Shown here in pieces: positions 1-64,000 of a DNA stretch of 64,000 nucleotides. This DNA is from Hyalangium ruber. GTDB taxonomy: Bacteria; Myxococcota; Myxococcia; Myxococcales; Myxococcaceae. Every line of letters begins with the position of its first letter. The first letter of the stretch is position 1. Where the stretch lies: the NCBI RefSeq assembly GCF_034259325.1, contig NZ_JAXIVS010000004.1, positions 496,001-560,000 on the forward strand. Reading direction: 5' to 3'. The translations under genes and the position numbers were made by a program. The notes under the pieces were generated by a model. That model searched no databases. It was not told where the DNA came from and worked only from the letters and a program-made list of their open reading frames with translations.

Positions 1-362
1 CGAGCGTCGATGATGTCCTGGGCGGACAGCGCGAGCACCATCTGATCCGGGTGACGTTCGATCTGCATCAGGACGGCATCGATGAGGCGCAGGGCCCGGT
101 GGGCATAGCGGCCCTGGTTCGCGGCGGGGTCCACCCAGATGGAGAAGAAGACGGCGCCGAGGTTGCCGGCGCGGGCCTTGCCGAGGTCCACGTGCCCCTC
201 GGTGACGGGCGTGTCGGAGCCGAGGTCGAAGCCCTCGTCCAGAAGACGCAGGGGCGTGTCCATGTGGCCATCGATGATCAGGGCCGACTCATGAACGGCG
301 CGGGCCTCTGACGCGGGAGCGCCCGCGAGCAGGAGGGCGGTGAGAAGGGCGGGGCTCAACAA
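1..362 (-). CDS. Membrane dipeptidase (peptidase M19), N-terminal part, cut by window start
   Basis: The reverse strand reads from a TTG at 362 (SD-like AAGGAGTCC just upstream) off the left edge without a stop, giving about 120 residues. After a short hydrophobic signal segment (LLTALLLAGAP) comes the zinc-binding HxD motif of renal-dipeptidase-like enzymes (IIDGHMDTP), then DLGKARAGNLGAVFFSIWV, typical of family M19. These enzymes are metal-dependent dipeptidases, usually exported or membrane-bound. The C-terminal zinc ligands lie outside the window, so catalytic completeness cannot be judged. It is divergent from the small gene at 588. The plus-strand ORF over the same bases is an antisense shadow. 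Confidence 0.85.
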   Translation of the reverse strand, partial: MLSPALLTALLLAGAPASEARAVHESALIIDGHMDTPLRLLDEGFDLGSDTPVTEGHVDLGKARAGNLGAVFFSIWVDPAANQGRYAHRALRLIDAVLMQIERHPDQMVLALSAQDIIDA

Positions 363-413
363 GCAGGACTCCTTCGAGGGTTGCGCGGCCTCCGATCTAT
401 CTCACAGGTTGAA

Positions 414-433
414 GAGTCCACGGCGGTGGACTC
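414..433. promoter_or_regulatory. Perfect 8-bp-arm palindrome in a divergent promoter region
   Basis: GAGTCCAC-GGCG-GTGGACTC lies 52 bp upstream of the M19 dipeptidase start and 155 bp upstream of the gene at 588. It could be an operator for either divergent gene or a hairpin in the dipeptidase leader. No T-tract follows, so it is not an obvious terminator. Confidence 0.3.
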
Positions 434-484
434 CCTTCGCACGAGCGTGGACGGGCTCCCGGTCTGCTCCGAGGGAAAGACCGT

Positions 485-500
485 TGGCACGGCGCCTGCT
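485..500 (+). promoter_or_regulatory. Candidate sigma-54 (-24/-12) promoter
   Basis: TGGCACGGCGCCTGCT matches the sigma-54 consensus TGGCACG-N4-TTGC(A/T) except for one base (CTGC for TTGC), with correct GG/GC spacing. It lies about 90 bp before the start of the small gene plus ComEA-like gene pair. Myxobacteria use sigma-54 promoters widely, but a single match in GC-rich DNA is weak evidence. No activator site was identified. Confidence 0.3.
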
Positions 501-587
501 CCAGGCGCGAGGGACCTCAGGCGGTCGAAGCCGGTGAGGCACCTCGCCGTGGTGGCGAGGGAGAGTGTGAAGGAGCGAGGTAGGAAG

Positions 588-839
588 ATGCTGACGGCAG
601 GAAAGCGGTTGGCGGTGTTCTCCATTCGGGAGGGCAAGGGCGGGAGCATCTGGGTGCGGGCGGGGAGCGCCTTCGTGAACAAGGACGGCTCGCTGAACGT
701 GCTGCTGGACGTGCTGCCCTTGGACGGGAAGCTGCACGTGCGCGAGGCGGCGGAGAAGCGCGACGGGGTGCAGGCGGGGGGCGGGCGCTACACCGCCGAG
801 GCGGGGCTGGAGTCGGAGCTCGTGGGAGGCCACTCGTGA
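588..839 (+). CDS. Conserved small hypothetical protein upstream of ComEA-like gene
   Basis: An 83-residue cytoplasmic protein. ATG at 588 was chosen because an SD-like GGAGCGAGG precedes it and the recognisable core starts there; the open frame extends further upstream but is unlike protein. The core has an alternating beta pattern with KDGSLNVLLDVLPLDGKLHV, resembling a small family of uncharacterised proteins of the form WVRxGxAxxNKDGSxNxxLDxLPxxG. No catalytic motif or membrane segment is visible. Its TGA overlaps the GTG of the next gene, so the two are probably translationally coupled. Function unknown. Confidence 0.7.
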   Translation: MLTAGKRLAVFSIREGKGGSIWVRAGSAFVNKDGSLNVLLDVLPLDGKLHVREAAEKRDGVQAGGGRYTAEAGLESELVGGHS

Positions 840-1204
840 GCGCGCGTGCGGTGATGGTGGCGTGGGGGATGGTGCTCGGGCTGGTGCTGCTGAGCCCTGG
901 GGTGGCGGAAGCGGGCCGAGGCCGCACGCAGTACTCGGGCGTGGTGAACCTGAACGAGGCCTCCGAGAAGGAGCTGGATCAACTGCCGGGCGTGGGGCTG
1001 AAGGCAGCCGAGAGCATCCTCGCCCACCGGCAGAAGCGGCCCTTCCAGCGCATCGAGGAGTTGGTGAAGGTGAAGGGCTTCGGGAAGAAGAAGGTGGAGA
1101 AGCTCAAGCCGTACCTGACCCTGACGGGACCCACGACCCTGAAGGCGGAGAAGCCCGACAACGCCTCGGACAAGCCGAAGAAGAAGCGGAAGTCGAGGCA
1201 CTGA
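836..1204 (+). CDS. ComEA-like helix-hairpin-helix protein (exported)
   Basis: A 122-residue protein with an N-terminal signal or anchor segment (about 5-26) followed by a ComEA-type tandem helix-hairpin-helix domain. It contains VNLNEASEKELDQLPGVG (first hairpin) and VKVKGFGKKKVEKLKPYL (second hairpin). In naturally competent bacteria ComEA binds incoming double-stranded DNA outside the inner membrane. The Lys/Arg-rich tail (about 105-122) could add nonspecific nucleic-acid contacts. The start is GTG at 836, overlapping the upstream stop. No other competence gene is nearby, so a role in DNA uptake is inferred from the family only; a general exported DNA-binding role is possible. Confidence 0.85.
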   Translation: MSARAVMVAWGMVLGLVLLSPGVAEAGRGRTQYSGVVNLNEASEKELDQLPGVGLKAAESILAHRQKRPFQRIEELVKVKGFGKKKVEKLKPYLTLTGPTTLKAEKPDNASDKPKKKRKSRH

Positions 1205-1218
1205 GCTCATGGCGAGCA

Positions 1219-1251
1219 GGCCGCTCCGGTGACATCCTGGCCGGAGCGGCC
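1219..1251 (+). terminator. Strong hairpin after the ComEA-like gene
   Basis: An 11-bp perfect stem (GGCCGCTCCGG / CCGGAGCGGCC) with an 11-base loop begins 15 bases after the ComEA-like stop. There is no U-tract, as is common in high-GC myxobacterial DNA. It probably ends or stabilises the upstream transcript. Confidence 0.55.
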
Positions 1252-1380
1252 CCATGGCTACGTCGGATTTTCCAAGGAATCCAGGGCATTACCTCACATC
1301 CAAGACACACTGCGTCATGACTTGGGGACCCAGCGCGGAGGTTTCCAACGTCCCAGGTCGTCTGATTGGTTGCTCCACGG

Positions 1381-1398
1381 CTTGCCCTTCATGGCAAG
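1381..1398. promoter_or_regulatory. Candidate MarR operator
   Basis: CTTGCC-N6-GGCAAG is an 18-bp inverted repeat 49 bp upstream of the MarR-family gene. MarR dimers commonly bind 16-20 bp imperfect palindromes and repress their own promoters, so size and position suit autoregulation. No -35/-10 pair was clear. Confidence 0.4.
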
Positions 1399-1446
1399 TC
1401 GGTCGATGTTCTCGGTGAGTCCGAGGTCAGTCCGCGCTAGAACCTC

Positions 1447-2037
1447 GTGATGGGCGACACGGAGGCGGAGTTGAAGGAAACGGAATCCACCAAGGAGCTG
1501 GATGAGGGCATCGAGCCAGCACTGGCCACGCAGGACAAACCGCGCGGCCCTCAGCTCGGAGAGGTCCTCGACTTCATGCGGCTCCTGTGGGCCGTGGACC
1601 ATGGCCTCCAGTCCACCTCCAAGCGGATGGAGTCGAGCCTGGGAGTCACCGGTCCGCAGCGGCTGGTGCTCCGATTGGTAGGACGCTTCCCGGGAATCAC
1701 CGCCGGCACGCTCGCGCAGATCCTCCACGTCCACCCCAGCACGCTGACCGGAGTGCTCAAGCGGCTGGAGAAGCGCGGCCTGCTCGAGCGCAAGGCCGAT
1801 CCACTCGACGGGCGCAAGGCGCTCTTCGCCCTCACCGATGCGGGACGAGAGCTCGATGTGCCCTCCACGGGAACGGTGGAGTCGGCTGTCCAGCGCGTGC
1901 TCTCGAAGATGACCCGGGCGCGCATCCTCCATACCCAGGACGTCCTCACCGCGCTCGCCGAGGAATTGGGCGGTAACCCCACCTCGGCCGACCCCTCGGC
2001 TGCCTCCTCGGCCCGCCGGCCGATTGCCCCCCGCTGA
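1447..2037 (+). CDS. MarR-family transcriptional regulator
   Basis: A 196-residue winged-helix regulator. The wHTH core runs about residues 40-145: VTGPQRLVLRLVGRFPGI, then LAQILHVHPSTLTGVLKRLE (recognition helix), then the wing KRGLLERKADPLDGRKALF, the DxRxxx-type MarR wing. The N-terminal 35 and C-terminal 25 residues are low complexity. GTG at 1447 is directly followed by ATG at 1450; either could be the start. A palindrome at 1381-1398 is a plausible operator. MarR proteins usually repress efflux, stress or catabolic genes in response to small aromatics. No obvious target lies alongside except the downstream DUF4175 gene, 155 bp away. Confidence 0.88.
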   Translation: MMGDTEAELKETESTKELDEGIEPALATQDKPRGPQLGEVLDFMRLLWAVDHGLQSTSKRMESSLGVTGPQRLVLRLVGRFPGITAGTLAQILHVHPSTLTGVLKRLEKRGLLERKADPLDGRKALFALTDAGRELDVPSTGTVESAVQRVLSKMTRARILHTQDVLTALAEELGGNPTSADPSAASSARRPIAPR

Positions 2038-2192
2038 ACGCTCGCCCAGCCCGGCCTTCCACCGCTCGACAGAGCCCTCGACGGATCGAGGCCCTGTCGC
2101 GATGTGGGCCGCGCGCGCGGGGCCAGCTTGCTACAGAATTGGGAAATAGGCGGCCCACCTGCGGGTTGCCTCGCCATTGAGCGGACGAGCCA

Positions 2193-5100
2193 GTGAACCT
2201 CGAAACCCCGCAGACCCCAGGCCCGGAACTCCCACCTCCCCCTCCTCCCACGCCACCGGCACCGGCCTCCCGTCGGGTCCCGTCGCATGGGCGCGAGGTG
2301 CAGGCCCTCCTTGACGCCGTGCGCGCCCGCCAGCGGCGGCAGCTCTGGCTGGAAGGCGGCATGCTCGGCGTGGGCGCCCTCCTGGTGCTGGGCCTGGCCG
2401 GTGGCTTCCTCGGGCTCGTCGCTCCGGGCCTCTCCCGGTGGGTGCTGCTGCTGGCGCCCCTGGTGGGCGTGGCCGTGGCGTGTACCCTGGGCCTCTTCCT
2501 GTCCCGGCGCATGGTGGGCGACGACGTCCGCACGGCGCGGCTGGTGGGAACGCGGCGGCCGGAGCTCTCCCTGGACGTGCTCGCCGCGGTGGAGCTCACC
2601 GGGAAGAACGGACCGGAGCACCACTCGGAGGCGCTCGTCGGCGCCTTCCTGGAGCAGATGGATTGGCGGGCGCGGCAGGTCGACCCCGCCGACGTGGTGG
2701 ACGGCAAGCGCTTGCGGCGCGCGGGCCAGGTGCTGGGCGCCCTCGTCCTGGCGACGGTGGTGGCCCTGGCGCTCGCGGGAGGCCGCTGGCGCGAGGGCGT
2801 GGCGAAGGCCTGGGAGGCGACCGTCAAGGCCGCTCCCACCGCTCAGCGCGAGCCCATCACTGGCGACATCGAGCTGACGTACCGCTACCCCGCCTACACG
2901 GGGCTCACGCCGCGCACGGTGGCGGGCACCAACGGTGAGGTGAGCGCGCCAGCCGGCACCGAGGTGGTGCTCAAGACGCGCTCGGACCGCGAGGTGGAGC
3001 GCGCCGAGCTGGTCGTCAACGGCGAGGCGCTGCCGCTCAAGGTCGAGGGCCTGCGCGAGCTGACGGGCTCCTTCGTGGCGAAGAAGGGTGGCCACTACCA
3101 CTTCGTCTTCCACCGCGAGGGCAGCGACCCGGTGGTGGGGCCGGACATCCCCGTCAACGTCGACGTGGACGCGCCGCCCCAGGTGGCGCTGCTCACCCCG
3201 GCCGCGGAGCTGGAGGTGGATCCGGGCCAGAAGGTGACGCTCAAGTTCGAGGCCACCGATGACTATGGCCTGGGCGAGGTGGCGCTGGTGTTCCGCACTC
3301 CCGGCGCGCAGCAGGAGACGCGCGTGCCGCTGCCGCGCGAGGACGGCCGCCGCAACCGGGGCACCTACACGTGGGACCTGGGCACCTTGAAGGTGAAGCC
3401 GGGCGACCGCATCACCTACTACGTCGAGGCGCGGGACAACGACGCGGTGGAGGGCCCCAAGAAGGGCGTCAGCCGCACGCAGATGCTGCGCATCTACAGC
3501 GCCGCCGAGCACCGCCGCGCCGCGCTGCAGAAGGCCGAGGCGCTCTGGGGCCGGCTGGTGGACCACCTGGCCGATCGGCTCGAGGGCTCGGACCGGGAGA
3601 AGGAGAAGACTCCCGAGAGCATCACCGCGGGCCAGAAGGTGGACGCCAGCGGACAGCAGCTCGTGGGGGACATGCGCACGCTGGCCACGGAGCTGTCGCG
3701 CGAGCGCGACGCGCCCCAGGAGCTCGTCGCGGCGCTGGCCAACATCGCCGATGGCATGTCGAAGAAGATCACCACCACGGCGGACTTCCGCCGCCTCTAC
3801 CTGCGCACCCAGAAGCAGCGCGGCGAGGACTTCGGCACCGGTACGCGGCTGACGGCGGCGGTGAACGACGAAATCACCGAGACGGAGAAGCACATCCTCT
3901 ACCTGGAGTCGCTGCTGGATCGGCACAAGCTGGACGCGCTCAAGGAGATGGCCGAGGAGCTCAACGGCGAGCGCCGGGAGCTGGCGCGGCTCATCGAGCA
4001 GTACAAGGCCAGCCCCACCGACGCGGCCCGCCAGGAGGTGCTGCAGCAGATCCAGCAGCTGCGCGAGCGCATGGCGCAGCTGATGCAGCGCATGGCGGAG
4101 ATGCGCAAGGGCATCCGCGACGAGCACCTCAACTCCGAGGCCCTGGCGGAGATGATGAAGGACCAGGACGTCTCCAGCGCGCTGGACGACGTGGAAAAGC
4201 TGATGCGCGAGGGCAAGGCGGACGAGGCGCTGGCCAAGCTGCAAGAGCTGTCCATGCAGATGGACGAGATGATGCAGGGCCTGAACAAGGCGCAGGAGGA
4301 GTTCGGCGGCGAGCAGTACCCGGAGCTGGCGGGCAAGTTCGGCAAGTTCATGGACGACCTGCAGAAGACGATGCAGGAGCAGCAGCAGGTGGCCGACGCC
4401 ACCAAGCAGCTGCGCGACAAGGCCCGCAACCAGAACAAGGAGCGCCTGAGCGAGAAGGGCCAGAAGATGAAGGAAGACCTGCTGCGCCAGGTGGAGCAGG
4501 TGCAGAAGGACTACCAGGAGCTCAAGCCGGAGCAGCTGCACCGGCGCGCGGCGGGCACCATGGCCGAGGCGCAGGCGGAGCTGGAGAACCTCAAGAACGC
4601 GCTGAAGTCGGACGCCTTCGACCTGGCGGCGGACGCGGCCCAGCGCTCCGAGGACATGGCACAGCAGCTGGCGGCGATGGGCGAGCACCAGCGCAAGCTG
4701 GACGAGATGTTCGGCAACCCCGCGGACGCGCGAGAGCAGTCGGCGGAGCTGGCCGACAAGCTCAACCGCGACGCGAAGACGGTTCAGGAGGTGAGCCAGA
4801 AGCTGCAGTCGCTCTTCCCGGAGCCGGGCTCTCAGCTGGGGCCACAGGAGCGCCAGCAGCTGCAGCAGCTCTCCGAGCGGCAGGGCCAGCTGGAGCAGCA
4901 GGCTCAGGGCTTGCGCCAGCAGATGGAGGAGATGCAGCAGATGGCGCCCGTCTTCGGCCAGGAGGCCGGAGAGCAGATGGAGGAGATCGGCCAGCGCATG
5001 GGCGAGGCGGCTCAGCGCATGGAAGGCAAGGACCCCGGGCGCGGCTACGGGCAGCAGCAGGCGGCGATGGAGGGCCTGCGGCGCTTCCAGCAGCAGATGA

Positions 5101-5327
5101 AGGAGAGCCAGCAGGGCCAGGGCCGTGGCGGGCTGCCGCTGCCGATGGGGATGGGTGGGCGCCGTGAGGGCAACGGCGACCCCCGAGACAAGGTGGAGCT
5201 GCCGGACGAAGACGCCTTCCAGGCGCCCAAGGAGTTCCGCAAGGACCTGCTGGACGCGATGAAGCAGGGGGCGCCCGAACGTTACCGGGAGCAGGTGAAG
5301 CGCTACTACGAGGAGCTGGTGAAGTGA
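2193..5327 (+). CDS. DUF4175 membrane protein with long Gln/Glu-rich coiled coil
   Basis: A 1044-residue protein starting at GTG 2193. After a Pro-rich N-terminus, paired membrane helices (about 50-75 and 80-103) and a third near 183-201 anchor it. Residues about 220-420 form two beta-sandwich, Ig-like stretches. Residues 430-990 are a long charged, Gln-rich coiled coil with repeated QQL, MQRMAEM and QEQQQ patterns. This is the DUF4175 architecture, whose function is unknown. Such genes are often linked to MoxR-DUF58-vWA loci; here that locus lies 35 kb away (37.9-41.9 kb). The stop overlaps the GTG of the peptidase-MA gene, so the two are probably one operon. Confidence 0.8.
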   Translation: MNLETPQTPGPELPPPPPPTPPAPASRRVPSHGREVQALLDAVRARQRRQLWLEGGMLGVGALLVLGLAGGFLGLVAPGLSRWVLLLAPLVGVAVACTLGLFLSRRMVGDDVRTARLVGTRRPELSLDVLAAVELTGKNGPEHHSEALVGAFLEQMDWRARQVDPADVVDGKRLRRAGQVLGALVLATVVALALAGGRWREGVAKAWEATVKAAPTAQREPITGDIELTYRYPAYTGLTPRTVAGTNGEVSAPAGTEVVLKTRSDREVERAELVVNGEALPLKVEGLRELTGSFVAKKGGHYHFVFHREGSDPVVGPDIPVNVDVDAPPQVALLTPAAELEVDPGQKVTLKFEATDDYGLGEVALVFRTPGAQQETRVPLPREDGRRNRGTYTWDLGTLKVKPGDRITYYVEARDNDAVEGPKKGVSRTQMLRIYSAAEHRRAALQKAEALWGRLVDHLADRLEGSDREKEKTPESITAGQKVDASGQQLVGDMRTLATELSRERDAPQELVAALANIADGMSKKITTTADFRRLYLRTQKQRGEDFGTGTRLTAAVNDEITETEKHILYLESLLDRHKLDALKEMAEELNGERRELARLIEQYKASPTDAARQEVLQQIQQLRERMAQLMQRMAEMRKGIRDEHLNSEALAEMMKDQDVSSALDDVEKLMREGKADEALAKLQELSMQMDEMMQGLNKAQEEFGGEQYPELAGKFGKFMDDLQKTMQEQQQVADATKQLRDKARNQNKERLSEKGQKMKEDLLRQVEQVQKDYQELKPEQLHRRAAGTMAEAQAELENLKNALKSDAFDLAADAAQRSEDMAQQLAAMGEHQRKLDEMFGNPADAREQSAELADKLNRDAKTVQEVSQKLQSLFPEPGSQLGPQERQQLQQLSERQGQLEQQAQGLRQQMEEMQQMAPVFGQEAGEQMEEIGQRMGEAAQRMEGKDPGRGYGQQQAAMEGLRRFQQQMKESQQGQGRGGLPLPMGMGGRREGNGDPRDKVELPDEDAFQAPKEFRKDLLDAMKQGAPERYREQVKRYYEELVK

Positions 5328-7078
5328 CGCGCAACCTGGACACCTATCCGCGCATGGCGCGACGGGTCATCGCCCCCGTGCTGTCGCTGTTCCTCGCGCT
5401 GGCCGTACTGCCTGCGCGGGCCGACGAGCGCAGCGAGGCCAAGGAGCGGCTGGAGAAGCTGGAGCAGGCGCTGGACTCCTGGGACGTGCCAGGAGCCAAG
5501 CGGGAGCTCGGAGAGCTGGAGCAACTCCTGCCCGAGGGCGTCGAACCGCTGAAGTACTTCCACGGCCGCATCGCCTTCGAGGAGGGCCGCTACGAAGAGG
5601 CGGTGGAGTTCCTGCAAGAGGCGAAGGTAGAGGACAAGCCGGGCAGCTACCTGCGGCTGGCGAAGGAGACGCGCGCCATCTTCAAGAACCACGCGCGCGC
5701 CGAGAGCGACCACTTCATCTTCTTCTACCCGAAGGGCAAGGACGAGATCCTCGTGCCCTACGCGATGGAGACGCTGGAGGCCATCTACCGGTCGATGGTG
5801 GAGGACATGGGATGGACGCCACCGGGCGGCAAGGTGCGCGTGGAGGTGGTGAACAACGCGCGCGAGCTGTCCAAGGTGAGCACGCTCACCTACGAGCAGA
5901 TCCAGACGACGGGCACCATCGCCATCTGCAAGTTCAGCAAGATCATGGTCACGAGCCCCAAGGCGGTGGCGCGGGGCTATGACTGGCAGGACACGCTGGC
6001 GCACGAGTACGTGCATCTGGTGGTGAGCCAGATGAGCCGCAACAACGTGCCCATCTGGCTGCACGAGGGGCTGGCGAAGTTCCTCGAGTCGCGGTGGCGG
6101 GGCCAGGGCGGCCAGGCGATGACGCCGGCGATGATGGCGCTGCTGGGCAAGCGGGTGCGGGCCGACACGCTGGTGCCGTTCGAGAAGATGCACCCGTCGA
6201 TCGCCATGCTGCCCACGGCGGAGGACGCGGCGCTGGCGTTCGCCGAGGTCTATTACGCCATCGACTATGTCCACCAGACGAAGGGCACCAACGGGCTGCG
6301 CACCATCGTGCAGGAGATGCGCAACGGGCTGACGGACCGCAAGGCGGTGGAGGCGGCCACGGGCATGCCGTTCGGCCTCTTCGAGAAGTCGTGGCTCTCG
6401 CACATCAGGAAGCAGAACTTCCCCAAGGAGCTGCTGCCTCGCGACGAGGTGGTGCTCAAGGAGCACGCCAAGGAGAAGGACGACGCGAAGAAGGGACGTG
6501 AAATCTCCTTCGGCGACTTCATCGAGGTGACGGAGGTGCCGGCGCGCAAGTTCGCGCACCTGGGCGAGCTCCTGCGTGAGCGCAAGCGCATCAAGGCCGC
6601 GGCGGCGGAGTACGCCAAGGCGCACCAGCTCGTCGGGGACAAGTACGAGTCGGTGTCGAACAAGTACGCCTTGGCGCTCCTGGAGCTGAAGCGGCTGGAT
6701 GAGGCGGAGCAGGTGCTGCGCGGCTCGCTGCGGGTACACCCGGGCTCGCCGCAGACGAACGTCCACCTGGGCCGGCTCATGCTGTTCCGCAAGGACTACG
6801 AGAAGTCGAAGGCGGCCTACCTGGAGGCGCTGGCCTCCAACCCGTTCGACCCGGAGATCCACGTGGCGCTCACGCGCATCCACGACTCCCTGGGAGAGAC
6901 GGCGCTGGCCTCGCGCACCCGCGAGGCGGCCGTGCTGCTCACGGGCATGAAGACCAATCAGATCAACCAGGTGGCCGTGGGCTTCCTGGGCAGCCCCGAG
7001 CAACTGTCCGAGGTGAACGTCCCCACTCCCGCGGACACCCCGCCCGCCGAGGCCCAGAAGAAGGACGGCGGCCAGTAG
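5324..7078 (+). CDS. Exported peptidase-MA-like metallohydrolase with TPR repeats
   Basis: A 584-residue protein. GTG 5324 overlaps the previous stop; ATG 5354 is an alternative start that places the signal peptide (MARRVIAPVLSLFLALAVLPARA) at the N-terminus. A central gluzincin-type domain has HExxH (AHEYVHLVV) and a downstream HEGLAKFLESRW carrying the probable third zinc ligand. TPR-like helices flank it, at about residues 40-120 and 400-540 (YAKAHQLVGDKY, DEAEQVLRGSLRVHP). The active-site motif is intact, so a periplasmic or outer-membrane protease is likely. Overlap with the DUF4175 gene suggests joint work in the cell envelope. Confidence 0.82.
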   Translation: MTRNLDTYPRMARRVIAPVLSLFLALAVLPARADERSEAKERLEKLEQALDSWDVPGAKRELGELEQLLPEGVEPLKYFHGRIAFEEGRYEEAVEFLQEAKVEDKPGSYLRLAKETRAIFKNHARAESDHFIFFYPKGKDEILVPYAMETLEAIYRSMVEDMGWTPPGGKVRVEVVNNARELSKVSTLTYEQIQTTGTIAICKFSKIMVTSPKAVARGYDWQDTLAHEYVHLVVSQMSRNNVPIWLHEGLAKFLESRWRGQGGQAMTPAMMALLGKRVRADTLVPFEKMHPSIAMLPTAEDAALAFAEVYYAIDYVHQTKGTNGLRTIVQEMRNGLTDRKAVEAATGMPFGLFEKSWLSHIRKQNFPKELLPRDEVVLKEHAKEKDDAKKGREISFGDFIEVTEVPARKFAHLGELLRERKRIKAAAAEYAKAHQLVGDKYESVSNKYALALLELKRLDEAEQVLRGSLRVHPGSPQTNVHLGRLMLFRKDYEKSKAAYLEALASNPFDPEIHVALTRIHDSLGETALASRTREAAVLLTGMKTNQINQVAVGFLGSPEQLSEVNVPTPADTPPAEAQKKDGGQ

Positions 7079-7090
7079 GAAGAAGGCGCT

Positions 7091-7122
7091 GGGCTCACCG
7101 TGGCCGTTCGCCCGGTGAGCCC
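7091..7122 (+). terminator. Hairpin after the DUF4175/peptidase-MA operon
   Basis: A 10-bp perfect stem (GGGCTCACCG / CGGTGAGCCC) with a 12-base loop starts 13 bases after the peptidase stop. There is no U-tract. Likely a transcript end or RNA-stabilising hairpin. Confidence 0.5.
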
Positions 7123-7195
7123 CCAGCCATCCGAGCTTGCGCAAGGCGGCGGTTCGCTCCTCCAGCGGTGGCTAGTTTGAGCCCCGGGGGAGCCA

Positions 7196-7624
7196 ATGAC
7201 GTTCAGCCACTGGGTCGTCCTGGCCGGACAGGTGATGGAGGCCGTCGGGGTCGCCGTAATGGTCCTCGGCGCCGTCCTGTCGCTGGTGTTGCTCGCCCTG
7301 CGTGGCAGGCGTCCGGCGGCGGTGAGTCCCTATCGGCAGTTCAGGCAGGACCTGGGGCGGGCCATCCTGCTGGGCCTCGAGTTCCTCGTGGCGGCGGACA
7401 TCATCCGCACGGTCAGCGAGAAGCCGACGCTCGAGGGCGTGGTGGTGCTGGGCCTCATCGTGGTCATCCGAACGTTCCTCAGCTTCACGCTCACGGTGGA
7501 GCTCGAGGGCCAGTGGCCCTGGCAACGCCCCCCCGAGCACGAGGAAGCCCGAGGGCGCCCATCCTCGTCAGCACACCCTCGGGCTCGCGAGACGCTCGAT
7601 CGCGAGCATCCCGCGGAGCATTGA
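7196..7624 (+). CDS. DUF1622 inner-membrane protein
   Basis: A 142-residue protein with three predicted membrane helices (about 8-36, 57-75, 82-100). It carries the hallmark DUF1622 stretches: YRQFRQDLGRAILLGLEFLV, ADIIRTV, and a final IRTFLSFTLTVELEGQWPW. The tail after residue 105 is polar and probably cytoplasmic. The family is widespread and uncharacterised. It is convergent with the small lipoprotein gene, whose stop abuts its own. Confidence 0.85.
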   Translation: MTFSHWVVLAGQVMEAVGVAVMVLGAVLSLVLLALRGRRPAAVSPYRQFRQDLGRAILLGLEFLVAADIIRTVSEKPTLEGVVVLGLIVVIRTFLSFTLTVELEGQWPWQRPPEHEEARGRPSSSAHPRARETLDREHPAEH

Positions 7625-7891
7625 TCAGCGGACCTCGGGGCAGTCCCAGGTGTAGTTGGTTCGGCAGGTGCAGACGTAGTCGGACCAGATTCCGTCCGTG
7701 CAGTTCTGGGTCTTGCCTGGCGTCAGACACCGCGTCCCTTCATGGTTCCAACAGTACGGGAGCAGTGCGGGCGGACCGGCCTGCTCCACCTGGCGCTCCT
7801 GGAGCTCCTCCGGAGTCTCCGAGGTGTCCACGGTGCCACCACAGGCCACCAGACCGAGGGAAAGCCAGAACGCCGCGAGAGTACGTCGCAT
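7625..7891 (-). CDS. Small Cys-rich lipoprotein
   Basis: An 88-residue protein starting at ATG 7891, with an SD (GGAGG) spaced 6-7 bases upstream; the open frame extends slightly further. It has a lipoprotein signal peptide (MRRTLAAFWLSLGLVACGG, lipobox LVAC). The mature part has six further cysteines in the C-terminal 45 residues (YCWN, RCLT, NCTD, VCTCR, DCPEV), suggesting a small disulfide-bonded, surface-exposed domain. No known family was recognised. Small Cys-rich lipoproteins are common in myxobacteria. Confidence 0.75.
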   Translation of the reverse strand: MRRTLAAFWLSLGLVACGGTVDTSETPEELQERQVEQAGPPALLPYCWNHEGTRCLTPGKTQNCTDGIWSDYVCTCRTNYTWDCPEVR

Positions 7892-7959
7892 ATGAAACCT
7901 CCAGGAGATGCCCACACAGGGCGGACCGCTTCGCGAGCCTACCGCACGTCAATTGCACA

Positions 7960-9240
7960 TCAGCAGAACCGAGCGAACACCAGCGTCTTGCCCAACGTCT
8001 CCGCGCCGCCGGAGCCCGCGAGGTTCTTCACCAGCGCCAACACCTCCGGCGCCTGCTCCACATGCCGGGACACGAGGGAGAAGCACTCCACCGCCGATCG
8101 ATCCAGCACGGCGCGGGAGTCCTCGGAAGCATTCCCTGAAGCAAGCAACGCCGCCACCTCCGGGTGGCCCACCAGCGTCAGCCGTAGCAGCGCCACGCGC
8201 AGCGCCAAGCGGAACACATACGCGAGCAGATCCGGCGCCTCGGTGAACGGAGAGCGGAGCCACTGGTTCACCGTGTAGTGTAGGAAGTATTGCGCGACGC
8301 GTTCGCCGTGCGACGCCTCCAGCCGGCTCCACCGTGCGACGTACTCCCGCCACATGCTGTCTGGCTCACCCGCGCCATCCTCGGAGCCTGCGAGTGAGGC
8401 CAGCACGCCCCGCGCGAACGGAGCGAAGCGCTCCCCCCGCGCCACTCCCATCCGGGACTTCAACAACGAGGAGAGCAATCCCGCGCAGGGCCCTCCCGGA
8501 ATCTCCAGCGCGGAGAAGCCCTGATGCATCTCCTCCAGCGTCTCCGTCACCTCGAAAGCCGGGAGCACCTCGGCCAGCACCGCCCCAGCCTGCGCCGCGT
8601 CGCCCTCGAAAGGCTCCGCGCCCCGGAAGACAGAGTCCAACCGGAACGCCAACTGCCCGAGCATCGCCAGCCGAGAGGCGAGCGGGAACTCACCCCGGTG
8701 CAGGAGCCGCAGCGCGGCGGCACGAATGGCCTCGAAGTGGACGACGTACGCGTCCCCCGGCGTGCCCGGCATGGGCCGCGCCGCCTCCGGTCGAGGCACC
8801 TGCGCCATCGGTCCAGGAACCAGCTCCGGAGCCCCCTCCTTCAGCAGCACCAGCCGCGCCATCTCCGGGCACGCCAGCGAGCCCGCCACCTCCACGCCCT
8901 CGGCCGTCTTCCATGCGACGCGAGGGAAGCTGACACACGCATCGGAGAGCACCTGCTCTCCGTAACGACGCTGGAGTGAGCAGAGCCGCTCGGTGTCGAA
9001 GAAGGGACAGCTCCCATCCGAGCGCATCTCGATGAACGCTCGCTCGGAGGGCGGCCGAGCAGGCTCGACATGAACGACGGCGTCCACCCGCGCCTCGTCT
9101 GGCCCACCCGCCACCACCTGCCGCAACTGCCACAGGCGCTCCTCGCTCACCGGCACCCGCAGCCCGACACAGCAGGTGTCCTCACAGCGCTCGGCGAGAC
9201 ACTGGAACTCCAACACCCTCTGAACGAAGCGCGCCGTCAC
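7960..9240 (-). CDS. FliB-like lysine-N-methylase with N-terminal cysteine cluster
   Basis: A 426-residue protein from GTG 9240. The N-terminus has CLAERCEDTCCVG followed by GSCPFFD, RLCSLQRRYG and DACVSFPR. This is the cysteine pattern of the flagellin lysine-N-methylase (FliB/YkgJ-type) family, where the cysteines are thought to hold an iron-sulfur cluster. The rest is mainly helical. FliB methylates surface lysines of flagellin in enterobacteria. Myxobacteria lack flagella, so a different surface protein is the likely substrate; this is inference. It stands alone, divergent from the GH44 gene. Confidence 0.75.
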   Translation of the reverse strand: MTARFVQRVLEFQCLAERCEDTCCVGLRVPVSEERLWQLRQVVAGGPDEARVDAVVHVEPARPPSERAFIEMRSDGSCPFFDTERLCSLQRRYGEQVLSDACVSFPRVAWKTAEGVEVAGSLACPEMARLVLLKEGAPELVPGPMAQVPRPEAARPMPGTPGDAYVVHFEAIRAAALRLLHRGEFPLASRLAMLGQLAFRLDSVFRGAEPFEGDAAQAGAVLAEVLPAFEVTETLEEMHQGFSALEIPGGPCAGLLSSLLKSRMGVARGERFAPFARGVLASLAGSEDGAGEPDSMWREYVARWSRLEASHGERVAQYFLHYTVNQWLRSPFTEAPDLLAYVFRLALRVALLRLTLVGHPEVAALLASGNASEDSRAVLDRSAVECFSLVSRHVEQAPEVLALVKNLAGSGGAETLGKTLVFARFC

Positions 9241-9280
9241 CGCACGAACGATAGCGCCTTCCCGTACATGTCGCGCGCGT

Positions 9281-9301
9281 GTGCGAAGTCGCCCTTCGCA
9301 C
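9281..9301. promoter_or_regulatory. Inverted repeat in a divergent promoter region
   Basis: GTGCGAAG-N5-CTTCGCAC, 8-bp perfect arms, lies 40 bp upstream of the methylase start and 146 bp upstream of the GH44 start. It could be an operator or leader hairpin; no regulator was identified. Confidence 0.3.
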
Positions 9302-9320
9302 GCCAGGCCCGGGAAGTGTC

Positions 9321-9336
9321 ATGCCAGTCGTGGCAT
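9321..9336. promoter_or_regulatory. Palindrome upstream of the GH44 endoglucanase
   Basis: ATGCCA-GTCG-TGGCAT is a perfect 16-bp palindrome about 110 bp before the GH44 start. Size and symmetry suit a dimeric repressor or activator; which protein binds is unknown. Confidence 0.3.
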
Positions 9337-9446
9337 CGCACGCGCGCACCCAGACCCACGCTTCCCAAGTTCCAAGAAGGTGCGCATCCCCTTCCACGGC
9401 CTCCGGAGGCTGGCTCCCCTTCACCTCACATTCAAAGGAGTGTCCC

Positions 9447-11138
9447 ATGACAGCTCGAACGCTGACGTGGCTCGGAACGTGTGTCCTGTTGATCAGCTCC
9501 GTGCCGCGACAGGCCTGGGGCGATCCGGAAGCATCTCCGCTCGCGAAGCCGCTGCCTCCCTCCCCCATCCCCACGGTGAGCATCCGCGTCGACGCGAGGG
9601 CGAACCGCCGTGCGATCTCGCCGGAAATTTACGGCGTGGCCTTCGCCACGGCCGCGCAGCTGATGGACCTGAACGTGCCGCTCAACCGCAACGGCGGGAA
9701 CCACACCAGCCGCTACAACTGGCAGCAGGACGCCTCCAACCGGGGCAGTGACTGGTACTTCCAGAGCGTGCCCGAGTCGACGCTGGGCACACCCGGCGGC
9801 TCCGCGGATGCCTTCGTCTCGGCCACCCGGAGCGCTGGCGCCGCGTCCATGCTCACCGTGCCGACGCTGGGCTGGGTGGCGAAGCTCGGGCTGGCACGCC
9901 TGAAGCTGTCGAGCTTCTCCATCCTCAAGTACGGCCCCCAGCTCTACAAGGACTGGCAGTGGTTCCCGGACGCGGGCAATGGCGTGCGGCTCGACGGAAT
10001 CCCCATCACCGGAAATGATCCACACGACGCCAACACGCCGGCCACCCCGGCCTTCCAGCAGAGCTGGCTGTGGCACCTCGTGGGCCGGTGGGGAACGGCG
10101 GCCCAAGGCGGCGTGCGCTACTACCTCCTCGATAACGAGCCGAGCCTCTGGCACGTGACGCACCGGGATGTCCGCCCCACGGGCGCGACGATGGAGGAGG
10201 TGCGAGACCGGATGATCGCCTACGGCGCCGCCGTGAAGGCAGTGGACCCGAGCGCGCGCCTGGTGGGCCCGGAGGAGTGGGGCTGGAGCGGCTACTTCTA
10301 CAGTGGCTACGACCAGCAATACGCCCAGGCCAACAACTACCCGCCGCCCGCGGCGCTGCCCGACCGCGCCGCGCACGGAGGCATGGACTACCTGCCCTGG
10401 CTGCTGGACCAACTGCGGCAGGAGGCCGTGCGCACTGGCCGGCGCACGCTGGATGTCTTCACCCTGCACTACTACCCGCAGGGCGGCGAATACAGCGACG
10501 ACACCTCCACCGAGATGCAGCTGCGGCGCAACCGCTCCACGCGCGCGCTGTGGGACGCCAACTACGTGGACGAGTCGTGGATCAACGACCGGGTCCAGCT
10601 CATTCCCCGGATGCGCTCCTGGGTGAACACCTATTACCCGGGCACCCGCGTGGGGCTCACCGAGTACCACTGGGGTGCCGAGGGCCACATCAACGGGGCC
10701 ACGGCCCAGGCGGACCTGCTGGGCCTCTTCGGACGCGAGGGGCTGGACATGGCGGTGCGCTGGGGAACGCCCGCCGCATCCACGCCCACGTACAAAGCCA
10801 TCAAGCTGTACCGCAACTATGACGGCCAGCGCTCCACCTTCGGAGACGTGAGCGTGGCGGCCACCGCGCCGGATCCGGACACGGTGTCGACGTACGCGGC
10901 GCAGCGCTCCTCGGATGGCGCGCTCACCATCATGGTGGTGGGCAAGTTCCTCTCGGGCAGCGCGAGCGTCAGCCTCGAGCTGGCCGGCTTCCTGCCCAAG
11001 GGGTTTGCCCAGGTGTGGCAGCTCACCTCGGCCAACAGCCTCACACGGAAGGCGGACGTGACGCTCTCGGGCACGCGCCTCACCACCACCGTACCGGCCG
11101 GCAGCGTCACCCTCTTCGTGGTGCCGCCAGGCCAGTAG
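9447..11138 (+). CDS. Secreted GH44 endoglucanase
   Basis: A 563-residue enzyme starting at ATG 9447, with SD AAAGGAG seven bases upstream; the longer frame lacks an RBS. A signal peptide covers about residues 1-27. The catalytic region begins AISPEIYGVAFA and contains NRNGGNHTSRYNWQQDASNR, a strong GH44 signature. The acid/base Glu is probably in LLDNEPSLW (about 231) and the nucleophile Glu in GLTEYHWG (about 405). A C-terminal beta domain follows from about 480. GH44 enzymes are retaining endo-beta-1,4-glucanases acting on cellulose, xyloglucan or lichenan. There is no carbohydrate-binding module, so it is a compact version of the family. Substrate preference within the family cannot be read from sequence. 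Confidence 0.9.
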   Translation: MTARTLTWLGTCVLLISSVPRQAWGDPEASPLAKPLPPSPIPTVSIRVDARANRRAISPEIYGVAFATAAQLMDLNVPLNRNGGNHTSRYNWQQDASNRGSDWYFQSVPESTLGTPGGSADAFVSATRSAGAASMLTVPTLGWVAKLGLARLKLSSFSILKYGPQLYKDWQWFPDAGNGVRLDGIPITGNDPHDANTPATPAFQQSWLWHLVGRWGTAAQGGVRYYLLDNEPSLWHVTHRDVRPTGATMEEVRDRMIAYGAAVKAVDPSARLVGPEEWGWSGYFYSGYDQQYAQANNYPPPAALPDRAAHGGMDYLPWLLDQLRQEAVRTGRRTLDVFTLHYYPQGGEYSDDTSTEMQLRRNRSTRALWDANYVDESWINDRVQLIPRMRSWVNTYYPGTRVGLTEYHWGAEGHINGATAQADLLGLFGREGLDMAVRWGTPAASTPTYKAIKLYRNYDGQRSTFGDVSVAATAPDPDTVSTYAAQRSSDGALTIMVVGKFLSGSASVSLELAGFLPKGFAQVWQLTSANSLTRKADVTLSGTRLTTTVPAGSVTLFVVPPGQ

Positions 11139-11146
11139 CGCGACAT

Positions 11147-11181
11147 CCGGCGCCCTGCCCTTCCTCGGAGCAGGGCGCCGG
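11147..11181. terminator. Convergent terminator hairpin
   Basis: A 12-bp perfect stem (CCGGCGCCCTGC / GCAGGGCGCCGG, 11-base loop) sits in the 54-bp gap between the convergent GH44 and pullulanase stops. It could serve both strands. No flanking T-runs. Confidence 0.6.
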
Positions 11182-11192
11182 AGTCCACTCCG

Positions 11193-14100
11193 TTACCGCG
11201 AGCGACGGCGCGGACGCCGCAGCGCGCCCAGGCCCAGCAGCAGGGCGAAGGCGCTGAAGACCGCGCCACCCGCCGCGCAGCCGCTCGACTCGGTCAGCTC
11301 ACCGGAGACGGGGACCGTCTTGGAAGCAGGCATCCCCTCCACGAACACGGCCGTGGTGCGCGCCGGCACGGTGAAGGTGCCCACGGTCGCGTCGAACGCG
11401 GACGTACGCGCCGCCGGGTCCGTGGACTCCTTGAGCACCGGGTGCAGCTCCAGCCCTGAGTCCTTGAGCGTGTCCTCCGTGAAGCGCTGCTCCTCATCGC
11501 TGCCGTTGAAGAGCACCACCGCGTTCCGGTACTCGCTCCGCTTGCCGTACTGGTCACCCTCGATGGCCATGACGATGAGGCCGGGGATCTGCTCCGGACC
11601 GGTGTTCAGGAAGCGCACGCGCCGCTGGATGTCTCCCGCGGTGCGGAGCCGGAACACGTTCGAGCTCTTGCGGATGCGGATCACCTCCTCGAAGTGCTCG
11701 AGGGCGCGGGTGATGTGGGCAGGCCCCGGCTTGAGCGCCGGATCGGCCAGCAGCGGCTTCATGATGGGCCACTGGGTCTGGTTGTCAGCGGCCGGCGGCA
11801 GGCCCACGCCCCAGTTGTTGGACTGGTAGGTCCAGTCCAGCTTGTTGAACCAGTCGCCCGAGTTGAAGCTGTTGCGGTCCAGCGACTTGGAGCGCAGCAG
11901 CTCGTCGCCCGCGTGGAAGAACGGAATGCCCTGGCCCAGCGCCACCAGGCTGATGCCCATGTTGTGCATGCGCACCCGCGTGTCCATCGAGGCGTTGCGC
12001 GGCGCCTTGAGCTGCACGGCGTCGAACAGCGTCTCGTTGTCATGGGCCGAGACGTAGGTGATGACCTCCTGCGGGTCCAGCGTGTAGCCGGCCGGGTCGC
12101 TGCCGTACTTCAGCTCCGAGCCCTTCTTCGAGGTGCCGTCCGAGGCCGTGAGGCTGTAGTCCCGGAGGTTGCCCGCGAGCCCCACGCGAATCCGGTCCAT
12201 GTGCTGCAACAGCAGGCTCTTCTGCTGCTGGGGCGTGCCCTGGTCGGTGGAGTTCGGATCCGTGAAGAGGCCGCTGATGAAGCCCTGCTCCTGCAGGCCG
12301 CTGAACGGGCCGCCGCCACGGGCCGCGTCGCGCAAGCGGTCGCTGAAGGTGCCGATGCCCGTGCCCGGCATGTTGAGCTGGGTGGCGTTCTTGCCCCGGG
12401 CGCCGTTGGCCACCTCGCCGAAGTTCCAGCCCTCGCCGTAGACGTAGATGGCGCGACCATTCACGCCGTCCTGGCTCAAGGTGAGCGCATTGAGCGCCGC
12501 GCGCACCTTCTCCATGTTGGCCTTCATGTGGTGGCCCATCAGGTCGAAGCGGAAGCCATCCACCTTGTAGAGCTTCGCCCAGGTGACGAGCGAGTCCACC
12601 ATGAGCTTCTCCATCATCGCGTTCTCGGTGGCCGTGTTCTGGCAGCACGTGGAGGTCTCCACGTTCCCGTCGGCGCTGAGCCGGTGGTAGTAGCCCGGGA
12701 CGATGCGGTCCAGCACCGACAGCGGGTCCTGCCCCGCCGAGTTGGTGTGGTTGTAGACCACGTCCATCACCACGCGCAGGCCGCGCTGATTGAGCGACTG
12801 CACCATCTCGCGGAACTCGACGATGCGCGCCGTCCCGTCCGGATTGGTGGAGTAGCTGCCCTCGGGCACGGTGTAGTGGTACGGGTCATAGCCCCAGTTG
12901 AAGGCGTCCGCGTCGCGCACCGCGTTCACCGCCGCCTGTTGCTGCTCCGAGTCCGGAGGCAGCGCGGCCAGGTCCCCGGCGGGCTGCTGGTGCGCGGCCT
13001 TGTTCTCGTTGATGGTGGCGATGTCGAACACCGGCAGCAGGTGGACGTGCGTCACGCCCGCCTTGGCGATCCGTGTGAGGTGCCTGGTGCCGTTGGAGTC
13101 ACGGGTGAAGGCCTTGAAGGTGCCGCGCTCGGCCTCCGGGACGGTGGCGTCGTTGATGCTGAAGTCGCGCACGTGCAGCTCGTAGAGGACGATGTCCTCG
13201 GGCGCCGCCAGCGCGGGCTTCGCCAGCTCGCTCCACCCCTGCGGGGCGAGCGTCGGCGCGTTCAGATCGATGATCTGACTGCGCGTGCTGTTCATGGACA
13301 GGCTGACCGAGTACGGATCGGTGACGCGGTTGGTCCGCACCGCCTGCTCCCGGCGCACGTAGACCTCGACCTCATAGAGGTAGAACTTGCCGGCCCACGC
13401 GGCGGTGCCCGTGACGGACCACGTGCCCTGCTCACCCGCGGTCATGTCGAGGATCTCGGCCGGAGTGGCCGCCGTCGAGTCATCGAAGATCAGCAGCTTC
13501 ACGCTGCGCGCCGTGGGGGCCCAGACGCGCAGCGTGGGCGTGCCCTCCGCATCGAAGGTAGCGCCCAGCTCGCCCGGGTACGTGTAGAGCTCGTCCAGCA
13601 CGCCAGCCATCTGCACCGAGGTGGCATCCACCACCCGGCCCGCGGACGACGTGAGCGACAGGGCGAGCTGCCCCTTGAGCAGTGCCGGGACGTTGGCCAC
13701 CTGGGCCTGCGGCAGCTTCAGCACGACGGCATTGGACAGGTGCGGGAAGCGGGCCTTCAGCTCGGTGCTCAAGCCCGCCGGGTCCACCGTGAGCGGGATG
13801 GCGGTGCCGCCCTGGATCCCCGTGCTCCCCAGCTGCATCGCCCCCGAGGGCTCGTGGTAGAGCTGATAGGTCCCTCCGCCCGTGGGGGGCACCTCGAAGT
13901 CCCACGCCAGCGTGTCGGGCGTCAGCCAATGCACCCGCGCCATCAGGATGTCCCCCGTGGGCGCGTTCGCCGGACGGATGGACACCCGCTTGGAGACGGA
14001 ATCCCAGGAGAACGTCACCAGCTCGCCGGCCTGCGTGACGGTGAAGACGACGTTGTTGCCGCTGCGATCGCCGTAGGCCTCGCTCCAGCTCTCGTTGATA

Positions 14101-14642
14101 GCGACCTTGGCCTCATACGTACCCACCGGAATGGACGTGGTGGTGTAGACGAAGATGCCGTTCCCATCCGGATCCTGCAGCCAGGTCTTGAGACAATCCG
14201 GCTGCCAGTCACCGGGGCAGCCCACTTCGCTCTGGAAGCTGCCAGGAGCCACCGCGATGCGCTTCACGCTGTCGCTGACGAAGTGGGAGATGGGGTCGTA
14301 GTAGAACTTCACCGACGTGGGGGCCGACAGCGTCAGCGTGAGGTCCGCGCCGCTCGGGTGCGTGTTCGAGGCCGAGCCGTCGAGGGCGACCTTGTAGTGC
14401 CAGGTGCCCGCCGGGACGTTGAAGCTCTTCTGCCACACGCCATCGCTCGCCTCGGGCTCGAGCTGGGTGGCCGTGCAGGACGGGTCCGAGTCGCTCGCGC
14501 AGCCCAGCTCGCTCTGGAGATCTCCCACCAGCGTCACGCTTGTGGGCGCCGCGGCGGCCAGCCACGGGACATGCACGGCGGCCAGCAGCGCACAGAGCGC
14601 GAGCGGACGCACCGGTAACAGGGAAAGGGTCGAAACCTTCAG
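11193..14642 (-). CDS. Surface-anchored pullulanase (GH13) with MYXO-CTERM tail
   Basis: About 1149 residues. A signal peptide is followed by two X25-like modules (each with a GDLQSELGC or GSFQSEVGC motif, about 34-125 and 125-230), a PulA N-terminal domain, a CBM48-like domain, the GH13 barrel and a C-terminal beta domain. Catalytic residues are visible: nucleophile in GFRFDLMGHH (about 700), acid/base in VYGEGWNFGE (about 738), third Asp in VSAHDNETLFD (about 867). The C-terminus has Cys, a hydrophobic helix and an Arg-rich end, as in MYXO-CTERM sorting tags. It would cleave alpha-1,6 bonds of pullulan or glycogen at the cell surface. The best SD (GGAGG) precedes a CTG at 14642; the nearest standard start, GTG 14612, has no RBS. 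Confidence 0.9.
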   Translation of the reverse strand: MKVSTLSLLPVRPLALCALLAAVHVPWLAAAAPTSVTLVGDLQSELGCASDSDPSCTATQLEPEASDGVWQKSFNVPAGTWHYKVALDGSASNTHPSGADLTLTLSAPTSVKFYYDPISHFVSDSVKRIAVAPGSFQSEVGCPGDWQPDCLKTWLQDPDGNGIFVYTTTSIPVGTYEAKVAINESWSEAYGDRSGNNVVFTVTQAGELVTFSWDSVSKRVSIRPANAPTGDILMARVHWLTPDTLAWDFEVPPTGGGTYQLYHEPSGAMQLGSTGIQGGTAIPLTVDPAGLSTELKARFPHLSNAVVLKLPQAQVANVPALLKGQLALSLTSSAGRVVDATSVQMAGVLDELYTYPGELGATFDAEGTPTLRVWAPTARSVKLLIFDDSTAATPAEILDMTAGEQGTWSVTGTAAWAGKFYLYEVEVYVRREQAVRTNRVTDPYSVSLSMNSTRSQIIDLNAPTLAPQGWSELAKPALAAPEDIVLYELHVRDFSINDATVPEAERGTFKAFTRDSNGTRHLTRIAKAGVTHVHLLPVFDIATINENKAAHQQPAGDLAALPPDSEQQQAAVNAVRDADAFNWGYDPYHYTVPEGSYSTNPDGTARIVEFREMVQSLNQRGLRVVMDVVYNHTNSAGQDPLSVLDRIVPGYYHRLSADGNVETSTCCQNTATENAMMEKLMVDSLVTWAKLYKVDGFRFDLMGHHMKANMEKVRAALNALTLSQDGVNGRAIYVYGEGWNFGEVANGARGKNATQLNMPGTGIGTFSDRLRDAARGGGPFSGLQEQGFISGLFTDPNSTDQGTPQQQKSLLLQHMDRIRVGLAGNLRDYSLTASDGTSKKGSELKYGSDPAGYTLDPQEVITYVSAHDNETLFDAVQLKAPRNASMDTRVRMHNMGISLVALGQGIPFFHAGDELLRSKSLDRNSFNSGDWFNKLDWTYQSNNWGVGLPPAADNQTQWPIMKPLLADPALKPGPAHITRALEHFEEVIRIRKSSNVFRLRTAGDIQRRVRFLNTGPEQIPGLIVMAIEGDQYGKRSEYRNAVVLFNGSDEEQRFTEDTLKDSGLELHPVLKESTDPAARTSAFDATVGTFTVPARTTAVFVEGMPASKTVPVSGELTESSGCAAGGAVFSAFALLLGLGALRRPRRRSR

Positions 14643-14848
14643 GACACACCTCCAGGGATTTTGAAAAGCGCTGGGGTCTAGCGAGCTCAGCTCCGCCCCG
14701 ACACCCGAGCGGGAGCGCACACTAGCAGGTCGGCGCTCGTGCTTGCCTGCCCTCCAGGGGCCCAGGCCAGGGTTGCGAGCAGCCGTGTTGCGTCGCCACC
14801 GTGCCCGTGGATGGGCGGAGCGTTCCGCCGAACGGGGGTTGATCACGA

Positions 14849-15274
14849 ATGAAGAGACTCTTCGGGTTGGCAGTGGTGGGCGCCGCGTGCCTGCTGGGGT
14901 GCCAGACGGACACGAGCGCGGCGGGGTACTCATCGGCGACGACGACACCGGCCAACGTGGCCCGCAACCCCAACATCGCCTCGGGCGAGCGCGGGCTGCT
15001 CATCGAAGGCACCGTCGTGGCCGACTACAAGGACACGCTCATCATCAAGGACGACAGAGGCTTCGAGCGCACGCTGCGCGTGGATGAGCAGACGCTGTTC
15101 CGCAATGAGGGCAGCGGCCCCATCGCCCGCGAGTACCTGGAGCCGGGCTCCCAGGTACGCACCGCGTGGGACAACAACGAGAAGGAGAATGTGGCCCGCG
15201 AGGTCATCGTCATCCACGACGCGGGACGGGGTGAGCCCAACGCGTGGCCCGAAGAGCCCTCGCCCTACCGCTGA
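14849..15274 (+). CDS. Lipoprotein with OB-like beta domain
   Basis: A 141-residue lipoprotein (MKRLFGLAVVGAACLLGC, lipobox LLGC). The mature part has five or six predicted beta strands (LLIEGTVVADYKDTLIIKDD, TLRVDEQTLFRN, SQVRTAWD, REVIVI), resembling small OB-fold or DUF5666-like envelope proteins, then a Pro/Glu tail. It is divergent from the pullulanase and about 170 bp upstream of the maltodextrin operon, probably its own unit. Function not assigned. Confidence 0.75.
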   Translation: MKRLFGLAVVGAACLLGCQTDTSAAGYSSATTTPANVARNPNIASGERGLLIEGTVVADYKDTLIIKDDRGFERTLRVDEQTLFRNEGSGPIAREYLEPGSQVRTAWDNNEKENVAREVIVIHDAGRGEPNAWPEEPSPYR

Positions 15275-15448
15275 GACCCGTAGCGTAGGAACGCACCGCG
15301 TCAAACGCCGCGCGTCATCCCCTGTCCGCACGGGGTGACGACGCGGCGCATCATGAGCGGCTTGGGAGCAAATCCGACGGGGTAGGTCTCCCTGCCGAGC
15401 AGCGAGACAGTTCACCTGCCCGGCGTTCTGTGAAACAGTCCCGCGCGA

Positions 15449-17032
15449 ATGCAGGTCCCCTCGCCCGCCCCACTGGCCACCCAGCGCGTTCTCCATGTTG
15501 GCCTCGTGGCGTTGACGCTGCTGGTCACGCTTCATCTGGCGAGTTGCGCACATCCAGCTCCGGCGACCGCTCCAGCTCCCGCCCCGGCGAGTCCTCCCAC
15601 GGCGGCGGCTCCAGCGCCCGCCCCCACGCCTGCTCCCAAGCCGCGCCGCTGGGCCGACGAGATCCTCTACTTCGTCGTGGTGGACCGCTTCGCGGATGGA
15701 GATGCGGGCAACAACGCCTCGGTGGACGTCAGCGCCCAGGGCACCTTCCACGGCGGAGACCTGAAGGGCCTGCGGCAGCAGCTCGACGAGCTGAGCTCGC
15801 TGGGCGTGACGGCGCTGTGGATCACCCCGGTGGTGAAGAACATCGACGGCTTCGTCACCGGCGCGGGCTTTCCGGACTGGGGCTACCACGGCTACTGGGC
15901 CGATGACTTCCACGCGCTGGATTCACGCTTCGGCTCCGAGGAGGACCTGCGCGCCCTGGTGGAGGCCTGCCACCAGCGGGGCATCCGCGTGCTGCTGGAC
16001 GTCGTCTACAACCACCCGGGCTACAACTCGCGCTACCTGACGAAGCCCGAGACGAAGGGCTGGCTGCGCTCGGAGGACAAGGGCACCTGCGGCCAGGACG
16101 ACCTGACGAGTTGCGTCTCCGGCCTGCCGGACTTCAAGACGGAGCAGCCCGAGGTGGCCAAGTACCTGCTGGACGCGCAGATCGCCTGGGCGAAGCGCTC
16201 GGGCGTGGACGGCTTCCGGCTGGACACGGTGAAGCACGTCGACCACGACTTCTGGAGGGAGCACCGCCGCCGCACCCGCGAAGAGGTGAGCAAGGACTTC
16301 TTCCTGCTGGGCGAGGTGTGGGGCGGGGACGCCGAGTCGCTCGACCCGTGGTTCTCCGGGGACGAGATGGACGCCGGCTTCGACTTCGGCTTCCAGGGCA
16401 ACGCCATCGCCTTCGTGTTGGGGCGCGGGCGCACCATCGCCTTCGACCGCTACCTCAAGTCCCGCGCCAAGGTGCGCCAGGGCTACCATCTGGCCCACTT
16501 CCTGTCCTCGCACGACGTGCCGGGCGCGCTGTTCCAGCTCGAGGGAGACGTGGCGCGCTTCCGCCTGGCCGCGGTGCTCCAGCTCACCTCCTCGGGCATC
16601 CCCACCATCTATTACGGCGAAGAGGTGGCCCGCGCCGGCGGCGACTGGCCCGCCAACCGCAGCGACATGCCCTGGGGCGAGCGCGGCGTGAAGCCCGGCG
16701 CCGGCAAGAAGCGCGACGAGGCGCTGCGCAAGACGTACCAGAAGCTCACCGCCATCCGCCGCGCGCACCCGGCGCTCTCGCGCGGCACGCACCAGGGGCT
16801 CTCGACCGACGGGGACCTGTACGTGTTCCTCCGGCACGACGCGGAGTCGGGCGACGTGGTGATGGTGGCCATCAACCGAGGCGAGAAGCCGGCGACGGTG
16901 TCCCTGCCGTGGCCTGCGCCCTGGGGAGCCACGACGGCCGAGGACTTGTTGAACGGGGGCCGGTTGGAAGGCCCTACCCTGGAGTTCACCGTCGAGCCGC
17001 TGGCGGCGCGCATCCTGGGGAAGTCGGGCTAA
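15449..17032 (+). CDS. GH13 alpha-amylase-family lipoprotein, first gene of the maltodextrin operon
   Basis: A 527-residue lipoprotein (lipobox HLASC, about residue 33) followed by a 35-residue Ala/Pro linker and a GH13 barrel. The conserved regions are LLDVVYNHPG (I), GFRLDTVKH (II, nucleophile), FLLGEVWG (III, acid/base) and FLSSHD (IV), so the catalytic triad is intact. It should release maltooligosaccharides in the periplasm or at the outer-membrane surface. The next gene, MalK, starts 40 bp later, and the order amylase-malK-malE-malF-malG indicates one transcript for hydrolysis and uptake. Confidence 0.9.
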   Translation: MQVPSPAPLATQRVLHVGLVALTLLVTLHLASCAHPAPATAPAPAPASPPTAAAPAPAPTPAPKPRRWADEILYFVVVDRFADGDAGNNASVDVSAQGTFHGGDLKGLRQQLDELSSLGVTALWITPVVKNIDGFVTGAGFPDWGYHGYWADDFHALDSRFGSEEDLRALVEACHQRGIRVLLDVVYNHPGYNSRYLTKPETKGWLRSEDKGTCGQDDLTSCVSGLPDFKTEQPEVAKYLLDAQIAWAKRSGVDGFRLDTVKHVDHDFWREHRRRTREEVSKDFFLLGEVWGGDAESLDPWFSGDEMDAGFDFGFQGNAIAFVLGRGRTIAFDRYLKSRAKVRQGYHLAHFLSSHDVPGALFQLEGDVARFRLAAVLQLTSSGIPTIYYGEEVARAGGDWPANRSDMPWGERGVKPGAGKKRDEALRKTYQKLTAIRRAHPALSRGTHQGLSTDGDLYVFLRHDAESGDVVMVAINRGEKPATVSLPWPAPWGATTAEDLLNGGRLEGPTLEFTVEPLAARILGKSG

Positions 17033-17071
17033 ACGAAACCAAGACATCCCGAAGCTTGGGAAGAGGGCCTG

Positions 17072-18166
17072 ATGGCCGAAGTGACCTTCAAGAACGTGGC
17101 GAAGCAGTACGGCGCGGTCTCCATCATCGAGGGGCTCAACCTCGACATCAAAGACCATGAGTTCCTGGTCCTGGTGGGGCCCTCCGGGTGCGGCAAGTCC
17201 ACCGCGCTTCGGATGATCGCCGGCCTGGAGGAGATCACCGGCGGCACCGTCTCCATCGGTGGCCGCGTGGTGAACGACCTGCCCCCCAAGGAGCGGGACG
17301 TCGCCATGGTGTTCCAGAACTACGCCCTCTATCCGCACATGACGGTGCGCGAGAACCTCGAGTTCGGCCTGAAGATCCGCAAGACGGCCAAGCCGGACAT
17401 GGACAAGCTGGTGAACGAGGCGGCGGACATCCTCGCCATCTCGCACCTGCTGGACCGCAAGCCCAAGCAGCTCTCGGGTGGCCAGCGCCAGCGCGTGGCC
17501 CTCGGCCGCGCCATCGTGCGCAAGCCGGCCGTGTTCCTCTTCGACGAGCCGCTGTCCAACCTGGACGCCAAGCTGCGCGTGGCGATGCGCGCGGAGATCA
17601 AGAAGCTGCAGCAGCGCCTCCAGGTGACGAGCGTCTACGTGACGCACGATCAGATCGAAGCGATGACGATGGGCCACCGCATCGCGGTGATGAAAGAGGG
17701 CAAGCTGCAACAGCTCGGCACCCCGCTGGAGGTGTACGAGCGCCCCGCCAACATCTTCGTGGCCCAGTTCATCGGCAGCCCGCCGATGAACTTCCTCGAC
17801 GCCACCCTGGACGCCAGCGGCACCGCGCTGGTGGGCGAGGGCTTCACCCTGCCGGTCCCCCAGAGCCTGCGCCCGATGACGGCGGGCAAGGGTGGCCGCA
17901 AGATCAAGGTGGGCATCCGCCCCGACCACCTGCTGCCCGCCGGGCAGAGCGCCCGCGGCGAGGCGGCCACGCTGCAGACGAAGGTGGAGATCGTCGAACC
18001 GCTGGGCAACGAGCTGATCGTCCACTCGAAGCTGGGTGAGTTCACCCTCACCTCCCGCCTGCCGCCGCTGCAGACCCCCGAGGTCGGCACGACGCTCCCC
18101 ATCGTCATCGAGTTGGACGCGCTGCACCTCTTCGACGCCGAAACCGAGCAACGCCTCACCGCCTGA
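17072..18166 (+). CDS. malK: Maltodextrin ABC transporter ATPase (MalK/UgpC type)
   Basis: A 364-residue ATPase. Motifs are Walker A GPSGCGKST, Q-loop VFQNYALYPHM, signature LSGGQRQR, Walker B VFLFDEP, D-loop SNLD and switch His TVYVTHD-like (VYVTHDQ). Residues 240-364 form the C-terminal MOP/OB regulatory domain, which binds sugar-phosphotransferase regulators in enterobacteria. It powers the MalF-MalG permease encoded two and three genes downstream. Related ATPases can serve several sugar transporters, so specificity rests on context. Confidence 0.93.
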   Translation: MAEVTFKNVAKQYGAVSIIEGLNLDIKDHEFLVLVGPSGCGKSTALRMIAGLEEITGGTVSIGGRVVNDLPPKERDVAMVFQNYALYPHMTVRENLEFGLKIRKTAKPDMDKLVNEAADILAISHLLDRKPKQLSGGQRQRVALGRAIVRKPAVFLFDEPLSNLDAKLRVAMRAEIKKLQQRLQVTSVYVTHDQIEAMTMGHRIAVMKEGKLQQLGTPLEVYERPANIFVAQFIGSPPMNFLDATLDASGTALVGEGFTLPVPQSLRPMTAGKGGRKIKVGIRPDHLLPAGQSARGEAATLQTKVEIVEPLGNELIVHSKLGEFTLTSRLPPLQTPEVGTTLPIVIELDALHLFDAETEQRLTA

Positions 18167-18183
18167 ACTTCCCGGAGCCCTCC

Positions 18184-19407
18184 ATGAAGACCCTGCGACT
18201 GCTGACCGCGGCCGTGTGCCTGTGTGCGCTCGGCCTGCTGCCCCTGCCCGCCTCCGCGGCGGAGATCGTCCTGTGGCACTCGTACCGCGCCGAGGAGAAG
18301 GCCGCGCTCGAGAAGCTGGTGGCCCAGTACAACAAGGACAACGCCGCCAAGGGCAACACCGTCAAGGCGCTGGCGGTGCCCTACGACGCCTTCGCCGACA
18401 AGATCACCGCCACCGTGCCGCGCGGAAAGGGGCCCGACCTCTTCATCTTCGCGCAGGACCGGCTGGGCGGCTGGATCGAGGCGGGCAACACCATCGAGCC
18501 CATCGACTTCTACCTGGATGACAACCTGAAGAAGCGCTTCATCCCCACCACGATGGAGGCGATGACGTACCGGGGCACCGCGTACGGCCTGCCGCTCAAC
18601 TACAAGGTCATCGCGCTCATCTACAACAAGAAGCTCGTCCCCACGCCGCCCAAGACTTCGGGCGAGCTGGTAACGATGGCCAAGAAGCTCACCGACAAGA
18701 AGGCCGGGCGCTTCGGGCTGGCCTACTCGTACAGCGACTTCTACTACCACGCGGCGCTGATGAACGGCTTCGGCGGCGGGGTGTTCGACGCCAAGTTCAC
18801 CCCCACGCTCAACAAGCCCGAGAACGTGAAGTCCATCGAGTTCTTGAACAAGTGGATCGAGAAGGACGGCATCCTCCCGGCCGAGCCCTCCACGGCGCTC
18901 ATCACCTCGCTGTTCAACGATGGCAAGGCGGCCATGGTGTTCAACGGCCCCTGGTTCCTGGGGGAGATCGCCAAGGGCATCGACTACGGCATCGCCCCGC
19001 TGCCCACGCTGGACGAGGCGGGCGGCAAGCCCATGCGCCCGTGGATGACGGTGGAGGGCGTGTACGTGACGGCGCCCTCGCAGAACAAGGACGCGGCGTT
19101 CGAGTTCGCCAAGTTCCTCACCGACGCGCAGGCCGCCAAGGTGCTGGCGCTCGAGGGCCGCCAGAGCCCCGCCAACAAGGACGTGTACACCGACGCCCAG
19201 GTCTCCAAGGATCCGCAGCTCAAGGCGTTCCGTGATCAGGTCGAGGTGGCGGTGCCCATGCCCAACGTGCCGGAGATGACGATGGTGTGGTCGCCGGCCA
19301 CCAGCGCCATGAACGGCATCCTCAAGAAGACCTCCACGCCGAAGGCCGCCCTCGATGGCGCCCAGCAGGCCGTCGCCAAGGACGTCGCCGGGCTGCGCAA
19401 GAAGTGA
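18184..19407 (+). CDS. malE: Periplasmic maltodextrin-binding protein (MalE type)
   Basis: A 407-residue family-1 solute-binding protein with a cleavable signal peptide (ends ASAAEIVLW). It has MalE-like stretches GPDLFIFAQDRLGGW, TAYGLPLNYKVIALIYNKK, KAAMVFNGPWFL and VEGVYVT. It would capture maltooligosaccharides released by the neighbouring GH13 enzymes and deliver them to MalF-MalG. Its final TGA overlaps the GTG of malF (GTGA), indicating coupled translation. Confidence 0.92.
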   Translation: MKTLRLLTAAVCLCALGLLPLPASAAEIVLWHSYRAEEKAALEKLVAQYNKDNAAKGNTVKALAVPYDAFADKITATVPRGKGPDLFIFAQDRLGGWIEAGNTIEPIDFYLDDNLKKRFIPTTMEAMTYRGTAYGLPLNYKVIALIYNKKLVPTPPKTSGELVTMAKKLTDKKAGRFGLAYSYSDFYYHAALMNGFGGGVFDAKFTPTLNKPENVKSIEFLNKWIEKDGILPAEPSTALITSLFNDGKAAMVFNGPWFLGEIAKGIDYGIAPLPTLDEAGGKPMRPWMTVEGVYVTAPSQNKDAAFEFAKFLTDAQAAKVLALEGRQSPANKDVYTDAQVSKDPQLKAFRDQVEVAVPMPNVPEMTMVWSPATSAMNGILKKTSTPKAALDGAQQAVAKDVAGLRKK

Positions 19408-21452
19408 GTTCTGCTTCACCCCAACCCGCGGGTGGCACCTCCCCCGGCGCCGCCCGCTCCAGCGGCCCCCCGCTCCCCAGAAATGCCGCAGGCCCCTCAG
19501 TGACTCCTCCCGAGAAGACTCCTCCAGGCCTGCGCCGCCCGCGCGTGCTCGTGGGCCTCGCCCTGGCCCTCGGGCTGGGGTTGGCGCTCGCCTATGGGCT
19601 GCTGCTCCAGGCGCGCGAAGACGCCTCGCTCGAGCGCGAGCAGCGCCGGGCCTTCATCTCCCTGCGCGCGGTGACCGATCTGGTCGAGCGCGCGGGTGGC
19701 AGCGGCGACGGCGTGCGCGCCATCGTCACCGCCTGGCAGGACCTGCTGCCCAAGGGCAGCGCCGTGCGCGTCATCTCCATCTCCGGCCGCAGCATGGAGG
19801 CCTCCACCTTCCCGGAGGATCAGGGAGAGAAGGCCGCGCCGCGCCGGCTCGCGCGCGAGGAGAAGCCGCTCTACGACCGCGGCAATGACCTGCGCCGCGC
19901 GGTGGAGACCAACCAGCAGCAGGGCAGCGTCAGCAAGGCGGAGATCCAGGCCCAGGTGCTGCCCGACGGTGGGCAGTTGCTGTCGGCCCCGGTGTCGGTG
20001 GAGGGCACGGTGGTGGGCATGGTGGAGCTGGCCACGCCGCCGCTGCCGAAGGTGGACCGTCCCCCGCTGGGGCCCGCGCTGCTGGCCTTCCTGCTGCCGC
20101 TGCTGGTGCTGGCTGGAGCGTCCTTCGCTCCCCTGCGTCGCCAGTGGCAGCTCGTCGCCGTGGCGGCGGTGGTCTTCGTGGCGGGCCTGGGCGGCTATGG
20201 CGCGTACTCGCTCGGGGCACTCGAAGGCGGGCTGCGTGGCACGCAGGAGGCGGTGGCCGAGCAGCTGCGCGCCATGTCCGAGCGCGCGCAGACGGTCATC
20301 ACCGCGCAGAGCCTCGCCGCCGAGCCGGCGCTGCAGCCGGCCACCTGGGACTCGGACCTGTACCGCCGGCCGCTGGGGCTCGTCACCGCCCAGGCCACGG
20401 TGAATGAGGAGGCGCTTACCGCGCGCGTGGAGAAGCTGCGCGGCGAGGCCCGGCGCGCCCTGCTGGGCCTGGGCGTGGTGGGGCTCGCGCTGCTGGCCTT
20501 CATCGGCCTGGGAGGCCTGCACCGCACGGTGGCCACGGCGGTGGAGTACCGCCAGGCCTACACCTACGTCATGCCCGCCATGCTGGGCATGCTGGTGCTG
20601 GTCTTCTTCCCCTTCTTCTACGGCATCACCCTCTCCTTCACCGACGCCAACCTCTACAACACCAACCAGCCCCTGCCGGAGATCTGGATCGGCCTGCGCA
20701 ACTACCAGGAGATCCTCGGGGACTTCACCATCTTCAAGCCCGAGGGTGGGGTCAACTACCTCAACTTCTACTGGACGCTGATGTTCACGGTGGTGTGGAC
20801 CATCACCAACGTGACGATCGGCGTGACGGTGGGCCTGCTGCTGGCGCTGGTGCTCAACACGCCCAACCTGGCCTTCCGCCCCATCTACCGGGTGCTGCTC
20901 ATCCTGCCGTGGGCCATGCCCAACTACATCACCGCGCTCATCTGGAAGGGCATGTTCCACCAGCAGTTCGGCGTGGTGAACCACGTGCTGCGCATGTTCG
21001 GCGGCCAGGGCATCAGCTGGTTCGAGTCTCCCCTAACCAGCTACCTCACGGCGCTGGCCACCAACGGGTGGCTCTCCTTCCCGTTCATGATGGTGGTGTC
21101 GCTGGGCGCGCTGCAGTCCATCCCCGGTGAGCTCTACGAGGCGGCGCGCGTGGACGGGGCCAGCCGCTGGGAGCAGTTCCTGGCCATCACCCTGCCCTCG
21201 CTCAAGCCCGCGCTGGTGCCCGCCATCATCCTGTCGGTGGTGTGGACCTTCAACATGTTCAACATCATCTTCCTGGTGACGGAGGGAGAGCCGGGCAACT
21301 CCACGGAGATCCTCGTCACCCAGGCCTACAAATACGCCTTCCAGCGCTACCGCTACGGGTACGCGGCGGCGTACTCCACCGTCATCTTCGGCATCCTGCT
21401 GCTCTACAGCATGGTGCAGAACCGCATGAGCCGCGCCACGGAGGCGACCTGA
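19404..21452 (+). CDS. malF: Maltodextrin permease MalF with a large N-terminal sensor-like extension
   Basis: 682 residues from GTG 19404, against about 500 for typical MalF. The permease core starts near residue 380 (YTYVMPAMLGMLVLVFFPFFYG) and includes the EAA loop EAARVDGASRWEQF. Before it lie a Pro-rich cytoplasmic segment, TM1 (about 46-70), an extracytoplasmic domain (70-220), two helices (222-245 and 248-270), a second extracytoplasmic helical stretch (271-350) and another helix (351-372). The first domain resembles the dCache/CHASE-like loops of sensor proteins. Placement inside the operon between malE and malG is normal. The extension's role is unknown. Confidence 0.9.
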   Translation: MSSASPQPAGGTSPGAARSSGPPLPRNAAGPSVTPPEKTPPGLRRPRVLVGLALALGLGLALAYGLLLQAREDASLEREQRRAFISLRAVTDLVERAGGSGDGVRAIVTAWQDLLPKGSAVRVISISGRSMEASTFPEDQGEKAAPRRLAREEKPLYDRGNDLRRAVETNQQQGSVSKAEIQAQVLPDGGQLLSAPVSVEGTVVGMVELATPPLPKVDRPPLGPALLAFLLPLLVLAGASFAPLRRQWQLVAVAAVVFVAGLGGYGAYSLGALEGGLRGTQEAVAEQLRAMSERAQTVITAQSLAAEPALQPATWDSDLYRRPLGLVTAQATVNEEALTARVEKLRGEARRALLGLGVVGLALLAFIGLGGLHRTVATAVEYRQAYTYVMPAMLGMLVLVFFPFFYGITLSFTDANLYNTNQPLPEIWIGLRNYQEILGDFTIFKPEGGVNYLNFYWTLMFTVVWTITNVTIGVTVGLLLALVLNTPNLAFRPIYRVLLILPWAMPNYITALIWKGMFHQQFGVVNHVLRMFGGQGISWFESPLTSYLTALATNGWLSFPFMMVVSLGALQSIPGELYEAARVDGASRWEQFLAITLPSLKPALVPAIILSVVWTFNMFNIIFLVTEGEPGNSTEILVTQAYKYAFQRYRYGYAAAYSTVIFGILLLYSMVQNRMSRATEAT

Positions 21453-22330
21453 TGGCCACCCGACGCGAGGGCGTGCCCCACCTGCCGCTGCACGTGCTGC
21501 TGGTGGTTTTCACCCTCTTCACCATCTACCCCATCCTCTGGGTGGTCACGATCGCCTTCTCCGGACGGCAGAACCTGGCCATCGCCACGCTGCCGGCCGA
21601 GCCCACCTGGGCGGACCGGCTGCGCGCCATCACCCCGTGGCCGGAGGAGTGGTCCTTCTCCAACTTCAGCTCGGTGCTGACGGACCAGCCCTTCGCGCAG
21701 TGGATGCTCAACAGCGCCATCATCGCGGCGGGCACCACCGTGGTGGGCGTGTTCCTGGCCTGCACCGCGGCCTATGCCTTCAGCCGCTTCAAGTTCCCCG
21801 GCCAGCGCGTGGGGATGATGTCCTTCCTCGTGTCCCAGATGTTCCCGGGCACGCTGATGCTCATCCCCCTGTTCATCATCCTGGTGCAGTGGCTGAAGCT
21901 CGGTAACTCGCGCCTGGGCCTCATCATCGTCTACGCCACCACCTCCATTCCCTTCAGCGTGTGGATGCTCAAGGGCTACTTCGACACCATCCCGAAGGAC
22001 CTGGAGGAGGCCGCGCTCATCGAGGGAGCCTCGGTAGGCCGGATTTTCTGGACCATCATCCTGCCCCTGGCGAAGCCGGCGGTGGCGGTGACGGCGTTGT
22101 TTTCTTTCATGACTGCCTGGAATGAGTTCATCCTGGCAGCCACCTTCATGGAACAGGAGACCATGTACACGGCGCCCGTGGGCCTGCGCTTCTTCGTGGG
22201 CGGCTTCTCGCAGCAGTGGGGCTACTTCGCCGCGGGCTCCATCATCGTGTCCATCCCCGTGGTGTTCCTCTTCCTGTTCCTCCAGAAGTACCTCGTCTCC
22301 GGTCTCACCGCCGGTGGCGTGAAGGGCTGA
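21452..22330 (+). CDS. malG: Maltodextrin permease MalG
   Basis: A 292-residue protein starting at ATG 21452, overlapping the malF stop by one base (TGATG); the open frame extends upstream inside malF. Six membrane helices are predicted. The EAA motif is EAALIEGASVGRIFWTIILP and the family-typical FFVGGFSQQWGYFAAGSII is present. It pairs with MalF as the inner-membrane channel energised by MalK. Confidence 0.93.
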   Translation: MATRREGVPHLPLHVLLVVFTLFTIYPILWVVTIAFSGRQNLAIATLPAEPTWADRLRAITPWPEEWSFSNFSSVLTDQPFAQWMLNSAIIAAGTTVVGVFLACTAAYAFSRFKFPGQRVGMMSFLVSQMFPGTLMLIPLFIILVQWLKLGNSRLGLIIVYATTSIPFSVWMLKGYFDTIPKDLEEAALIEGASVGRIFWTIILPLAKPAVAVTALFSFMTAWNEFILAATFMEQETMYTAPVGLRFFVGGFSQQWGYFAAGSIIVSIPVVFLFLFLQKYLVSGLTAGGVKG

Positions 22331-22359
22331 AGTCGTTTTTCCATAGGAGAGAAGTCGTC

Positions 22360-23172
22360 ATGAAGACCCGCCTCGCAACCCTCACCCTGGCCGCCTCGCT
22401 GCTGAGCCTCCCCGCCCTCGCCGACAGCAAGGTCACCTTCAAGGACCCGTCCGGCGATGACAACGGCCCGGGCACCTACAAGTACCCGACGGACACCGTG
22501 TACAAGAAGGGCTCGTTCGACCTGACCGAGTTCACCGCGGAGAAGAAGGGCAACAAGATCGACTTCACCGCGAGCCTGGGCGCCAACATGGAGGACCCGT
22601 GGCGCATGGGGAAGGGCTTCGCCACGCAGATGGTGTTCATCTTCATCGACACCGACGGCAAGGAGGGCAGCGGCCACACCGAGGGGCTGCCGGGCCTCAA
22701 CATCCAGTTCGCCCCCGCCAACGGCTGGGAGAAGGTCGTCATCCTCTCGCCGCAGGAGCCCGCCCGCGTGAAGAAGGAGGTCGAGACCAAGGCCGCCTCG
22801 CTCAAGGGCGACATCATCGTCCCGGCCCGCACCAAGGGCGCCGGCCGCAAGATTTCCGGCACGGTGGATGACCCGACGCTCCAGGGCGACCCGACGCAGT
22901 GGCTCTACCAGGTGGTGGTGCAGTCCAACGAGGGCTTCCCCGCGGGCAGTGACCTGATGACGCGCAAGGTGAACGAGTACGAGGGCCAGCACCGCTTCGG
23001 CGGCGGCAACGATGGCGAGTGCGACCCGCACGTGCTCGACCTCCTGGCCGGCAGCGGCAAGGGTGAGGAGTCGGAGAAGAAGGCCCAGCACGACATGCTC
23101 AAGTACGAGTGCGCCGAGGACGGCAGCGCCAAGACCAAGGCCACGCTGACGATGGTGCGTCAGTCCAAGTAA
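22360..23172 (+). CDS. Exported glucodextranase-type DOMON domain protein
   Basis: A 270-residue protein from ATG 22360 (SD AGGAGAG), with signal peptide ending LPALA. The mature start VTFKDPSGDDNGPG followed by FDLTEFTAEKKGNKIDFTAS matches the C-terminal DOMON-like module of glucodextranases (PF09985 type). That module is normally attached to a starch- or dextran-active enzyme, but here it is a free-standing secreted protein. It lies between malG and the outer-membrane barrel gene and is paralogous to the lipoprotein at 25541. A role in binding alpha-glucan near the import channel is inferred from context. Confidence 0.8.
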   Translation: MKTRLATLTLAASLLSLPALADSKVTFKDPSGDDNGPGTYKYPTDTVYKKGSFDLTEFTAEKKGNKIDFTASLGANMEDPWRMGKGFATQMVFIFIDTDGKEGSGHTEGLPGLNIQFAPANGWEKVVILSPQEPARVKKEVETKAASLKGDIIVPARTKGAGRKISGTVDDPTLQGDPTQWLYQVVVQSNEGFPAGSDLMTRKVNEYEGQHRFGGGNDGECDPHVLDLLAGSGKGEESEKKAQHDMLKYECAEDGSAKTKATLTMVRQSK

Positions 23173-23205
23173 CGCGGTACGGATTCAAAACGGACACGGC
23201 TGGAC

Positions 23206-23231
23206 CGCCGCGGGGTGAGAGCTCCGCGGCG
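23206..23231 (+). other. Intercistronic hairpin
   Basis: CGCCGCGG / CCGCGGCG, 8-bp perfect stem with a 10-base loop, sits in the 92-bp gap between the DOMON gene and the outer-membrane barrel gene. It could stabilise upstream mRNA or attenuate transcription into the barrel gene. Confidence 0.4.
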
Positions 23232-23264
23232 CCCCCGTCTGGCCCTGGAGGAGGGGTTCCCATC

Positions 23265-25457
23265 ATGTCGAAGAAGTTTTTGTGGAGGAGCGCGTTGGCG
23301 CTCGCCGCGACCACCACGCTGCTGCCTGCCGCGGCCATCGCCCAGGACGCGCCCAAGCTGCAGATCGGCGGCACGACGTACACCAAGTGGCTCTGGGGCA
23401 ACCTGCGCGACCAGGGCGCCATGTACAACTTCACCACCATCCCCGGCGAGGGCTATGGCGACAACGGCCAGGGCACCGAGCTGGAGCTGCTGCTCAACGC
23501 GCGCCTGTCCAGCCAGGTGGAGGTGAAGGGCCGCATTCACAGCCGCTTCAGCCAGAACTTCTGGACGAACTTTGGCGGCTTCGGCGGCGACAAGACGGCC
23601 AACTGCGTCGCGGGCAACTGCGGCGAGTTCGATCCGCGCTCCAACCAGTACATCAAGCTGCGCGGCGTGGCCGTGGTGCTGACGCCGGGCTACCTGGTGG
23701 ACTCGGCCACCATCGGCGCCAATGACTTCGGCCAGTTCGACCCGTACGTCATCGGCCGCATCCGCTACATCGACCGCGACAACGCGCACGGCATCCTCCT
23801 CCAGGGCTCGAGCTTCGAGCGGAAGTTCACCTGGGATGCCACGCGCATCAGCCTGCCGAAGCTGTGGGCCGGTCCCTCCTTCAGCACGGGCGTGTTCCAC
23901 GCGGCCGACGCCGCCTATGGCCTCCAGGCCAAGTGGGCGCTGAGCGATGCGCTCGATGTGGGCGGCATCTTCAGCTACGTCCACGACTCGGAGCTCGCTC
24001 CGACCGCGGTGGACAACAACCTGGACGATGGGCGTGACCTGACGCCGCGCTTCCGCAACGGCGTGGGCGGCGTGAAGGCGGGCCTGCGGCTGGGCGACAA
24101 GGTGGACATCCGCGGCGCGCTCTATCACTCGTACTCGAACGCGGACCCGGTGCTGACTCCCAAGGAGTTCGGCCTCAATGGCTACTCGCCGGTGCCGGCG
24201 GGCCGCCGCGAGGACCAGAGCTACCGGGTGGACGTGACGCTGAACGACCCGCTGGACATCGGCCTGTCGGTGAACCTGCAGGGCTTCAGCATCGGCGCCG
24301 ACTACGTGGCCATCATGGCGGCGCGGCGCGAGTCGGACGTGCTGCTCACCGAGGGTCATGACCCGACGTTCGCCTTCCCGGGCCCGAACAACCGCTCCTA
24401 CGGCGTCTTCACGAACAACCCCCAGCGCATCGGCTACGGCGGGTGGACGAACGAGGCGCAGCAGGTGGCCACCATCAACGTGGACAACGAGTTCACGGAC
24501 TTCGACGAGCCGTTCGCGGAGACGGCCATCGGCTGGAAGGGCGTCACCATCAACCCGGTGTGGGGCAGCGGGGCGCTGGACATGTCCGGCGAGTACTCGT
24601 TCATCACCTACGACACCAACTGGCAGGCGTACGACGACGCCGACACGTCCATCACCCAGACGCCGTACCCGACGACGGAGCTGGACTCGGGCGTGGGCCA
24701 CAACTTCCGCACCGCGTACCAGCCGTTCCAGGACAAGCGCACCCACATCGGCGTGCTCAAGACGCGCTACGTGCTGGACGTGGCCCGCGGCATCGACATC
24801 TTCGGCAAGGCCAAGTTCATCCACGAGACGGACAAGCGCATCAACGACGAGCGCTTCTTGCCCTACAAGGCGGGCTCGTGCGGCAGCCCCGAGGAGGGCT
24901 GCGAGAACCTGCGCAACGAGTACGCGCCGGGCCTGTCCACGGCGGACGTGTTCGGCAACCCGCCCACCGTCACCAACGATGACGGCAGCGTGGGCTACCA
25001 GTGGAAGCCCTTCGACAGCCTGAAGGATGACGACCGGCTGCTGCGCTACTACGCGCTGACGCTGGGCGCGGGCTACCAGCTCACGGACGACCTGTACGCC
25101 TCGCTGAGCTACACGAAGTACATCGCGGATCTGTTCGACGGCAACACGGCGTTCCAGGCCTACAACCTGCACGAGATGGCCTCGGGTCTGCACGACAAGA
25201 ACTCGGTCATCGTCAAGGCGAAGTACATCCTGGCGGGCGTGGAGTTCGGCCTCGAGGGCCAGTACGCGTTCGGCACGTTCGATCCGGACTTCGGCGCGGG
25301 CTTCTCGCCGATCCAGGCGGACGAGCAGACGGCCTCGGACCACAACGTCGAGGAGGGTTCGCTGGGCTTCCGCAACCGCTACGGCGGCTGGAACAGCCTG
25401 GAGGAGCGGGACTTCAAGCACATGCGCCTGAAGGCCTTCATGAAGGCGCAGTTCTAG
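23265..25457 (+). CDS. Outer-membrane beta-barrel protein of the maltodextrin operon
   Basis: A 730-residue protein from ATG 23265 (SD GGAGGAGG). The signal peptide ends AAAIAQD. The whole mature chain alternates polar and aromatic residues in short strands, with Gly/Asp-rich loops, and ends KAFMKAQF: a terminal Phe, the classic outer-membrane insertion signal. It is larger than LamB (about 420) and lacks the plug and TonB box of SusC/MalA-type receptors, so it looks like a wide porin-like barrel. Its position after the Mal transporter and before a terminator suggests it admits maltodextrins. No named family was recognised with certainty. Confidence 0.8.
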   Translation: MSKKFLWRSALALAATTTLLPAAAIAQDAPKLQIGGTTYTKWLWGNLRDQGAMYNFTTIPGEGYGDNGQGTELELLLNARLSSQVEVKGRIHSRFSQNFWTNFGGFGGDKTANCVAGNCGEFDPRSNQYIKLRGVAVVLTPGYLVDSATIGANDFGQFDPYVIGRIRYIDRDNAHGILLQGSSFERKFTWDATRISLPKLWAGPSFSTGVFHAADAAYGLQAKWALSDALDVGGIFSYVHDSELAPTAVDNNLDDGRDLTPRFRNGVGGVKAGLRLGDKVDIRGALYHSYSNADPVLTPKEFGLNGYSPVPAGRREDQSYRVDVTLNDPLDIGLSVNLQGFSIGADYVAIMAARRESDVLLTEGHDPTFAFPGPNNRSYGVFTNNPQRIGYGGWTNEAQQVATINVDNEFTDFDEPFAETAIGWKGVTINPVWGSGALDMSGEYSFITYDTNWQAYDDADTSITQTPYPTTELDSGVGHNFRTAYQPFQDKRTHIGVLKTRYVLDVARGIDIFGKAKFIHETDKRINDERFLPYKAGSCGSPEEGCENLRNEYAPGLSTADVFGNPPTVTNDDGSVGYQWKPFDSLKDDDRLLRYYALTLGAGYQLTDDLYASLSYTKYIADLFDGNTAFQAYNLHEMASGLHDKNSVIVKAKYILAGVEFGLEGQYAFGTFDPDFGAGFSPIQADEQTASDHNVEEGSLGFRNRYGGWNSLEERDFKHMRLKAFMKAQF

Positions 25458-25484
25458 TTCCCCCTTTGCTTCCTGCTTGAGAAG

Positions 25485-25524
25485 GGCCCGGCGCGCGGCG
25501 ACGCTCGCCGGGCCTCTCTTTTTT
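25485..25524 (+). terminator. Intrinsic terminator of the maltodextrin operon
   Basis: A 9-bp perfect stem (GGCCCGGCG / CGCCGGGCC) is followed by TCTCTTTTTT, the only textbook stem plus U-tract noticed in the window. It lies 28 bp after the barrel gene and ends the operon that starts at 15449. Confidence 0.85.
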
Positions 25525-25540
25525 CCCCTGGAGTGTCTTC

Positions 25541-26515
25541 ATGCCCGCCGCTCGCCGCTCGTGGTTGCTGCTCGTGATGGGGGCCCTGCTGACCAGCGCC
25601 TGTCTGTCCCGGGGCGCTCACGGTAGCTCCGCGCTGTTCACCCTGACGGACCCGCGTGGGGATGACCACGGGGACGGGGAGCTGCGCTACCCGCTGCGCG
25701 AGGACATGGCGCCGGGGACGTTGGATCTGGTGTCGCTGGCGGCCTATGCGGAGGACGACGGCACGCGGTTCGAGGCCACCTTCGCGCGCCCCATCGTCTC
25801 GCCGCAGGCCGGGCGCACGGTGAGCATCGCCGGGGAGACGCAGGCGCAGCGAGCGCGCCACGGCTTCTACACCTTCAACGTGGATGTCTACGTGGACATG
25901 GACCGGGTGCTGGACGCGGGGCGCACGGACACGCTGCCGGGCCGGTACCTCTCGCTGGCGCCAGGCAGTGCGTGGGAACGAGCCATCTTGCTGACGCCAC
26001 GTCCGTACGAGGCGCGAGACATCCTGCGGGGCCTGTGGCGCAAGGAGGCGCGTGAGGCGCGCCAGCGCACGCAGTCGTCGCTGAGCGAGAAGGAGCAGCA
26101 CGAGCTGGACGCGGCGGTGGAGCGGGAGCTGGAGACGCGCGTCTTCTTCCCCACGCGCATCCGCGTCCGGGGGCCCACGGTGGAGTTCTTCGTGCCCCAG
26201 GAGTTCTTCGGAGGCACGGCCCGCCCCGAGTGGGGCTATGCGGCCGCGGTGACGGGCGCGGTGCTCGAAACCAAGGTGGATCTGCCCGCACTCTTCGGCA
26301 AGGAAGGAACACGGGGGGTGATGGTGCTGCCCATCGGCTCGGGCGACTCGCGAGAGCGGTTTGGCGGCGGACGGTACGGGGCTTCGACGCAGTCGCCCGT
26401 GGTGGATCTGCTGGTGCCCGAGGGCATCACCCAGGAGCAGGTGCTGGGACCGGATGCGCCGCCGTGGCCCGCGGTGGCTCCCGTGGCCCCAGCGCCCCCT
26501 CCTGCAACGCCGTAG
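25541..26515 (+). CDS. DOMON-type glucan-binding lipoprotein, paralogue of the 22360 gene
   Basis: A 324-residue lipoprotein (lipobox LTSAC, about residue 21). The mature part opens FTLTDPRGDDHGDGELRYPL, then LDLVSLAAYAEDDGTRFEA, matching the glucodextranase DOMON module also found at 22360. A charged helical segment (about 170-205) and a Pro/Ala tail distinguish it. It starts 16 bp after the operon terminator, so it may be read separately or by read-through. It is convergent with the GH13 lipoprotein gene, 3 bp between stops. It may hold alpha-glucans at the outer membrane; this is inferred. Confidence 0.78.
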   Translation: MPAARRSWLLLVMGALLTSACLSRGAHGSSALFTLTDPRGDDHGDGELRYPLREDMAPGTLDLVSLAAYAEDDGTRFEATFARPIVSPQAGRTVSIAGETQAQRARHGFYTFNVDVYVDMDRVLDAGRTDTLPGRYLSLAPGSAWERAILLTPRPYEARDILRGLWRKEAREARQRTQSSLSEKEQHELDAAVERELETRVFFPTRIRVRGPTVEFFVPQEFFGGTARPEWGYAAAVTGAVLETKVDLPALFGKEGTRGVMVLPIGSGDSRERFGGGRYGASTQSPVVDLLVPEGITQEQVLGPDAPPWPAVAPVAPAPPPATP

Positions 26516-26518
26516 CGG

Positions 26519-28222
26519 CTAGGGCTTGATGCGCCAGATGCCCGTGGCGCGCGGCGGCAGGTTCGCCTGCCACCCGCTTGGGGTCCCCGAGAGGTTCGAC
26601 ACGTTCGGATCGGTGAAGAGGACCTCGCTCGAGCTGCCCGACACGGCGACCGGGCCCACGGACACGTTGGAGTCCGTGAGGTTGTGCATGACCAGCACCC
26701 GCTCGTCGCCCAGCGTGCGCACGAAGGAGAGCGCGCCCTGGACACCCGTGGTGGGCGTGAAGACCTTGAGCCCTCCCCGGCTCAGCGCCTCCGAGGACTT
26801 GCGGGCCCGGATCAGCGCCCGGTAGCGCGACAGCAGCGAGCTCGTGACGTTCGTCTGCGCGGCTACGTTGGCGCCCGCGGTGCGCCCCGGCGCGAAGCCG
26901 AACCACGGCGTCGCTGTGGAGAAGCCTCCTCCCGCCGTCGTGTCCCACGGCATGGGCGTGCGCTTGGCCTCGTCATTGTTGGTGGTGCCGTTGGCCATGC
27001 CCACCTCCTCGCCGTAATAGAGGAAGGGCGCGCCCGGCAGCGTGAGCAGCAGCGCCGCCGCGCTGGCCATCCGACCGGTGTTGCCACCGAGCTGCGTGGC
27101 CACCCGCACCGTGTCGTGGTTGCTCAGGAAGGGCGCGTCGCTGATGCCCGCCGGGTAGGCGCTGGCCATCTCCACCAGCTTGGCGGCGATGGGCGCGGCG
27201 TTGCTCGCGTTCAGGCTGGCGATGATCTGCTCCGAGAGCGGGAAGTTGAAGTTCAGCGGCAGCTCATCCCCGCCCGGCACCTGCTGCGTGGAGCCGTAGT
27301 AGCGGGCGATGATGGGCGTGGTGCTCCAGTTCTCCCCCACCAGCACCGCGTCCGGCTTCACCTGCCGCACGTACGCGGAGAACTCCTTCCAGAAGGCGTG
27401 CGTCTCCGGCGTGTCCGCCTGGCCCGAGCCGGCTCCCGTCTCGATGAGGTAGCGCGCCGCATCCAGGCGGAAGCCGTCCGCGCCGCGCTCGAGCCACACC
27501 GAAGCCAGGCGCTTCACCTCCGCGCGCAGCTGCGCGTTCTGCAGGTTCAGGTCCGGCATGCCGCCCCAGAACACGCCGTAGTAGTAAGCGCCGCTGCGCG
27601 CATGCCACGTGGGCGTGTTGGAGAACTGGCTCCAAGGCTGCTTCCACCCTGGGTCCTGCTGCCGCCACTGGTACCAATCCCGCTTCGCGGAGGTGGGCGA
27701 GGAGGCGGACTCCACGAACCAGGGGTGATCCACTCCCGAGTGGTTGATGACGAAGTCGAGGATGACGCGCATGCCCCGGCGGTGGGCCTCGTCGCACAGG
27801 CGCTCGAAGTCCGCCACGGTGCCGTAATCCGGCTCGATGCGCTCGTAGTCCACCACGTCGTAGCCGTGGTAGCTGGGCGAGTCGAACACGGGCATCAGCC
27901 ACAGCACGTCCACGCCCAGGTCCTGCGTGGTGTTCGGATCTCCGTCGTTGAGGTAGTCCAGGCGCGAGATGAGTCCCGGCAGGTCTCCCTTCCCGTCGCC
28001 GTTGGAGTCCTGGAAGCTGCGGACGAACACCTCGTAGAAGACCGCCTCGCGGAACCACTCGGTGCCCGCGGCCGGGGCAATCTCCGCGCGGGTGGGCGTC
28101 TGCGGATTCGACGGTGAACCCGGGGTGTTGGGCGAGGGAGTGAAGCCTCCACTCGGAGAGTCCGGACTACAAGCCAACCAGGGCAGGGCCAGGGCCAGGG
28201 GAAACAGACGGGAGCGCGGCAT
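26519..28222 (-). CDS. GH13 alpha-amylase/alpha-glucosidase-family lipoprotein
   Basis: A 567-residue lipoprotein (PLALALPWLACS, lipobox WLAC), with a Ser/Pro linker to about residue 45 and then a GH13 barrel. Conserved regions are ILDFVINHS (I), GFRLDAARY (II), LVGENWS (III) and FLSNHD (IV), with the triad intact. LYYGEEVGM and FVRSFQDSNGDGKGDL place it near the oligo-1,6-glucosidase/trehalose synthase-like or maltogenic amylase branches. A C-terminal beta domain ends at RATGIWRIKP. It is convergent with the DOMON lipoprotein and probably an outer-membrane enzyme of the same glucan pathway. Confidence 0.88.
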   Translation of the reverse strand: MPRSRLFPLALALPWLACSPDSPSGGFTPSPNTPGSPSNPQTPTRAEIAPAAGTEWFREAVFYEVFVRSFQDSNGDGKGDLPGLISRLDYLNDGDPNTTQDLGVDVLWLMPVFDSPSYHGYDVVDYERIEPDYGTVADFERLCDEAHRRGMRVILDFVINHSGVDHPWFVESASSPTSAKRDWYQWRQQDPGWKQPWSQFSNTPTWHARSGAYYYGVFWGGMPDLNLQNAQLRAEVKRLASVWLERGADGFRLDAARYLIETGAGSGQADTPETHAFWKEFSAYVRQVKPDAVLVGENWSTTPIIARYYGSTQQVPGGDELPLNFNFPLSEQIIASLNASNAAPIAAKLVEMASAYPAGISDAPFLSNHDTVRVATQLGGNTGRMASAAALLLTLPGAPFLYYGEEVGMANGTTNNDEAKRTPMPWDTTAGGGFSTATPWFGFAPGRTAGANVAAQTNVTSSLLSRYRALIRARKSSEALSRGGLKVFTPTTGVQGALSFVRTLGDERVLVMHNLTDSNVSVGPVAVSGSSSEVLFTDPNVSNLSGTPSGWQANLPPRATGIWRIKP

Positions 28223-28272
28223 CCCCGTCGTTTACCAGCAGGGCCAAGGTGGGGGCCAGGGAGGCACGGGCT

Positions 28273-31200
28273 CTAGGACCGGCCCACGACCTTCTTCAGG
28301 AAGCTCCAGAAGCGGCCCGCGCGCTCTTTCAGGTCCGCGCCTCGCCGCTCCTCGGCAGCCCGTGCCGCGACTGCGTCCACCTTGAGCTGCTTGGCCAGCT
28401 CGTCCGGCGTGTACCGCGTGGCCAGCGTCGCTCGCACCATCCTCCGCGTCGTGTACTCGCGCGCCTCCACGTACAGCACGCACTCCGCGTCCAGCTTGAT
28501 GGTCACCGCTACCCGCACCGAGCCCTTCGGCCCCTTGGGCAGTCCCTCCAGCCGTACCGTGCCCAGGTACTCGTTGGCGGAGATGTGGTTGTCCTCGCCC
28601 TGGAAGATGGACAACTCCAGCACTTCCTCGTCGTCACGCGCCGTGGACACCGCGAACGAGCGCTGTGCTGGCAGCGGCGTGTTGCGCTCGATGACGCGCT
28701 GGAACGCGCCGCCCGGCATCGCCAGGCCGATCGTCATCGGCAGCACGTCGATGAGCACCACGCTGCTCACCTTGTCCAGTGCCGTCGAGTACATCGCCGC
28801 GCCCAGCGCCACCGCCTCGTCCGCGTTCACGCTCGCGTGCGCCGTCTTGCCGAACAGCGCCTTGAGCTTCTCGCGCACCAGCGGCATTCGGCTCTGGCCA
28901 CCCACCAGGATGATGTCGTCGATGTCGCTGGGCTTCAGCCGCCCGTCCAGCAGCACATCGCGCACCACGTCCAGCGTGCGCGTCACCAGCCCCTCGGCCA
29001 GGCGCTCCAGTTCCGCGCGCGTCATCGTGAAGCGCAGCTCCCGCTGCCGACCGATGTCATCCACCATCAACATGGGGATGTGGACCTCGTAGTGGTTGCG
29101 CTCCGACAGGGCGATCTTCACCTTCTCCGCCGCGTCGCTCACCCGAGACAGCGCCACCCCGTCTCCCATGAACGGAATGCCCTCGAGCTGCTGGAAGCGC
29201 TCGATCAGGAAGTCCACGATGGCGTTGTCGAAGTCGATGCCGCCCAGGAAGATGTCGCCGCCCGTGGCCAGCACCTCGAAGACGTTCTTCTCGATGCGCA
29301 GCACCGTGGCGTCGAAGGTACCGCCGCCCAGGTCGTACACGAGCACCCGCTTGTTCAGCTCGCGGTTGAGGCCGTAGGCCAGCGCCGCCGAGGTGGGCTC
29401 GTTGAGGATGCGCTCCACCTTCAGCCCCGCCAGCATGCCCGCCTTGCGCACCGCCTCGCGCTGCGGCTCGGAGTAGTACGCGGGCACCGTCACCACCGCG
29501 CGCTCCACCTTCTGGTTGAGGTGCTGCTCCGCCATCTCCTTGCACTCGCGGAGGATGAGGCCCTGCACCTCCTCCAGCGAGAGCACGTGCTCGGCCAGCC
29601 GCACCGCCGCGCGGCCCGCCGCGTCGGGGACGATCTCGTAGTGGAAGCGCTCGCGAACCTGCTTCACCACCGCGCTGTCATACGGGCGGCCCACCAGCCG
29701 CTTCGCGCCGTAGATGCACTGCGTGGGGCGCATCACCAACTGGTTGCGCGCGCGATGGCTGACGAGCAGCTTGCCCTGGGGGTTGACCGAGATGACCGAG
29801 GGGATGGTGTTGTAGCCCTCCTTCGAGCGCAGCACGGTGGGCTTGCCACCGGAGATGATGGCCACGCACGAGTTGGTCGTCCCCAGGTCGATGCCAATGA
29901 CAGGCCCCGTGCCCGCCACCGGCTGCGGAGGCGGCGCGAGGAAGACCGTCGGCGGCAGCAACATCGTGCTGGGAGGCTCGGGAGGAACGGGCCTGGTCGG
30001 AGGAGAGTCCAGCACCTGCGTGGACCCCTCAGGGGGCCTCTCGGGCGCACGCGGCGCCTCACGGCGTACCTCGGGCGCGCTCGCCACGGGCGGCGCGGCG
30101 GCAGGCACCGGCGGCGCAGCGGGAGAGGGGCGGGCCGTCACGGGCGCGGAAGGGGCTCCCGCCACGGGCGGCGCGGGCGCCTTCGCCTTCGGGGGCGGCG
30201 CGGCAGCCCGACCTCGAGCGCCACGCGAGGGCCCATGCCCCGGCTTGTCCAGCTCCAGGGCCGGTGCATCGCCCAGGTTCAGCTCGAACTCCACGCCCCT
30301 CCCAGGCTTGAAGACCGCTTCCTCGGTGGTGGGGGAAAGCGCGCCCTCGCCCCCATCAACGTCCGTGCCCCTGGGGGGCGGCGGCGCGGGCGGGCGGGCC
30401 TGAGCCACCGGCGCGGGAGCAGGCGGCGGCGCGGGCGGAGCCTGGACCACCGGCGCGGGTGGCGGCGCGGGTGGCGCGACCGGGCGCGCCTGGGCGACGG
30501 GCACGGGCGGAGGCGTGGCGACCAGGGCGACGCCCTGGATGACGGGAGCATCCAGCTCCGGCGGGGGGATGATGTCGGACTCGTCCAGCGGCAGCCCCAC
30601 CGCCACCGGGACGTCGCCTCCCAGGGACTCCATCTCGAAGTCCACGTCGGGCATGGGCTCGTCGAGGACCTCGAACTTCACCTCCGAGGAAGCGGGCGCG
30701 GCCGGGGTGGCGATGAGCAGGTCATCCACCGAGATGTCCACGTCCTCCAGAGACACGGGTGGCGGGGTGACGAGCGATGGCGGAGGAGGAGGCGGCGGCT
30801 TGGACGCCACCGGAGGAGCGAGAGCCGGCTTCCCCGGCGTACCGATGTCCGCCAGGTCATCGAGGAGCGCCGACAGGTCGGCATCCTCCATCGGGCGAGA
30901 AACGGGCTCCTCTCGGACCGGCGGAGGCGCGCCCCGCGCTGGCGGCTTTCCGGGTGCGCTCGCGGGCACCGCCGGGCGAGCCACCGGCGCGACGACGGGC
31001 GCGATGGCCGGCAAAGCCCCCGTGGCGGCGGGCGCCCCCCCGCGTTGCAGCAACCCCTTGGCCAGCATCTCCTGCTCGAGCGCGAGCGCCTCGGGAGACT
31101 GCACGGGCACCGGCGTCGTCTTCGCCTTGTTCAACTGGAGCATCCGGTCGATCAGCGCCTGGGTGACCGGATCCAATTCCTGGAACTGCAGGCCCATGCC

Positions 31201-31458
31201 CGGCGGGCCCTCGGCGTTGGGAACGTCGCGCACCCAGCGCACCACGGCCGTGCCGCGCAGCACCCGCACGCCGCCGGCGATCTGCACCTCGAACTTCACA
31301 AGCGTGCCCACCGGCTGCGGGGTCCGCGACCGGATGAACATGCCGCCAGGGCTCAAGTTGGTGGCGAACTCCTCGGCGAAGCTCCCCACATCCGAATGCT
31401 TGAGCTTCACCAGCAGACCCACGGCCTTCCGGTCTGTCGCGCGCCGCCCCGTTTCCAT
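28273..31458 (-). CDS. PilZ-Hsp70 fusion protein
   Basis: 1061 residues in three parts. Residues 1-110 are a PilZ domain of the myxobacterial TIGR02266 kind, with both c-di-GMP-binding elements apparent: RATDR (RxxxR) and NLSPGG ([D/N]xSxxG). Residues about 110-515 are a Pro/Ala-rich disordered linker with short acidic patches (ALLDDLADIG, DVDISVDDLL). From about 520 to the end is an Hsp70 with GIDLGTTNSCVAI, VYDLGGGTFDATVL and ILVGGQSRMPLVRE, plus a substrate-binding beta domain. The C-terminal lid is very short (about 40 residues). The adenine-nucleotide motifs look intact, so ATPase chaperone activity under c-di-GMP control is a reasonable inference. It is divergent from the membrane gene at 31629. 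Confidence 0.88.
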   Translation of the reverse strand: METGRRATDRKAVGLLVKLKHSDVGSFAEEFATNLSPGGMFIRSRTPQPVGTLVKFEVQIAGGVRVLRGTAVVRWVRDVPNAEGPPGMGLQFQELDPVTQALIDRMLQLNKAKTTPVPVQSPEALALEQEMLAKGLLQRGGAPAATGALPAIAPVVAPVARPAVPASAPGKPPARGAPPPVREEPVSRPMEDADLSALLDDLADIGTPGKPALAPPVASKPPPPPPPSLVTPPPVSLEDVDISVDDLLIATPAAPASSEVKFEVLDEPMPDVDFEMESLGGDVPVAVGLPLDESDIIPPPELDAPVIQGVALVATPPPVPVAQARPVAPPAPPPAPVVQAPPAPPPAPAPVAQARPPAPPPPRGTDVDGGEGALSPTTEEAVFKPGRGVEFELNLGDAPALELDKPGHGPSRGARGRAAAPPPKAKAPAPPVAGAPSAPVTARPSPAAPPVPAAAPPVASAPEVRREAPRAPERPPEGSTQVLDSPPTRPVPPEPPSTMLLPPTVFLAPPPQPVAGTGPVIGIDLGTTNSCVAIISGGKPTVLRSKEGYNTIPSVISVNPQGKLLVSHRARNQLVMRPTQCIYGAKRLVGRPYDSAVVKQVRERFHYEIVPDAAGRAAVRLAEHVLSLEEVQGLILRECKEMAEQHLNQKVERAVVTVPAYYSEPQREAVRKAGMLAGLKVERILNEPTSAALAYGLNRELNKRVLVYDLGGGTFDATVLRIEKNVFEVLATGGDIFLGGIDFDNAIVDFLIERFQQLEGIPFMGDGVALSRVSDAAEKVKIALSERNHYEVHIPMLMVDDIGRQRELRFTMTRAELERLAEGLVTRTLDVVRDVLLDGRLKPSDIDDIILVGGQSRMPLVREKLKALFGKTAHASVNADEAVALGAAMYSTALDKVSSVVLIDVLPMTIGLAMPGGAFQRVIERNTPLPAQRSFAVSTARDDEEVLELSIFQGEDNHISANEYLGTVRLEGLPKGPKGSVRVAVTIKLDAECVLYVEAREYTTRRMVRATLATRYTPDELAKQLKVDAVAARAAEERRGADLKERAGRFWSFLKKVVGRS

Positions 31459-31628
31459 AGGATCAGCACTGTCGCGGCTACCCTGCCTCCGCTCAAGTCC
31501 TTATTGACCCGCTGCCTGCTCGACCGGACACAGAGCAAGGAGTGTAGGCGCATGCCTCACCCAGCGAGCGGATCCGCCCCATGGCATCCTTGACGGAAGC
31601 TCGTCTGTTGCCCTTCGGGAGTCCTGGA

Positions 31629-32762
31629 ATGAATGCTGTCCCGCTGACCTCCACCGCGCCGGTCCGCAGCGCCTGGCTCGTGGATCGCCGCCATGACCTG
31701 CTCTCCACGGTGGGCGGGCTGGGCGCCAGCCTCTTGCTGCTGGCCCTGCACGTCTGGGGAGGCATCAGCGGGCTGGTGCTGTGGTGGGCGTGGATCGTCG
31801 CGCTGGACGGGCCACACATCTTCGCCACGCTCTCGAGAACCTACCTGGACCGTCGGGAGCGGCAGGCGCGCCGCCGGTTGCTCTGGGGCAGCCTGGGGTG
31901 GTTCGCCCTGGGGCCGGCCCTGTTCGGCCTGTCGGTGGCGCTCGGCCAGCGGCTGCCGTTCGACCTGTTCCTGGCCTTCGTCAGCGTCTGGGCCTACTGG
32001 CACGTGGTGCGGCAGCACTACGGGTTGATGTCGCTCTACCAGCGCAAGAACGCGGACATGCACCCGCTGGACCGACGCATCGACAGCCTCACGCTGTACG
32101 TCGGGTTGCTGGCGCCGTTCCTCGCCTTCGCGCTCACCCACCCGACGGCCCGGCGGATGCTGGGGCTGGGCGTGGAGCCAGGCCCGGAGGCGTTGGTGGC
32201 CCAGGCCTGCTGGGCGGCGACGCTCGCGGTGGTGGCGCTCTTCGCCGCGCGGCAGGTGCAGCGGTGGCGCGCGGGGCTGGGGGTGAATGGGCCCAAGGTG
32301 CTGCTGCTGGCCGCAGCGCTCGGGCTGAGCGCGCTGCTGTTCACCCCCGCCGTGGTGGGGCGGGTGGAGTTCCTCATGGTCTCCGTGGTGGTGACGGCGT
32401 TCCACAACGTGCAGTACCACGGCATCGTCTGGTTCTATCACCGCAACCGCTACCACGCCCCGGGCGCGGACCCCTCCACCTTCGGGCTCGCCCCGCGCGT
32501 CAGCCAGCGCTTCCTCATCTACCTCGCGTGCGGCGTGGCCTTCACCCTGCTCTATCGCGGGTTGGGGTGCGGCTTCGGTGCCTTCCCCGGCTGCGGCACC
32601 TTCGACTCGCAGGTGATGCTCGGCGCGGGCCTGTCGCTCAAGGAGCTGATGGCCGGCTTCATCTGGGGCTTCGCCATGCACCACTACTACCTGGACCAGA
32701 AGATCTGGCGCGTGAGCCGGGACACCGGGCTGAACCGGGACCTGAAGCTCTCGGCGGCGTGA
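31629..32762 (+). CDS. Polytopic membrane protein with conserved histidine motifs
   Basis: 377 residues from ATG 31629, preferred over ATG 31581 because GGGAG lies upstream at suitable spacing. About eight membrane helices are predicted. Histidines cluster at helix ends: ALDGPHIFATLSRTYLDR, YWHVVRQHYGLM, TAFHNVQYHGIVWFYHRNRY and AMHHYYLDQKIWR. Such spaced His motifs within a membrane protein are reminiscent of di-iron desaturases, hydroxylases and carotenoid-cleaving Blh proteins, but no specific family could be assigned. It is convergent with the DUF1684 gene, 12 bp between stops. Confidence 0.7.
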   Translation: MNAVPLTSTAPVRSAWLVDRRHDLLSTVGGLGASLLLLALHVWGGISGLVLWWAWIVALDGPHIFATLSRTYLDRRERQARRRLLWGSLGWFALGPALFGLSVALGQRLPFDLFLAFVSVWAYWHVVRQHYGLMSLYQRKNADMHPLDRRIDSLTLYVGLLAPFLAFALTHPTARRMLGLGVEPGPEALVAQACWAATLAVVALFAARQVQRWRAGLGVNGPKVLLLAAALGLSALLFTPAVVGRVEFLMVSVVVTAFHNVQYHGIVWFYHRNRYHAPGADPSTFGLAPRVSQRFLIYLACGVAFTLLYRGLGCGFGAFPGCGTFDSQVMLGAGLSLKELMAGFIWGFAMHHYYLDQKIWRVSRDTGLNRDLKLSAA

Positions 32763-32774
32763 GGGCGCCGAGGG

Positions 32775-33701
32775 TCAGTGGTCGCCGTAGCGCTTCTCTC
32801 CGGCCTCCACGCGCACCTTGAGGCGGTTCTGCGAGGGCGGCAGCGGGCAGGTGGCGTACGGGGTGAAGGCGCAGGGCGGGTTGTAGGCGCGGTTGAAGTC
32901 CAGCACCACCTTCCCGTCCTTCGGCAGGTCCGTGTAGAGGAAGCGGCCGGCGCCGTACGTCGCGTCGCGGTTGGTCAGGTCTCCGAAGATGAAGAAGAGC
33001 TGGCCAGAGCCATCGTCCACGGGCGTGAGCCGATACTCCTGGCCGCCCACGGTGAAGACGGCGGTGCCGGGGGCGACCATCTCCTCCACCTCGCCCAGCA
33101 CGTTGGGGACGGAGAGCTTGCGCTCGGTGGTGGCCGGCTCGAAGCGGGCCTCCACGCGCCAGGCGGCGGTGGGCGCGTAGGTGGGGATGCCGTGGAAGTT
33201 CTTGCGCGTGGGCGCCTCCGGGTCCTTCACCCGGATGCCGAGCCGTTCGCCACGGCGGATGATGAAGAAGCGCATCGTTCCGAGCGCCAGTGTGTCCGGG
33301 CTGCCCTGGGCGTCGCTGCGCAGCGCGCCACCGGTGAAGGGCTTGCCCTCCAGGGTGAGGGAGACGCCGGGCTTCAGGGAGAGGCTCACCGTGTCGCCCT
33401 TGCGGGTGAAGGTGCCCGCGTGCGCTGGGGCCGAGGCCGGGAAGACGAGGTCGTTGTCGGAGGCCGAACCGAAGCGGTTGTCGCCCTCCTTGAGCCAGTG
33501 CAGGCCCACCAGGGAGAGCCAGCCATCCTCGGCGGTCAGGCGTTCGATGCGCCGGGTGTGCCAGGCACGGGTTTCGGCCTCGAGATCAGCGGGAGCAGAC
33601 ATGGGCTTGGCGGGAGCAGGCTTGGCGGCAGCGGGGGGAGCGGCCATCACCGGGGCGGAGAGCCCCAGTGAGAGGAGCGAGAGCAGAGCGGTCCTTCTCA
33701 T
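32775..33701 (-). CDS. Exported DUF1684 protein
   Basis: 308 residues with a signal peptide (ends PVMAAPP) and an Ala/Pro/Lys-rich spacer. The DUF1684 core contains RIERLTAEDGWLSLVGLHWL, GTMRFFIIRRGERLGIRVKD and the end motif DFNRAYNPPCAFTPYATCPL, which are diagnostic. The family is mostly beta and of unknown biochemical function. It lies 68 bp downstream of the serine protease gene on the same strand and may share its transcript. Confidence 0.88.
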   Translation of the reverse strand: MRRTALLSLLSLGLSAPVMAAPPAAAKPAPAKPMSAPADLEAETRAWHTRRIERLTAEDGWLSLVGLHWLKEGDNRFGSASDNDLVFPASAPAHAGTFTRKGDTVSLSLKPGVSLTLEGKPFTGGALRSDAQGSPDTLALGTMRFFIIRRGERLGIRVKDPEAPTRKNFHGIPTYAPTAAWRVEARFEPATTERKLSVPNVLGEVEEMVAPGTAVFTVGGQEYRLTPVDDGSGQLFFIFGDLTNRDATYGAGRFLYTDLPKDGKVVLDFNRAYNPPCAFTPYATCPLPPSQNRLKVRVEAGEKRYGDH

Positions 33702-33769
33702 GGCGGTGAAGATGGCAGGCGGATTCGGGCGCTGTCCACCTGCTTGAAGACGTCCGCGTGAGCGCGGGC

Positions 33770-34678
33770 TTACAAGCTCCTGCGCTTCGCTTTTTCTATC
33801 TGCTCATGAAGCCACGGCAGATGACGGTAGATGCTCGTGAAGCGGGATGTCGTCCCATCGCCTTGAGCGGTAATTCCCACGAGCCACCGCTTCTCCCCAT
33901 CCTCAACGAAGCAGGGGCCTCCGCTGTCTCCTTCACTCACGTGGGCCCCACTCATCTCGAACAGCAAGGAGACGTCTTTGTCATCCCTGTCCGCGAGATT
34001 GGAGCGGCCTTTGTCCGTGATGTTGTTCTTGCCGTAGAAGCGCCTCCCCACTTTGCCCTTCTCGGTGCGTCCATACCCCACCACAACCAGCTCATCATGG
34101 ACGTCAGGCTCTGTCTTCGTCAGGTCGAAGCCAATGCTGATGCCGTCCAAAGCTTCGTCCAAGGCAATCACCGCCAGATCCGAGGTGGACGCCTTCACGA
34201 TGCCTTGTTCGTTGAGTTGCACGTTGAACCTGGCATGAGGTTGAACGGTCCCCTGCCGGGTGCGCGGGGCCATGGCATATCCCTTCCCTTGCTTCTTGTA
34301 GGTATAGGCCGTGACGCTCGCGGTTTTCAGGCACCTCCCGCTGTCGAGTGAGGTGCCGACAGTGGGACAAACGCAGTGCGCCGCGGTGAGGACGAGGAGC
34401 GAATGAACCAGGACTCCAGTGCAAGCCCTCTCCTGGCCGGGCTGCTCGACCGACACAGTGGAGAGGTAAAGATTCTCGAAATCCTCCTGGCCATGGCGCA
34501 CTTGCAAGCGCAGCGAGGCAGCGCGCCATCTGGGCCTCAAGGAGGATTCGGGCTCGAGTCCGCGTACCTCCGTGCTTCCCGCGCACCCGCTACCGAGCAG
34601 CAGCAGGAGCACCGAAGCGGTGGACCGGGCTCGTGTCCTGCCTACAGCCCTGAAGCTTCTCCACGGCTGAATCCGCAT
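33770..34678 (-). CDS. Trypsin-like serine protease lipoprotein, intact triad
   Basis: 302 residues with a lipoprotein signal (VLLLLLGSGCAG, lipobox GSGC). It has a chymotrypsin fold: LVLTAAHC (catalytic His), STSDLAVIAL (catalytic Asp) and VSEGDSGGPCF (catalytic Ser), so it should be active. An internal insert rich in Lys/Arg (YKKQGKGYAMAPRTRQG) lies between His and Asp. It starts 10 bp after a paralogous protease gene (34689), and both follow the gene at 35742, suggesting a three-gene operon. It is likely surface-exposed. Confidence 0.88.
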   Translation of the reverse strand: MRIQPWRSFRAVGRTRARSTASVLLLLLGSGCAGSTEVRGLEPESSLRPRWRAASLRLQVRHGQEDFENLYLSTVSVEQPGQERACTGVLVHSLLVLTAAHCVCPTVGTSLDSGRCLKTASVTAYTYKKQGKGYAMAPRTRQGTVQPHARFNVQLNEQGIVKASTSDLAVIALDEALDGISIGFDLTKTEPDVHDELVVVGYGRTEKGKVGRRFYGKNNITDKGRSNLADRDDKDVSLLFEMSGAHVSEGDSGGPCFVEDGEKRWLVGITAQGDGTTSRFTSIYRHLPWLHEQIEKAKRRSL

Positions 34679-34688
34679 CCAGCACCTC

Positions 34689-35723
34689 CTACGGTCCTGG
34701 GGGAGTAACGGAACCTGCCGCGGTCACGCGCGCGAGTTCGGCATTCACCCAGTTCCGGTGGAAATAGATGCTCGTGAATGACATCTCCTGCTCTGTTCCC
34801 AGACCGACGATGCCGACGAGCCGACGGCTCTTCCCACTTTCGAGAAAGCAGGGGCCCCCGCTGTAGCCCGTGTTGAAGTGGGCCCCCACAGGCTCATAGA
34901 AAACCCGTCCCGGCTGCGATGGAAGCACCTGCGTGACCGTGCCCCTCTTGAAGTAGCGAGCCCCATGAATGCGGGCGAGCCCCCGCTCATTTCCGAACCC
35001 GGCCGTGACCAGCGGCTCTCCCATCTGAGCCTCGGTCGCGGCCCACTGCACCTGAGAAATCTCCAAGTTCAGCGGCTCCTCCAGGAGAATCACCGCGAGA
35101 TCCGCACGGCTCGTTAGCACCTGCCCCTCGGCATCCAGGCGGAGCTCGAACTCAGGGTGGAGACGAACCGTTCCTTCCTGGCTGTGCGCGACGACTGTTG
35201 GCTTGGAGGACTCTGCCGCAGGCTCGTGGAGAATCGCCGTCACCCGCGCCTGTCCCGCGCAGGCTTCGCCATCGACAACCTGGGGTCCTCCGTCACGCGT
35301 CGAGCGCTGCTGACGCCAGTCGCAAGCGCAATGGCCTGCCGTGAGGACGAGGCGCGGGTGGAGGAGAATGCCGCTGCAACCCTCCGGTTCCCAGGGTGCG
35401 TCCCCCTCAATCTGCACGGTGGATGCGTAGCGGTTGGTCTCATCTCGCTCCCCCACCAACTCGTGAAGGCGCCCATGGAAAGGCAGCAACTCCAGTCCCT
35501 TCCTCGCACCGTGACCGTTGGAGGGGGGAGCAACAGGCTCGCTGGGACTGGTCGATGCCACACCGGATGCGTCAGGAGACTGAGCGTGTGGATCCGTGGG
35601 GGTCTTGGAGCACCCCGCCACCGATAGAAGGAGCGTAGCGCAGAGCAGTGGCAGGATGCTCCAATGTGGGAGGCAGCTCAATGGAGCCGCGCATGCGCGT
35701 CGTCGCTGGAGTCCATCGGGCAT
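34689..35723 (-). CDS. Trypsin-like lipoprotein with altered active-site motif
   Basis: 344 residues, lipobox SVAGC at about residue 38. It is paralogous to the next gene: LVLTAGHC (His; Gly replaces the usual Ala), SRADLAVILL (Asp) and FNTGYSGGPCF (Ser). The Asp of GDSGGP, which in trypsins salt-bridges to the mature N-terminus and shapes the oxyanion hole, is replaced by Tyr. The catalytic triad itself is present. It may be a weak or conformationally regulated protease, a binding protein, or a partner of the active paralogue 10 bp downstream. ATG 35723 gives a 20-residue N-region before the hydrophobic signal. Confidence 0.82.
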   Translation of the reverse strand: MPDGLQRRRACAAPLSCLPHWSILPLLCATLLLSVAGCSKTPTDPHAQSPDASGVASTSPSEPVAPPSNGHGARKGLELLPFHGRLHELVGERDETNRYASTVQIEGDAPWEPEGCSGILLHPRLVLTAGHCACDWRQQRSTRDGGPQVVDGEACAGQARVTAILHEPAAESSKPTVVAHSQEGTVRLHPEFELRLDAEGQVLTSRADLAVILLEEPLNLEISQVQWAATEAQMGEPLVTAGFGNERGLARIHGARYFKRGTVTQVLPSQPGRVFYEPVGAHFNTGYSGGPCFLESGKSRRLVGIVGLGTEQEMSFTSIYFHRNWVNAELARVTAAGSVTPPGP

Positions 35724-35741
35724 GAGCTGGTGACTCCCTTG

Positions 35742-36506
35742 TCAAACCGGGCCAATCCCCGCCCGGCGGATCCGGTCCGTGTAGGCGATGGCGGCCTTGG
35801 AGAGATCCTTCACCGTGGCCGTGAAGCGCGAGCGTCGCAGTTCGAGGTCCGCTTCTGGCGGCCCTGACGACATGCCTCGATCGTTCCACAGGATGTAACG
35901 GAGCGAGGCCACGAGATCATGCAGGTGGAACTCCTTCACGGCTCGCAAGGGCTCGATGAGCTCCGCATCCGCGAAGGTGCTGAGGGTGTCGTACTGGCCC
36001 GGGGCCTTCATCTTCCACAGGCCCGACAGCTCGATGAGGCCCAGGCGGCCATCTCCGAGCAGGTACAACGTGCGGCCCGAGATGACGCCGCTGTCCTCTT
36101 TCCGCGCCTCCTCGATGCCACGAATGGAGTCTCCTCGTTCGAGAGGATAGGCGCGCTCATCCAGCCACTTCGCCTCGCGTATCCTGGCCGGCACGGACCC
36201 AAGCCGCGCCTCCCACTCCTGCAGGAGCTTCTCGGGCAGGCCGCGTGGCTTGCGGACGACGTCCCGGATGGGGAACAACGTGAGGCGCTTCAGTTCGGGG
36301 AGCACCAGGCGAATGAGCCGGGAGAGAAGCTCCGCCTCGACCTGCTGGAGCCCGTCATGGAAAGGCGCCATCGCGGCCCAGAACTCCTCGCGGGTCCGGG
36401 TCTCTTCCGGATCCGGCTCGGGCGGCGCGAAGGCGGGAAGCTCCTTCGGAGTCGGCCGTCGATCGGCCAGATCGACGACAGAAGAAGGCTTCTCTTTGTC
36501 TTTCAT
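35742..36506 (-). CDS. Hypothetical protein upstream of tandem proteases
   Basis: 254 residues, with no signal peptide or membrane segment. The first 40 residues are polar and Pro-rich. The rest is mixed helix/strand with KRLTLFPIRDVV, GRTLYLLGDGRLGLIEL and YDTLSTFADAELIEPL. No family was recognised. It ends 18 bp before the first serine protease gene and is probably cotranscribed with the two proteases, but it appears cytoplasmic. Function unknown. Confidence 0.65.
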   Translation of the reverse strand: MKDKEKPSSVVDLADRRPTPKELPAFAPPEPDPEETRTREEFWAAMAPFHDGLQQVEAELLSRLIRLVLPELKRLTLFPIRDVVRKPRGLPEKLLQEWEARLGSVPARIREAKWLDERAYPLERGDSIRGIEEARKEDSGVISGRTLYLLGDGRLGLIELSGLWKMKAPGQYDTLSTFADAELIEPLRAVKEFHLHDLVASLRYILWNDRGMSSGPPEADLELRRSRFTATVKDLSKAAIAYTDRIRRAGIGPV

Positions 36507-36656
36507 GGCCCCAGCCTATCGTGGAGCTGAGGTCCGCCCTATCCTGAGTACCTCCTCGCTGATCGGAAAAGCCCATGAGTTCGCGTCGGGCGGGTGCGCT
36601 GTTTCTGGCGTTGATGGTACTGGGGTGCAGCAACACTCAACACGTGGTCTGGCTGA

Positions 36657-37015
36657 GAGGGTGTTGAACAGCGGCAGCCATGCAAGCGGGAAATCCCATT
36701 GCCGGCGCATGGCCGCTCGCAGGGGCGTTGAGCATCAGAAGTCACGGTGACCTTGATCAACCTTCAACCGCCTCCTGCAGCGCTCAGCACCCTCGGAGTT
36801 GCCCCTCATGAGCGACTGTTCGGAAATGTCGGGACTTTTATGTTCGAAACCCCCGACATTTCCGAACAGTAGGCCTGCGGGCCGGGCCAAGTGATGAGGC
36901 CCCTAAGACATCGGCCTGCCCAGAATCGGCAACACGCTGCGCACGGGATGAGCGCCACTGCTGCTGCCATGCGAGCACTCCATGCTTCGGACGCTCGCTC
37001 TGGCTCAACACGCTC
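36657..37015. mobile_element. 359-bp IS5-like non-autonomous element (MITE or decayed IS)
   Basis: It begins GAGGGTGTTGAACAGC and ends CTCAACACGCTC, whose reverse complement is GAGCGTGTTGAG, so the ends are imperfect terminal inverted repeats (GAGnGTGTTGA). TGA flanks both sides (36654-36656 and 37016-37018), a TNA-type 3-bp duplication as made by some IS5-family elements. No transposase frame longer than short fragments is present. It interrupts the toxin stub. Family assignment rests on end sequence and duplication only. Confidence 0.65.
36816..36869. repeat. 18-bp perfect inverted repeat inside the element
   Basis: CTGTTCGGAAATGTCGGG (36816-36833) and its exact complement CCCGACATTTCCGAACAG (36852-36869) are separated by 18 bases. 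The AT-rich arms differ from the GC-rich surroundings. They could be back-to-back ends of a second IS, a scar of nested insertion, or a hairpin belonging to the host element. Confidence 0.7.
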
Positions 37016-37136
37016 TGAACACGGGCGAGGGTAAATCCATCGTCCACATTCCCCGCCCTTCCGAAGTGGAACCCGTGAAGCTGACACCTGAAGAATTCAT
37101 GCGTTCACTCCAGGCACTGGCTCGTTAGGGAGGCCC

Positions 37137-37700
37137 ATGCCGCAGCGCTTCTTCGAACTGGACGATGATGTCTCCTTCCCGAATCGCTGGCACCTGGACA
37201 CTCCCCGGGACAGCCACGGCCAGGAAGTAGATGACTGGGACTTCAAGAGTGGAGCCCTCGTGCATCTCGAGGGACGATTGAGGATTCCCATCGAGATCGC
37301 GGGCAGACCCCTGGATTTCTCCGAGGCGGGGATCAGGATCCCCGTCGTCCACGTCCGAGTTGCTTCCGTGTTCATGGAGCTCGCCCCTCGTGACGTGCAA
37401 CTCCTCCCTGTGGACATCGAGGGCCAGCCCGATCAGTACCTCATCCTCGTCGCCACGAGGTCGCTCCGCTGCATTGACGAGAACGCCTCCAAGGTCCAGT
37501 TCTGGCAGCCAGCGGATGGCCTTCCCGAGATGGTCGGGAAGTATTACGCCGTGGATCACATGCGCATCGACAGAGCGCAGGTCGGGGACGCCAAGGTCTT
37601 CCGCCCGCAGGGGTGGGAAACCGCCCTTGTCGTCTCCGGAGACATCAAAGAGGCCTTGGAGCGCATGGGCGCCACGGGCACGAAGTTCGCGGAGGTGTAG
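37137..37700 (+). CDS. Imm11 (DUF1629-type) immunity protein, orphaned
   Basis: A 187-residue protein from ATG 37137 (SD GGAGG). It shows about 60% identity by eye to the protein at 59482, with shared blocks RFFELDDDV, LRIPIEIAGRPLDF, PVVHVRVASVF, DVQLLPVDIEGQPDQYLIL and MGATGTKFAEV. Imm11-family proteins neutralise polymorphic toxins, and in myxobacteria they follow SitA-like lipoprotein genes. Here only a 63-residue toxin stub precedes it. The gene is intact, so it may protect against toxins received from neighbours. Confidence 0.85.
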   Translation: MPQRFFELDDDVSFPNRWHLDTPRDSHGQEVDDWDFKSGALVHLEGRLRIPIEIAGRPLDFSEAGIRIPVVHVRVASVFMELAPRDVQLLPVDIEGQPDQYLILVATRSLRCIDENASKVQFWQPADGLPEMVGKYYAVDHMRIDRAQVGDAKVFRPQGWETALVVSGDIKEALERMGATGTKFAEV

Positions 37701-37883
37701 CCCGCTCCCACCCTGCCCCTCTCCCCTCGGAGGGCAGGCACCCGAGTTCCCGGGTTCCAGGCTACCTGGCCCCCGCCAGGAATAGGAGCCCGCCCCAGGG
37801 GTTGCCCGCCGGACATCCATTCTGGACGCGATGCGCCGAAACCCTTGGTCCCCGCGCCTCGCCCCGGTTAAGAGAACCGCTCC

Positions 37884-38915
<1,032 letters not shown>

Positions 38916-38927
38916 CCGCCCGCCCCC

Positions 38928-39809
38928 ATGGCGCTGCTCGACGCCCAGACGCTGTCCCGCCTCCAGGGAGTGAAGCTGCGCGCCCGCGCGGTCATGGAGG
39001 GCGTGCTGTCCGGCCTCCACAAGAGCCCCCACCAGGGCCAGAGCGTGGAGTTCGCCGAGCACAAGGAGTACGCCCCCGGCGACGAGCTGCGCCACCTCGA
39101 CTGGAAGGCCTACGGCAAGTTCGACAAGTACTACGTCAAGCGCTTCGAGCACGAGACGAACCTGCGCTCCGTCATGGTGGTGGATGCCTCCGCCTCCATG
39201 GGCTACCGCAGCGGCGCCCTCTCCAAGCTCGAGGTGGCCACCACCCTGGCGGGCGCGCTGTGCTACCTGCTCGTGCGCCAGCAGGACGCGGCGGGCCTCG
39301 CCGTCATGGCGGGCGGCGGCTTCAAGGACGTGCCCCCGCGCGCCTCCGCCGGCCACCTCAACGTGCTGCTGGATGCGCTGGAGCACGCCCAGGCCAACGG
39401 CTCCACGGACCTCGCGGGCGCCGCCGACCACCTCGCCGAGGTGCTGCCGCGTCGCTCCACCGTCTTCGTCCTCTCGGACCTCTTGGATGACCGCCAGGAC
39501 GCGCTCAAGCGCATCCTCGCCCTGCGCCAGCGAAAGAACGACGTGGCGCTCTTCCACGTGGTGGACCCCGCGGAGCTGAGCTTCCCCTTCGATGACCCGA
39601 CCCTCTTCCTGGACATGGAAGGAGATGGGCGCATCGAGGTGAACCCGCGTGAAATCAAGGAGAGCTACCTGGAGGAGTTCAACGCCTTCCTGGCCAGCGT
39701 GAAGAGCGCGTGCGCCGAGGCGGACGTGGACTACGAGCTGGTGCGCACCGACGAGCGCCTGGACGAGGTGCTGCTGCGCTTCCTGGGGCGGCGTGGGAGG
39801 CGGCGATGA
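38928..39809 (+). CDS. DUF58/vWA-like protein of the MoxR operon
   Basis: A 293-residue protein with the DUF58 signature GDELRHLDWKAYGKFDKYYV and a degenerate vWA fold carrying a MIDAS motif, VVDASASM (DxSxS). No signal or membrane segment is seen. It follows MoxR by 12 bp and overlaps the next gene by 4 bp (ATGA). In this gene set MoxR is thought to remodel DUF58/vWA partners that bind metal and protein ligands at the membrane. The target is not known. Confidence 0.9.
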   Translation: MALLDAQTLSRLQGVKLRARAVMEGVLSGLHKSPHQGQSVEFAEHKEYAPGDELRHLDWKAYGKFDKYYVKRFEHETNLRSVMVVDASASMGYRSGALSKLEVATTLAGALCYLLVRQQDAAGLAVMAGGGFKDVPPRASAGHLNVLLDALEHAQANGSTDLAGAADHLAEVLPRRSTVFVLSDLLDDRQDALKRILALRQRKNDVALFHVVDPAELSFPFDDPTLFLDMEGDGRIEVNPREIKESYLEEFNAFLASVKSACAEADVDYELVRTDERLDEVLLRFLGRRGRRR

Positions 39810-41905
39810 CGTTCGGCAACCCGTGGATGCTGCTGGGCGCACTGGGCGCGCTCATCCCCCTGCTGGTCCACCTGTTCGACCGGCGGAGGCCGCGCCCGCA
39901 CCCCTTCCCGCCCATGGCCTTCGTGCTGCGCAGCCAGAAGCGCACCGCCAGCCGCCTCAAGCTCAAGCGGCTGCTGCTCTACATGCTGCGCACCCTCATC
40001 CTGCTGGCCATCCCCTTTGCCCTGGCCCGGCCGGAGTTGCGCCAGGACGCGCAGGCCGCCGCCACCGCCAAGGGCCCCGCCGCCACCGCCGTGGTGCTGG
40101 ATGCCTCGCTCTCCATGCGCTGGGCCGACGGCACCTCGCTCTTCGAGCAGGGACGGGACGAGGCGCGCGACGCCCTCAAGGACCTGCTGGCCGAGGAGCC
40201 CGCCACGGTGCTGGTGTGTACCGACAACCCCGCCGCGCCTCCTCCGCCTGGCTTCGATCGCGCCCGCCTGCGCGCCCTCATCGACGAGGCGAAGCCCACC
40301 TACGCCGCCGCGGACCTCTCGCGCTGCATGGACATGGCCGCGCGCGCTCTCGAGGAGAACCCCATGCCGGGCAAGCGGCTGGTGCTCGTCTCGGACATGA
40401 CGGCCTCCGCGCTGCGGCTCGAGGCGCCCGCGCCCGCCGTGAAGGACCCCACCGGCAAGCTGGTGCGCCCCGAGGTGGTGCTGCGCGATGTGGCCGCCGG
40501 CGAGGAGGCGCTGCCCAACCACGCCTTGGTGGACTTGAAGATCGAACCCGCGCTGCAGGCGGGGCCGCGCTCCTTCCAGTTCACCTTCACGGTGAAGAAC
40601 TTCGGCCCCAACCCCATCCGGGACCTGGAGGCCGCGGTGCGCACCGGCGAGTCCACGCTGGCCAAGGGCTTCGTGGAGGTGCCCGCCAACGGCACCGCGC
40701 AGAAGGCGCTCACGGTGCGCTTCCCCCAGGGCGGCACCGTGGAGGGCGAGGTGACGCTGGCGGCCGACGCGCTGCCCGACGACGACCGCCGCGCCTTCGT
40801 GCTGCCGGTGCCCCGCGCGCTCAAGGCGCTCATCGTCAACGGCTCTCCGCACGCCACGCGCTACCGCGACGAGGCCTTCTTCGTGGAGGCGGCCCTGTCC
40901 GCCCCGGGCTCGCCCGTGGAGGTGGAGCTGAGGGATACGGACGCCGGCCTGCGCGAGGACTTCTCCGCGTATGACCTGGTGCTGCTGCTCAACGTGCCCG
41001 CTCCCGGCAAGGAAGAGGCGGAGCGCCTGGGCTCCTTCGTGGCGTCGGGCGGCGGCCTCTTCATCAGCGTGGGCGACCGGGTGGACCCCGACGCGTACAA
41101 TGGCCGGCTCGGCGCGCTGCTGCCCCGGCCGCTGCGGCTGGTGCGCACCAGCGTGGAGCGCGAGGACCCCGACTCCGAGACCAAGGCGGCGAAGCTGGCG
41201 CAGGTGCAGGTGGAGCACTCGCTCTTCTCGCCCTTCACTGGCCGCGCCGAAGAGGGCCTCGTGGGCGCCCGCTTCTACCGCTACATGCTGCTGGAGGCCG
41301 ACAACCCCGGGGCCTCCGGCGCAAGCCAGGTGCTGGCCACCTATGAGGATGGCGCGCCCGCGGTGGCCGTGGCCCGGCGGGGCAAGGGCCGCGTGGCGCT
41401 CTTCACCAGCACCGTGGACCGAGACTGGAGTGACTTCGCCATCCGCACGAGCTTCCTGCCGCTGATGCAGCGCTTCGCCGCCTACCTCACCGGCTCACTG
41501 GAGGAGCGCGAGGAGCAGCGCGTACGCGTCGGCGAGACGGTGACGCTGCGGCCCGAGAGCGGGCAGAGCCTCGCCTCGGTGCGCGCCCCCAGCGGCGCCG
41601 AGGTGCCCGTGAAGGCCCAGCAGGATGGCACCGTGGTGGCCGGCCCGCTGGCCGAGCCGGGCGTGTACGCGGCGCTGGCCGCTGACGGCAAGCCCCTGCA
41701 GGCGCTCGACTTCGCCGTGACGCTGGACCCCGCCGAGAGCGACCTCACCCGCATCCCCCCCGACACGCTCACCGCCTACTTCGGCGAGGAGACGGTGAAG
41801 GCCTCCAGCGGGGACGCCGAGCGCCCGAAGGTGCCGCTGTGGACGTGGCTCATCGTCGCCGCGTGCGCCGCCTTCTTCCTGGAGGGCACCCTGCTGCGCA
41901 AGTAG
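39806..41905 (+). CDS. BatA/vWA membrane protein with glutamine-amidotransferase-like domain
   Basis: 699 residues. Two N-terminal membrane helices flank HLFDRRRPRPHPFPPMAFV, typical of BatA proteins. A vWA domain with MIDAS DASLSM spans about 85-215. Beta-sandwich segments follow (260-340). A class-I amidotransferase-like alpha/beta region covers about 345-560 (KALIVNGSP, YDLVLLLNVPAP, FVASGGGLFISVGD). The chain ends in a membrane helix (WTWLIVAACAAFFLEG) just before the C-terminus. ATG 39806 overlaps the DUF58 stop. It is the likely membrane client of MoxR. The DUF4175 gene that often accompanies such operons is at 2193 instead. Confidence 0.88.
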   Translation: MTFGNPWMLLGALGALIPLLVHLFDRRRPRPHPFPPMAFVLRSQKRTASRLKLKRLLLYMLRTLILLAIPFALARPELRQDAQAAATAKGPAATAVVLDASLSMRWADGTSLFEQGRDEARDALKDLLAEEPATVLVCTDNPAAPPPPGFDRARLRALIDEAKPTYAAADLSRCMDMAARALEENPMPGKRLVLVSDMTASALRLEAPAPAVKDPTGKLVRPEVVLRDVAAGEEALPNHALVDLKIEPALQAGPRSFQFTFTVKNFGPNPIRDLEAAVRTGESTLAKGFVEVPANGTAQKALTVRFPQGGTVEGEVTLAADALPDDDRRAFVLPVPRALKALIVNGSPHATRYRDEAFFVEAALSAPGSPVEVELRDTDAGLREDFSAYDLVLLLNVPAPGKEEAERLGSFVASGGGLFISVGDRVDPDAYNGRLGALLPRPLRLVRTSVEREDPDSETKAAKLAQVQVEHSLFSPFTGRAEEGLVGARFYRYMLLEADNPGASGASQVLATYEDGAPAVAVARRGKGRVALFTSTVDRDWSDFAIRTSFLPLMQRFAAYLTGSLEEREEQRVRVGETVTLRPESGQSLASVRAPSGAEVPVKAQQDGTVVAGPLAEPGVYAALAADGKPLQALDFAVTLDPAESDLTRIPPDTLTAYFGEETVKASSGDAERPKVPLWTWLIVAACAAFFLEGTLLRK

Positions 41906-42037
41906 CCGATCTTCGCTCCCAACGCGGCAACTCGGCCTCGGCGGCCAGCCAGGCGAGCGACTTGGGAGTCGTTGAGAACTGGTAGCCCCGCCGAAATGGG
42001 TTCTAGTGGACCTTGGCAGAGGTGTTATGCCACCTGA

Positions 42038-44668
42038 TTGGAACCCGGCACCGTGGCGACGCGCGAGCAGCCAGCTCTTAAGTCCTCCCCGGCCATGGCC
42101 CCTCTGGCCGTGACCGAGCCGTCGCGTGCCAACCCTCCCGCGCAGGCGCCGCGGACCTCGGGGCCGCAGCGCCTGTGGACGTCCCCTGTTGGACATTATG
42201 CCCTGGCGCTCCTGAGCGTCCTGGGGGCGCTGCTGCTCCAGAAGGCCTTCTGGCCCTTCATGTCCAATAGCCCGTTCCTGTTCTTCTACGGGGCCATCGT
42301 GCTGGCTGGCTGGTGGGGCAGGTGGGGACCGGCCCTGGTGGCCACCGCGCTGTCCATGCTGGCAGTGGACTACTTCTTCCTGCCGCCCCATGACGCGTTC
42401 CAGCTGCAACCCGGGGACATGGTCTCCCTGGGCATCTTCCTGGTGCTGTCGCTGCTCGTCACCCGGCTGAACGTGGCCCTGCGCAGGACGGATGCCGAGC
42501 GCAACCAGCTCCTGGAGCGAGAGCGCGCGGCCCGCACCGAGGCGGAGATCGAGCGAAGTCGGCTCCAGAGCCTGCTCATGCAGGCGCCCGCCTGCGTCGC
42601 GTTGCTGCGAGGGCCACAGCACGTCTACACGCTGTCCAACCCGCTGAACGACACGTTGTTTGGCAATCGCAAGCTGCTGGGCAGGGGCGTCCGCGAGGCC
42701 CTGCCCGACGCCGAGCGCCAGGGGCTGGTGGACATCCTCGACAGCGTCTACTCCACGGGAGAGCCCTTCATCGGCCGAGAGATGTCCTTGAAGTTCCTCC
42801 AACCCGAAGGCGGGGACAAGGAGGTGTGGCTGGACGTCATCTACCAGGCGATGCGGGATGCGCGCGGGACGATCGACGGCATCGCCTGCTTCGGCGTCGA
42901 CATCACCGCCTCGGTGCGCGCCCGCCGGGAGGCCGAGGCGCTGGCCGCCGAGCTCAAGCGCAGCGAGGAGCGCTACCGGACCTTCGTCAGCCAGAGCAGC
43001 GAGGGCATCTTCCGCGTCGAGACCGTGGAGCCGGTCTCCACCTCCACGCCCGAGGAGCAGCAGGTCGATGACATGCTGCGCCTGGGCTACGTGGCCGAGT
43101 GCAACGACGCCATGGCGCGCATGTATGGCCTCGAGGGCGCCAGCGCGCTGGTGGGAGCCCGGCTGGAGCAGCTGCTCGTGCGCGAGGACCCGCGCAACAT
43201 CGAGTACATGCGGTCCTTCATCCGCAATGGCTACCGGATAGAAAACTCGGTCTCCCACGAGATGGACCACAACGGGAATCCGAAGATCATCGTCAACAAC
43301 CTCATCGGCATGGTGCGGGAGGGCGCGCTCATCGCGGCCTGGGGCATCCAGCGCGACATCACCCAGCAACGGCAGGCGGAGGAGGCTCGAGCGCGCGCGG
43401 CGGCCAACGCGCGCTTCCTGGCCGAGGCGAGCGCCGTGATGGCCTCCTCGCTGGACTATGAGGCCACCCTGCGCAACCTGGCGCGGCTCGCAGTGCCCGC
43501 GCTCGCAGACTGGTGCGTCATCGACCTGCAGCAGCCAGACGGGGCGTTCCGGCGGGTGGAGGTGACCACCGCCACGGAGGAGGACGCCGCGCTCGCGCAG
43601 CGGATGAAGGACTTCGGGCTCATGCCGGACGGCAACGTCCAGCATCCGCCCACCCAGGCCCTCCTCGAGGGCAAGGCGCTGCTCATCGAGAACTTCACCG
43701 CCGAGAGCATCCGGGCGCGGACGCACAGCGCGGAGCATGCCGAGGTGCTGCTCGCCACCCAGGTGCGCTCCCTCATCTGCGTGCCCCTGGAGGTGCGCGG
43801 GCGCGTGCTCGGCGTGCTCAGCTTCCTCACCTCGCGCTCGGGCCGGCGGTACACCGCCGAGGACCTCACCTATATGGAGGAGCTGGCGCGCCGCGCGGCC
43901 CTCTCCGTGGAGAACGCACGGCTCTACCGCGAGGCCCAGGAGGCCATCCGCCTGCGCGACGAGTTCCTCTCCATCGCCAGCCATGAGCTGAAGACGCCGC
44001 TCACGCCGCTGAGCCTGAAGTTGCAGATGCTCTCGCGCGAGGTGCGCAAGCAGCCCGACTCGCCGCTGCGCAGGTCCGTGGAGGACTATGTCGCCATTGG
44101 CACCCGCCAGGTGAAGAAGCTGTCGGAGCTGGTGAGCGACCTGCTGGACGTGACGCGCATCTCTGGCGGCAAGCTGCGGCTGGAGTTCGAGGACGTGGAC
44201 CTGACGACGATCGTCCGCGAGGTGGTGGGGCGCTACGAGCCCGAGGCGGCGCGGCTCGGCACCTCGCTCTCGCTGGAGGCCCAGGGGGTGGTGGTCGGCC
44301 ACTGGGACCGGCTCCGCCTGGAGCAGGTCGTCACCAACCTCATCGACAATGCCCTCAAGTACGGCGCCGGCAAGCCGGTGGACGTGCGCCTGCGGGTGAG
44401 CGAAGGCAAGGCGTGCCTGCTCGTGCGGGATGAGGGCATCGGCATCGCGCCCGAGTACCTGCCTCGCATCTTCGGCCGCTTCGAGCGCGCCGTGTCCGAG
44501 CGCCACTACGGGGGCCTGGGGCTGGGGCTCTACATCACTCGCACCATCATCGAGGCGATGGGCGGCCACATCCAGGTCGAGAGCCAGCCGGGCCAGGGCT
44601 CCACCTTCACGGTGGAGCTACCTTTGGATCCGCGCACCGTCGCCGCCCCCGAGCCTCCCTCCGCCTGA
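42038..44668 (+). CDS. Hybrid-input sensor histidine kinase (DUF4118-PAS-PAS-GAF-HisKA-HATPase)
   Basis: 876 residues if TTG 42038 is used; GTG 42053 is an alternative, and no strong RBS decides. KdpD-like DUF4118 membrane helices (about 50-150) are followed by two PAS-like domains (about 175-300, 310-450), a GAF domain (465-625, SLICVPLEVRGRVLGVLSF), HisKA with phosphoacceptor His in SIASHELKTPLTPL, and an ATPase domain with N-box LIDNALKYG, G1 DEGIGIA and G2 GGLGLGLYI. It is predicted active, integrates membrane and cytosolic signals, and has no response regulator beside it (an orphan kinase, common in myxobacteria). Confidence 0.92.
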   Translation: MEPGTVATREQPALKSSPAMAPLAVTEPSRANPPAQAPRTSGPQRLWTSPVGHYALALLSVLGALLLQKAFWPFMSNSPFLFFYGAIVLAGWWGRWGPALVATALSMLAVDYFFLPPHDAFQLQPGDMVSLGIFLVLSLLVTRLNVALRRTDAERNQLLERERAARTEAEIERSRLQSLLMQAPACVALLRGPQHVYTLSNPLNDTLFGNRKLLGRGVREALPDAERQGLVDILDSVYSTGEPFIGREMSLKFLQPEGGDKEVWLDVIYQAMRDARGTIDGIACFGVDITASVRARREAEALAAELKRSEERYRTFVSQSSEGIFRVETVEPVSTSTPEEQQVDDMLRLGYVAECNDAMARMYGLEGASALVGARLEQLLVREDPRNIEYMRSFIRNGYRIENSVSHEMDHNGNPKIIVNNLIGMVREGALIAAWGIQRDITQQRQAEEARARAAANARFLAEASAVMASSLDYEATLRNLARLAVPALADWCVIDLQQPDGAFRRVEVTTATEEDAALAQRMKDFGLMPDGNVQHPPTQALLEGKALLIENFTAESIRARTHSAEHAEVLLATQVRSLICVPLEVRGRVLGVLSFLTSRSGRRYTAEDLTYMEELARRAALSVENARLYREAQEAIRLRDEFLSIASHELKTPLTPLSLKLQMLSREVRKQPDSPLRRSVEDYVAIGTRQVKKLSELVSDLLDVTRISGGKLRLEFEDVDLTTIVREVVGRYEPEAARLGTSLSLEAQGVVVGHWDRLRLEQVVTNLIDNALKYGAGKPVDVRLRVSEGKACLLVRDEGIGIAPEYLPRIFGRFERAVSERHYGGLGLGLYITRTIIEAMGGHIQVESQPGQGSTFTVELPLDPRTVAAPEPPSA

Positions 44669-44687
44669 GCGTGAGGGCTGGGGTGAC

Positions 44688-46289
44688 TCAGGTGCCCTCG
44701 CCGGGCCCCTGTGAAGGCGTTCCGCCGAGCCGGGAGACGTAGGAGACCGCGGGGCTCGCGCCGCGCCGACCCGGTGTGCCCGGACGCTGGGGACGGGCTC
44801 CGCGATGGCCCTGGGCCTCGCTCTGTCGCGGGGGGCCCCGGTGGCCCTGCGATTCACCGTGACGAGGGCCTCCCCGGTGACCTTGTGCCTCACCCTGGCG
44901 GGGGCCTCCTCGGTGACCTTGCGCATCACCGTGGCGCTGCGCCGCGGGGGGGCCATGGGGCTCCCCCTGGTGCGGCGCACCTCCCTGGCCTCGGGCCTCT
45001 CCATGCCGGGGCATGCCCCGAGGGCCTCGTGACTCACCGTTGCGGGGCGCTCCCCGGTGCCGCTGCTCACCGTGCCGGGACGCTCCTCCATGGCCCCGCG
45101 GCTCGCCCGAGTGGGACGCTGCCGGGTGACCTTGCCGCTCACCGTGGTGCGCCGCGCTGGGGTGGCCTTGCTGCTCAGCGTGCCGGGGCGTGCCGGATTG
45201 CCCCTGCTGCTCAGCGTGCCGAGGCGTGCCGGATTGCCTCTGCTGCTCACCGTGGCGCGGGCCTCCGTGGCGCCCCTGCGACTCCCGGTGACGAGACCCT
45301 CCAGGGGGGTTCTGCTGCTCCCCGTGGCGGTGGGCGCCTTGCCGGCCGCCGTGCTCCCCGGTGTGGCGCGGTGAGCCTCCGTGGCCGTGCGACTCCCCGT
45401 GACGAGGAGCCCCTTCCGGACGCTGAGGCCTGCCGCCATGCCGCTCCCCGCCCCGCTGCCCCTTCGTCTCGGGCACGGCGCGGCCGGTGGGCTCGAAGTC
45501 CGGCGTCAGCTCGCGCCGCACGTAGGCCCGCCAGATCTCCGCCGCGTCCCCCGCACGCCCCAGCAGGCTCCGGTCCTGGTCGGCGAAGAAGAGGCGCAGG
45601 TTGTCCAGGTCACGCTTGAAGAAGAACTCCGCCCGACTGTTGGCCGACGCGGAGACGATCTGCGGAAAGTCGATGATGGTGGGCCCGTTGGCGCCGAGCA
45701 GGATGTTGTACGCGCTCAGGTCGCCATGGATGATGTCGCAGCAGAGCATCTTCACCGCTTGCTGCCGCAGGTCCCGGTAGTACTCGTTGGCGCTCTCCGG
45801 CGTGAACAGCCCGTCGATGAGGCGCGCGGCGGGCTGACCCTCCACGTCGACCACCAGCTCCATCAACAGCACGCCCTCGTAGAACATCACCGGCGCGGGC
45901 ACACGCACGCCGGCCGTGTACAGCTTGGAGAGCGCCTCGGACTCGGCCGTCTTCCACGCGTCCTCGGCGGCCTCCTGCCCGAAGCGGCTGCCCTTCTCCA
46001 TGGCCCGCCGGGTGCGGCTGTTGCGAACCAGCCGCCCTTCCTTGTAGCCGGAGTTGTTCTTGAAATTGCGCTGGGTGCGCTCTTTGTAGATCTTCGCCGC
46101 CACGTACTGGTCGCCGTGAGTGGCGATGTACACGTCGGCCTCCTTGCCACTCTTGAGGCGGGCCACCACCTCATCAATCACACCATCGGCGAGGAGAACC
46201 TCGAGCGCTTCATGCATGCCCTCTGGTTCTACCACGCCCGAGGTGCTCTCCGTGGCCACAGATCCGCAGGATTCTTCCCTACCCGCCAC
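44688..46289 (-). CDS. RIO-type kinase with long 12-residue-repeat tail
   Basis: 533 residues from GTG 46289; ATG 46217 is an alternative. Residues about 25-265 are a RIO1-like kinase: nucleotide-binding Lys in YVAAKIYKE (66), catalytic loop IIHGDLSAYN (Asp190) and metal-binding IIDFPQ (Asp217). RIO1 kinases in other organisms act in ribosome maturation. From about 290 to 515 the chain is a low-complexity array, period 12 residues (36 bp), about 18 copies of GHxGxPRHGExQ, very rich in Gly, His, Arg and Gln and probably disordered. Bacterial RIO1-type proteins normally stop after the kinase. The tail could bind RNA, metal or polyanions; this is inference. Confidence 0.88.
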   Translation of the reverse strand: MAGREESCGSVATESTSGVVEPEGMHEALEVLLADGVIDEVVARLKSGKEADVYIATHGDQYVAAKIYKERTQRNFKNNSGYKEGRLVRNSRTRRAMEKGSRFGQEAAEDAWKTAESEALSKLYTAGVRVPAPVMFYEGVLLMELVVDVEGQPAARLIDGLFTPESANEYYRDLRQQAVKMLCCDIIHGDLSAYNILLGANGPTIIDFPQIVSASANSRAEFFFKRDLDNLRLFFADQDRSLLGRAGDAAEIWRAYVRRELTPDFEPTGRAVPETKGQRGGERHGGRPQRPEGAPRHGESHGHGGSPRHTGEHGGRQGAHRHGEQQNPPGGSRHRESQGRHGGPRHGEQQRQSGTPRHAEQQGQSGTPRHAEQQGHPSAAHHGERQGHPAASHSGEPRGHGGASRHGEQRHRGAPRNGESRGPRGMPRHGEARGQGGAPHQGEPHGPPAAQRHGDAQGHRGGPRQGEAQGHRGGPRHGESQGHRGPPRQSEAQGHRGARPQRPGTPGRRGASPAVSYVSRLGGTPSQGPGEGT

Positions 46290-46328
46290 GGTGGCCTGTC
46301 GGGCCGCTCGGACGCCACTCCCTCGCCC

Positions 46329-46342
46329 ACCTGCTTGCAGGT
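46329..46342. promoter_or_regulatory. Palindrome ACCTGC-TT-GCAGGT in a divergent promoter
   Basis: A perfect 14-bp palindrome 40 bp upstream of the RIO kinase start and 120 bp before the deacetylase start. Compact symmetry suits a dimeric regulator. Confidence 0.3.
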
Positions 46343-46352
46343 AAATGCAGAA

Positions 46353-46367
46353 TGACGCATAGCGTCA
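46353..46367. promoter_or_regulatory. Palindrome TGACGC-ATA-GCGTCA in a divergent promoter
   Basis: A perfect 15-bp palindrome with 6-bp arms, 11 bp from the preceding palindrome and about 95 bp upstream of the deacetylase. The centre and flanks are AT-rich compared with the surroundings, so this is a likely control region for one or both divergent genes. Confidence 0.35.
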
Positions 46368-46461
46368 AAGATATGCCTTTCCGCGCGTTGCGGCGGTGGC
46401 GGCCGGTCCTTATGTCGGAGGCTCCCGTCTAGAATGTCTGGACCTCCCGGAGGGCACCCGC

Positions 46462-47352
46462 ATGCAGAGCACTGGCTCCACGGCCTCGGCTTCCGCCTCC
46501 CCCCGCCGTAACGTCACCTACACCATCCATGCGAAGGACACCCTGGGCTCCATCGCCAAAGCCAAGCTGGGGGATGTGCGTCGGTGGACGGAGATCGCCG
46601 CGCTCAACAAGGACATCCTCCCGGACCCCAACCGGCTGCCCGTGGGCATGACGATCGAGCTGCCTCCGGTGAACCCCGCGCAGGCGCCGCTGCAGCCCCC
46701 GCCCGTGCGCGGCATCTTCTGGCCCGAGCGCTTCCCGGGCAAGGCGGCGCTCACCTTCGATGACGGGCCGCACCCGGTGAACACCCCCAAGGTGCTGGAC
46801 GCGCTCAAGGGCGCGGGTGCCAAGGCCACCTTCTTCGTGCTGGGGAAGAAGGCGCGCGAGTACCCGGCGCTGATCCGCCGCATCGTCGCCGAGGGCCACA
46901 GCCTGGGGAACCACAGCGAGAACCACCCCGACTACGTCAAGGTGGACCGGGCCGAGGTGGTGCGGCAGCTCGCCGCGACACAGGCGGCGGTGGACGCGGC
47001 GCTGGGGCGCTCCTACCCGCTGTGGCAGGTACGGCCGCCGTACGGTTCGATGGACTCCGTGGTGAAGGACGTCATCCACGCCCAGGGGCAGATGGCGGTG
47101 CTGTGGAACGTGGACTCGTGGGACTGGCGCCACCGCAACGCCGACTCGCGCATCCTGTCGAGCATCTTCGCCGTGCCGGGCGGCGTGCAGTCCACCGGCG
47201 GTGCCATCCTCTTCCACGACATCCACCCGCAGACGGTGCGCGTGCTGGGCGAGGTGCTCACCCGGCTCAAGCGTCACGGGCTCGCCGTCGTGAAGACCGA
47301 CGAGTTGCTGCGCCAGAAGTACCCCGAGGCCGCACCGCCCGCCGTGGCCTGA
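46462..47352 (+). CDS. LysM-containing polysaccharide deacetylase (NodB domain)
   Basis: 296 residues from ATG 46462 (SD GGAGG). No signal peptide is visible at this start. LysM is at about 18-68 (TYTIHAKDTLGSIAKAKLGD), then a NodB homology domain with LTFDDGPHP (catalytic Asp plus metal Asp), HSLGNHSENH (metal His), VRPPYG, DSWDWRH and GGAILFHDIHP. All five motifs are present. It would de-N-acetylate peptidoglycan or chitin-like glycans, with LysM giving glycan binding. Export route is unclear because of the missing signal; the start may lie upstream. Confidence 0.88.
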   Translation: MQSTGSTASASASPRRNVTYTIHAKDTLGSIAKAKLGDVRRWTEIAALNKDILPDPNRLPVGMTIELPPVNPAQAPLQPPPVRGIFWPERFPGKAALTFDDGPHPVNTPKVLDALKGAGAKATFFVLGKKAREYPALIRRIVAEGHSLGNHSENHPDYVKVDRAEVVRQLAATQAAVDAALGRSYPLWQVRPPYGSMDSVVKDVIHAQGQMAVLWNVDSWDWRHRNADSRILSSIFAVPGGVQSTGGAILFHDIHPQTVRVLGEVLTRLKRHGLAVVKTDELLRQKYPEAAPPAVA

Positions 47353-47366
47353 GCCCGGGCGGAGGC

Positions 47367-50300
47367 TCAAGGCCCGGAAGGGGATGGCGGCGGCGTCTCG
47401 CTCGTGAAGGTGTTCATCCAGGCGCGCAGGGCTTCCGGCTCCAGCGGCAGGTCATCCGGCCAGAGCCGGATGCTGCCGTCCTGTCCCGTGGAGACGAGGC
47501 GCTTGCCGTCCGGGAAGAAGACCACCGCCTCCACCTGCCCGGTGTGGCCTCGCAGCGCGCGGCTCTCGCCGGTGGCCACGTCCCACAGCCGCACGGTCTT
47601 GTCGAGGCTCGCCGAGGCCAGGCGCGTCCCATCGGGCGAGAAGGCCAGGCCCAGCACATCGCCTTGATGCGCCCTCAGCTCGCGGCGCGGCGCTCCCGTC
47701 CGCCCGTCCCAGAGCATCACGCGCCCATCCTTCAGGTTGCGGCTGGCCACCACGTCGCCCAGAGGCGAGTAGCGCACCTCCACGACGTCCCCACCGCCCG
47801 TGTTCTGGTGCAGGCTCTGGCCACTGCCCAGGTCCCAGAACACGAGCTGATCCATTCCTCCCATGACGAGGTGATGGCCGTCCGGGGAGAAGGCCACCGC
47901 GCGCACGGCGCCCTTGTGACCGGGCAGGGGGTGGGACTCGCCCGTCACTACGTTCCACAGTCGCACCGTGCCGTCATCGCCCGCGGAGGCAAGGCTGCCG
48001 CCATCGGGTGAGAACGCGAGCTGCCACACCTTCGCCCCGTGGGCTCCAAGCCGGCGTCCCTTGCCCGAGGCGGGCCTCCACAGCCACACGTCCCCCTTCT
48101 CATCCGCGGTGGCGAGGCTCCCGCCGTCCCCGGAGAAGGTGACGGTCGTGATGGGGGCCTCATGTCCCAGCAGGGGTGGCTGCGCGCTTCCGGTGGCGGA
48201 CACGTACAGGTGAACCCGGCCATCCAGTCCCCCCGCGGCCAGCCACTGACCGTCCGGGGAGAAGCTCATCGCGTCCGGAGCGAAGCCGGGTGCCTCCAAG
48301 AGGGCTTTGCCCGAGGAGTCCTCGAGCAGCCGCAGCTCTCCCTGCTCGGACAGCGCGGCCAGCCGTTGGCCGTCGGAGGAGAGCACCAGCGAGCCCTGGG
48401 GACCCTCGCCCGCCGAGAGCACGTGGTGGGTCTTCGTCTCCATGGAGAAGAGGCGCAACTGCCCATTGAAGCTGGCCACGGCCAGGTGCCGGTCATCCGG
48501 CGAGAACAGGACGAGGTGAGCCTGTTGCCGGGGCCCTCGCAGCACGCGGAACTCTCCGGTCTCCAGCTCCCAGAGGATCGCCGTCCGGTCGGCGCTCGCC
48601 GAGGCGAGGTAGCGGCCATCCGAGGTGACATCCAGGCTGTTGACGAGCCCTTCATGGTGGCTGAGCTCCCGCGTCTGGCGCGTCGTCTGGTTCCACAGCC
48701 GGATCACCCCCTCCTGGGTGCCAATCGCCACCCAGGGTGTGCCCGGCACGAAAGTAAGCGCCGTGCCGATCCCCAGGTTCCGCGCCAGCCGCTGCCCCTG
48801 GCTGGCTCCGGGCGTCCATGCGTGGAGCTCTCCCTGGGTATCCACCGTGAAGAGGCGACCGTCCGGGGAGAATGTCCCCACCGTTGGCCGGACCTGCGTC
48901 CACAGCTGAAAGGACCCTTGCTCCACGTTCCCCAGGGCCGAAGCGGCGTTGCGGTGGCCTCGCACGAACACCCATGAGCCCAGCGGCGACGCCACCAGCT
49001 CCTCGATGCCCTCGACCCCCGTGTGGAACGTGCGGGCCTGCCCCGTGACCAGGTCCCAGGAATGAAGCACGTCATCCGTCTGGGTGGCGGCGAGCAGGCA
49101 CCGGCCCTGGCAGCCCAAGGTGATCGCCGACACGGGCCCCGGCAGCGTCGAGAGGACCTTGACCTCCTGGGTGGTGGGGCTCCACTGGCGCAGGACGCCT
49201 TGTCTGTCGCTGGAGAGGAAGCCCTGGCCTCCCGGGAGCACCCGGATGCGCCACACCTCGTCTTCGTGCCCCTGCAACAGGAGCGGCGCCCTGCCCTGCT
49301 CGAGGGCCCAGACGCGCAGCGTACGGTCGTCGCTGGCGGAGACGAGCGCCTTGCCATCGTCCGTGAAGGCGATGTCATTGATGTGCTGGGTGTGACCGCG
49401 CAACACGGTGACGAAGCCATGGGCCTGGGCGTCCGCTGCGATCGTCCGCGCGGCGGACCAGCGCTCGAAGTCGGGCGGCAGCTGCCGGAGCGGCTCGAGG
49501 GCTTCGTTGGGGGCCTCCTCCACGGTCGCCCGCGCCTTGGTCAGCAGGAGCTCATCGGTCTGGGCCCGCGCCTGCCGCCGGGCCTCATGGGCGGCGTCTC
49601 GCTCGGCGGAGACCCGACGGAAGCTCTCCACGCCCAGGGTGGCGAGCAGCAGCAGGGCCACCGCCGTAACCGACACCGCGGCCCGGTAGCGCCGCACGAA
49701 GCGGCGCACCAGCTCCATCCGCGAATACGCGTACGCCCCGACGATCTGTCCCGTCTGGAAGCGCCGCAAGTCCTCCGCCATCTCGCGCGCGGTGGGGTAG
49801 CGCTCGGCGGGCTGGCGCGCCATCGCCTTGGTCACGATGGCCAGCAGGTCCCTCGGGATGAAGTCCTGGAGGCTGGCGAGCAGGGGCGGCGGGCCGCTCA
49901 TCACCCGCGCCAGGACCTGATCCGAGGTCTCCCCCTCATAAGGACGGGAGCCCGCGAGCAGGTGATAGAGGATGGCGCCCAGGGAATAGACGTCGGCACG
50001 CTCGTCCACGGGCTGGCCCGCGGCCTGCTCCGGTGGCATGTACGCGGGAGTCCCCATCACCGTGCCGACACGGGTCAGGCCTCCATCCATGGAGTTGCCC
50101 CCGGCAGAGCGGGCATCCGGAGCGGCGGGGCTCTCCGTGCGGGAGAGATCCTTGGCCAGACCCCAGTCGATGACCACCGTCTCACCGAACCCTCCCACCA
50201 GGACGTTGGCGGGCTTGAGGTCGCGGTGGATGATCCGCTCGGAGTGGGCATAGGCCATGGCCTCGGCCACCGCCAACACATGAGGCAAGAGGGCCAGCCG

Positions 50301-50768
50301 CTCCTCCAGCGTCCGGGGCTCGGAGAGGACGTCCGCGAGCGAGCGTCCGGAGACGAGCTTCATCGAATAGAAGAGCTCGCCGTCGGGCCAGCGGCCCGCC
50401 TCGTACACCGGCATGATCGACGGGTGCTGCAGCCGAGCGGTGACGAGCGCCTCGGTCATGAAGCGGGACTCGGCCTCCGGAGAGGGCGAGAGCATCTGCT
50501 TGAGGGCCACGGGCCGGCCGAGCCTCAGGTCCCGGGCGCGGAGGATGCGGCCGATGCCGCCGTGCGCGAGCTCTCCCTCCACGAGGTAATACGCGGGGTC
50601 CACCATGGGCACCCGCTGGCCTGGAAGGGGATTCTCCGGGAGCACCCGAGGTGATGGCAGCGTGGCGGCATCCCCGATGCCGGAGACTTCCGGAAGCGAG
50701 GAGGGAGGCTTGGATGGGACCGACGCGTCGGTGGAGACACCCGCTTCGACGGGTCTGGCCTGACTCAT
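47367..50768 (-). CDS. Ser/Thr protein kinase with C-terminal WD40 propeller repeats
   Basis: 1133 residues. The eukaryotic-type kinase (about 57-330) has Gly loop LAHGGIGRI, Lys in VALKQM, HRDLKPANVLV (catalytic Asp), DWG in place of DFG, and GTPAYMPPEQA; all key residues are present. One membrane helix lies near 370-390 (AAVSVTAVALLLLATLG) followed by a short coiled coil. From about 460 there are around 14 WD40-type repeats (for example LASASADRTAILW, LASASLDKTVRLWD), enough for two propellers. The helix places kinase and propellers on opposite sides of the membrane, so the propellers may sense envelope ligands. It starts 30 bp after the gene at 50799 ends, so probably cotranscribed. Confidence 0.92.
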   Translation of the reverse strand: MSQARPVEAGVSTDASVPSKPPSSLPEVSGIGDAATLPSPRVLPENPLPGQRVPMVDPAYYLVEGELAHGGIGRILRARDLRLGRPVALKQMLSPSPEAESRFMTEALVTARLQHPSIMPVYEAGRWPDGELFYSMKLVSGRSLADVLSEPRTLEERLALLPHVLAVAEAMAYAHSERIIHRDLKPANVLVGGFGETVVIDWGLAKDLSRTESPAAPDARSAGGNSMDGGLTRVGTVMGTPAYMPPEQAAGQPVDERADVYSLGAILYHLLAGSRPYEGETSDQVLARVMSGPPPLLASLQDFIPRDLLAIVTKAMARQPAERYPTAREMAEDLRRFQTGQIVGAYAYSRMELVRRFVRRYRAAVSVTAVALLLLATLGVESFRRVSAERDAAHEARRQARAQTDELLLTKARATVEEAPNEALEPLRQLPPDFERWSAARTIAADAQAHGFVTVLRGHTQHINDIAFTDDGKALVSASDDRTLRVWALEQGRAPLLLQGHEDEVWRIRVLPGGQGFLSSDRQGVLRQWSPTTQEVKVLSTLPGPVSAITLGCQGRCLLAATQTDDVLHSWDLVTGQARTFHTGVEGIEELVASPLGSWVFVRGHRNAASALGNVEQGSFQLWTQVRPTVGTFSPDGRLFTVDTQGELHAWTPGASQGQRLARNLGIGTALTFVPGTPWVAIGTQEGVIRLWNQTTRQTRELSHHEGLVNSLDVTSDGRYLASASADRTAILWELETGEFRVLRGPRQQAHLVLFSPDDRHLAVASFNGQLRLFSMETKTHHVLSAGEGPQGSLVLSSDGQRLAALSEQGELRLLEDSSGKALLEAPGFAPDAMSFSPDGQWLAAGGLDGRVHLYVSATGSAQPPLLGHEAPITTVTFSGDGGSLATADEKGDVWLWRPASGKGRRLGAHGAKVWQLAFSPDGGSLASAGDDGTVRLWNVVTGESHPLPGHKGAVRAVAFSPDGHHLVMGGMDQLVFWDLGSGQSLHQNTGGGDVVEVRYSPLGDVVASRNLKDGRVMLWDGRTGAPRRELRAHQGDVLGLAFSPDGTRLASASLDKTVRLWDVATGESRALRGHTGQVEAVVFFPDGKRLVSTGQDGSIRLWPDDLPLEPEALRAWMNTFTSETPPPSPSGP

Positions 50769-50798
50769 GAATGCCCTCTGGGGATACGGGCGCGGAAT

Positions 50799-51857
50799 CT
50801 AACAGGGCGACACGAACCACTCCCAGTCCCTGGAGTCCGCGGGGAAAGGGTTCCAACGCCGCGAGGCGAGCACCTCGGCCCTCCAGGCCGAGAGCCCTCC
50901 TTTCATGGGCCAGGCCCGCGTCACGGTGCTGCGACGGCTCCCCTGGAAGTTGAGCAGCAGCATGCGGTTGACCCGGTTGACGACGCTGGGCGGTGCCCCG
51001 TCGCGCAGATGGAACTCCGCGGCCTGAAGAACCCCTTGCTGCCCCTCGGGGCTCGAGGGCAGTACCTCCTCATGGACGGGCCAGAGCCCCAGCAGCGGAG
51101 GAACCACGTTCTCGAGCAGAGCGGCGTGGACCCGGTCGTGGCCGTCGAGCAGCAGCCACTTGCCGAGGAGATCCACGTAGAGCAGCAACGCGGGAGGCAA
51201 CGTCCCGTCACGCGCGCGCTTGCGCCAGCTCTTCACCCGGCCGTCCTCTTCGGACGAAGGCGCGCGCAGGGGCACGACGGCCCCCTGGAACATTCCCTCT
51301 TCCGAGGGAGGCCCGTACGCCGTCCAGTCCTCCACCCAGAAGCGCTCGAAGCGCAGGATCCCTTCGAGGGAGTGCGGCGAGGAGGGAGGCTGGCCAAACC
51401 GCCACTCCATCGTACTGATGGGGTAGCGATCCGCCTCAGGGGCGCGAATGGCGCGCACCGGGCGCAAGCACCAGCGCCCCGCGTGGAGCATCGGATGTTC
51501 GGGCTGGGCCAGGGCGCGCCCCATGCGCCACATCCACGCCTCCCACCAGAGCGAGGAGTCTGGAGCATGCGTCACCTCGCGCACCTCAGACGCCGACAGC
51601 GGAGGGAGCCCCGAGGGAACTCCCGGCGCTCCCCGAAGGAAGCCGCACCGGTCCCACCAGCCGTCGATTCGCAGCCAAAGCAACGGCTGGCCTCCACTGC
51701 TCAGACGTAGCCGGTAGCCCGGCACGGCATCGAAGTGCAAAGCGGGACGTTGGGCCCAGGGGCCCTCCTGGGGAACGTCCAGCAGCAGCCCTGGACCCGC
51801 CAGGGGCAATCCCCATTCGCGCGTGTCATCGGGAGTGAAGGCCACGCTGCGGTGCAT
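50799..51857 (-). CDS. Hypothetical protein upstream of STK-WD40 kinase
   Basis: 352 residues rich in Trp, Pro and Arg, with no signal or membrane helix. A segment LLYVDLLGKWLLLDGHDRVHAALLENV is reminiscent of ParB/sulfiredoxin-like DGHDR motifs that bind nucleotide, a weak resemblance. It is otherwise unrecognised. It lies 30 bp upstream of the kinase on the same strand, and myxobacterial kinase genes often have such linked proteins of unknown role. Confidence 0.65.
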   Translation of the reverse strand: MHRSVAFTPDDTREWGLPLAGPGLLLDVPQEGPWAQRPALHFDAVPGYRLRLSSGGQPLLWLRIDGWWDRCGFLRGAPGVPSGLPPLSASEVREVTHAPDSSLWWEAWMWRMGRALAQPEHPMLHAGRWCLRPVRAIRAPEADRYPISTMEWRFGQPPSSPHSLEGILRFERFWVEDWTAYGPPSEEGMFQGAVVPLRAPSSEEDGRVKSWRKRARDGTLPPALLLYVDLLGKWLLLDGHDRVHAALLENVVPPLLGLWPVHEEVLPSSPEGQQGVLQAAEFHLRDGAPPSVVNRVNRMLLLNFQGSRRSTVTRAWPMKGGLSAWRAEVLASRRWNPFPADSRDWEWFVSPC

Positions 51858-51973
51858 CCCCGCTCCTCCGTGAGTCGCTGCCGGTCAGGCGCTTCATCCA
51901 TAGCAAATTCCCGCCTTCCGCAGCTCAGCGGCTACTCTATGAAGAGGCCCCTCTCTGCCACCGCCGTCTACCC

Positions 51974-52279
51974 GTGGAGTCTCCCGTGAAGGTCTACCTC
52001 GATGACGAACGTGCGACCCCCGATGGTTGGGTGGCAGCACGATGGCCAGAGGACGCCATCGCTCTGCTGGAGACCGGCCAAGTCACGGCGATCAGCCTCG
52101 ACCACGATCTCGGAGATGACCTCCACGGGACTGGATATGACGTCCTGTGCTGGATCGAAGCCGCCGTGGCGACGCGCGGTTTCATCCCTCCGCGCATCTC
52201 CATTCATTCGGCAAACCCTTCGGCCAGGCAGAAGATGCAGTTGGCCGTCGAGCGGATCGACCGCTTCCTGAAGCCCTGA
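51974..52279 (+). CDS. Stand-alone cyclic-phosphate-processing receiver domain (cREC)
   Basis: 101 residues, from GTG 51974 (GTG 51986 possible). The sequence matches cREC domains: VYLDDERATPDGW at the acidic pocket, ISLDHDLGDD carrying the DHD motif, GYDVLCWIE, and ISIHSANPSARQKM, whose HSxNP is diagnostic. These receiver-like proteins retain acidic residues but are thought to process cyclic phosphates (for example RNA 2',3'-cyclic ends or cyclic nucleotides) instead of receiving phosphoryl groups. It is monodomain, and no RNA-repair gene is adjacent. Convergent with the TPR lipoprotein. Confidence 0.85.
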   Translation: MESPVKVYLDDERATPDGWVAARWPEDAIALLETGQVTAISLDHDLGDDLHGTGYDVLCWIEAAVATRGFIPPRISIHSANPSARQKMQLAVERIDRFLKP

Positions 52280-52332
52280 CCGGCAACAACCCTCGTCGCG
52301 CTGTTGCCGACCCTTTCAACGGCCCCCCGGGC

Positions 52333-53064
52333 TCATGCCCCCTTGTCGAGCAACTCCAGGTTGTGTCGGCACTCCGAGTTGTTGGGTTCCGCGCGGAGGC
52401 AGGCGCGGAAGTCGTCCTTCGCTTCCTCCAGCCGGCCAGCTCTCGCGTAGGCCACGCCCCGGTGGAAGCGGTAGAGCGGGTGGTCCGGCACCAGGAGCAC
52501 TGCGGCATCCAGTTGCGTGATGGCCTCCTCGAGGTCTCCGGCCTCCAGCCTCAGGACACCCAGCAGGTCCCGCGCATCCGCCAGGGATGGGTTCGAGGCG
52601 AGCAGTTGCCGCAGCTGCTTCTCCGACTCGTCGGGCCGATCCGTGAGCTTCAGCAGCCGCGCGAGGTTCCAGCGCGCCTCGGCGTAGTCCGGGTTCACCT
52701 CCAGCGCGCGGCGAAAGTATTTCTCGGCGGAGGCGTAGCTTTTCTCCTCCAGATCCAACATGCCGAGGTTGTTGTAGGCCTGCGCGAACTCCGGGTTGTG
52801 GCGCAGCGCTTGGATGAAGAACTCCCGCGCCCGTGCCTTGTCGTCCTGGCAATACAAGGAGATGAGTCCCTTGTTGGCCAGCGCCTCTGGATAGTCCGGG
52901 GAGAACTCGAGCGCGTGATCACAATAGGCCTCCGCGGTCTTGCAGTCCCGTGCGTTGAGGGACTCCACGCAGGCGTTGTTGTGACCGACGGCATTCGGGT
53001 GTGGGAGCTTCCGGCTCAGACAGCCGGCGAGAAGGAGCACTGGGAGCACGGCCAGAGAACGCAT
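52333..53064 (-). CDS. TPR lipoprotein, Tgl/PilF-like
   Basis: 243 residues from ATG 53064; the open frame upstream lacks a signal. Lipoprotein signal MRSLAVLPVLLLAGC, then six tetratricopeptide repeats (A-x-x-NKGLISLYC, AYNNLGMLDLEEKSYASAEK, YAEARWNLARLLKLTDRPDE, and so on). Size, signal and repeat number match Tgl, the myxobacterial outer-membrane lipoprotein needed for PilQ secretin assembly in type IV pili (PilF/PilW in other groups). This is family knowledge. Without a pil gene nearby, a generic TPR lipoprotein is the alternative. Confidence 0.75.
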   Translation of the reverse strand: MRSLAVLPVLLLAGCLSRKLPHPNAVGHNNACVESLNARDCKTAEAYCDHALEFSPDYPEALANKGLISLYCQDDKARAREFFIQALRHNPEFAQAYNNLGMLDLEEKSYASAEKYFRRALEVNPDYAEARWNLARLLKLTDRPDESEKQLRQLLASNPSLADARDLLGVLRLEAGDLEEAITQLDAAVLLVPDHPLYRFHRGVAYARAGRLEEAKDDFRACLRAEPNNSECRHNLELLDKGA

Positions 53065-53145
53065 CCTTCCACTGTAGACTGCTCCCTGACGCATTGACGA
53101 TGCCAGCGCCTCGGACCCAGGCTGGAGCGCACCCAGGAGGAACGG

Positions 53146-54459
53146 ATGAGACGGAAGGACGCGCTGCTCTTCACCGGGATGATGCTGCTCACCCAGCAGG
53201 CCTCGGGAGCGGAAGGGTTCCGCGCCATCCTGGCCTCCGAGGCAGCGCCGGGACACACCCGCTACGAGACGGTGCAGGTCGATACGAGCGGCAAGGTCCA
53301 GCGCCGGGCGGGGATCGTCCTCCTGGTGGACGGCAAGCCCCAGGAGCTTCAGGTGTCCACGGTCTCCGGCCCCCAGAAGTGTGGCAAGACGAGCGAGGGC
53401 TTCATCCAGAACCGCTTCCACCTCGTGCCCGTGGGAGGAGGCGCCGGCCGGGAGCTGCTACCTCCAAAGAAGGACTGCCACGAGGAGAGCCGCATGCGCA
53501 CCGGCCCCATCACCGCCATCGCCGGGCCCTACCTGAGCCTCGATGCGGGCGGGCAGGTGCGCATCCCTGTCCCGGAGACGATCGATCTTCGCACGGGCAA
53601 GTCCGTGCCCATGGCGAGCCTGAATCCCCAGTTCCCCACCCTGGCCCGCCAGGCCTTCGATGCACTCGAGCGCGACTGCATCCGCTTCGACCCCAAGCTG
53701 CGGTACGGACTGCACTGGAACGACTCGTACCAGCTCGCGGTCTACATCTACTGGAGGCGCCCCGAGGAGTACTGCGAGGACGGAAAGGAAGAAGCCCCCA
53801 ACGGAGAGCTGCTCCTCACCCAGGGGCCGCTTCGGGCGTATGGCGCCGAGCCCGCGACGCTCAAGGGCAAGGCGGGCGAGATCTTCATCGCCGAGGACCG
53901 CTCTCTGATGGCAGAGCTAGGGGGTAAGGCCATCGAGCTGGCCTCCGATGCCAATCTGGTGGGCTGGGAAGCCGATGCGAACCTGCCTCCAGAGGCGTTC
54001 GCGCCAGCTGCCTCGCTGGCCGCCGAGGAACGACTGGTGGAGGGAATACTGGCCGAGGTCCCCCTGGCTCCCTCTCGCAGCGAGGAGTTGCTGCGCGATG
54101 CGGAGAAGCAGCTGAAGCGCCTGGAGTCCCTGGGCTCGACGCAGGTGGCTTCCTTGAGGGCGCGCCTCGATGCCGCGGCGCACCCGCTGCGCGGAGCGAC
54201 GGTGGAGTTGCTCGACGCGGGCGCGGGCTCCGAGCGGCTGGATGCACTGCAGCAGAAGCTCGAAGCCGAGGGAGCCCGGGTGGTCAAGCGGGGCCCGGCC
54301 CAGAGTCCCCGCAAGTTCGATGCCTACTACCTCGTCCTGCCCGATACCCTGCTCGGCAGGGCCTTCGCCAAGCTGGCCGACGTCCGGTCATCGGAGCTCC
54401 GGAGCCTGGACTGGCAGAGCCCTGGCCAGATCGTGGTGGTGCTGGGAGGGAAACCTTGA
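53146..54459 (+). CDS. Exported hypothetical protein
   Basis: 437 residues from ATG 53146 (SD AGGAGGAA), with a signal peptide ending QQASGA. The mature part is mainly beta to about 285, with conserved-looking segments CIRFDPKLRYGLHWNDSYQL and YIYWRRPEEYC. From about 310 comes a helical segment (EELLRDAEKQLKRLESLG), then a small alpha/beta end domain (ARVVKRGPAQSPRKFDAYYL) resembling SPOR/LytR-C-like folds. No family assigned. Five cysteines suggest disulfides. Divergent from the TPR lipoprotein gene. Confidence 0.65.
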   Translation: MRRKDALLFTGMMLLTQQASGAEGFRAILASEAAPGHTRYETVQVDTSGKVQRRAGIVLLVDGKPQELQVSTVSGPQKCGKTSEGFIQNRFHLVPVGGGAGRELLPPKKDCHEESRMRTGPITAIAGPYLSLDAGGQVRIPVPETIDLRTGKSVPMASLNPQFPTLARQAFDALERDCIRFDPKLRYGLHWNDSYQLAVYIYWRRPEEYCEDGKEEAPNGELLLTQGPLRAYGAEPATLKGKAGEIFIAEDRSLMAELGGKAIELASDANLVGWEADANLPPEAFAPAASLAAEERLVEGILAEVPLAPSRSEELLRDAEKQLKRLESLGSTQVASLRARLDAAAHPLRGATVELLDAGAGSERLDALQQKLEAEGARVVKRGPAQSPRKFDAYYLVLPDTLLGRAFAKLADVRSSELRSLDWQSPGQIVVVLGGKP

Positions 54460-54482
54460 CGGGGCTCGTGCGCTGCTGAGGC

Positions 54483-55013
54483 CTAGGACGCCTGGGGGCC
54501 CTGTTGGGGCTGGTGGAGTTCGTACAGCCGGATATCCGCGGTGGCTCCAGGCATCCGCACCATTCGTTGGAACCGGAAGCCCAGCGTCTCGAGAAGCTTG
54601 ATCGAGCTTTGATTGTCGGGGTCCACGATCGCCAAGACGTGCTCCAGCCCCAACTTCGTCCTGCTGTGGGAGAGCACGGCGCTCGCCGCCTCTCGCGCGT
54701 AGCCCTGCCCCCAGAAGCGGGGGAAGAACGCGAAGCCGATATCCGCATGCGGTAGGCCCTCGCGCTTGATCAGGCCACACATGCCCATGAGCGTGCCGTC
54801 CTCCTTCCGCTCGACCCGGTACAGCCCGAAGCCGTGGCTGGCGTACATGACGAGGGGCCCCTTCTGGAGGTAGGCGCGGGCACCGTCGAGATCTCTCACT
54901 CCCCTGTCGCCGATGAACCGCAGCCACGAGGGCTCGTTGACCAGTTCGAGAATGAAGGGTGCGTCCTCGAGCGTGAGCTCGCGAAGAATCAGCCGGTCCG
55001 TATCGAGAATCAT
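54483..55013 (-). CDS. GNAT-family N-acetyltransferase (RimJ/RimL-like)
   Basis: 176 residues. It has the acetyl-CoA-binding GNAT signature: TDRLILRELTLEDAPFIL at the start, ADIGFAFFPRFWGQGYAREA (motif A, Q/RxxGxA-like) and DPDNQSSIKLLETLGFRFQR (motif B). This subgroup resembles the RimJ/RimL acetyltransferases that modify ribosomal protein N-termini, though many members act on antibiotics or small molecules. Convergent with the previous gene (23 bp gap). Substrate not predictable. Confidence 0.9.
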   Translation of the reverse strand: MILDTDRLILRELTLEDAPFILELVNEPSWLRFIGDRGVRDLDGARAYLQKGPLVMYASHGFGLYRVERKEDGTLMGMCGLIKREGLPHADIGFAFFPRFWGQGYAREAASAVLSHSRTKLGLEHVLAIVDPDNQSSIKLLETLGFRFQRMVRMPGATADIRLYELHQPQQGPQAS

Positions 55014-55112
55014 CGTGGCGCTACCCTCTCACGAAGCACGCCGCCATCCTCCATGCGGCTTGACCGTCCAAGGATGGGGGACATACTGGGAGTGAACAAG
55101 GAGGAAGCACGC

Positions 55113-56636
55113 ATGAGCAACTCACGGAAGGCCCTGGGGGTACTGTCCTGGCTGGTTCTGGCCGCATGTGGTCCTGAGGCGAACCTGCCCTCGGTAGGGA
55201 GCGCTGAAGCGCTGAGCACCAGCCCCCAGCTCATCCGTGCCGAGCACCCCATCCGAGACCAGTACGTGGTCGTGCTCGCGCAGCCGCCCGAGGGCGTGAC
55301 GACCCAAAGCGTGTCCTCGATGGCGACCACGCTCGCGGCCCGTCATGGCGGACAGGTGCTCCAGGTCTACGAGAGGGCCTTGCGTGGCTTCGCGGTGCGC
55401 ATGACGGAGGAGCAGGCGCTCGCGCTCGCCCGCAACCCGGCGGTGGCCTCCGTGGAAGAGGATGGCCTGGTGCAGGTCGACTTCGTCCAGTCCCCTCCGG
55501 GCAACGTGGGGAAGGACCGCATTGATCAGCGCAACCTGCCGCTCGACAACCAGTACACCTACTTCGGCACCGGCGTGGGCACCCACGCCTATGTCATCAG
55601 CACGGGCATCCGCACGACCCATACGGAGTTCGGTGGCCGGGCCACCGGCGACTTCACCGTCATCTCCGACGGCAATGGCGCAAGCGACTGCAACGGTGTC
55701 GGCACCCACTGGGCCGCGGTCATCGGTGGCAACACGTACGGCGTGGCCCGGAGCACCCGCTTGCACTCGGTGCGCGTGCTGAACTGCACGGGCACGGGCA
55801 CCACCTCCGGTGTCATCACCGGCGTGGACTGGGTGACCGCCAACCACATCAAGCCGGCCGTGGCGCTGCTCGGGCTCAGCGGCCCCGCCAGCGCCGCGCT
55901 GGACGCGGCCGTCAACAACTCGATCGCCGCTGGCGTCACCTATGTGGCGTCCGCCGGCAGCAGCGGCGGGGATTCATGCACGCAATCTCCGGCCCGCATC
56001 CCCGCGGTCTTGACCGTGGGCTCCTCCTCCGCCACGGATACGGTGAGTTCCTTCTCGGGCACTGGCAGCTGCGTGGACCTGTTCGCGCCAGGTGCCAACA
56101 TCATCTCGGCCTGGCACACCAACGACACGGCCGTCTCCAACATCAGCGGCTCGGTGGGCGCGGCCTTCGGCGCGGGCGCTGCTGCGCTCTGGCTGGAGGT
56201 CGTCCCTTCGGCCACGCCCGCGGCGGTGAACTCGGCGATCATCAGCAACGCCACCACCGGAGTGCTGACGCCGCCTCCCACGCCGCCCACCCCGAACCGG
56301 CTGCTGTACACGGGCTTCATCGGCTCGCGGCTGAGGGCAGGTACCCCCGTCAGCGACATCTCCAACCCGCAGGCGGATGTGCGCTACTTCCGGCTGGAGG
56401 TTCCGGTGGGCACCACGCAGCTGACCTTCAGCACCAGCGGTGGGACAGGCGATGTGGACCTGTATGTCAAAGCCGGAACGCTGCCCTCCACCAGCACCTA
56501 TGACTGCGCTCCCTTCATTACCGGCAACGCGGAGACCTGCATCCTCAACGCTCCGACACCGGGGACCTGGTACGTCATGCTCCACGGCTTTGCTCCATTC
56601 TCGGCCGTGTCGCTGACGAGCACTGTCACGCAATAG
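55113..56636 (+). CDS. Subtilisin-fold (S8) pseudoprotease lipoprotein with I9 and PPC domains
   Basis: 507 residues from ATG 55113 (SD AAGGAGGA). Lipoprotein signal (SWLVLAACG), I9 prodomain (about 42-120), proteinase K-like S8 domain (125-400) and a pre-peptidase C-terminal (PPC) domain (410-505). Three of four catalytic positions are lost: the Asp of VIDTG is Ser (AYVISTGI, residue 163), the His of GHGTHVAG is Val (NGVGTHWA, 196) and the oxyanion Asn is Ser (ASAGSS, 283). The Ser aligns (ISGSVGAAFG, 347), but the Thr, Met, Pro and His of GTSMAxPHVAG are gone. The frame is intact, so it looks like a maintained non-enzymatic protein, perhaps a decoy, inhibitor or binding protein. Confidence 0.9.
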   Translation: MSNSRKALGVLSWLVLAACGPEANLPSVGSAEALSTSPQLIRAEHPIRDQYVVVLAQPPEGVTTQSVSSMATTLAARHGGQVLQVYERALRGFAVRMTEEQALALARNPAVASVEEDGLVQVDFVQSPPGNVGKDRIDQRNLPLDNQYTYFGTGVGTHAYVISTGIRTTHTEFGGRATGDFTVISDGNGASDCNGVGTHWAAVIGGNTYGVARSTRLHSVRVLNCTGTGTTSGVITGVDWVTANHIKPAVALLGLSGPASAALDAAVNNSIAAGVTYVASAGSSGGDSCTQSPARIPAVLTVGSSSATDTVSSFSGTGSCVDLFAPGANIISAWHTNDTAVSNISGSVGAAFGAGAAALWLEVVPSATPAAVNSAIISNATTGVLTPPPTPPTPNRLLYTGFIGSRLRAGTPVSDISNPQADVRYFRLEVPVGTTQLTFSTSGGTGDVDLYVKAGTLPSTSTYDCAPFITGNAETCILNAPTPGTWYVMLHGFAPFSAVSLTSTVTQ

Positions 56637-56655
56637 CAACCTCGTCGGAGGATGC

Positions 56656-57681
56656 ATGCACATGAACCTCCAGGCGTGCAGCGCGCTGCTCCTCTTCATC
56701 TCCGCCTGCGCGACGACGGAGCCGAGAGCCAAAGCCCCGCGCCCCCACAGCCAGCGGCTCGCCAACCTTCAGAGCGCGGCGCAGTTGCCCTGGCGAGACG
56801 ATGGGCGGTGTGTGGTGCAAGAGGCATCCCAGCCCTGGGCCGCACTGGTGGAGCGGTGCTACTACGCTCTCGATACGCGGAAGGTCCGCTTCAACGATAG
56901 CGAGGGGCGGTGCGCGGTGGCCTCAGCGGGAGCGATCGCCATGCCAGCGATGGTGGGGATTTGCCTGCTGTCCCAGCCCTACCTGGCAGTGGGAGCCGTG
57001 GTCGTCATCGGCGTCGTGGTGGTGGGCATCGCTATCTCTGAGGAACTGGAGGCTCATGAGCGCAGCCACCGACCTGGCCCCGAGGCTGAGGACTCGGTGG
57101 AAACCGCAAGGCCCGAGTCCCCACCGGTTGCGCCGACAGCGAGAGTTCAGCCAAGCGGGTTGGGCAGAGACTGGTTTCCCCCTCAGCCCCCAGCATCACC
57201 GGATCCGCGAGAGCGTCGGTCGGAATGCACTCCCAAGCGAGTGCCACCCAAGGGGGGAAACTCCTTGCACAACACGTGTGCCGACAATGTCCCGCTCAAC
57301 TCCTTCCGGGGCGCCAACGCGCTCGTCAACGGTAAAGCCTTCGATGCGCTGCAACCGGCCACACGCACTCTCTGGGAGGTCAAGACCGACAACTTCGACA
57401 CGTACTCGCCCGCCCTTCAGAGCATCGTGAGCAGGAAACAAGTGATGGAACTGCGTTCGTCTCGGACACGGGGAGCTGGGCCGGTGCAGCCCCGCGCGCG
57501 TCCAAGCTCGCCTGCCGGGCCCGCGCGCGCCGCGTCGGACACGGGAGCTGGTCCCGGTGCAGCCCGCGCGCGCCGCGTCGGACAGGTGGAGCCGGGCGCG
57601 GCGCAGCCCCCGCGCGTCGAGGCGGGCCTGCCGGGCCTCATGGAGCCCGCGCGCATCGGTCAGGTGGAGCGGGCCCCGTAG
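56656..57681 (+). pseudogene. SitA-like DUF6310 toxin lipoprotein, 5-prime part, interrupted
   Basis: From ATG 56656 (SD CGGAGG). Signal MNLQACSALLLFISAC (lipobox), an N-terminal Cys-rich region, two close membrane helices (about 100-130), a Pro-rich linker, then a DUF6310-type domain: ECTPKRVPPKGGNSLHNTC, NVPLNSFRGANALVNGKAFD and TLWEVKTDNFDTYSPALQ. The E-x-K core resembles PD-(D/E)XK nucleases. True coding ends at 57454. The frame then runs 75 residues into repeat DNA and stops at 57681. The severed C-terminus is at 60340-60467; joined, they give a 308-residue protein with a normal family ending. Confidence 0.85.
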
Positions 57682-57812
57682 AGCCCTCGCGCGCGTCGGA
57701 CAGATGGAGCGGGGCGCGGTGGAGCGCGCCAGGATGAGAGAAACCGTCGAGGGCTCCCAGCTCAGCCCGGTGGAGCGCGCGCGTCGGACAGCGCCAGCTT
57801 GCCCGTGGAGGC
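57458..57812. repeat. Left repeat array of the cassette
   Basis: One clear 75-bp copy (57458-57532: CG..TCGGACACGGGGAGCTGG, then GCCGGTGCAGCCCCGCGC..., then GCTCGCCTGC) is followed by partial copies from 57533, 57576 and about 57690, each starting with GTCGGACA. A variant GTCGGACAGCGCCAGCT near 57786 recurs at 60074 on the right side. Same orientation as the right array. Confidence 0.75.
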
Positions 57813-58107
57813 CGCAACGATGTTGGGCACGTTGTGATCGGTGGGAGCTGGCAAGCGTCCAGGCAGGCCGTGGAGCCGCGACGACCTGGGAGCGTGGCGA
57901 GCAACCCGGCAGGCATGACACCCGAAGCGGGGCGGCGCCACCTGGGAAGGAAGCGGGGACGTGGCGAACAGCCAGGCGTCAGCATCGGGCGGGAGCCGCC
58001 CCCGCAGGGTGGGCGGGGGTGCAAAACGGGCGTCACCCGTCGGCTCCTCCTCTTCTCTGTTGCAGCCCTCTAGCCTGCGCCCTTGCTCGCAAGAAGGGGG
58101 GTGACAC
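57813..58107. other. Non-coding leader of the SitA-like toxin gene
   Basis: About 295 bp without a credible gene, following the repeat array. It ends in a good RBS (AAGGGGGGTGA) before the GTG at 58108. It probably contains the toxin promoter, but no clear -35/-10 was seen. Confidence 0.5.
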
Positions 58108-59463
58108 GTGAATCTTTGGCGGCTGCTGTGGAAGGCCGAAGCGCTGTTCCTGGTGTTGTGCGTGGGGTGCAGCAGCATCCCGAAGGTCCCCCGCGTGGAG
58201 GACACCGGCCAGGGTAGAGCCGTTGTCCACCTTCCCCGCACCGCTGACGTGCAACCCGTCGTGGTGGACCGCGAGGAATTCCAGCAGGCCATGAGGCGCC
58301 TTGCGCGTGAGGTGCGGCTGTCAGGCACTCCGCGTCAGACGGTGGAGAAGATGTTTCAGATGGACCCGCAGTTCGGCAACTACCTCTGGCTGCAAAAGGA
58401 CCGGAAGCTGGTGTCGCTGGGGCCGGGCGAGCCTCTGGAAGGGGCGTTGACGAAAGACGACCTTGCGACGGCGGAGCGCTACCGGCTCTGGTGCCAACGC
58501 GTTTACAACGTCTACGGCGACTGTCTCGGGGGGGCGCTGGTGGCAGGGCGCTACCTGGACATGCACGGCCGCTACATCTGGGCACTGGCTCTCAGTAAGA
58601 GCCCGGTCATTGACGAGATGAAGAAGGCGCTGGGGGAGATGGTGGAAGTGCGCGCGCTCATCCAAACGGTCTTGTGGACGTTGGGGTCCATGCTGCTGAT
58701 CATGGCGATCAACCCGGTGGCTCCGGCGCTGGTGGCGGTGATCGGAGTGGGACTGATTCTGTATGTCGGCGTTGACACGCTGATCAACCTGGTGAACGGC
58801 TGGAGTCGGTTGATGGACGAGGTGAAGGTGGCGGCCACCTTCGAGCAGATCCGCGATGCGGGAGAGCGTTTCGGGAAGATCATCGGGCGAGAGGCAGCGC
58901 GCGCGTTCGTCTTGCTGCTGATGGCGGCCATCGGCTCGACGGCGCAGCTGTTCGCGGCAAAGGTGCCAACGCTGCCCGGCTCGGCGCAGGTGGCCGCGCA
59001 GGCCGAGGGCACGGCCAGAATCTCGGTGTCCGCGTTGGGCTCGGTGGAGGAGATCGCGCTCGGCGCCGAGGGCGTGAGCGTGACGGTGGCGGCCACGGCA
59101 GTGACGATGGGAGCCAGTGGCAGTGGCGGCACGGGCCCCTGTATCGAGACGCACCACATCGCCACTGTCTGCAACGACAAGGACACCAAACGTGGGGGCC
59201 CGTGGACACCGAGGTTCCGGCAGATCTTCGCCAAGGCGGGAATGTCGATGGAGGATCCGGCGAACAAGATGCCTCTGCCGGGCCACTATGGACCGCACCC
59301 TGAGCGGTATCACCAACTCGTCCTCAAGGAACTGGACGATGCCACGTTGAACTGTCGTAGCGTCGTGGAGTGCCGTGAGGGGTTGACGCGGGCCCTCAAG
59401 GCTCTGGCGAAGGAAATCGCAACCCCGGGGACAGAGCTGAACCAACTCGTCACCCGGCAGTAA
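58108..59463 (+). CDS. SitA-like polymorphic toxin lipoprotein with AHH nuclease domain
   Basis: 451 residues from GTG 58108. Signal MNLWRLLWKAEALFLVLCVGC (split lipobox CVGC, residue about 21), a conserved SitA N-region (DTGQGRAVVHLPRTADVQP), then helices including a hydrophobic pair (about 188-230: LWTLGSMLLIMAINPVAPAL) and another (about 265-285). The C-terminal toxin (345-440) has ETHHIATVCN, WTPRFRQIFAKAGMSM, NKMPLPGHYGPHPERYH, the AHH family of HNH-like nucleases. SitA proteins move between myxobacterial cells by TraA/B-dependent outer-membrane exchange and kill non-immune siblings. The paired imm11 gene starts 18 bp later. Confidence 0.88.
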   Translation: MNLWRLLWKAEALFLVLCVGCSSIPKVPRVEDTGQGRAVVHLPRTADVQPVVVDREEFQQAMRRLAREVRLSGTPRQTVEKMFQMDPQFGNYLWLQKDRKLVSLGPGEPLEGALTKDDLATAERYRLWCQRVYNVYGDCLGGALVAGRYLDMHGRYIWALALSKSPVIDEMKKALGEMVEVRALIQTVLWTLGSMLLIMAINPVAPALVAVIGVGLILYVGVDTLINLVNGWSRLMDEVKVAATFEQIRDAGERFGKIIGREAARAFVLLLMAAIGSTAQLFAAKVPTLPGSAQVAAQAEGTARISVSALGSVEEIALGAEGVSVTVAATAVTMGASGSGGTGPCIETHHIATVCNDKDTKRGGPWTPRFRQIFAKAGMSMEDPANKMPLPGHYGPHPERYHQLVLKELDDATLNCRSVVECREGLTRALKALAKEIATPGTELNQLVTRQ

Positions 59464-59481
59464 CCACATTAAACGGAGCCT

Positions 59482-60045
59482 ATGCCCAAGCGTTTTTTCG
59501 AACTAGCCGACGATGTGAATGTCCCGCACCGATGGCACCTTGACATGCCGACGAACAGTCGCGGCGAGCAAGTGGACGAGGGGCTTTTCAGGCGCGGGGC
59601 CCCCGTCCACATCACGGATCGCTTGAGGATTACCGTCGAGATCGCGGGCCAGCCGCTGGACTTCACTTTTGCAGCCGTCGGCCTCCCGGTGGTCCATGTC
59701 CGCGTGGCGTCTATGTTCGCGGAGATGGCCCCGGACGACGTGCAACTGATCCCCGTGGACGTGGCGGGCCAACCGGATCAGCACCTCATCCTCGTGGCCA
59801 CGCGCCTCATCCGCTGTATCGACGAACAGGCGTCCCGGATCCGTCTCTGGACTCACGAAGACGGAGCCCCGCACATGGTCGGTCGCTATGCCTCCGTGCG
59901 TGACATGCGTATCGACAAGGCCAAGGCGGGCAGCGCCAACGTGTTCCGTTGCGAAGGGTGGATAGGCCCGCTGATCGTCTCCGGGGAGATCAAGGACGCA
60001 TTGGAGGGCATGGGCGCCACAGGCACGAGGTTCGAGGAGGTCTAG
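59482..60045 (+). CDS. Imm11-family immunity protein paired with the AHH toxin
   Basis: 187 residues from ATG 59482 (SD CGGAG). A paralogue of the protein at 37137: RFFELADDVN, RITVEIAGQPLDF, PVVHVRVASMF, VQLIPVDVAGQPDQHLIL, MGATGTRFEEV. Cytoplasmic, no signal. By family and position it should bind and neutralise the AHH nuclease encoded just upstream. It is the second gene of the inserted cassette. Confidence 0.87.
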   Translation: MPKRFFELADDVNVPHRWHLDMPTNSRGEQVDEGLFRRGAPVHITDRLRITVEIAGQPLDFTFAAVGLPVVHVRVASMFAEMAPDDVQLIPVDVAGQPDQHLILVATRLIRCIDEQASRIRLWTHEDGAPHMVGRYASVRDMRIDKAKAGSANVFRCEGWIGPLIVSGEIKDALEGMGATGTRFEEV

Positions 60046-60108
60046 TCCGGGCTTGGAGGGGCGGCGTCCCGCGTCGGACAGCGCCAGCTCGGGCCGTGGA
60101 GCGGGCCG

Positions 60109-60339
60109 CGTCGGACATGGGGAGCTGGGCCGGTGCAGCCCTCGCGCCTCCAGGCTCGCCTGCTGGGCCGGTGCAGCGCGCGCCACGTCGGACACAGGAA
60201 GTTGGGCCGGTGCAGCCCCGCACGTCGAGGCTCGCCTGCTGAGCCTCGTGGAGCGTGCGCCACGTGGGGCACGGAGAGCTGGGCCGGTGCGGCCCTCGCG
60301 CCTCCAGGCTCGCCTGCTGGGCCGGTGCAGCGGAACTGC
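60109..60339. repeat. Right repeat array: three tandem 77-bp units
   Basis: Units at 60109-60185, 60186-60262 and 60263-60339 have an exact 77-bp period. Each reads CGTCGGACA(T/C).GG..GCTGGGCCGGTGCAGCCC, then CGAGGCTCGCCTGCTG-like sequence. GCTGGGCCGGTGCAGC occurs twice per unit. The last unit ends at the 8-bp GGAACTGC that abuts the severed toxin gene. An additional diverged copy lies at 60071-60108. Confidence 0.85.
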
Positions 60340-60467
60340 AGCGCGAGCGCAGCCTCGCAATGGCCTGTGGATTTGACTTCCAGGTTGGCGTGCGCAGCGC
60401 CGCGCACAAAGCCGCTCTGGAGCGTGAGGCCCCCGACCTCACCATCGTCATCATGACCTGGTGCTGA
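60340..60467 (+). pseudogene. 3-prime end of the interrupted DUF6310 toxin gene
   Basis: Encodes (C)AG-RERSLAMACGFDFQVGVR, then SAAHKAALEREAPDLTIVIM and TWC-stop. This is the C-terminal half of the DUF6310 domain and continues in frame from codon 266 of the 5-prime part once the cassette is removed. No start codon or RBS of its own is needed to explain it. Confidence 0.85.
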
Positions 60468-60524
60468 GCAGCAGCCGCCACCAGGCTTGCGACCGGAGTG
60501 GACACCGCTCAAGGTTCATCATCT

Positions 60525-61337
60525 ATGGGAACGTGGCTCAACCTTGCCTTCATCCAAAGTGCGGACACGAACCAGGTAGAGAAGGAACTCTCGCGCTTGT
60601 TGACGGAGGGAGGCCGACGGCTCACGACGCCCAAGCCGCGAACTCCAGCCCCGTACGATCCCATGCAATATGGGCTCGGCGACGAAGTTCAACGCTGGGG
60701 CGTGGCGGGCTTTCAAGGCGCCCCGGGTTGGACAGTGCTGCGCACCGCGCCCTTCGAGCTGCTCATGCAGGGCAACCCGCCGCTTCTCGCACGCCTTGCC
60801 GCGCGCCTGGGCGTGCCAGCCTTCCAGTACAACATCTACGATTCCACCTCGGACTTCCTGCTGGAGGTGGATGGCGGTGGGCGCGTGGAGCGCTCCGGGT
60901 TCGTGGGAGTGGATGTGACGCGCTACTGGGGCAGCCACCCTCCAGAGGACCGCTTCAACGTGCGCTTTCACCTCATCGACCCATCAGCCGTTGCTTCATG
61001 GGCAGCGGAGGCGATGCCAGAGGCACGCGTTGCCGGGTGGTGGCCCGACTCCAGCAGTGCACAGGAGCAGGCGGACCTGCTGCATTGGCTCGGCGAGATA
61101 GGCGCCGACATCGACCGTGGCGTCTACACGTGGCGAGCCCATCCCGCCCATGTCGTTCGGAAGCTCGCGAGCGCACCAAGCGTCTTTCTCCCCACCGAGG
61201 GGTGCGTTGACGAGGCCATCATGACCGTGTTCGGTGGGCCCAATTCCACGCACTGCGACAACCTTTTCCTCGTGCAGACGCTCGTCCCTCACGCGCGCAT
61301 GCCGGTGGCTGGGTTCGTGCTGTACGCAGAAATCTGA
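60525..61337 (+). CDS. Probable immunity protein for the interrupted DUF6310 toxin
   Basis: 270 residues from ATG 60525 (the frame opens at GTG 60498, but MGTWLNLAFIQ is the more protein-like start). No signal or membrane helix. Alpha/beta composition with PAFQYNIYDSTSDFLLEV, RSGFVGVDVTRYWG and VYTWRAHPAHVVRKLA. No named domain. Its position 57 bp after the natural stop of the DUF6310 gene, where immunity genes sit in SitA-like loci, and its cytoplasmic nature support an immunity role. It remains intact although its toxin gene is broken. Confidence 0.7.
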   Translation: MGTWLNLAFIQSADTNQVEKELSRLLTEGGRRLTTPKPRTPAPYDPMQYGLGDEVQRWGVAGFQGAPGWTVLRTAPFELLMQGNPPLLARLAARLGVPAFQYNIYDSTSDFLLEVDGGGRVERSGFVGVDVTRYWGSHPPEDRFNVRFHLIDPSAVASWAAEAMPEARVAGWWPDSSSAQEQADLLHWLGEIGADIDRGVYTWRAHPAHVVRKLASAPSVFLPTEGCVDEAIMTVFGGPNSTHCDNLFLVQTLVPHARMPVAGFVLYAEI

Positions 61338-61391
61338 GGTGACGCCCGACATGCGGCCCTCGGCCGTATAGGTGTATCAGACGCTGCCGCG

Positions 61392-62864
61392 CTAATTCCC
61401 TCGAATAACGGTCAGTCCCTGGTCGGTGAGCACGAGCAGCATGCTCGGCGTTACGGTGGGTTCGTAGACGAGCTGCAAGACGCGTTGACCCGACACCTCT
61501 TGCACTCGAGCCAATGTCACGCCGTCCGGTTCGAGCCGCCAGAGGCCCGCGCCATTGGTGCCGATGTAGAGCGCGCCATCGTCCGTCGCCTTGAGCGCCA
61601 GGATTCGCTCCATCGGCAGCCCGGCCAGCTTCGACCAGTTGCCCGTGGAGCGGGACTTCGGCGTCATGGCCCAGACACCGAACTCCGCGCTGCCCAGGTA
61701 GTAGCGGCCCGATACCGTCTGCTCGAAGGCGCGCCAGAGATCATTCTCCGCCTGGCTGTTGAGCTGCTCGTTGAACCCCTTGAACCTCCAGGGCGTCGGC
61801 CCTACCCAGGTGTACTCGCGGTCCCACTCCTCGAGCTTCCCGCTCGGGATGAGCACTCCGAGCATCTGCTCGTTCGCGACCAGGACATCTCCGTTGGGCG
61901 CGATGCCGAGCCCGTGCATCTGCGGGCATTGGAGCGACTCGGCCTTAGAGCCATCCGGCTCCGTGGTGATGAGATACCAGCCCGGGTGACGGTGGCTGTT
62001 GTACGTGAGCCCCTGGATGCGCGTCACCCCGTGGTTCGTCGTGATGTAGAGGTCCCCGCGATACGGACCGCGCGTCACCCTCGCGCAGCTCAGCACGGTG
62101 CGGTCCTCCTCGTAGTGGAAGTCGTTCGTGTTGTGGATGCCGATCTGCTTGCCCGCGTTCGACGCACCGGTGGTGCGCCAGATGTGCTCCTCGAGCGCGA
62201 CGGTTCCATCCGGCTGGAGGCGGACCGCGTCGAGGTCTCCCTTCTGGTACTCGGCATAGCGCTCGGGCGTGTAATTCGCCTCGCCCGGTCCTGGGATGTA
62301 CGTGCGCTGCGAAATCCCTTCCGCCCGCTTCATCTCAGCAGCGCGGTACCCCACATATGCGCGCCCGGCCTCACCGCCACAGATGACCGTCGAGCCGATG
62401 GCCAGTGAGTCTCGGCTGAATGGCTGGCGCGCCTGTCCCACGCCCGAGGTCCACGTCGGAGCCGTATCCCCCGGACGCAGCACGCCGATGCGGTGGCCGT
62501 CGAGGAGCCACAGGTTCAGCCCTTCATCGAGCCCCACGCTCTGCGGTGTGCCGACGCCATACGACCGCGTGTAGTTGAGCATCGCGTCCGTGGGCCATGG
62601 CCCCGCGTCCGGTGTCCCTGCATCCGGCGGTGTGCCGGCGTCGGGCTCCGTCCCCCCGTCCTCCCCGGGCGTGGAGTCCGGGGGAGTGCCGGCATCCACA
62701 GGGGGAACGGAAGGGGGCTCGGAGGGAACTTCGTTTCCCTCTGGGGAACCGGGCTCCTCAGTTGTCTCCAAGGGGTCGACTGTCCTGCTCCGGTCACCGC
62801 ATCCCACCGAGAACAATGCGATGACCGCGAGCCCTGCCCCCACCGCGCCTGCGCGAATGCCCAT
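61392..62864 (-). CDS. Lipoprotein with Pro/Asp/Gly linker and beta-propeller-like domain
   Basis: 490 residues from ATG 62864 (SD GGAGG; the open frame reaches 63026 without a signal). Lipobox SVGC, then an 85-residue disordered linker rich in Pro, Glu, Asp and Thr (PDAGTPPDAGTPDAG), typical of myxobacterial surface lipoproteins. The remaining 400 residues have repeated WD/NHL-like strands (GLNLWLLDGHRIGVLRP, GDLYITTNHGVTRIQG, GDVLVANEQMLGVLIP, GALYIGTNGAGLWRLE), suggesting a seven-bladed propeller. Function unknown. Convergent with the immunity gene. Confidence 0.75.
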   Translation of the reverse strand: MGIRAGAVGAGLAVIALFSVGCGDRSRTVDPLETTEEPGSPEGNEVPSEPPSVPPVDAGTPPDSTPGEDGGTEPDAGTPPDAGTPDAGPWPTDAMLNYTRSYGVGTPQSVGLDEGLNLWLLDGHRIGVLRPGDTAPTWTSGVGQARQPFSRDSLAIGSTVICGGEAGRAYVGYRAAEMKRAEGISQRTYIPGPGEANYTPERYAEYQKGDLDAVRLQPDGTVALEEHIWRTTGASNAGKQIGIHNTNDFHYEEDRTVLSCARVTRGPYRGDLYITTNHGVTRIQGLTYNSHRHPGWYLITTEPDGSKAESLQCPQMHGLGIAPNGDVLVANEQMLGVLIPSGKLEEWDREYTWVGPTPWRFKGFNEQLNSQAENDLWRAFEQTVSGRYYLGSAEFGVWAMTPKSRSTGNWSKLAGLPMERILALKATDDGALYIGTNGAGLWRLEPDGVTLARVQEVSGQRVLQLVYEPTVTPSMLLVLTDQGLTVIRGN

Positions 62865-63017
62865 CCATGCCTCCGTCAGCAGAGGTCTGTTCGCAAATCT
62901 CGGGCCGCGGTGGATTCGATCAACGAGATCCTCTGCATGATTTTTCACCCTCCCGGCTCTCTTCATTCGTGGGCGGTTGGTTCGAGCCCGCGGATGTGAA
63001 TTCCAGGGGGAAAAATC

Positions 63018-64000
63018 GTGACGCACATGAACAAGTATCTGCTGGCCTGGATGTTCCTTCAGTTGCCCGTGCTAGCGCACGCCGGCACTCCAGCCGCCAC
63101 AGGCGCAGTGGCTCCACTCTCGGACGCCGAGCGCTATGCCAAGCGGTGTCAGTCCCAGTCGGCCCACCGCATCGCCAAGCCTCAGGGGACGATGCTCTGG
63201 GGCACCAAGCGCAGCTGGGATACCGAGAAGCTCGCCCCCGAGCTCAGCAGCGTGCTCGTCTCAGCCGCCCTCGAGCCCTTGCGGCAGGCGGATGGGGACG
63301 TGAAGGCGCTGAAGATCGAAGGCGGGCGCCTGGTCGCCGTGCCCTCCGCGGCCAAGAGTATCGTCGGCACCGTGCTCCAGGGCACCGACAGCGCCGGCAA
63401 GCCCGTGGAGGTGTCCATCTGCGGCGCCGAGCCCTCCCACGAGGACCCCGGGATGGTCTGGTACCGCATCGAGGCCTGGAACGCGGTGGCCCAGGAGTGG
63501 GAGAACCCCTGCGTCGCCCTGAACAACGTGCCCGATCCCCGAGCGCTCGCCGTGAGCAGCCTCTGGGATGAGAGCGGCGCGAGCAAGGCGGTCCCCGGCA
63601 GGTTCACCTTCGCCTGTGAGAACGGTGCCATCACCAAGTGCGTCCGCTGGGGCTACAAGCCCTGGGCCAGCCGCGACGGGCAGCCGCTGGCGGACCTGCA
63701 CCAGGCCTGTACCCGCATGGCGCGTGCCGACTACTGCGGCAACGGCCGCAGCCATACCCACCAGGACACCACCATCGATATGTACGATCGGCTCGGCATG
63801 CTCACGCGGACCCACGAGGCCTCGGCGGAGTGGGATCCCGCGAGGGCCTCTTTCGAGGCGGCGTGGGGGCCCGACGGAGCCACCTGCCTGGCACGCACCC
63901 GTGACGGCCGCGCGTTGGCGACGGTCCTCCAGGAGTGTCCCAACCGCTTCCGTACCAACATGGCGGTGGAGCTGGGCGAAGGCGATCGCTGCACGACTCG
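63018..64000 (+). CDS. ADYC-domain secreted protein, C-terminus beyond the window
   Basis: Reads from GTG 63018 (SD CAGGGGG; in-frame ATG 63027 also possible) to the window end without a stop, 327 residues so far. Signal peptide MNKYLLAWMFLQLPVLAHA. The ADYC domain motif is clear: ACTRMARADYCGNGRSHT followed by TIDMYDR, with Cys pairs (FACENGAITKC, CLARTR, CPNRF). ADYC proteins are secreted or lipoprotein, abundant in myxobacteria and uncharacterised. Because it runs off the edge it is easy to miss; it is divergent from the lipoprotein gene. Confidence 0.85.
   Translation, partial: MTHMNKYLLAWMFLQLPVLAHAGTPAATGAVAPLSDAERYAKRCQSQSAHRIAKPQGTMLWGTKRSWDTEKLAPELSSVLVSAALEPLRQADGDVKALKIEGGRLVAVPSAAKSIVGTVLQGTDSAGKPVEVSICGAEPSHEDPGMVWYRIEAWNAVAQEWENPCVALNNVPDPRALAVSSLWDESGASKAVPGRFTFACENGAITKCVRWGYKPWASRDGQPLADLHQACTRMARADYCGNGRSHTHQDTTIDMYDRLGMLTRTHEASAEWDPARASFEAAWGPDGATCLARTRDGRALATVLQECPNRFRTNMAVELGEGDRCTT

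Follow-up and report, generated by a model that had tools for sequence, protein, structure and literature searches.

A subtilisin-fold pseudoprotease maintained by purifying selection in Hyalangium ruber and related myxobacteria

Does a subtilisin-like gene whose product lacks the catalytic residues of its family represent a protease in decay, or a protein that has been kept in an inactive form and, if so, in what role? This question is raised by a gene of Hyalangium ruber, which lies in the 64,000-nucleotide stretch of DNA that we analyzed (hereafter, the window). The reading frame and coordinates of the gene were verified as exact, and its start Met is identical in four full-length orthologues. 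The gene and its parts are the following:

55113..56636, + strand: pseudo-subtilisin gene, 507 aa, with signal peptide/lipobox, I9 prodomain, S8 domain and PPC domain
55060..55087, + strand: promoter-like element TTGAC-N19-TACT, from a promoter scan, with the same spacing upstream of all five copies
55098..55104, + strand: ribosome-binding site AAGGAGG, preceding the ATG at 55113, from sequence
55113..55169, + strand: predicted type II (lipoprotein) signal peptide, lipobox LVLAAC, Cys19, from sequence
55263..55478, + strand: Inhibitor_I9 prodomain, residues 51-122 (Pfam, E 1.6e-9)
55506..56318, + strand: S8 (proteinase K/aqualysin-type) domain, residues 132-402 (Pfam Peptidase_S8, 6.5e-20), predicted to be catalytically dead
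56376..56585, + strand: PPC domain, residues 422-491 (Pfam, E 2.5e-18)

The prodomain, S8 core and PPC domain named in the preliminary description of this locus were all recovered as Pfam matches, and the combination of an S8 domain with an I9 prodomain is that of the proteinase K subfamily of S8. The protein is probably a lipid-anchored lipoprotein, because its signal peptide ends in the lipobox LVLAAC; a hydrophobic signal followed by a lipobox, as in bacterial lipoproteins generally, is present in all five copies (LxLSAC in the four orthologues) and had escaped mention before. Both the ribosome-binding site and the promoter-like element are retained among the orthologues. It should be noted that the conservation of TTGAC-N19-TACT is effectively one or two independent comparisons, because four of the five copies are closely related.

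The window protein was aligned residue by residue to aqualysin I (4dzt, E 6e-87) and to a keratinase, and the catalytic positions were read from this alignment:

55599..55601, + strand: catalytic Asp position, Ser163, codon AGC; Ser, encoded by AGC, in 5/5 copies
55698..55700, + strand: catalytic His position, Val196, codon GTC; Val in 5/5 copies
55959..55961, + strand: oxyanion Asn position, Ser283, codon AGC; Ile in the four orthologues
56142..56177, + strand: former nucleophile loop, GTSMASPHVAG changed to GSVGAAFGAG; one-residue deletion common to 5/5 copies

The replacements of Asp by Ser163, of His by Val196 and of the oxyanion Asn by Ser283, originally proposed from an alignment by eye, were confirmed. 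The Ser-loop motif is, as had been stated, largely gone, and this statement can be refined. Active relatives have the consensus GTSMA(S/T)PHVAG, whereas the window protein has GSVGAAFGAG, in which VGAA stands where MASP or MAAP is expected (in all five copies), and the one-residue deletion removes the Thr of the GTS motif in each of them. Because of this conserved deletion, Ser347 of the window protein, read across the gap, still stands at or beside the nucleophile position, where the four orthologues have Gly. The motif of the substrate-binding strand is also gone (ANMSLGG to ALLGLSG); neither this change nor the deletion had been described earlier. Further changes common to the five copies are Trp at V200 and Leu at N252. 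An active enzyme has the Asp/His/Ser triad and the oxyanion Asn; since Asp, His and the oxyanion Asn are all absent here, proteolysis and self-cleavage of the prodomain are not expected, and the window protein is predicted from its residues to be a true, catalytically dead pseudoprotease. The preliminary description also pointed out that the Asp-to-Ser and His-to-Val replacements require two base changes each, which agrees with the codons AGC and GTC, and took this as a sign of selection for inactivity. This argument is weak, because two-step changes are unremarkable over the divergence in question; the evidence lies in conservation among relatives.

Full-length orthologues are present in 5 of the 96 genomes of the family, counting the window's own genome. 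The other four copies, 64-66% identical to the window protein, belong to C. sicarius, C. llansteffanensis, Corallococcus sp. CA053C and a member of another genus (G079). D163S, H196V, an Asn loss and the Ser-loop deletion are common to these five copies from three genera. In a maximum-likelihood tree of 57 rows, the five pseudoproteases form one clade with 100/100 support and a single label change; the neighbours of this clade are S8 proteins with intact motifs, several of them with two PPC domains. Two rows with stop codons inside the chosen range were left out of the analysis. L071 and L072 are active S8 orthologues. Catalytic loss happened once, in the ancestor of the five known copies, since these share their lesions and form a single fully supported clade. 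A profile of the five copies, run against 145 genomes from the order and 195 from the phylum, revealed no further pseudoprotease among the best matches examined, and the next best matches (L002, L077, L078 and L079) have D, H, S and N intact. When 84,980 species genomes were scanned with a pattern, the three Corallococcus copies were the only ones found at this similarity. The genome of H. ruber itself has about 18 aqualysin-type paralogues, nearly all with intact motifs, and the window gene is the only one among them in which the triad is gone. One S8 paralogue of this genome (L018, C19:136-1266) has the oxyanion Asn changed to Asp and an internal TAG, and is possibly a pseudogene.

Pairwise codon models yielded omega values of 0.086-0.177 in all ten pairs, with 2dlnL versus omega = 1 ranging from 27 to 210. 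Per-domain values were about 0.08-0.17 for the prodomain, the S8 domain and the PPC domain, barring one short, uninformative PPC comparison. For active S8 proteases the corresponding omega was 0.34-0.43 in Corallococcus pairs, the only usable part of this control, as comparisons across genera are saturated and may mix paralogues. We also considered 85 near-invariant columns, with a conservation of 90% or more among 54 homologues, most of which have intact catalytic motifs. In the five copies, 63 of these are unchanged, 12 are altered in every copy (163, 196, 200, 252, 254, 283, the Thr deletion, 348, 349, 351, 352 and 353) and 10 are mixed; every one of the 12 lies at a catalytic residue, the oxyanion site, the Ser helix or the substrate-binding strand. 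The Cys pairs 193/225/289/320 are retained, and so are positions 135, 138, 139 and 322, the counterparts of calcium ligands of proteinase K and aqualysin. A loss limited to the active site of a preserved fold is the reverse of decay. With its S8 fold, lost catalytic residues, purifying selection and occurrence in orthologues, the window protein is a subtilisin-fold pseudoprotease, kept by purifying selection since the loss.

The structural comparison proposed in the preliminary description agrees with this fold. An AlphaFold2 model based on a 15-row alignment had a mean pLDDT of 75 and a pTM of 0.74. With VIA-align, this model was superposed on PCSK9 with its prodomain at Z 39.7 (332 residues, rmsd 2.3 A), on aqualysin I at Z 38.9 (267 residues, rmsd 2.3 A) and on unautoprocessed pro-subtilisin E at Z 38.8 (329 residues, rmsd 2.6 A). 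Such model-based matches to S8 structures (Z 35-39), including unprocessed pro-subtilisins, bear on the fold only; CspC was not among the structure matches listed.

The gene is mobile, and its surroundings are not conserved. The fourfold-site difference between the Corallococcus and G079 copies is 0.11-0.14, versus 0.26-0.28 for gyrB and parE-like genes; therefore, the gene moved between Corallococcus and the genus of G079 after their split. The distance of the window copy to each of these is about 0.36 at fourfold sites. DNA similarity between the Corallococcus and G079 loci begins about 50 bp before the gene and ends about 13 bp after it, neighbours are not shared, and the neighbouring genes differ in every genus that carries the pseudo-subtilisin. 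The context points to no partner, because synteny is not conserved. Neither the window nor the orthologous loci have an S8 protease beside the gene; the nearest protease gene, in Corallococcus only, encodes an M4 metallopeptidase with a PPC domain, 2-5 kb downstream. In the window, a DUF6310 gene follows on the same strand after 19 bp, but it is split by about 2.9 kb with GC-rich repeats and a toxin/immunity pair:

56656-60464, + strand: split DUF6310 gene, HMM positions 3-89 at 57208-57468 and 81-126 at 60327-60464
58108-59463: SitA5-family AHH nuclease toxin (NCBIfam, 308 bits)
59482-60045: Imm11 (Pfam)

The toxin/Imm11 pair most likely arrived late, because it sits inside the split DUF6310 gene, and the SitA5-type toxin cassette is absent from all four orthologous loci. 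An 8-bp direct repeat, GGAACTGC, occurs near both edges of the interruption, as after insertion. Degenerate GC-rich repeat arrays (57462-57725 and 60074-60333) flank the pair on both sides, with units of about 37-43 and 77 bp (TCGGACA...GGGCCGGTGCAGCC), and could serve in the exchange of cassettes. The pseudo-S8 gene of C. sicarius is followed directly on its 3' side by a DUF5953-DUF6310 cassette on the other strand; the sister species C. llansteffanensis and C. sp. CA053C lack it. The corresponding 3-kb segment of C. sicarius (L031, 9580-12549) includes DUF5953, DUF6310 and a 70% homologue of the window ORF at 60498-61337, and has the short repeat TTGACTGGAA at both edges. The genome of the window has 16 DUF6310 matches, versus 3-6 in the four other genomes searched, and we found no paper on DUF6310 in the open-access literature searched. 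Elsewhere in the window (47367-50768, - strand), a protein kinase is fused to WD40 repeats (1133 aa). Since the neighbours are not conserved and the toxin pair is probably a later arrival, the toxin context says little on the function of the pseudo-subtilisin. The toxin loci, which had been offered as a functional clue, are thus of little help: the toxin lies within a split gene, and the orthologues are without these neighbours, except for the DUF6310 cassette of C. sicarius.

How might the inactive protein work? We consider it probable, with some reserve, that it is a surface lipoprotein with an uncleavable prodomain that acts by binding, probably via its PPC domain. The ancestor would have been an exported subtilase of the aqualysin/proteinase K type with a single PPC domain, probably lipid-anchored, in which Asp, His, the oxyanion Asn and the Ser loop were lost once before the five copies diverged, with purifying selection afterwards. 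The prodomain should stay attached, because the dead core cannot cut its own prodomain; by analogy with CspC, the I9 prodomain would remain covalently linked and cap the S8 domain, unless another protease cuts it. The capped S8 core would then be a stable scaffold, and the PPC domain the most likely binding face for a cell-surface protein. In protease E495, the PPC domains bind proteins by way of D26, D28, Y30 and Y/W65 (PMC3327674). The GD-x-D-L-Y motif of the window protein places the E495 binding residues at D447, D449, Y451 and, less certainly, Y487, which are invariant in the five copies. Binding by the PPC domain is favoured because the protein-binding residues known from other secreted proteases are retained in it. 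There is no clear sign that the old cleft is a binding site, as its new residues are about as conserved as the remainder of the S8 domain. A shift in domain rates towards the PPC domain looked promising with the nearest active proteins, but faded with more controls and was rejected: the PPC/S8 identity ratio across genera is 1.05-1.07, versus 0.68-1.11 in active pairs, i.e., at the top of the range and not outside it. The relative conservation of the PPC domain does not separate binding from a regulatory or a decoy role. Of the cell-surface roles suggested in the preliminary description, the surface location and a binding or regulatory function are the most reasonable reading, given the lipobox and the PPC domain.

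Regulation of active sibling S8 proteases, which the uncleaved I9 prodomain or a heteromer would inhibit, fold or stabilize, is a possible but rather unlikely role. It could draw on the numerous paralogues, most of them with intact motifs, on purifying selection on the prodomain, and on the precedent of CspC:CspA acting around CspB; however, no active S8 protease adjoins the gene in any orthologue (the M4 gene of Corallococcus is the nearest), and of the three domains the prodomain has the lowest conservation (57-62% identity). We regard as unlikely a decoy role, in which the protein would absorb the protease inhibitors or the proteolytic attack of prey or competitors and thereby shield active extracellular proteases. 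The retained fold and surface with catalysis removed, the putative surface anchoring and the patchy, horizontally moved distribution, which fits a conflict gene, are all consistent with such a role, but the sites that canonical inhibitors hold, namely the S1 strand (SLGG) and the Ser loop, have been rewritten too, so that classical inhibitors would bind poorly.

The remaining alternatives carry less weight than these. That the protein is an accessory to toxin delivery, as part of the neighbouring SitA-type locus, is improbable: the same-strand DUF6310 gene downstream, the SitA5-family toxin with Imm11 next to it and the DUF6310 cassette 3' of the C. sicarius gene would fit, but the toxin cassette interrupts DUF6310 and none of the four orthologous loci has it, the cassette of C. 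sicarius runs on the opposite strand and is missing from two sister species, and SitB, which has a type I signal, no known homology and an overlap with sitA, differs from the window protein with its lipobox, S8 fold and lack of toxin-gene overlap. Membership in a toxin operon was rejected, as neighbours are not conserved and the cassette interrupts DUF6310. A hydrolase with rearranged catalytic residues is very improbable. Among prokaryotes, subtilase subfamilies that use other catalytic residues are on record (Siezen 2007, as cited in PMC2605481), but no acidic or basic residue replaces D or H here, the nucleophile position is Gly in 4/5 copies and the oxyanion residue is Ile in 4/5. Decay of the gene has a negligible probability: its presence in only 5 of 96 family genomes would be compatible with it, but the five copies are free of stops and frameshifts, framework residues are retained and omega is about 0.1, with 2dlnL up to 210. 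We rejected decay on this omega and on the shared lesions. The preliminary description had taken unshared substitutions and relaxed selection as the marks of a decaying gene; in fact, four orthologues share the substitutions and dN/dS is 0.09-0.18, in line with its proposal of a maintained inactive homologue under strong purifying selection.

Among known systems, aqualysin I (55% identity in the structural alignment), the Meiothermus keratinase (50%, likewise) and proteinase K have the same fold and the same disulfide and Ca-ligand positions, whereas the window protein lacks their Asp, His and oxyanion Asn and has a rewritten Ser loop, a lipobox and a PPC domain. The nearest relatives are the active myxobacterial S8-PPC proteins L002 (a paralogue in the same genome), L077, L078 and L079 (46-54% identity), which have the same architecture with one or two PPC domains but in which D, H, S and the oxyanion N are all intact. 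Prokaryotes are known to have inactive serine protease homologues, and a survey of five families counted 42 among 966 (PMC2605481); we found no paper on a myxobacterial or PPC-bearing inactive subtilase in the open-access literature searched. As far as we found in that literature, the window protein is an unreported, independently evolved subtilisin-fold pseudoprotease. CspC of Clostridioides difficile, a bacterial subtilisin-like pseudoprotease, acts in signalling, and its prodomain is uncleaved because its triad is substituted (PMC6636752); it forms a CspC:CspA heterodimer (PMC12880746). CspC/CspA and the window protein have in common the S8 fold, catalytic loss, a kept prodomain and a non-proteolytic role, which for the window protein we infer. 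The Csp proteins, however, are spore proteins with a jelly-roll insert of about 130 residues, have lost two triad residues and are encoded with active CspB, whereas the window protein belongs to the proteinase K type and is putatively a surface lipoprotein, with a PPC domain and no linked partner; its S8 core (129-400) aligns to aqualysin 5-274 with gaps of only 1-2 residues, and no active Csp protease is encoded with it in the window or orthologous loci. That a horizontally moving, lipid-anchored pseudoprotease might be a surface receptor or secreted-protease regulator, as an independent Gram-negative counterpart of CspC/CspA, is speculative, and we hold it to be doubtful. Plasmodium PIMMS2 is likewise a subtilisin-like pseudoenzyme without HGT and GTS motifs and with a surface or secreted role, but it is eukaryotic, has a transmembrane domain and varies in degeneracy between orthologues (PMC5520436). 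PCSK9, among the best structural matches, has a proteinase-K-like fold and a prodomain that stays bound, and acts by binding; it differs in having no PPC domain. PCSK9 also keeps its triad for self-cleavage. Many pseudoproteases have been guessed from single sequences, whereas here there are one ancestral loss, selection across genera and many active paralogues in the same genomes. The locus therefore offers a comparison case for a protease fold without proteolysis, in predatory bacteria rich in secreted proteases.
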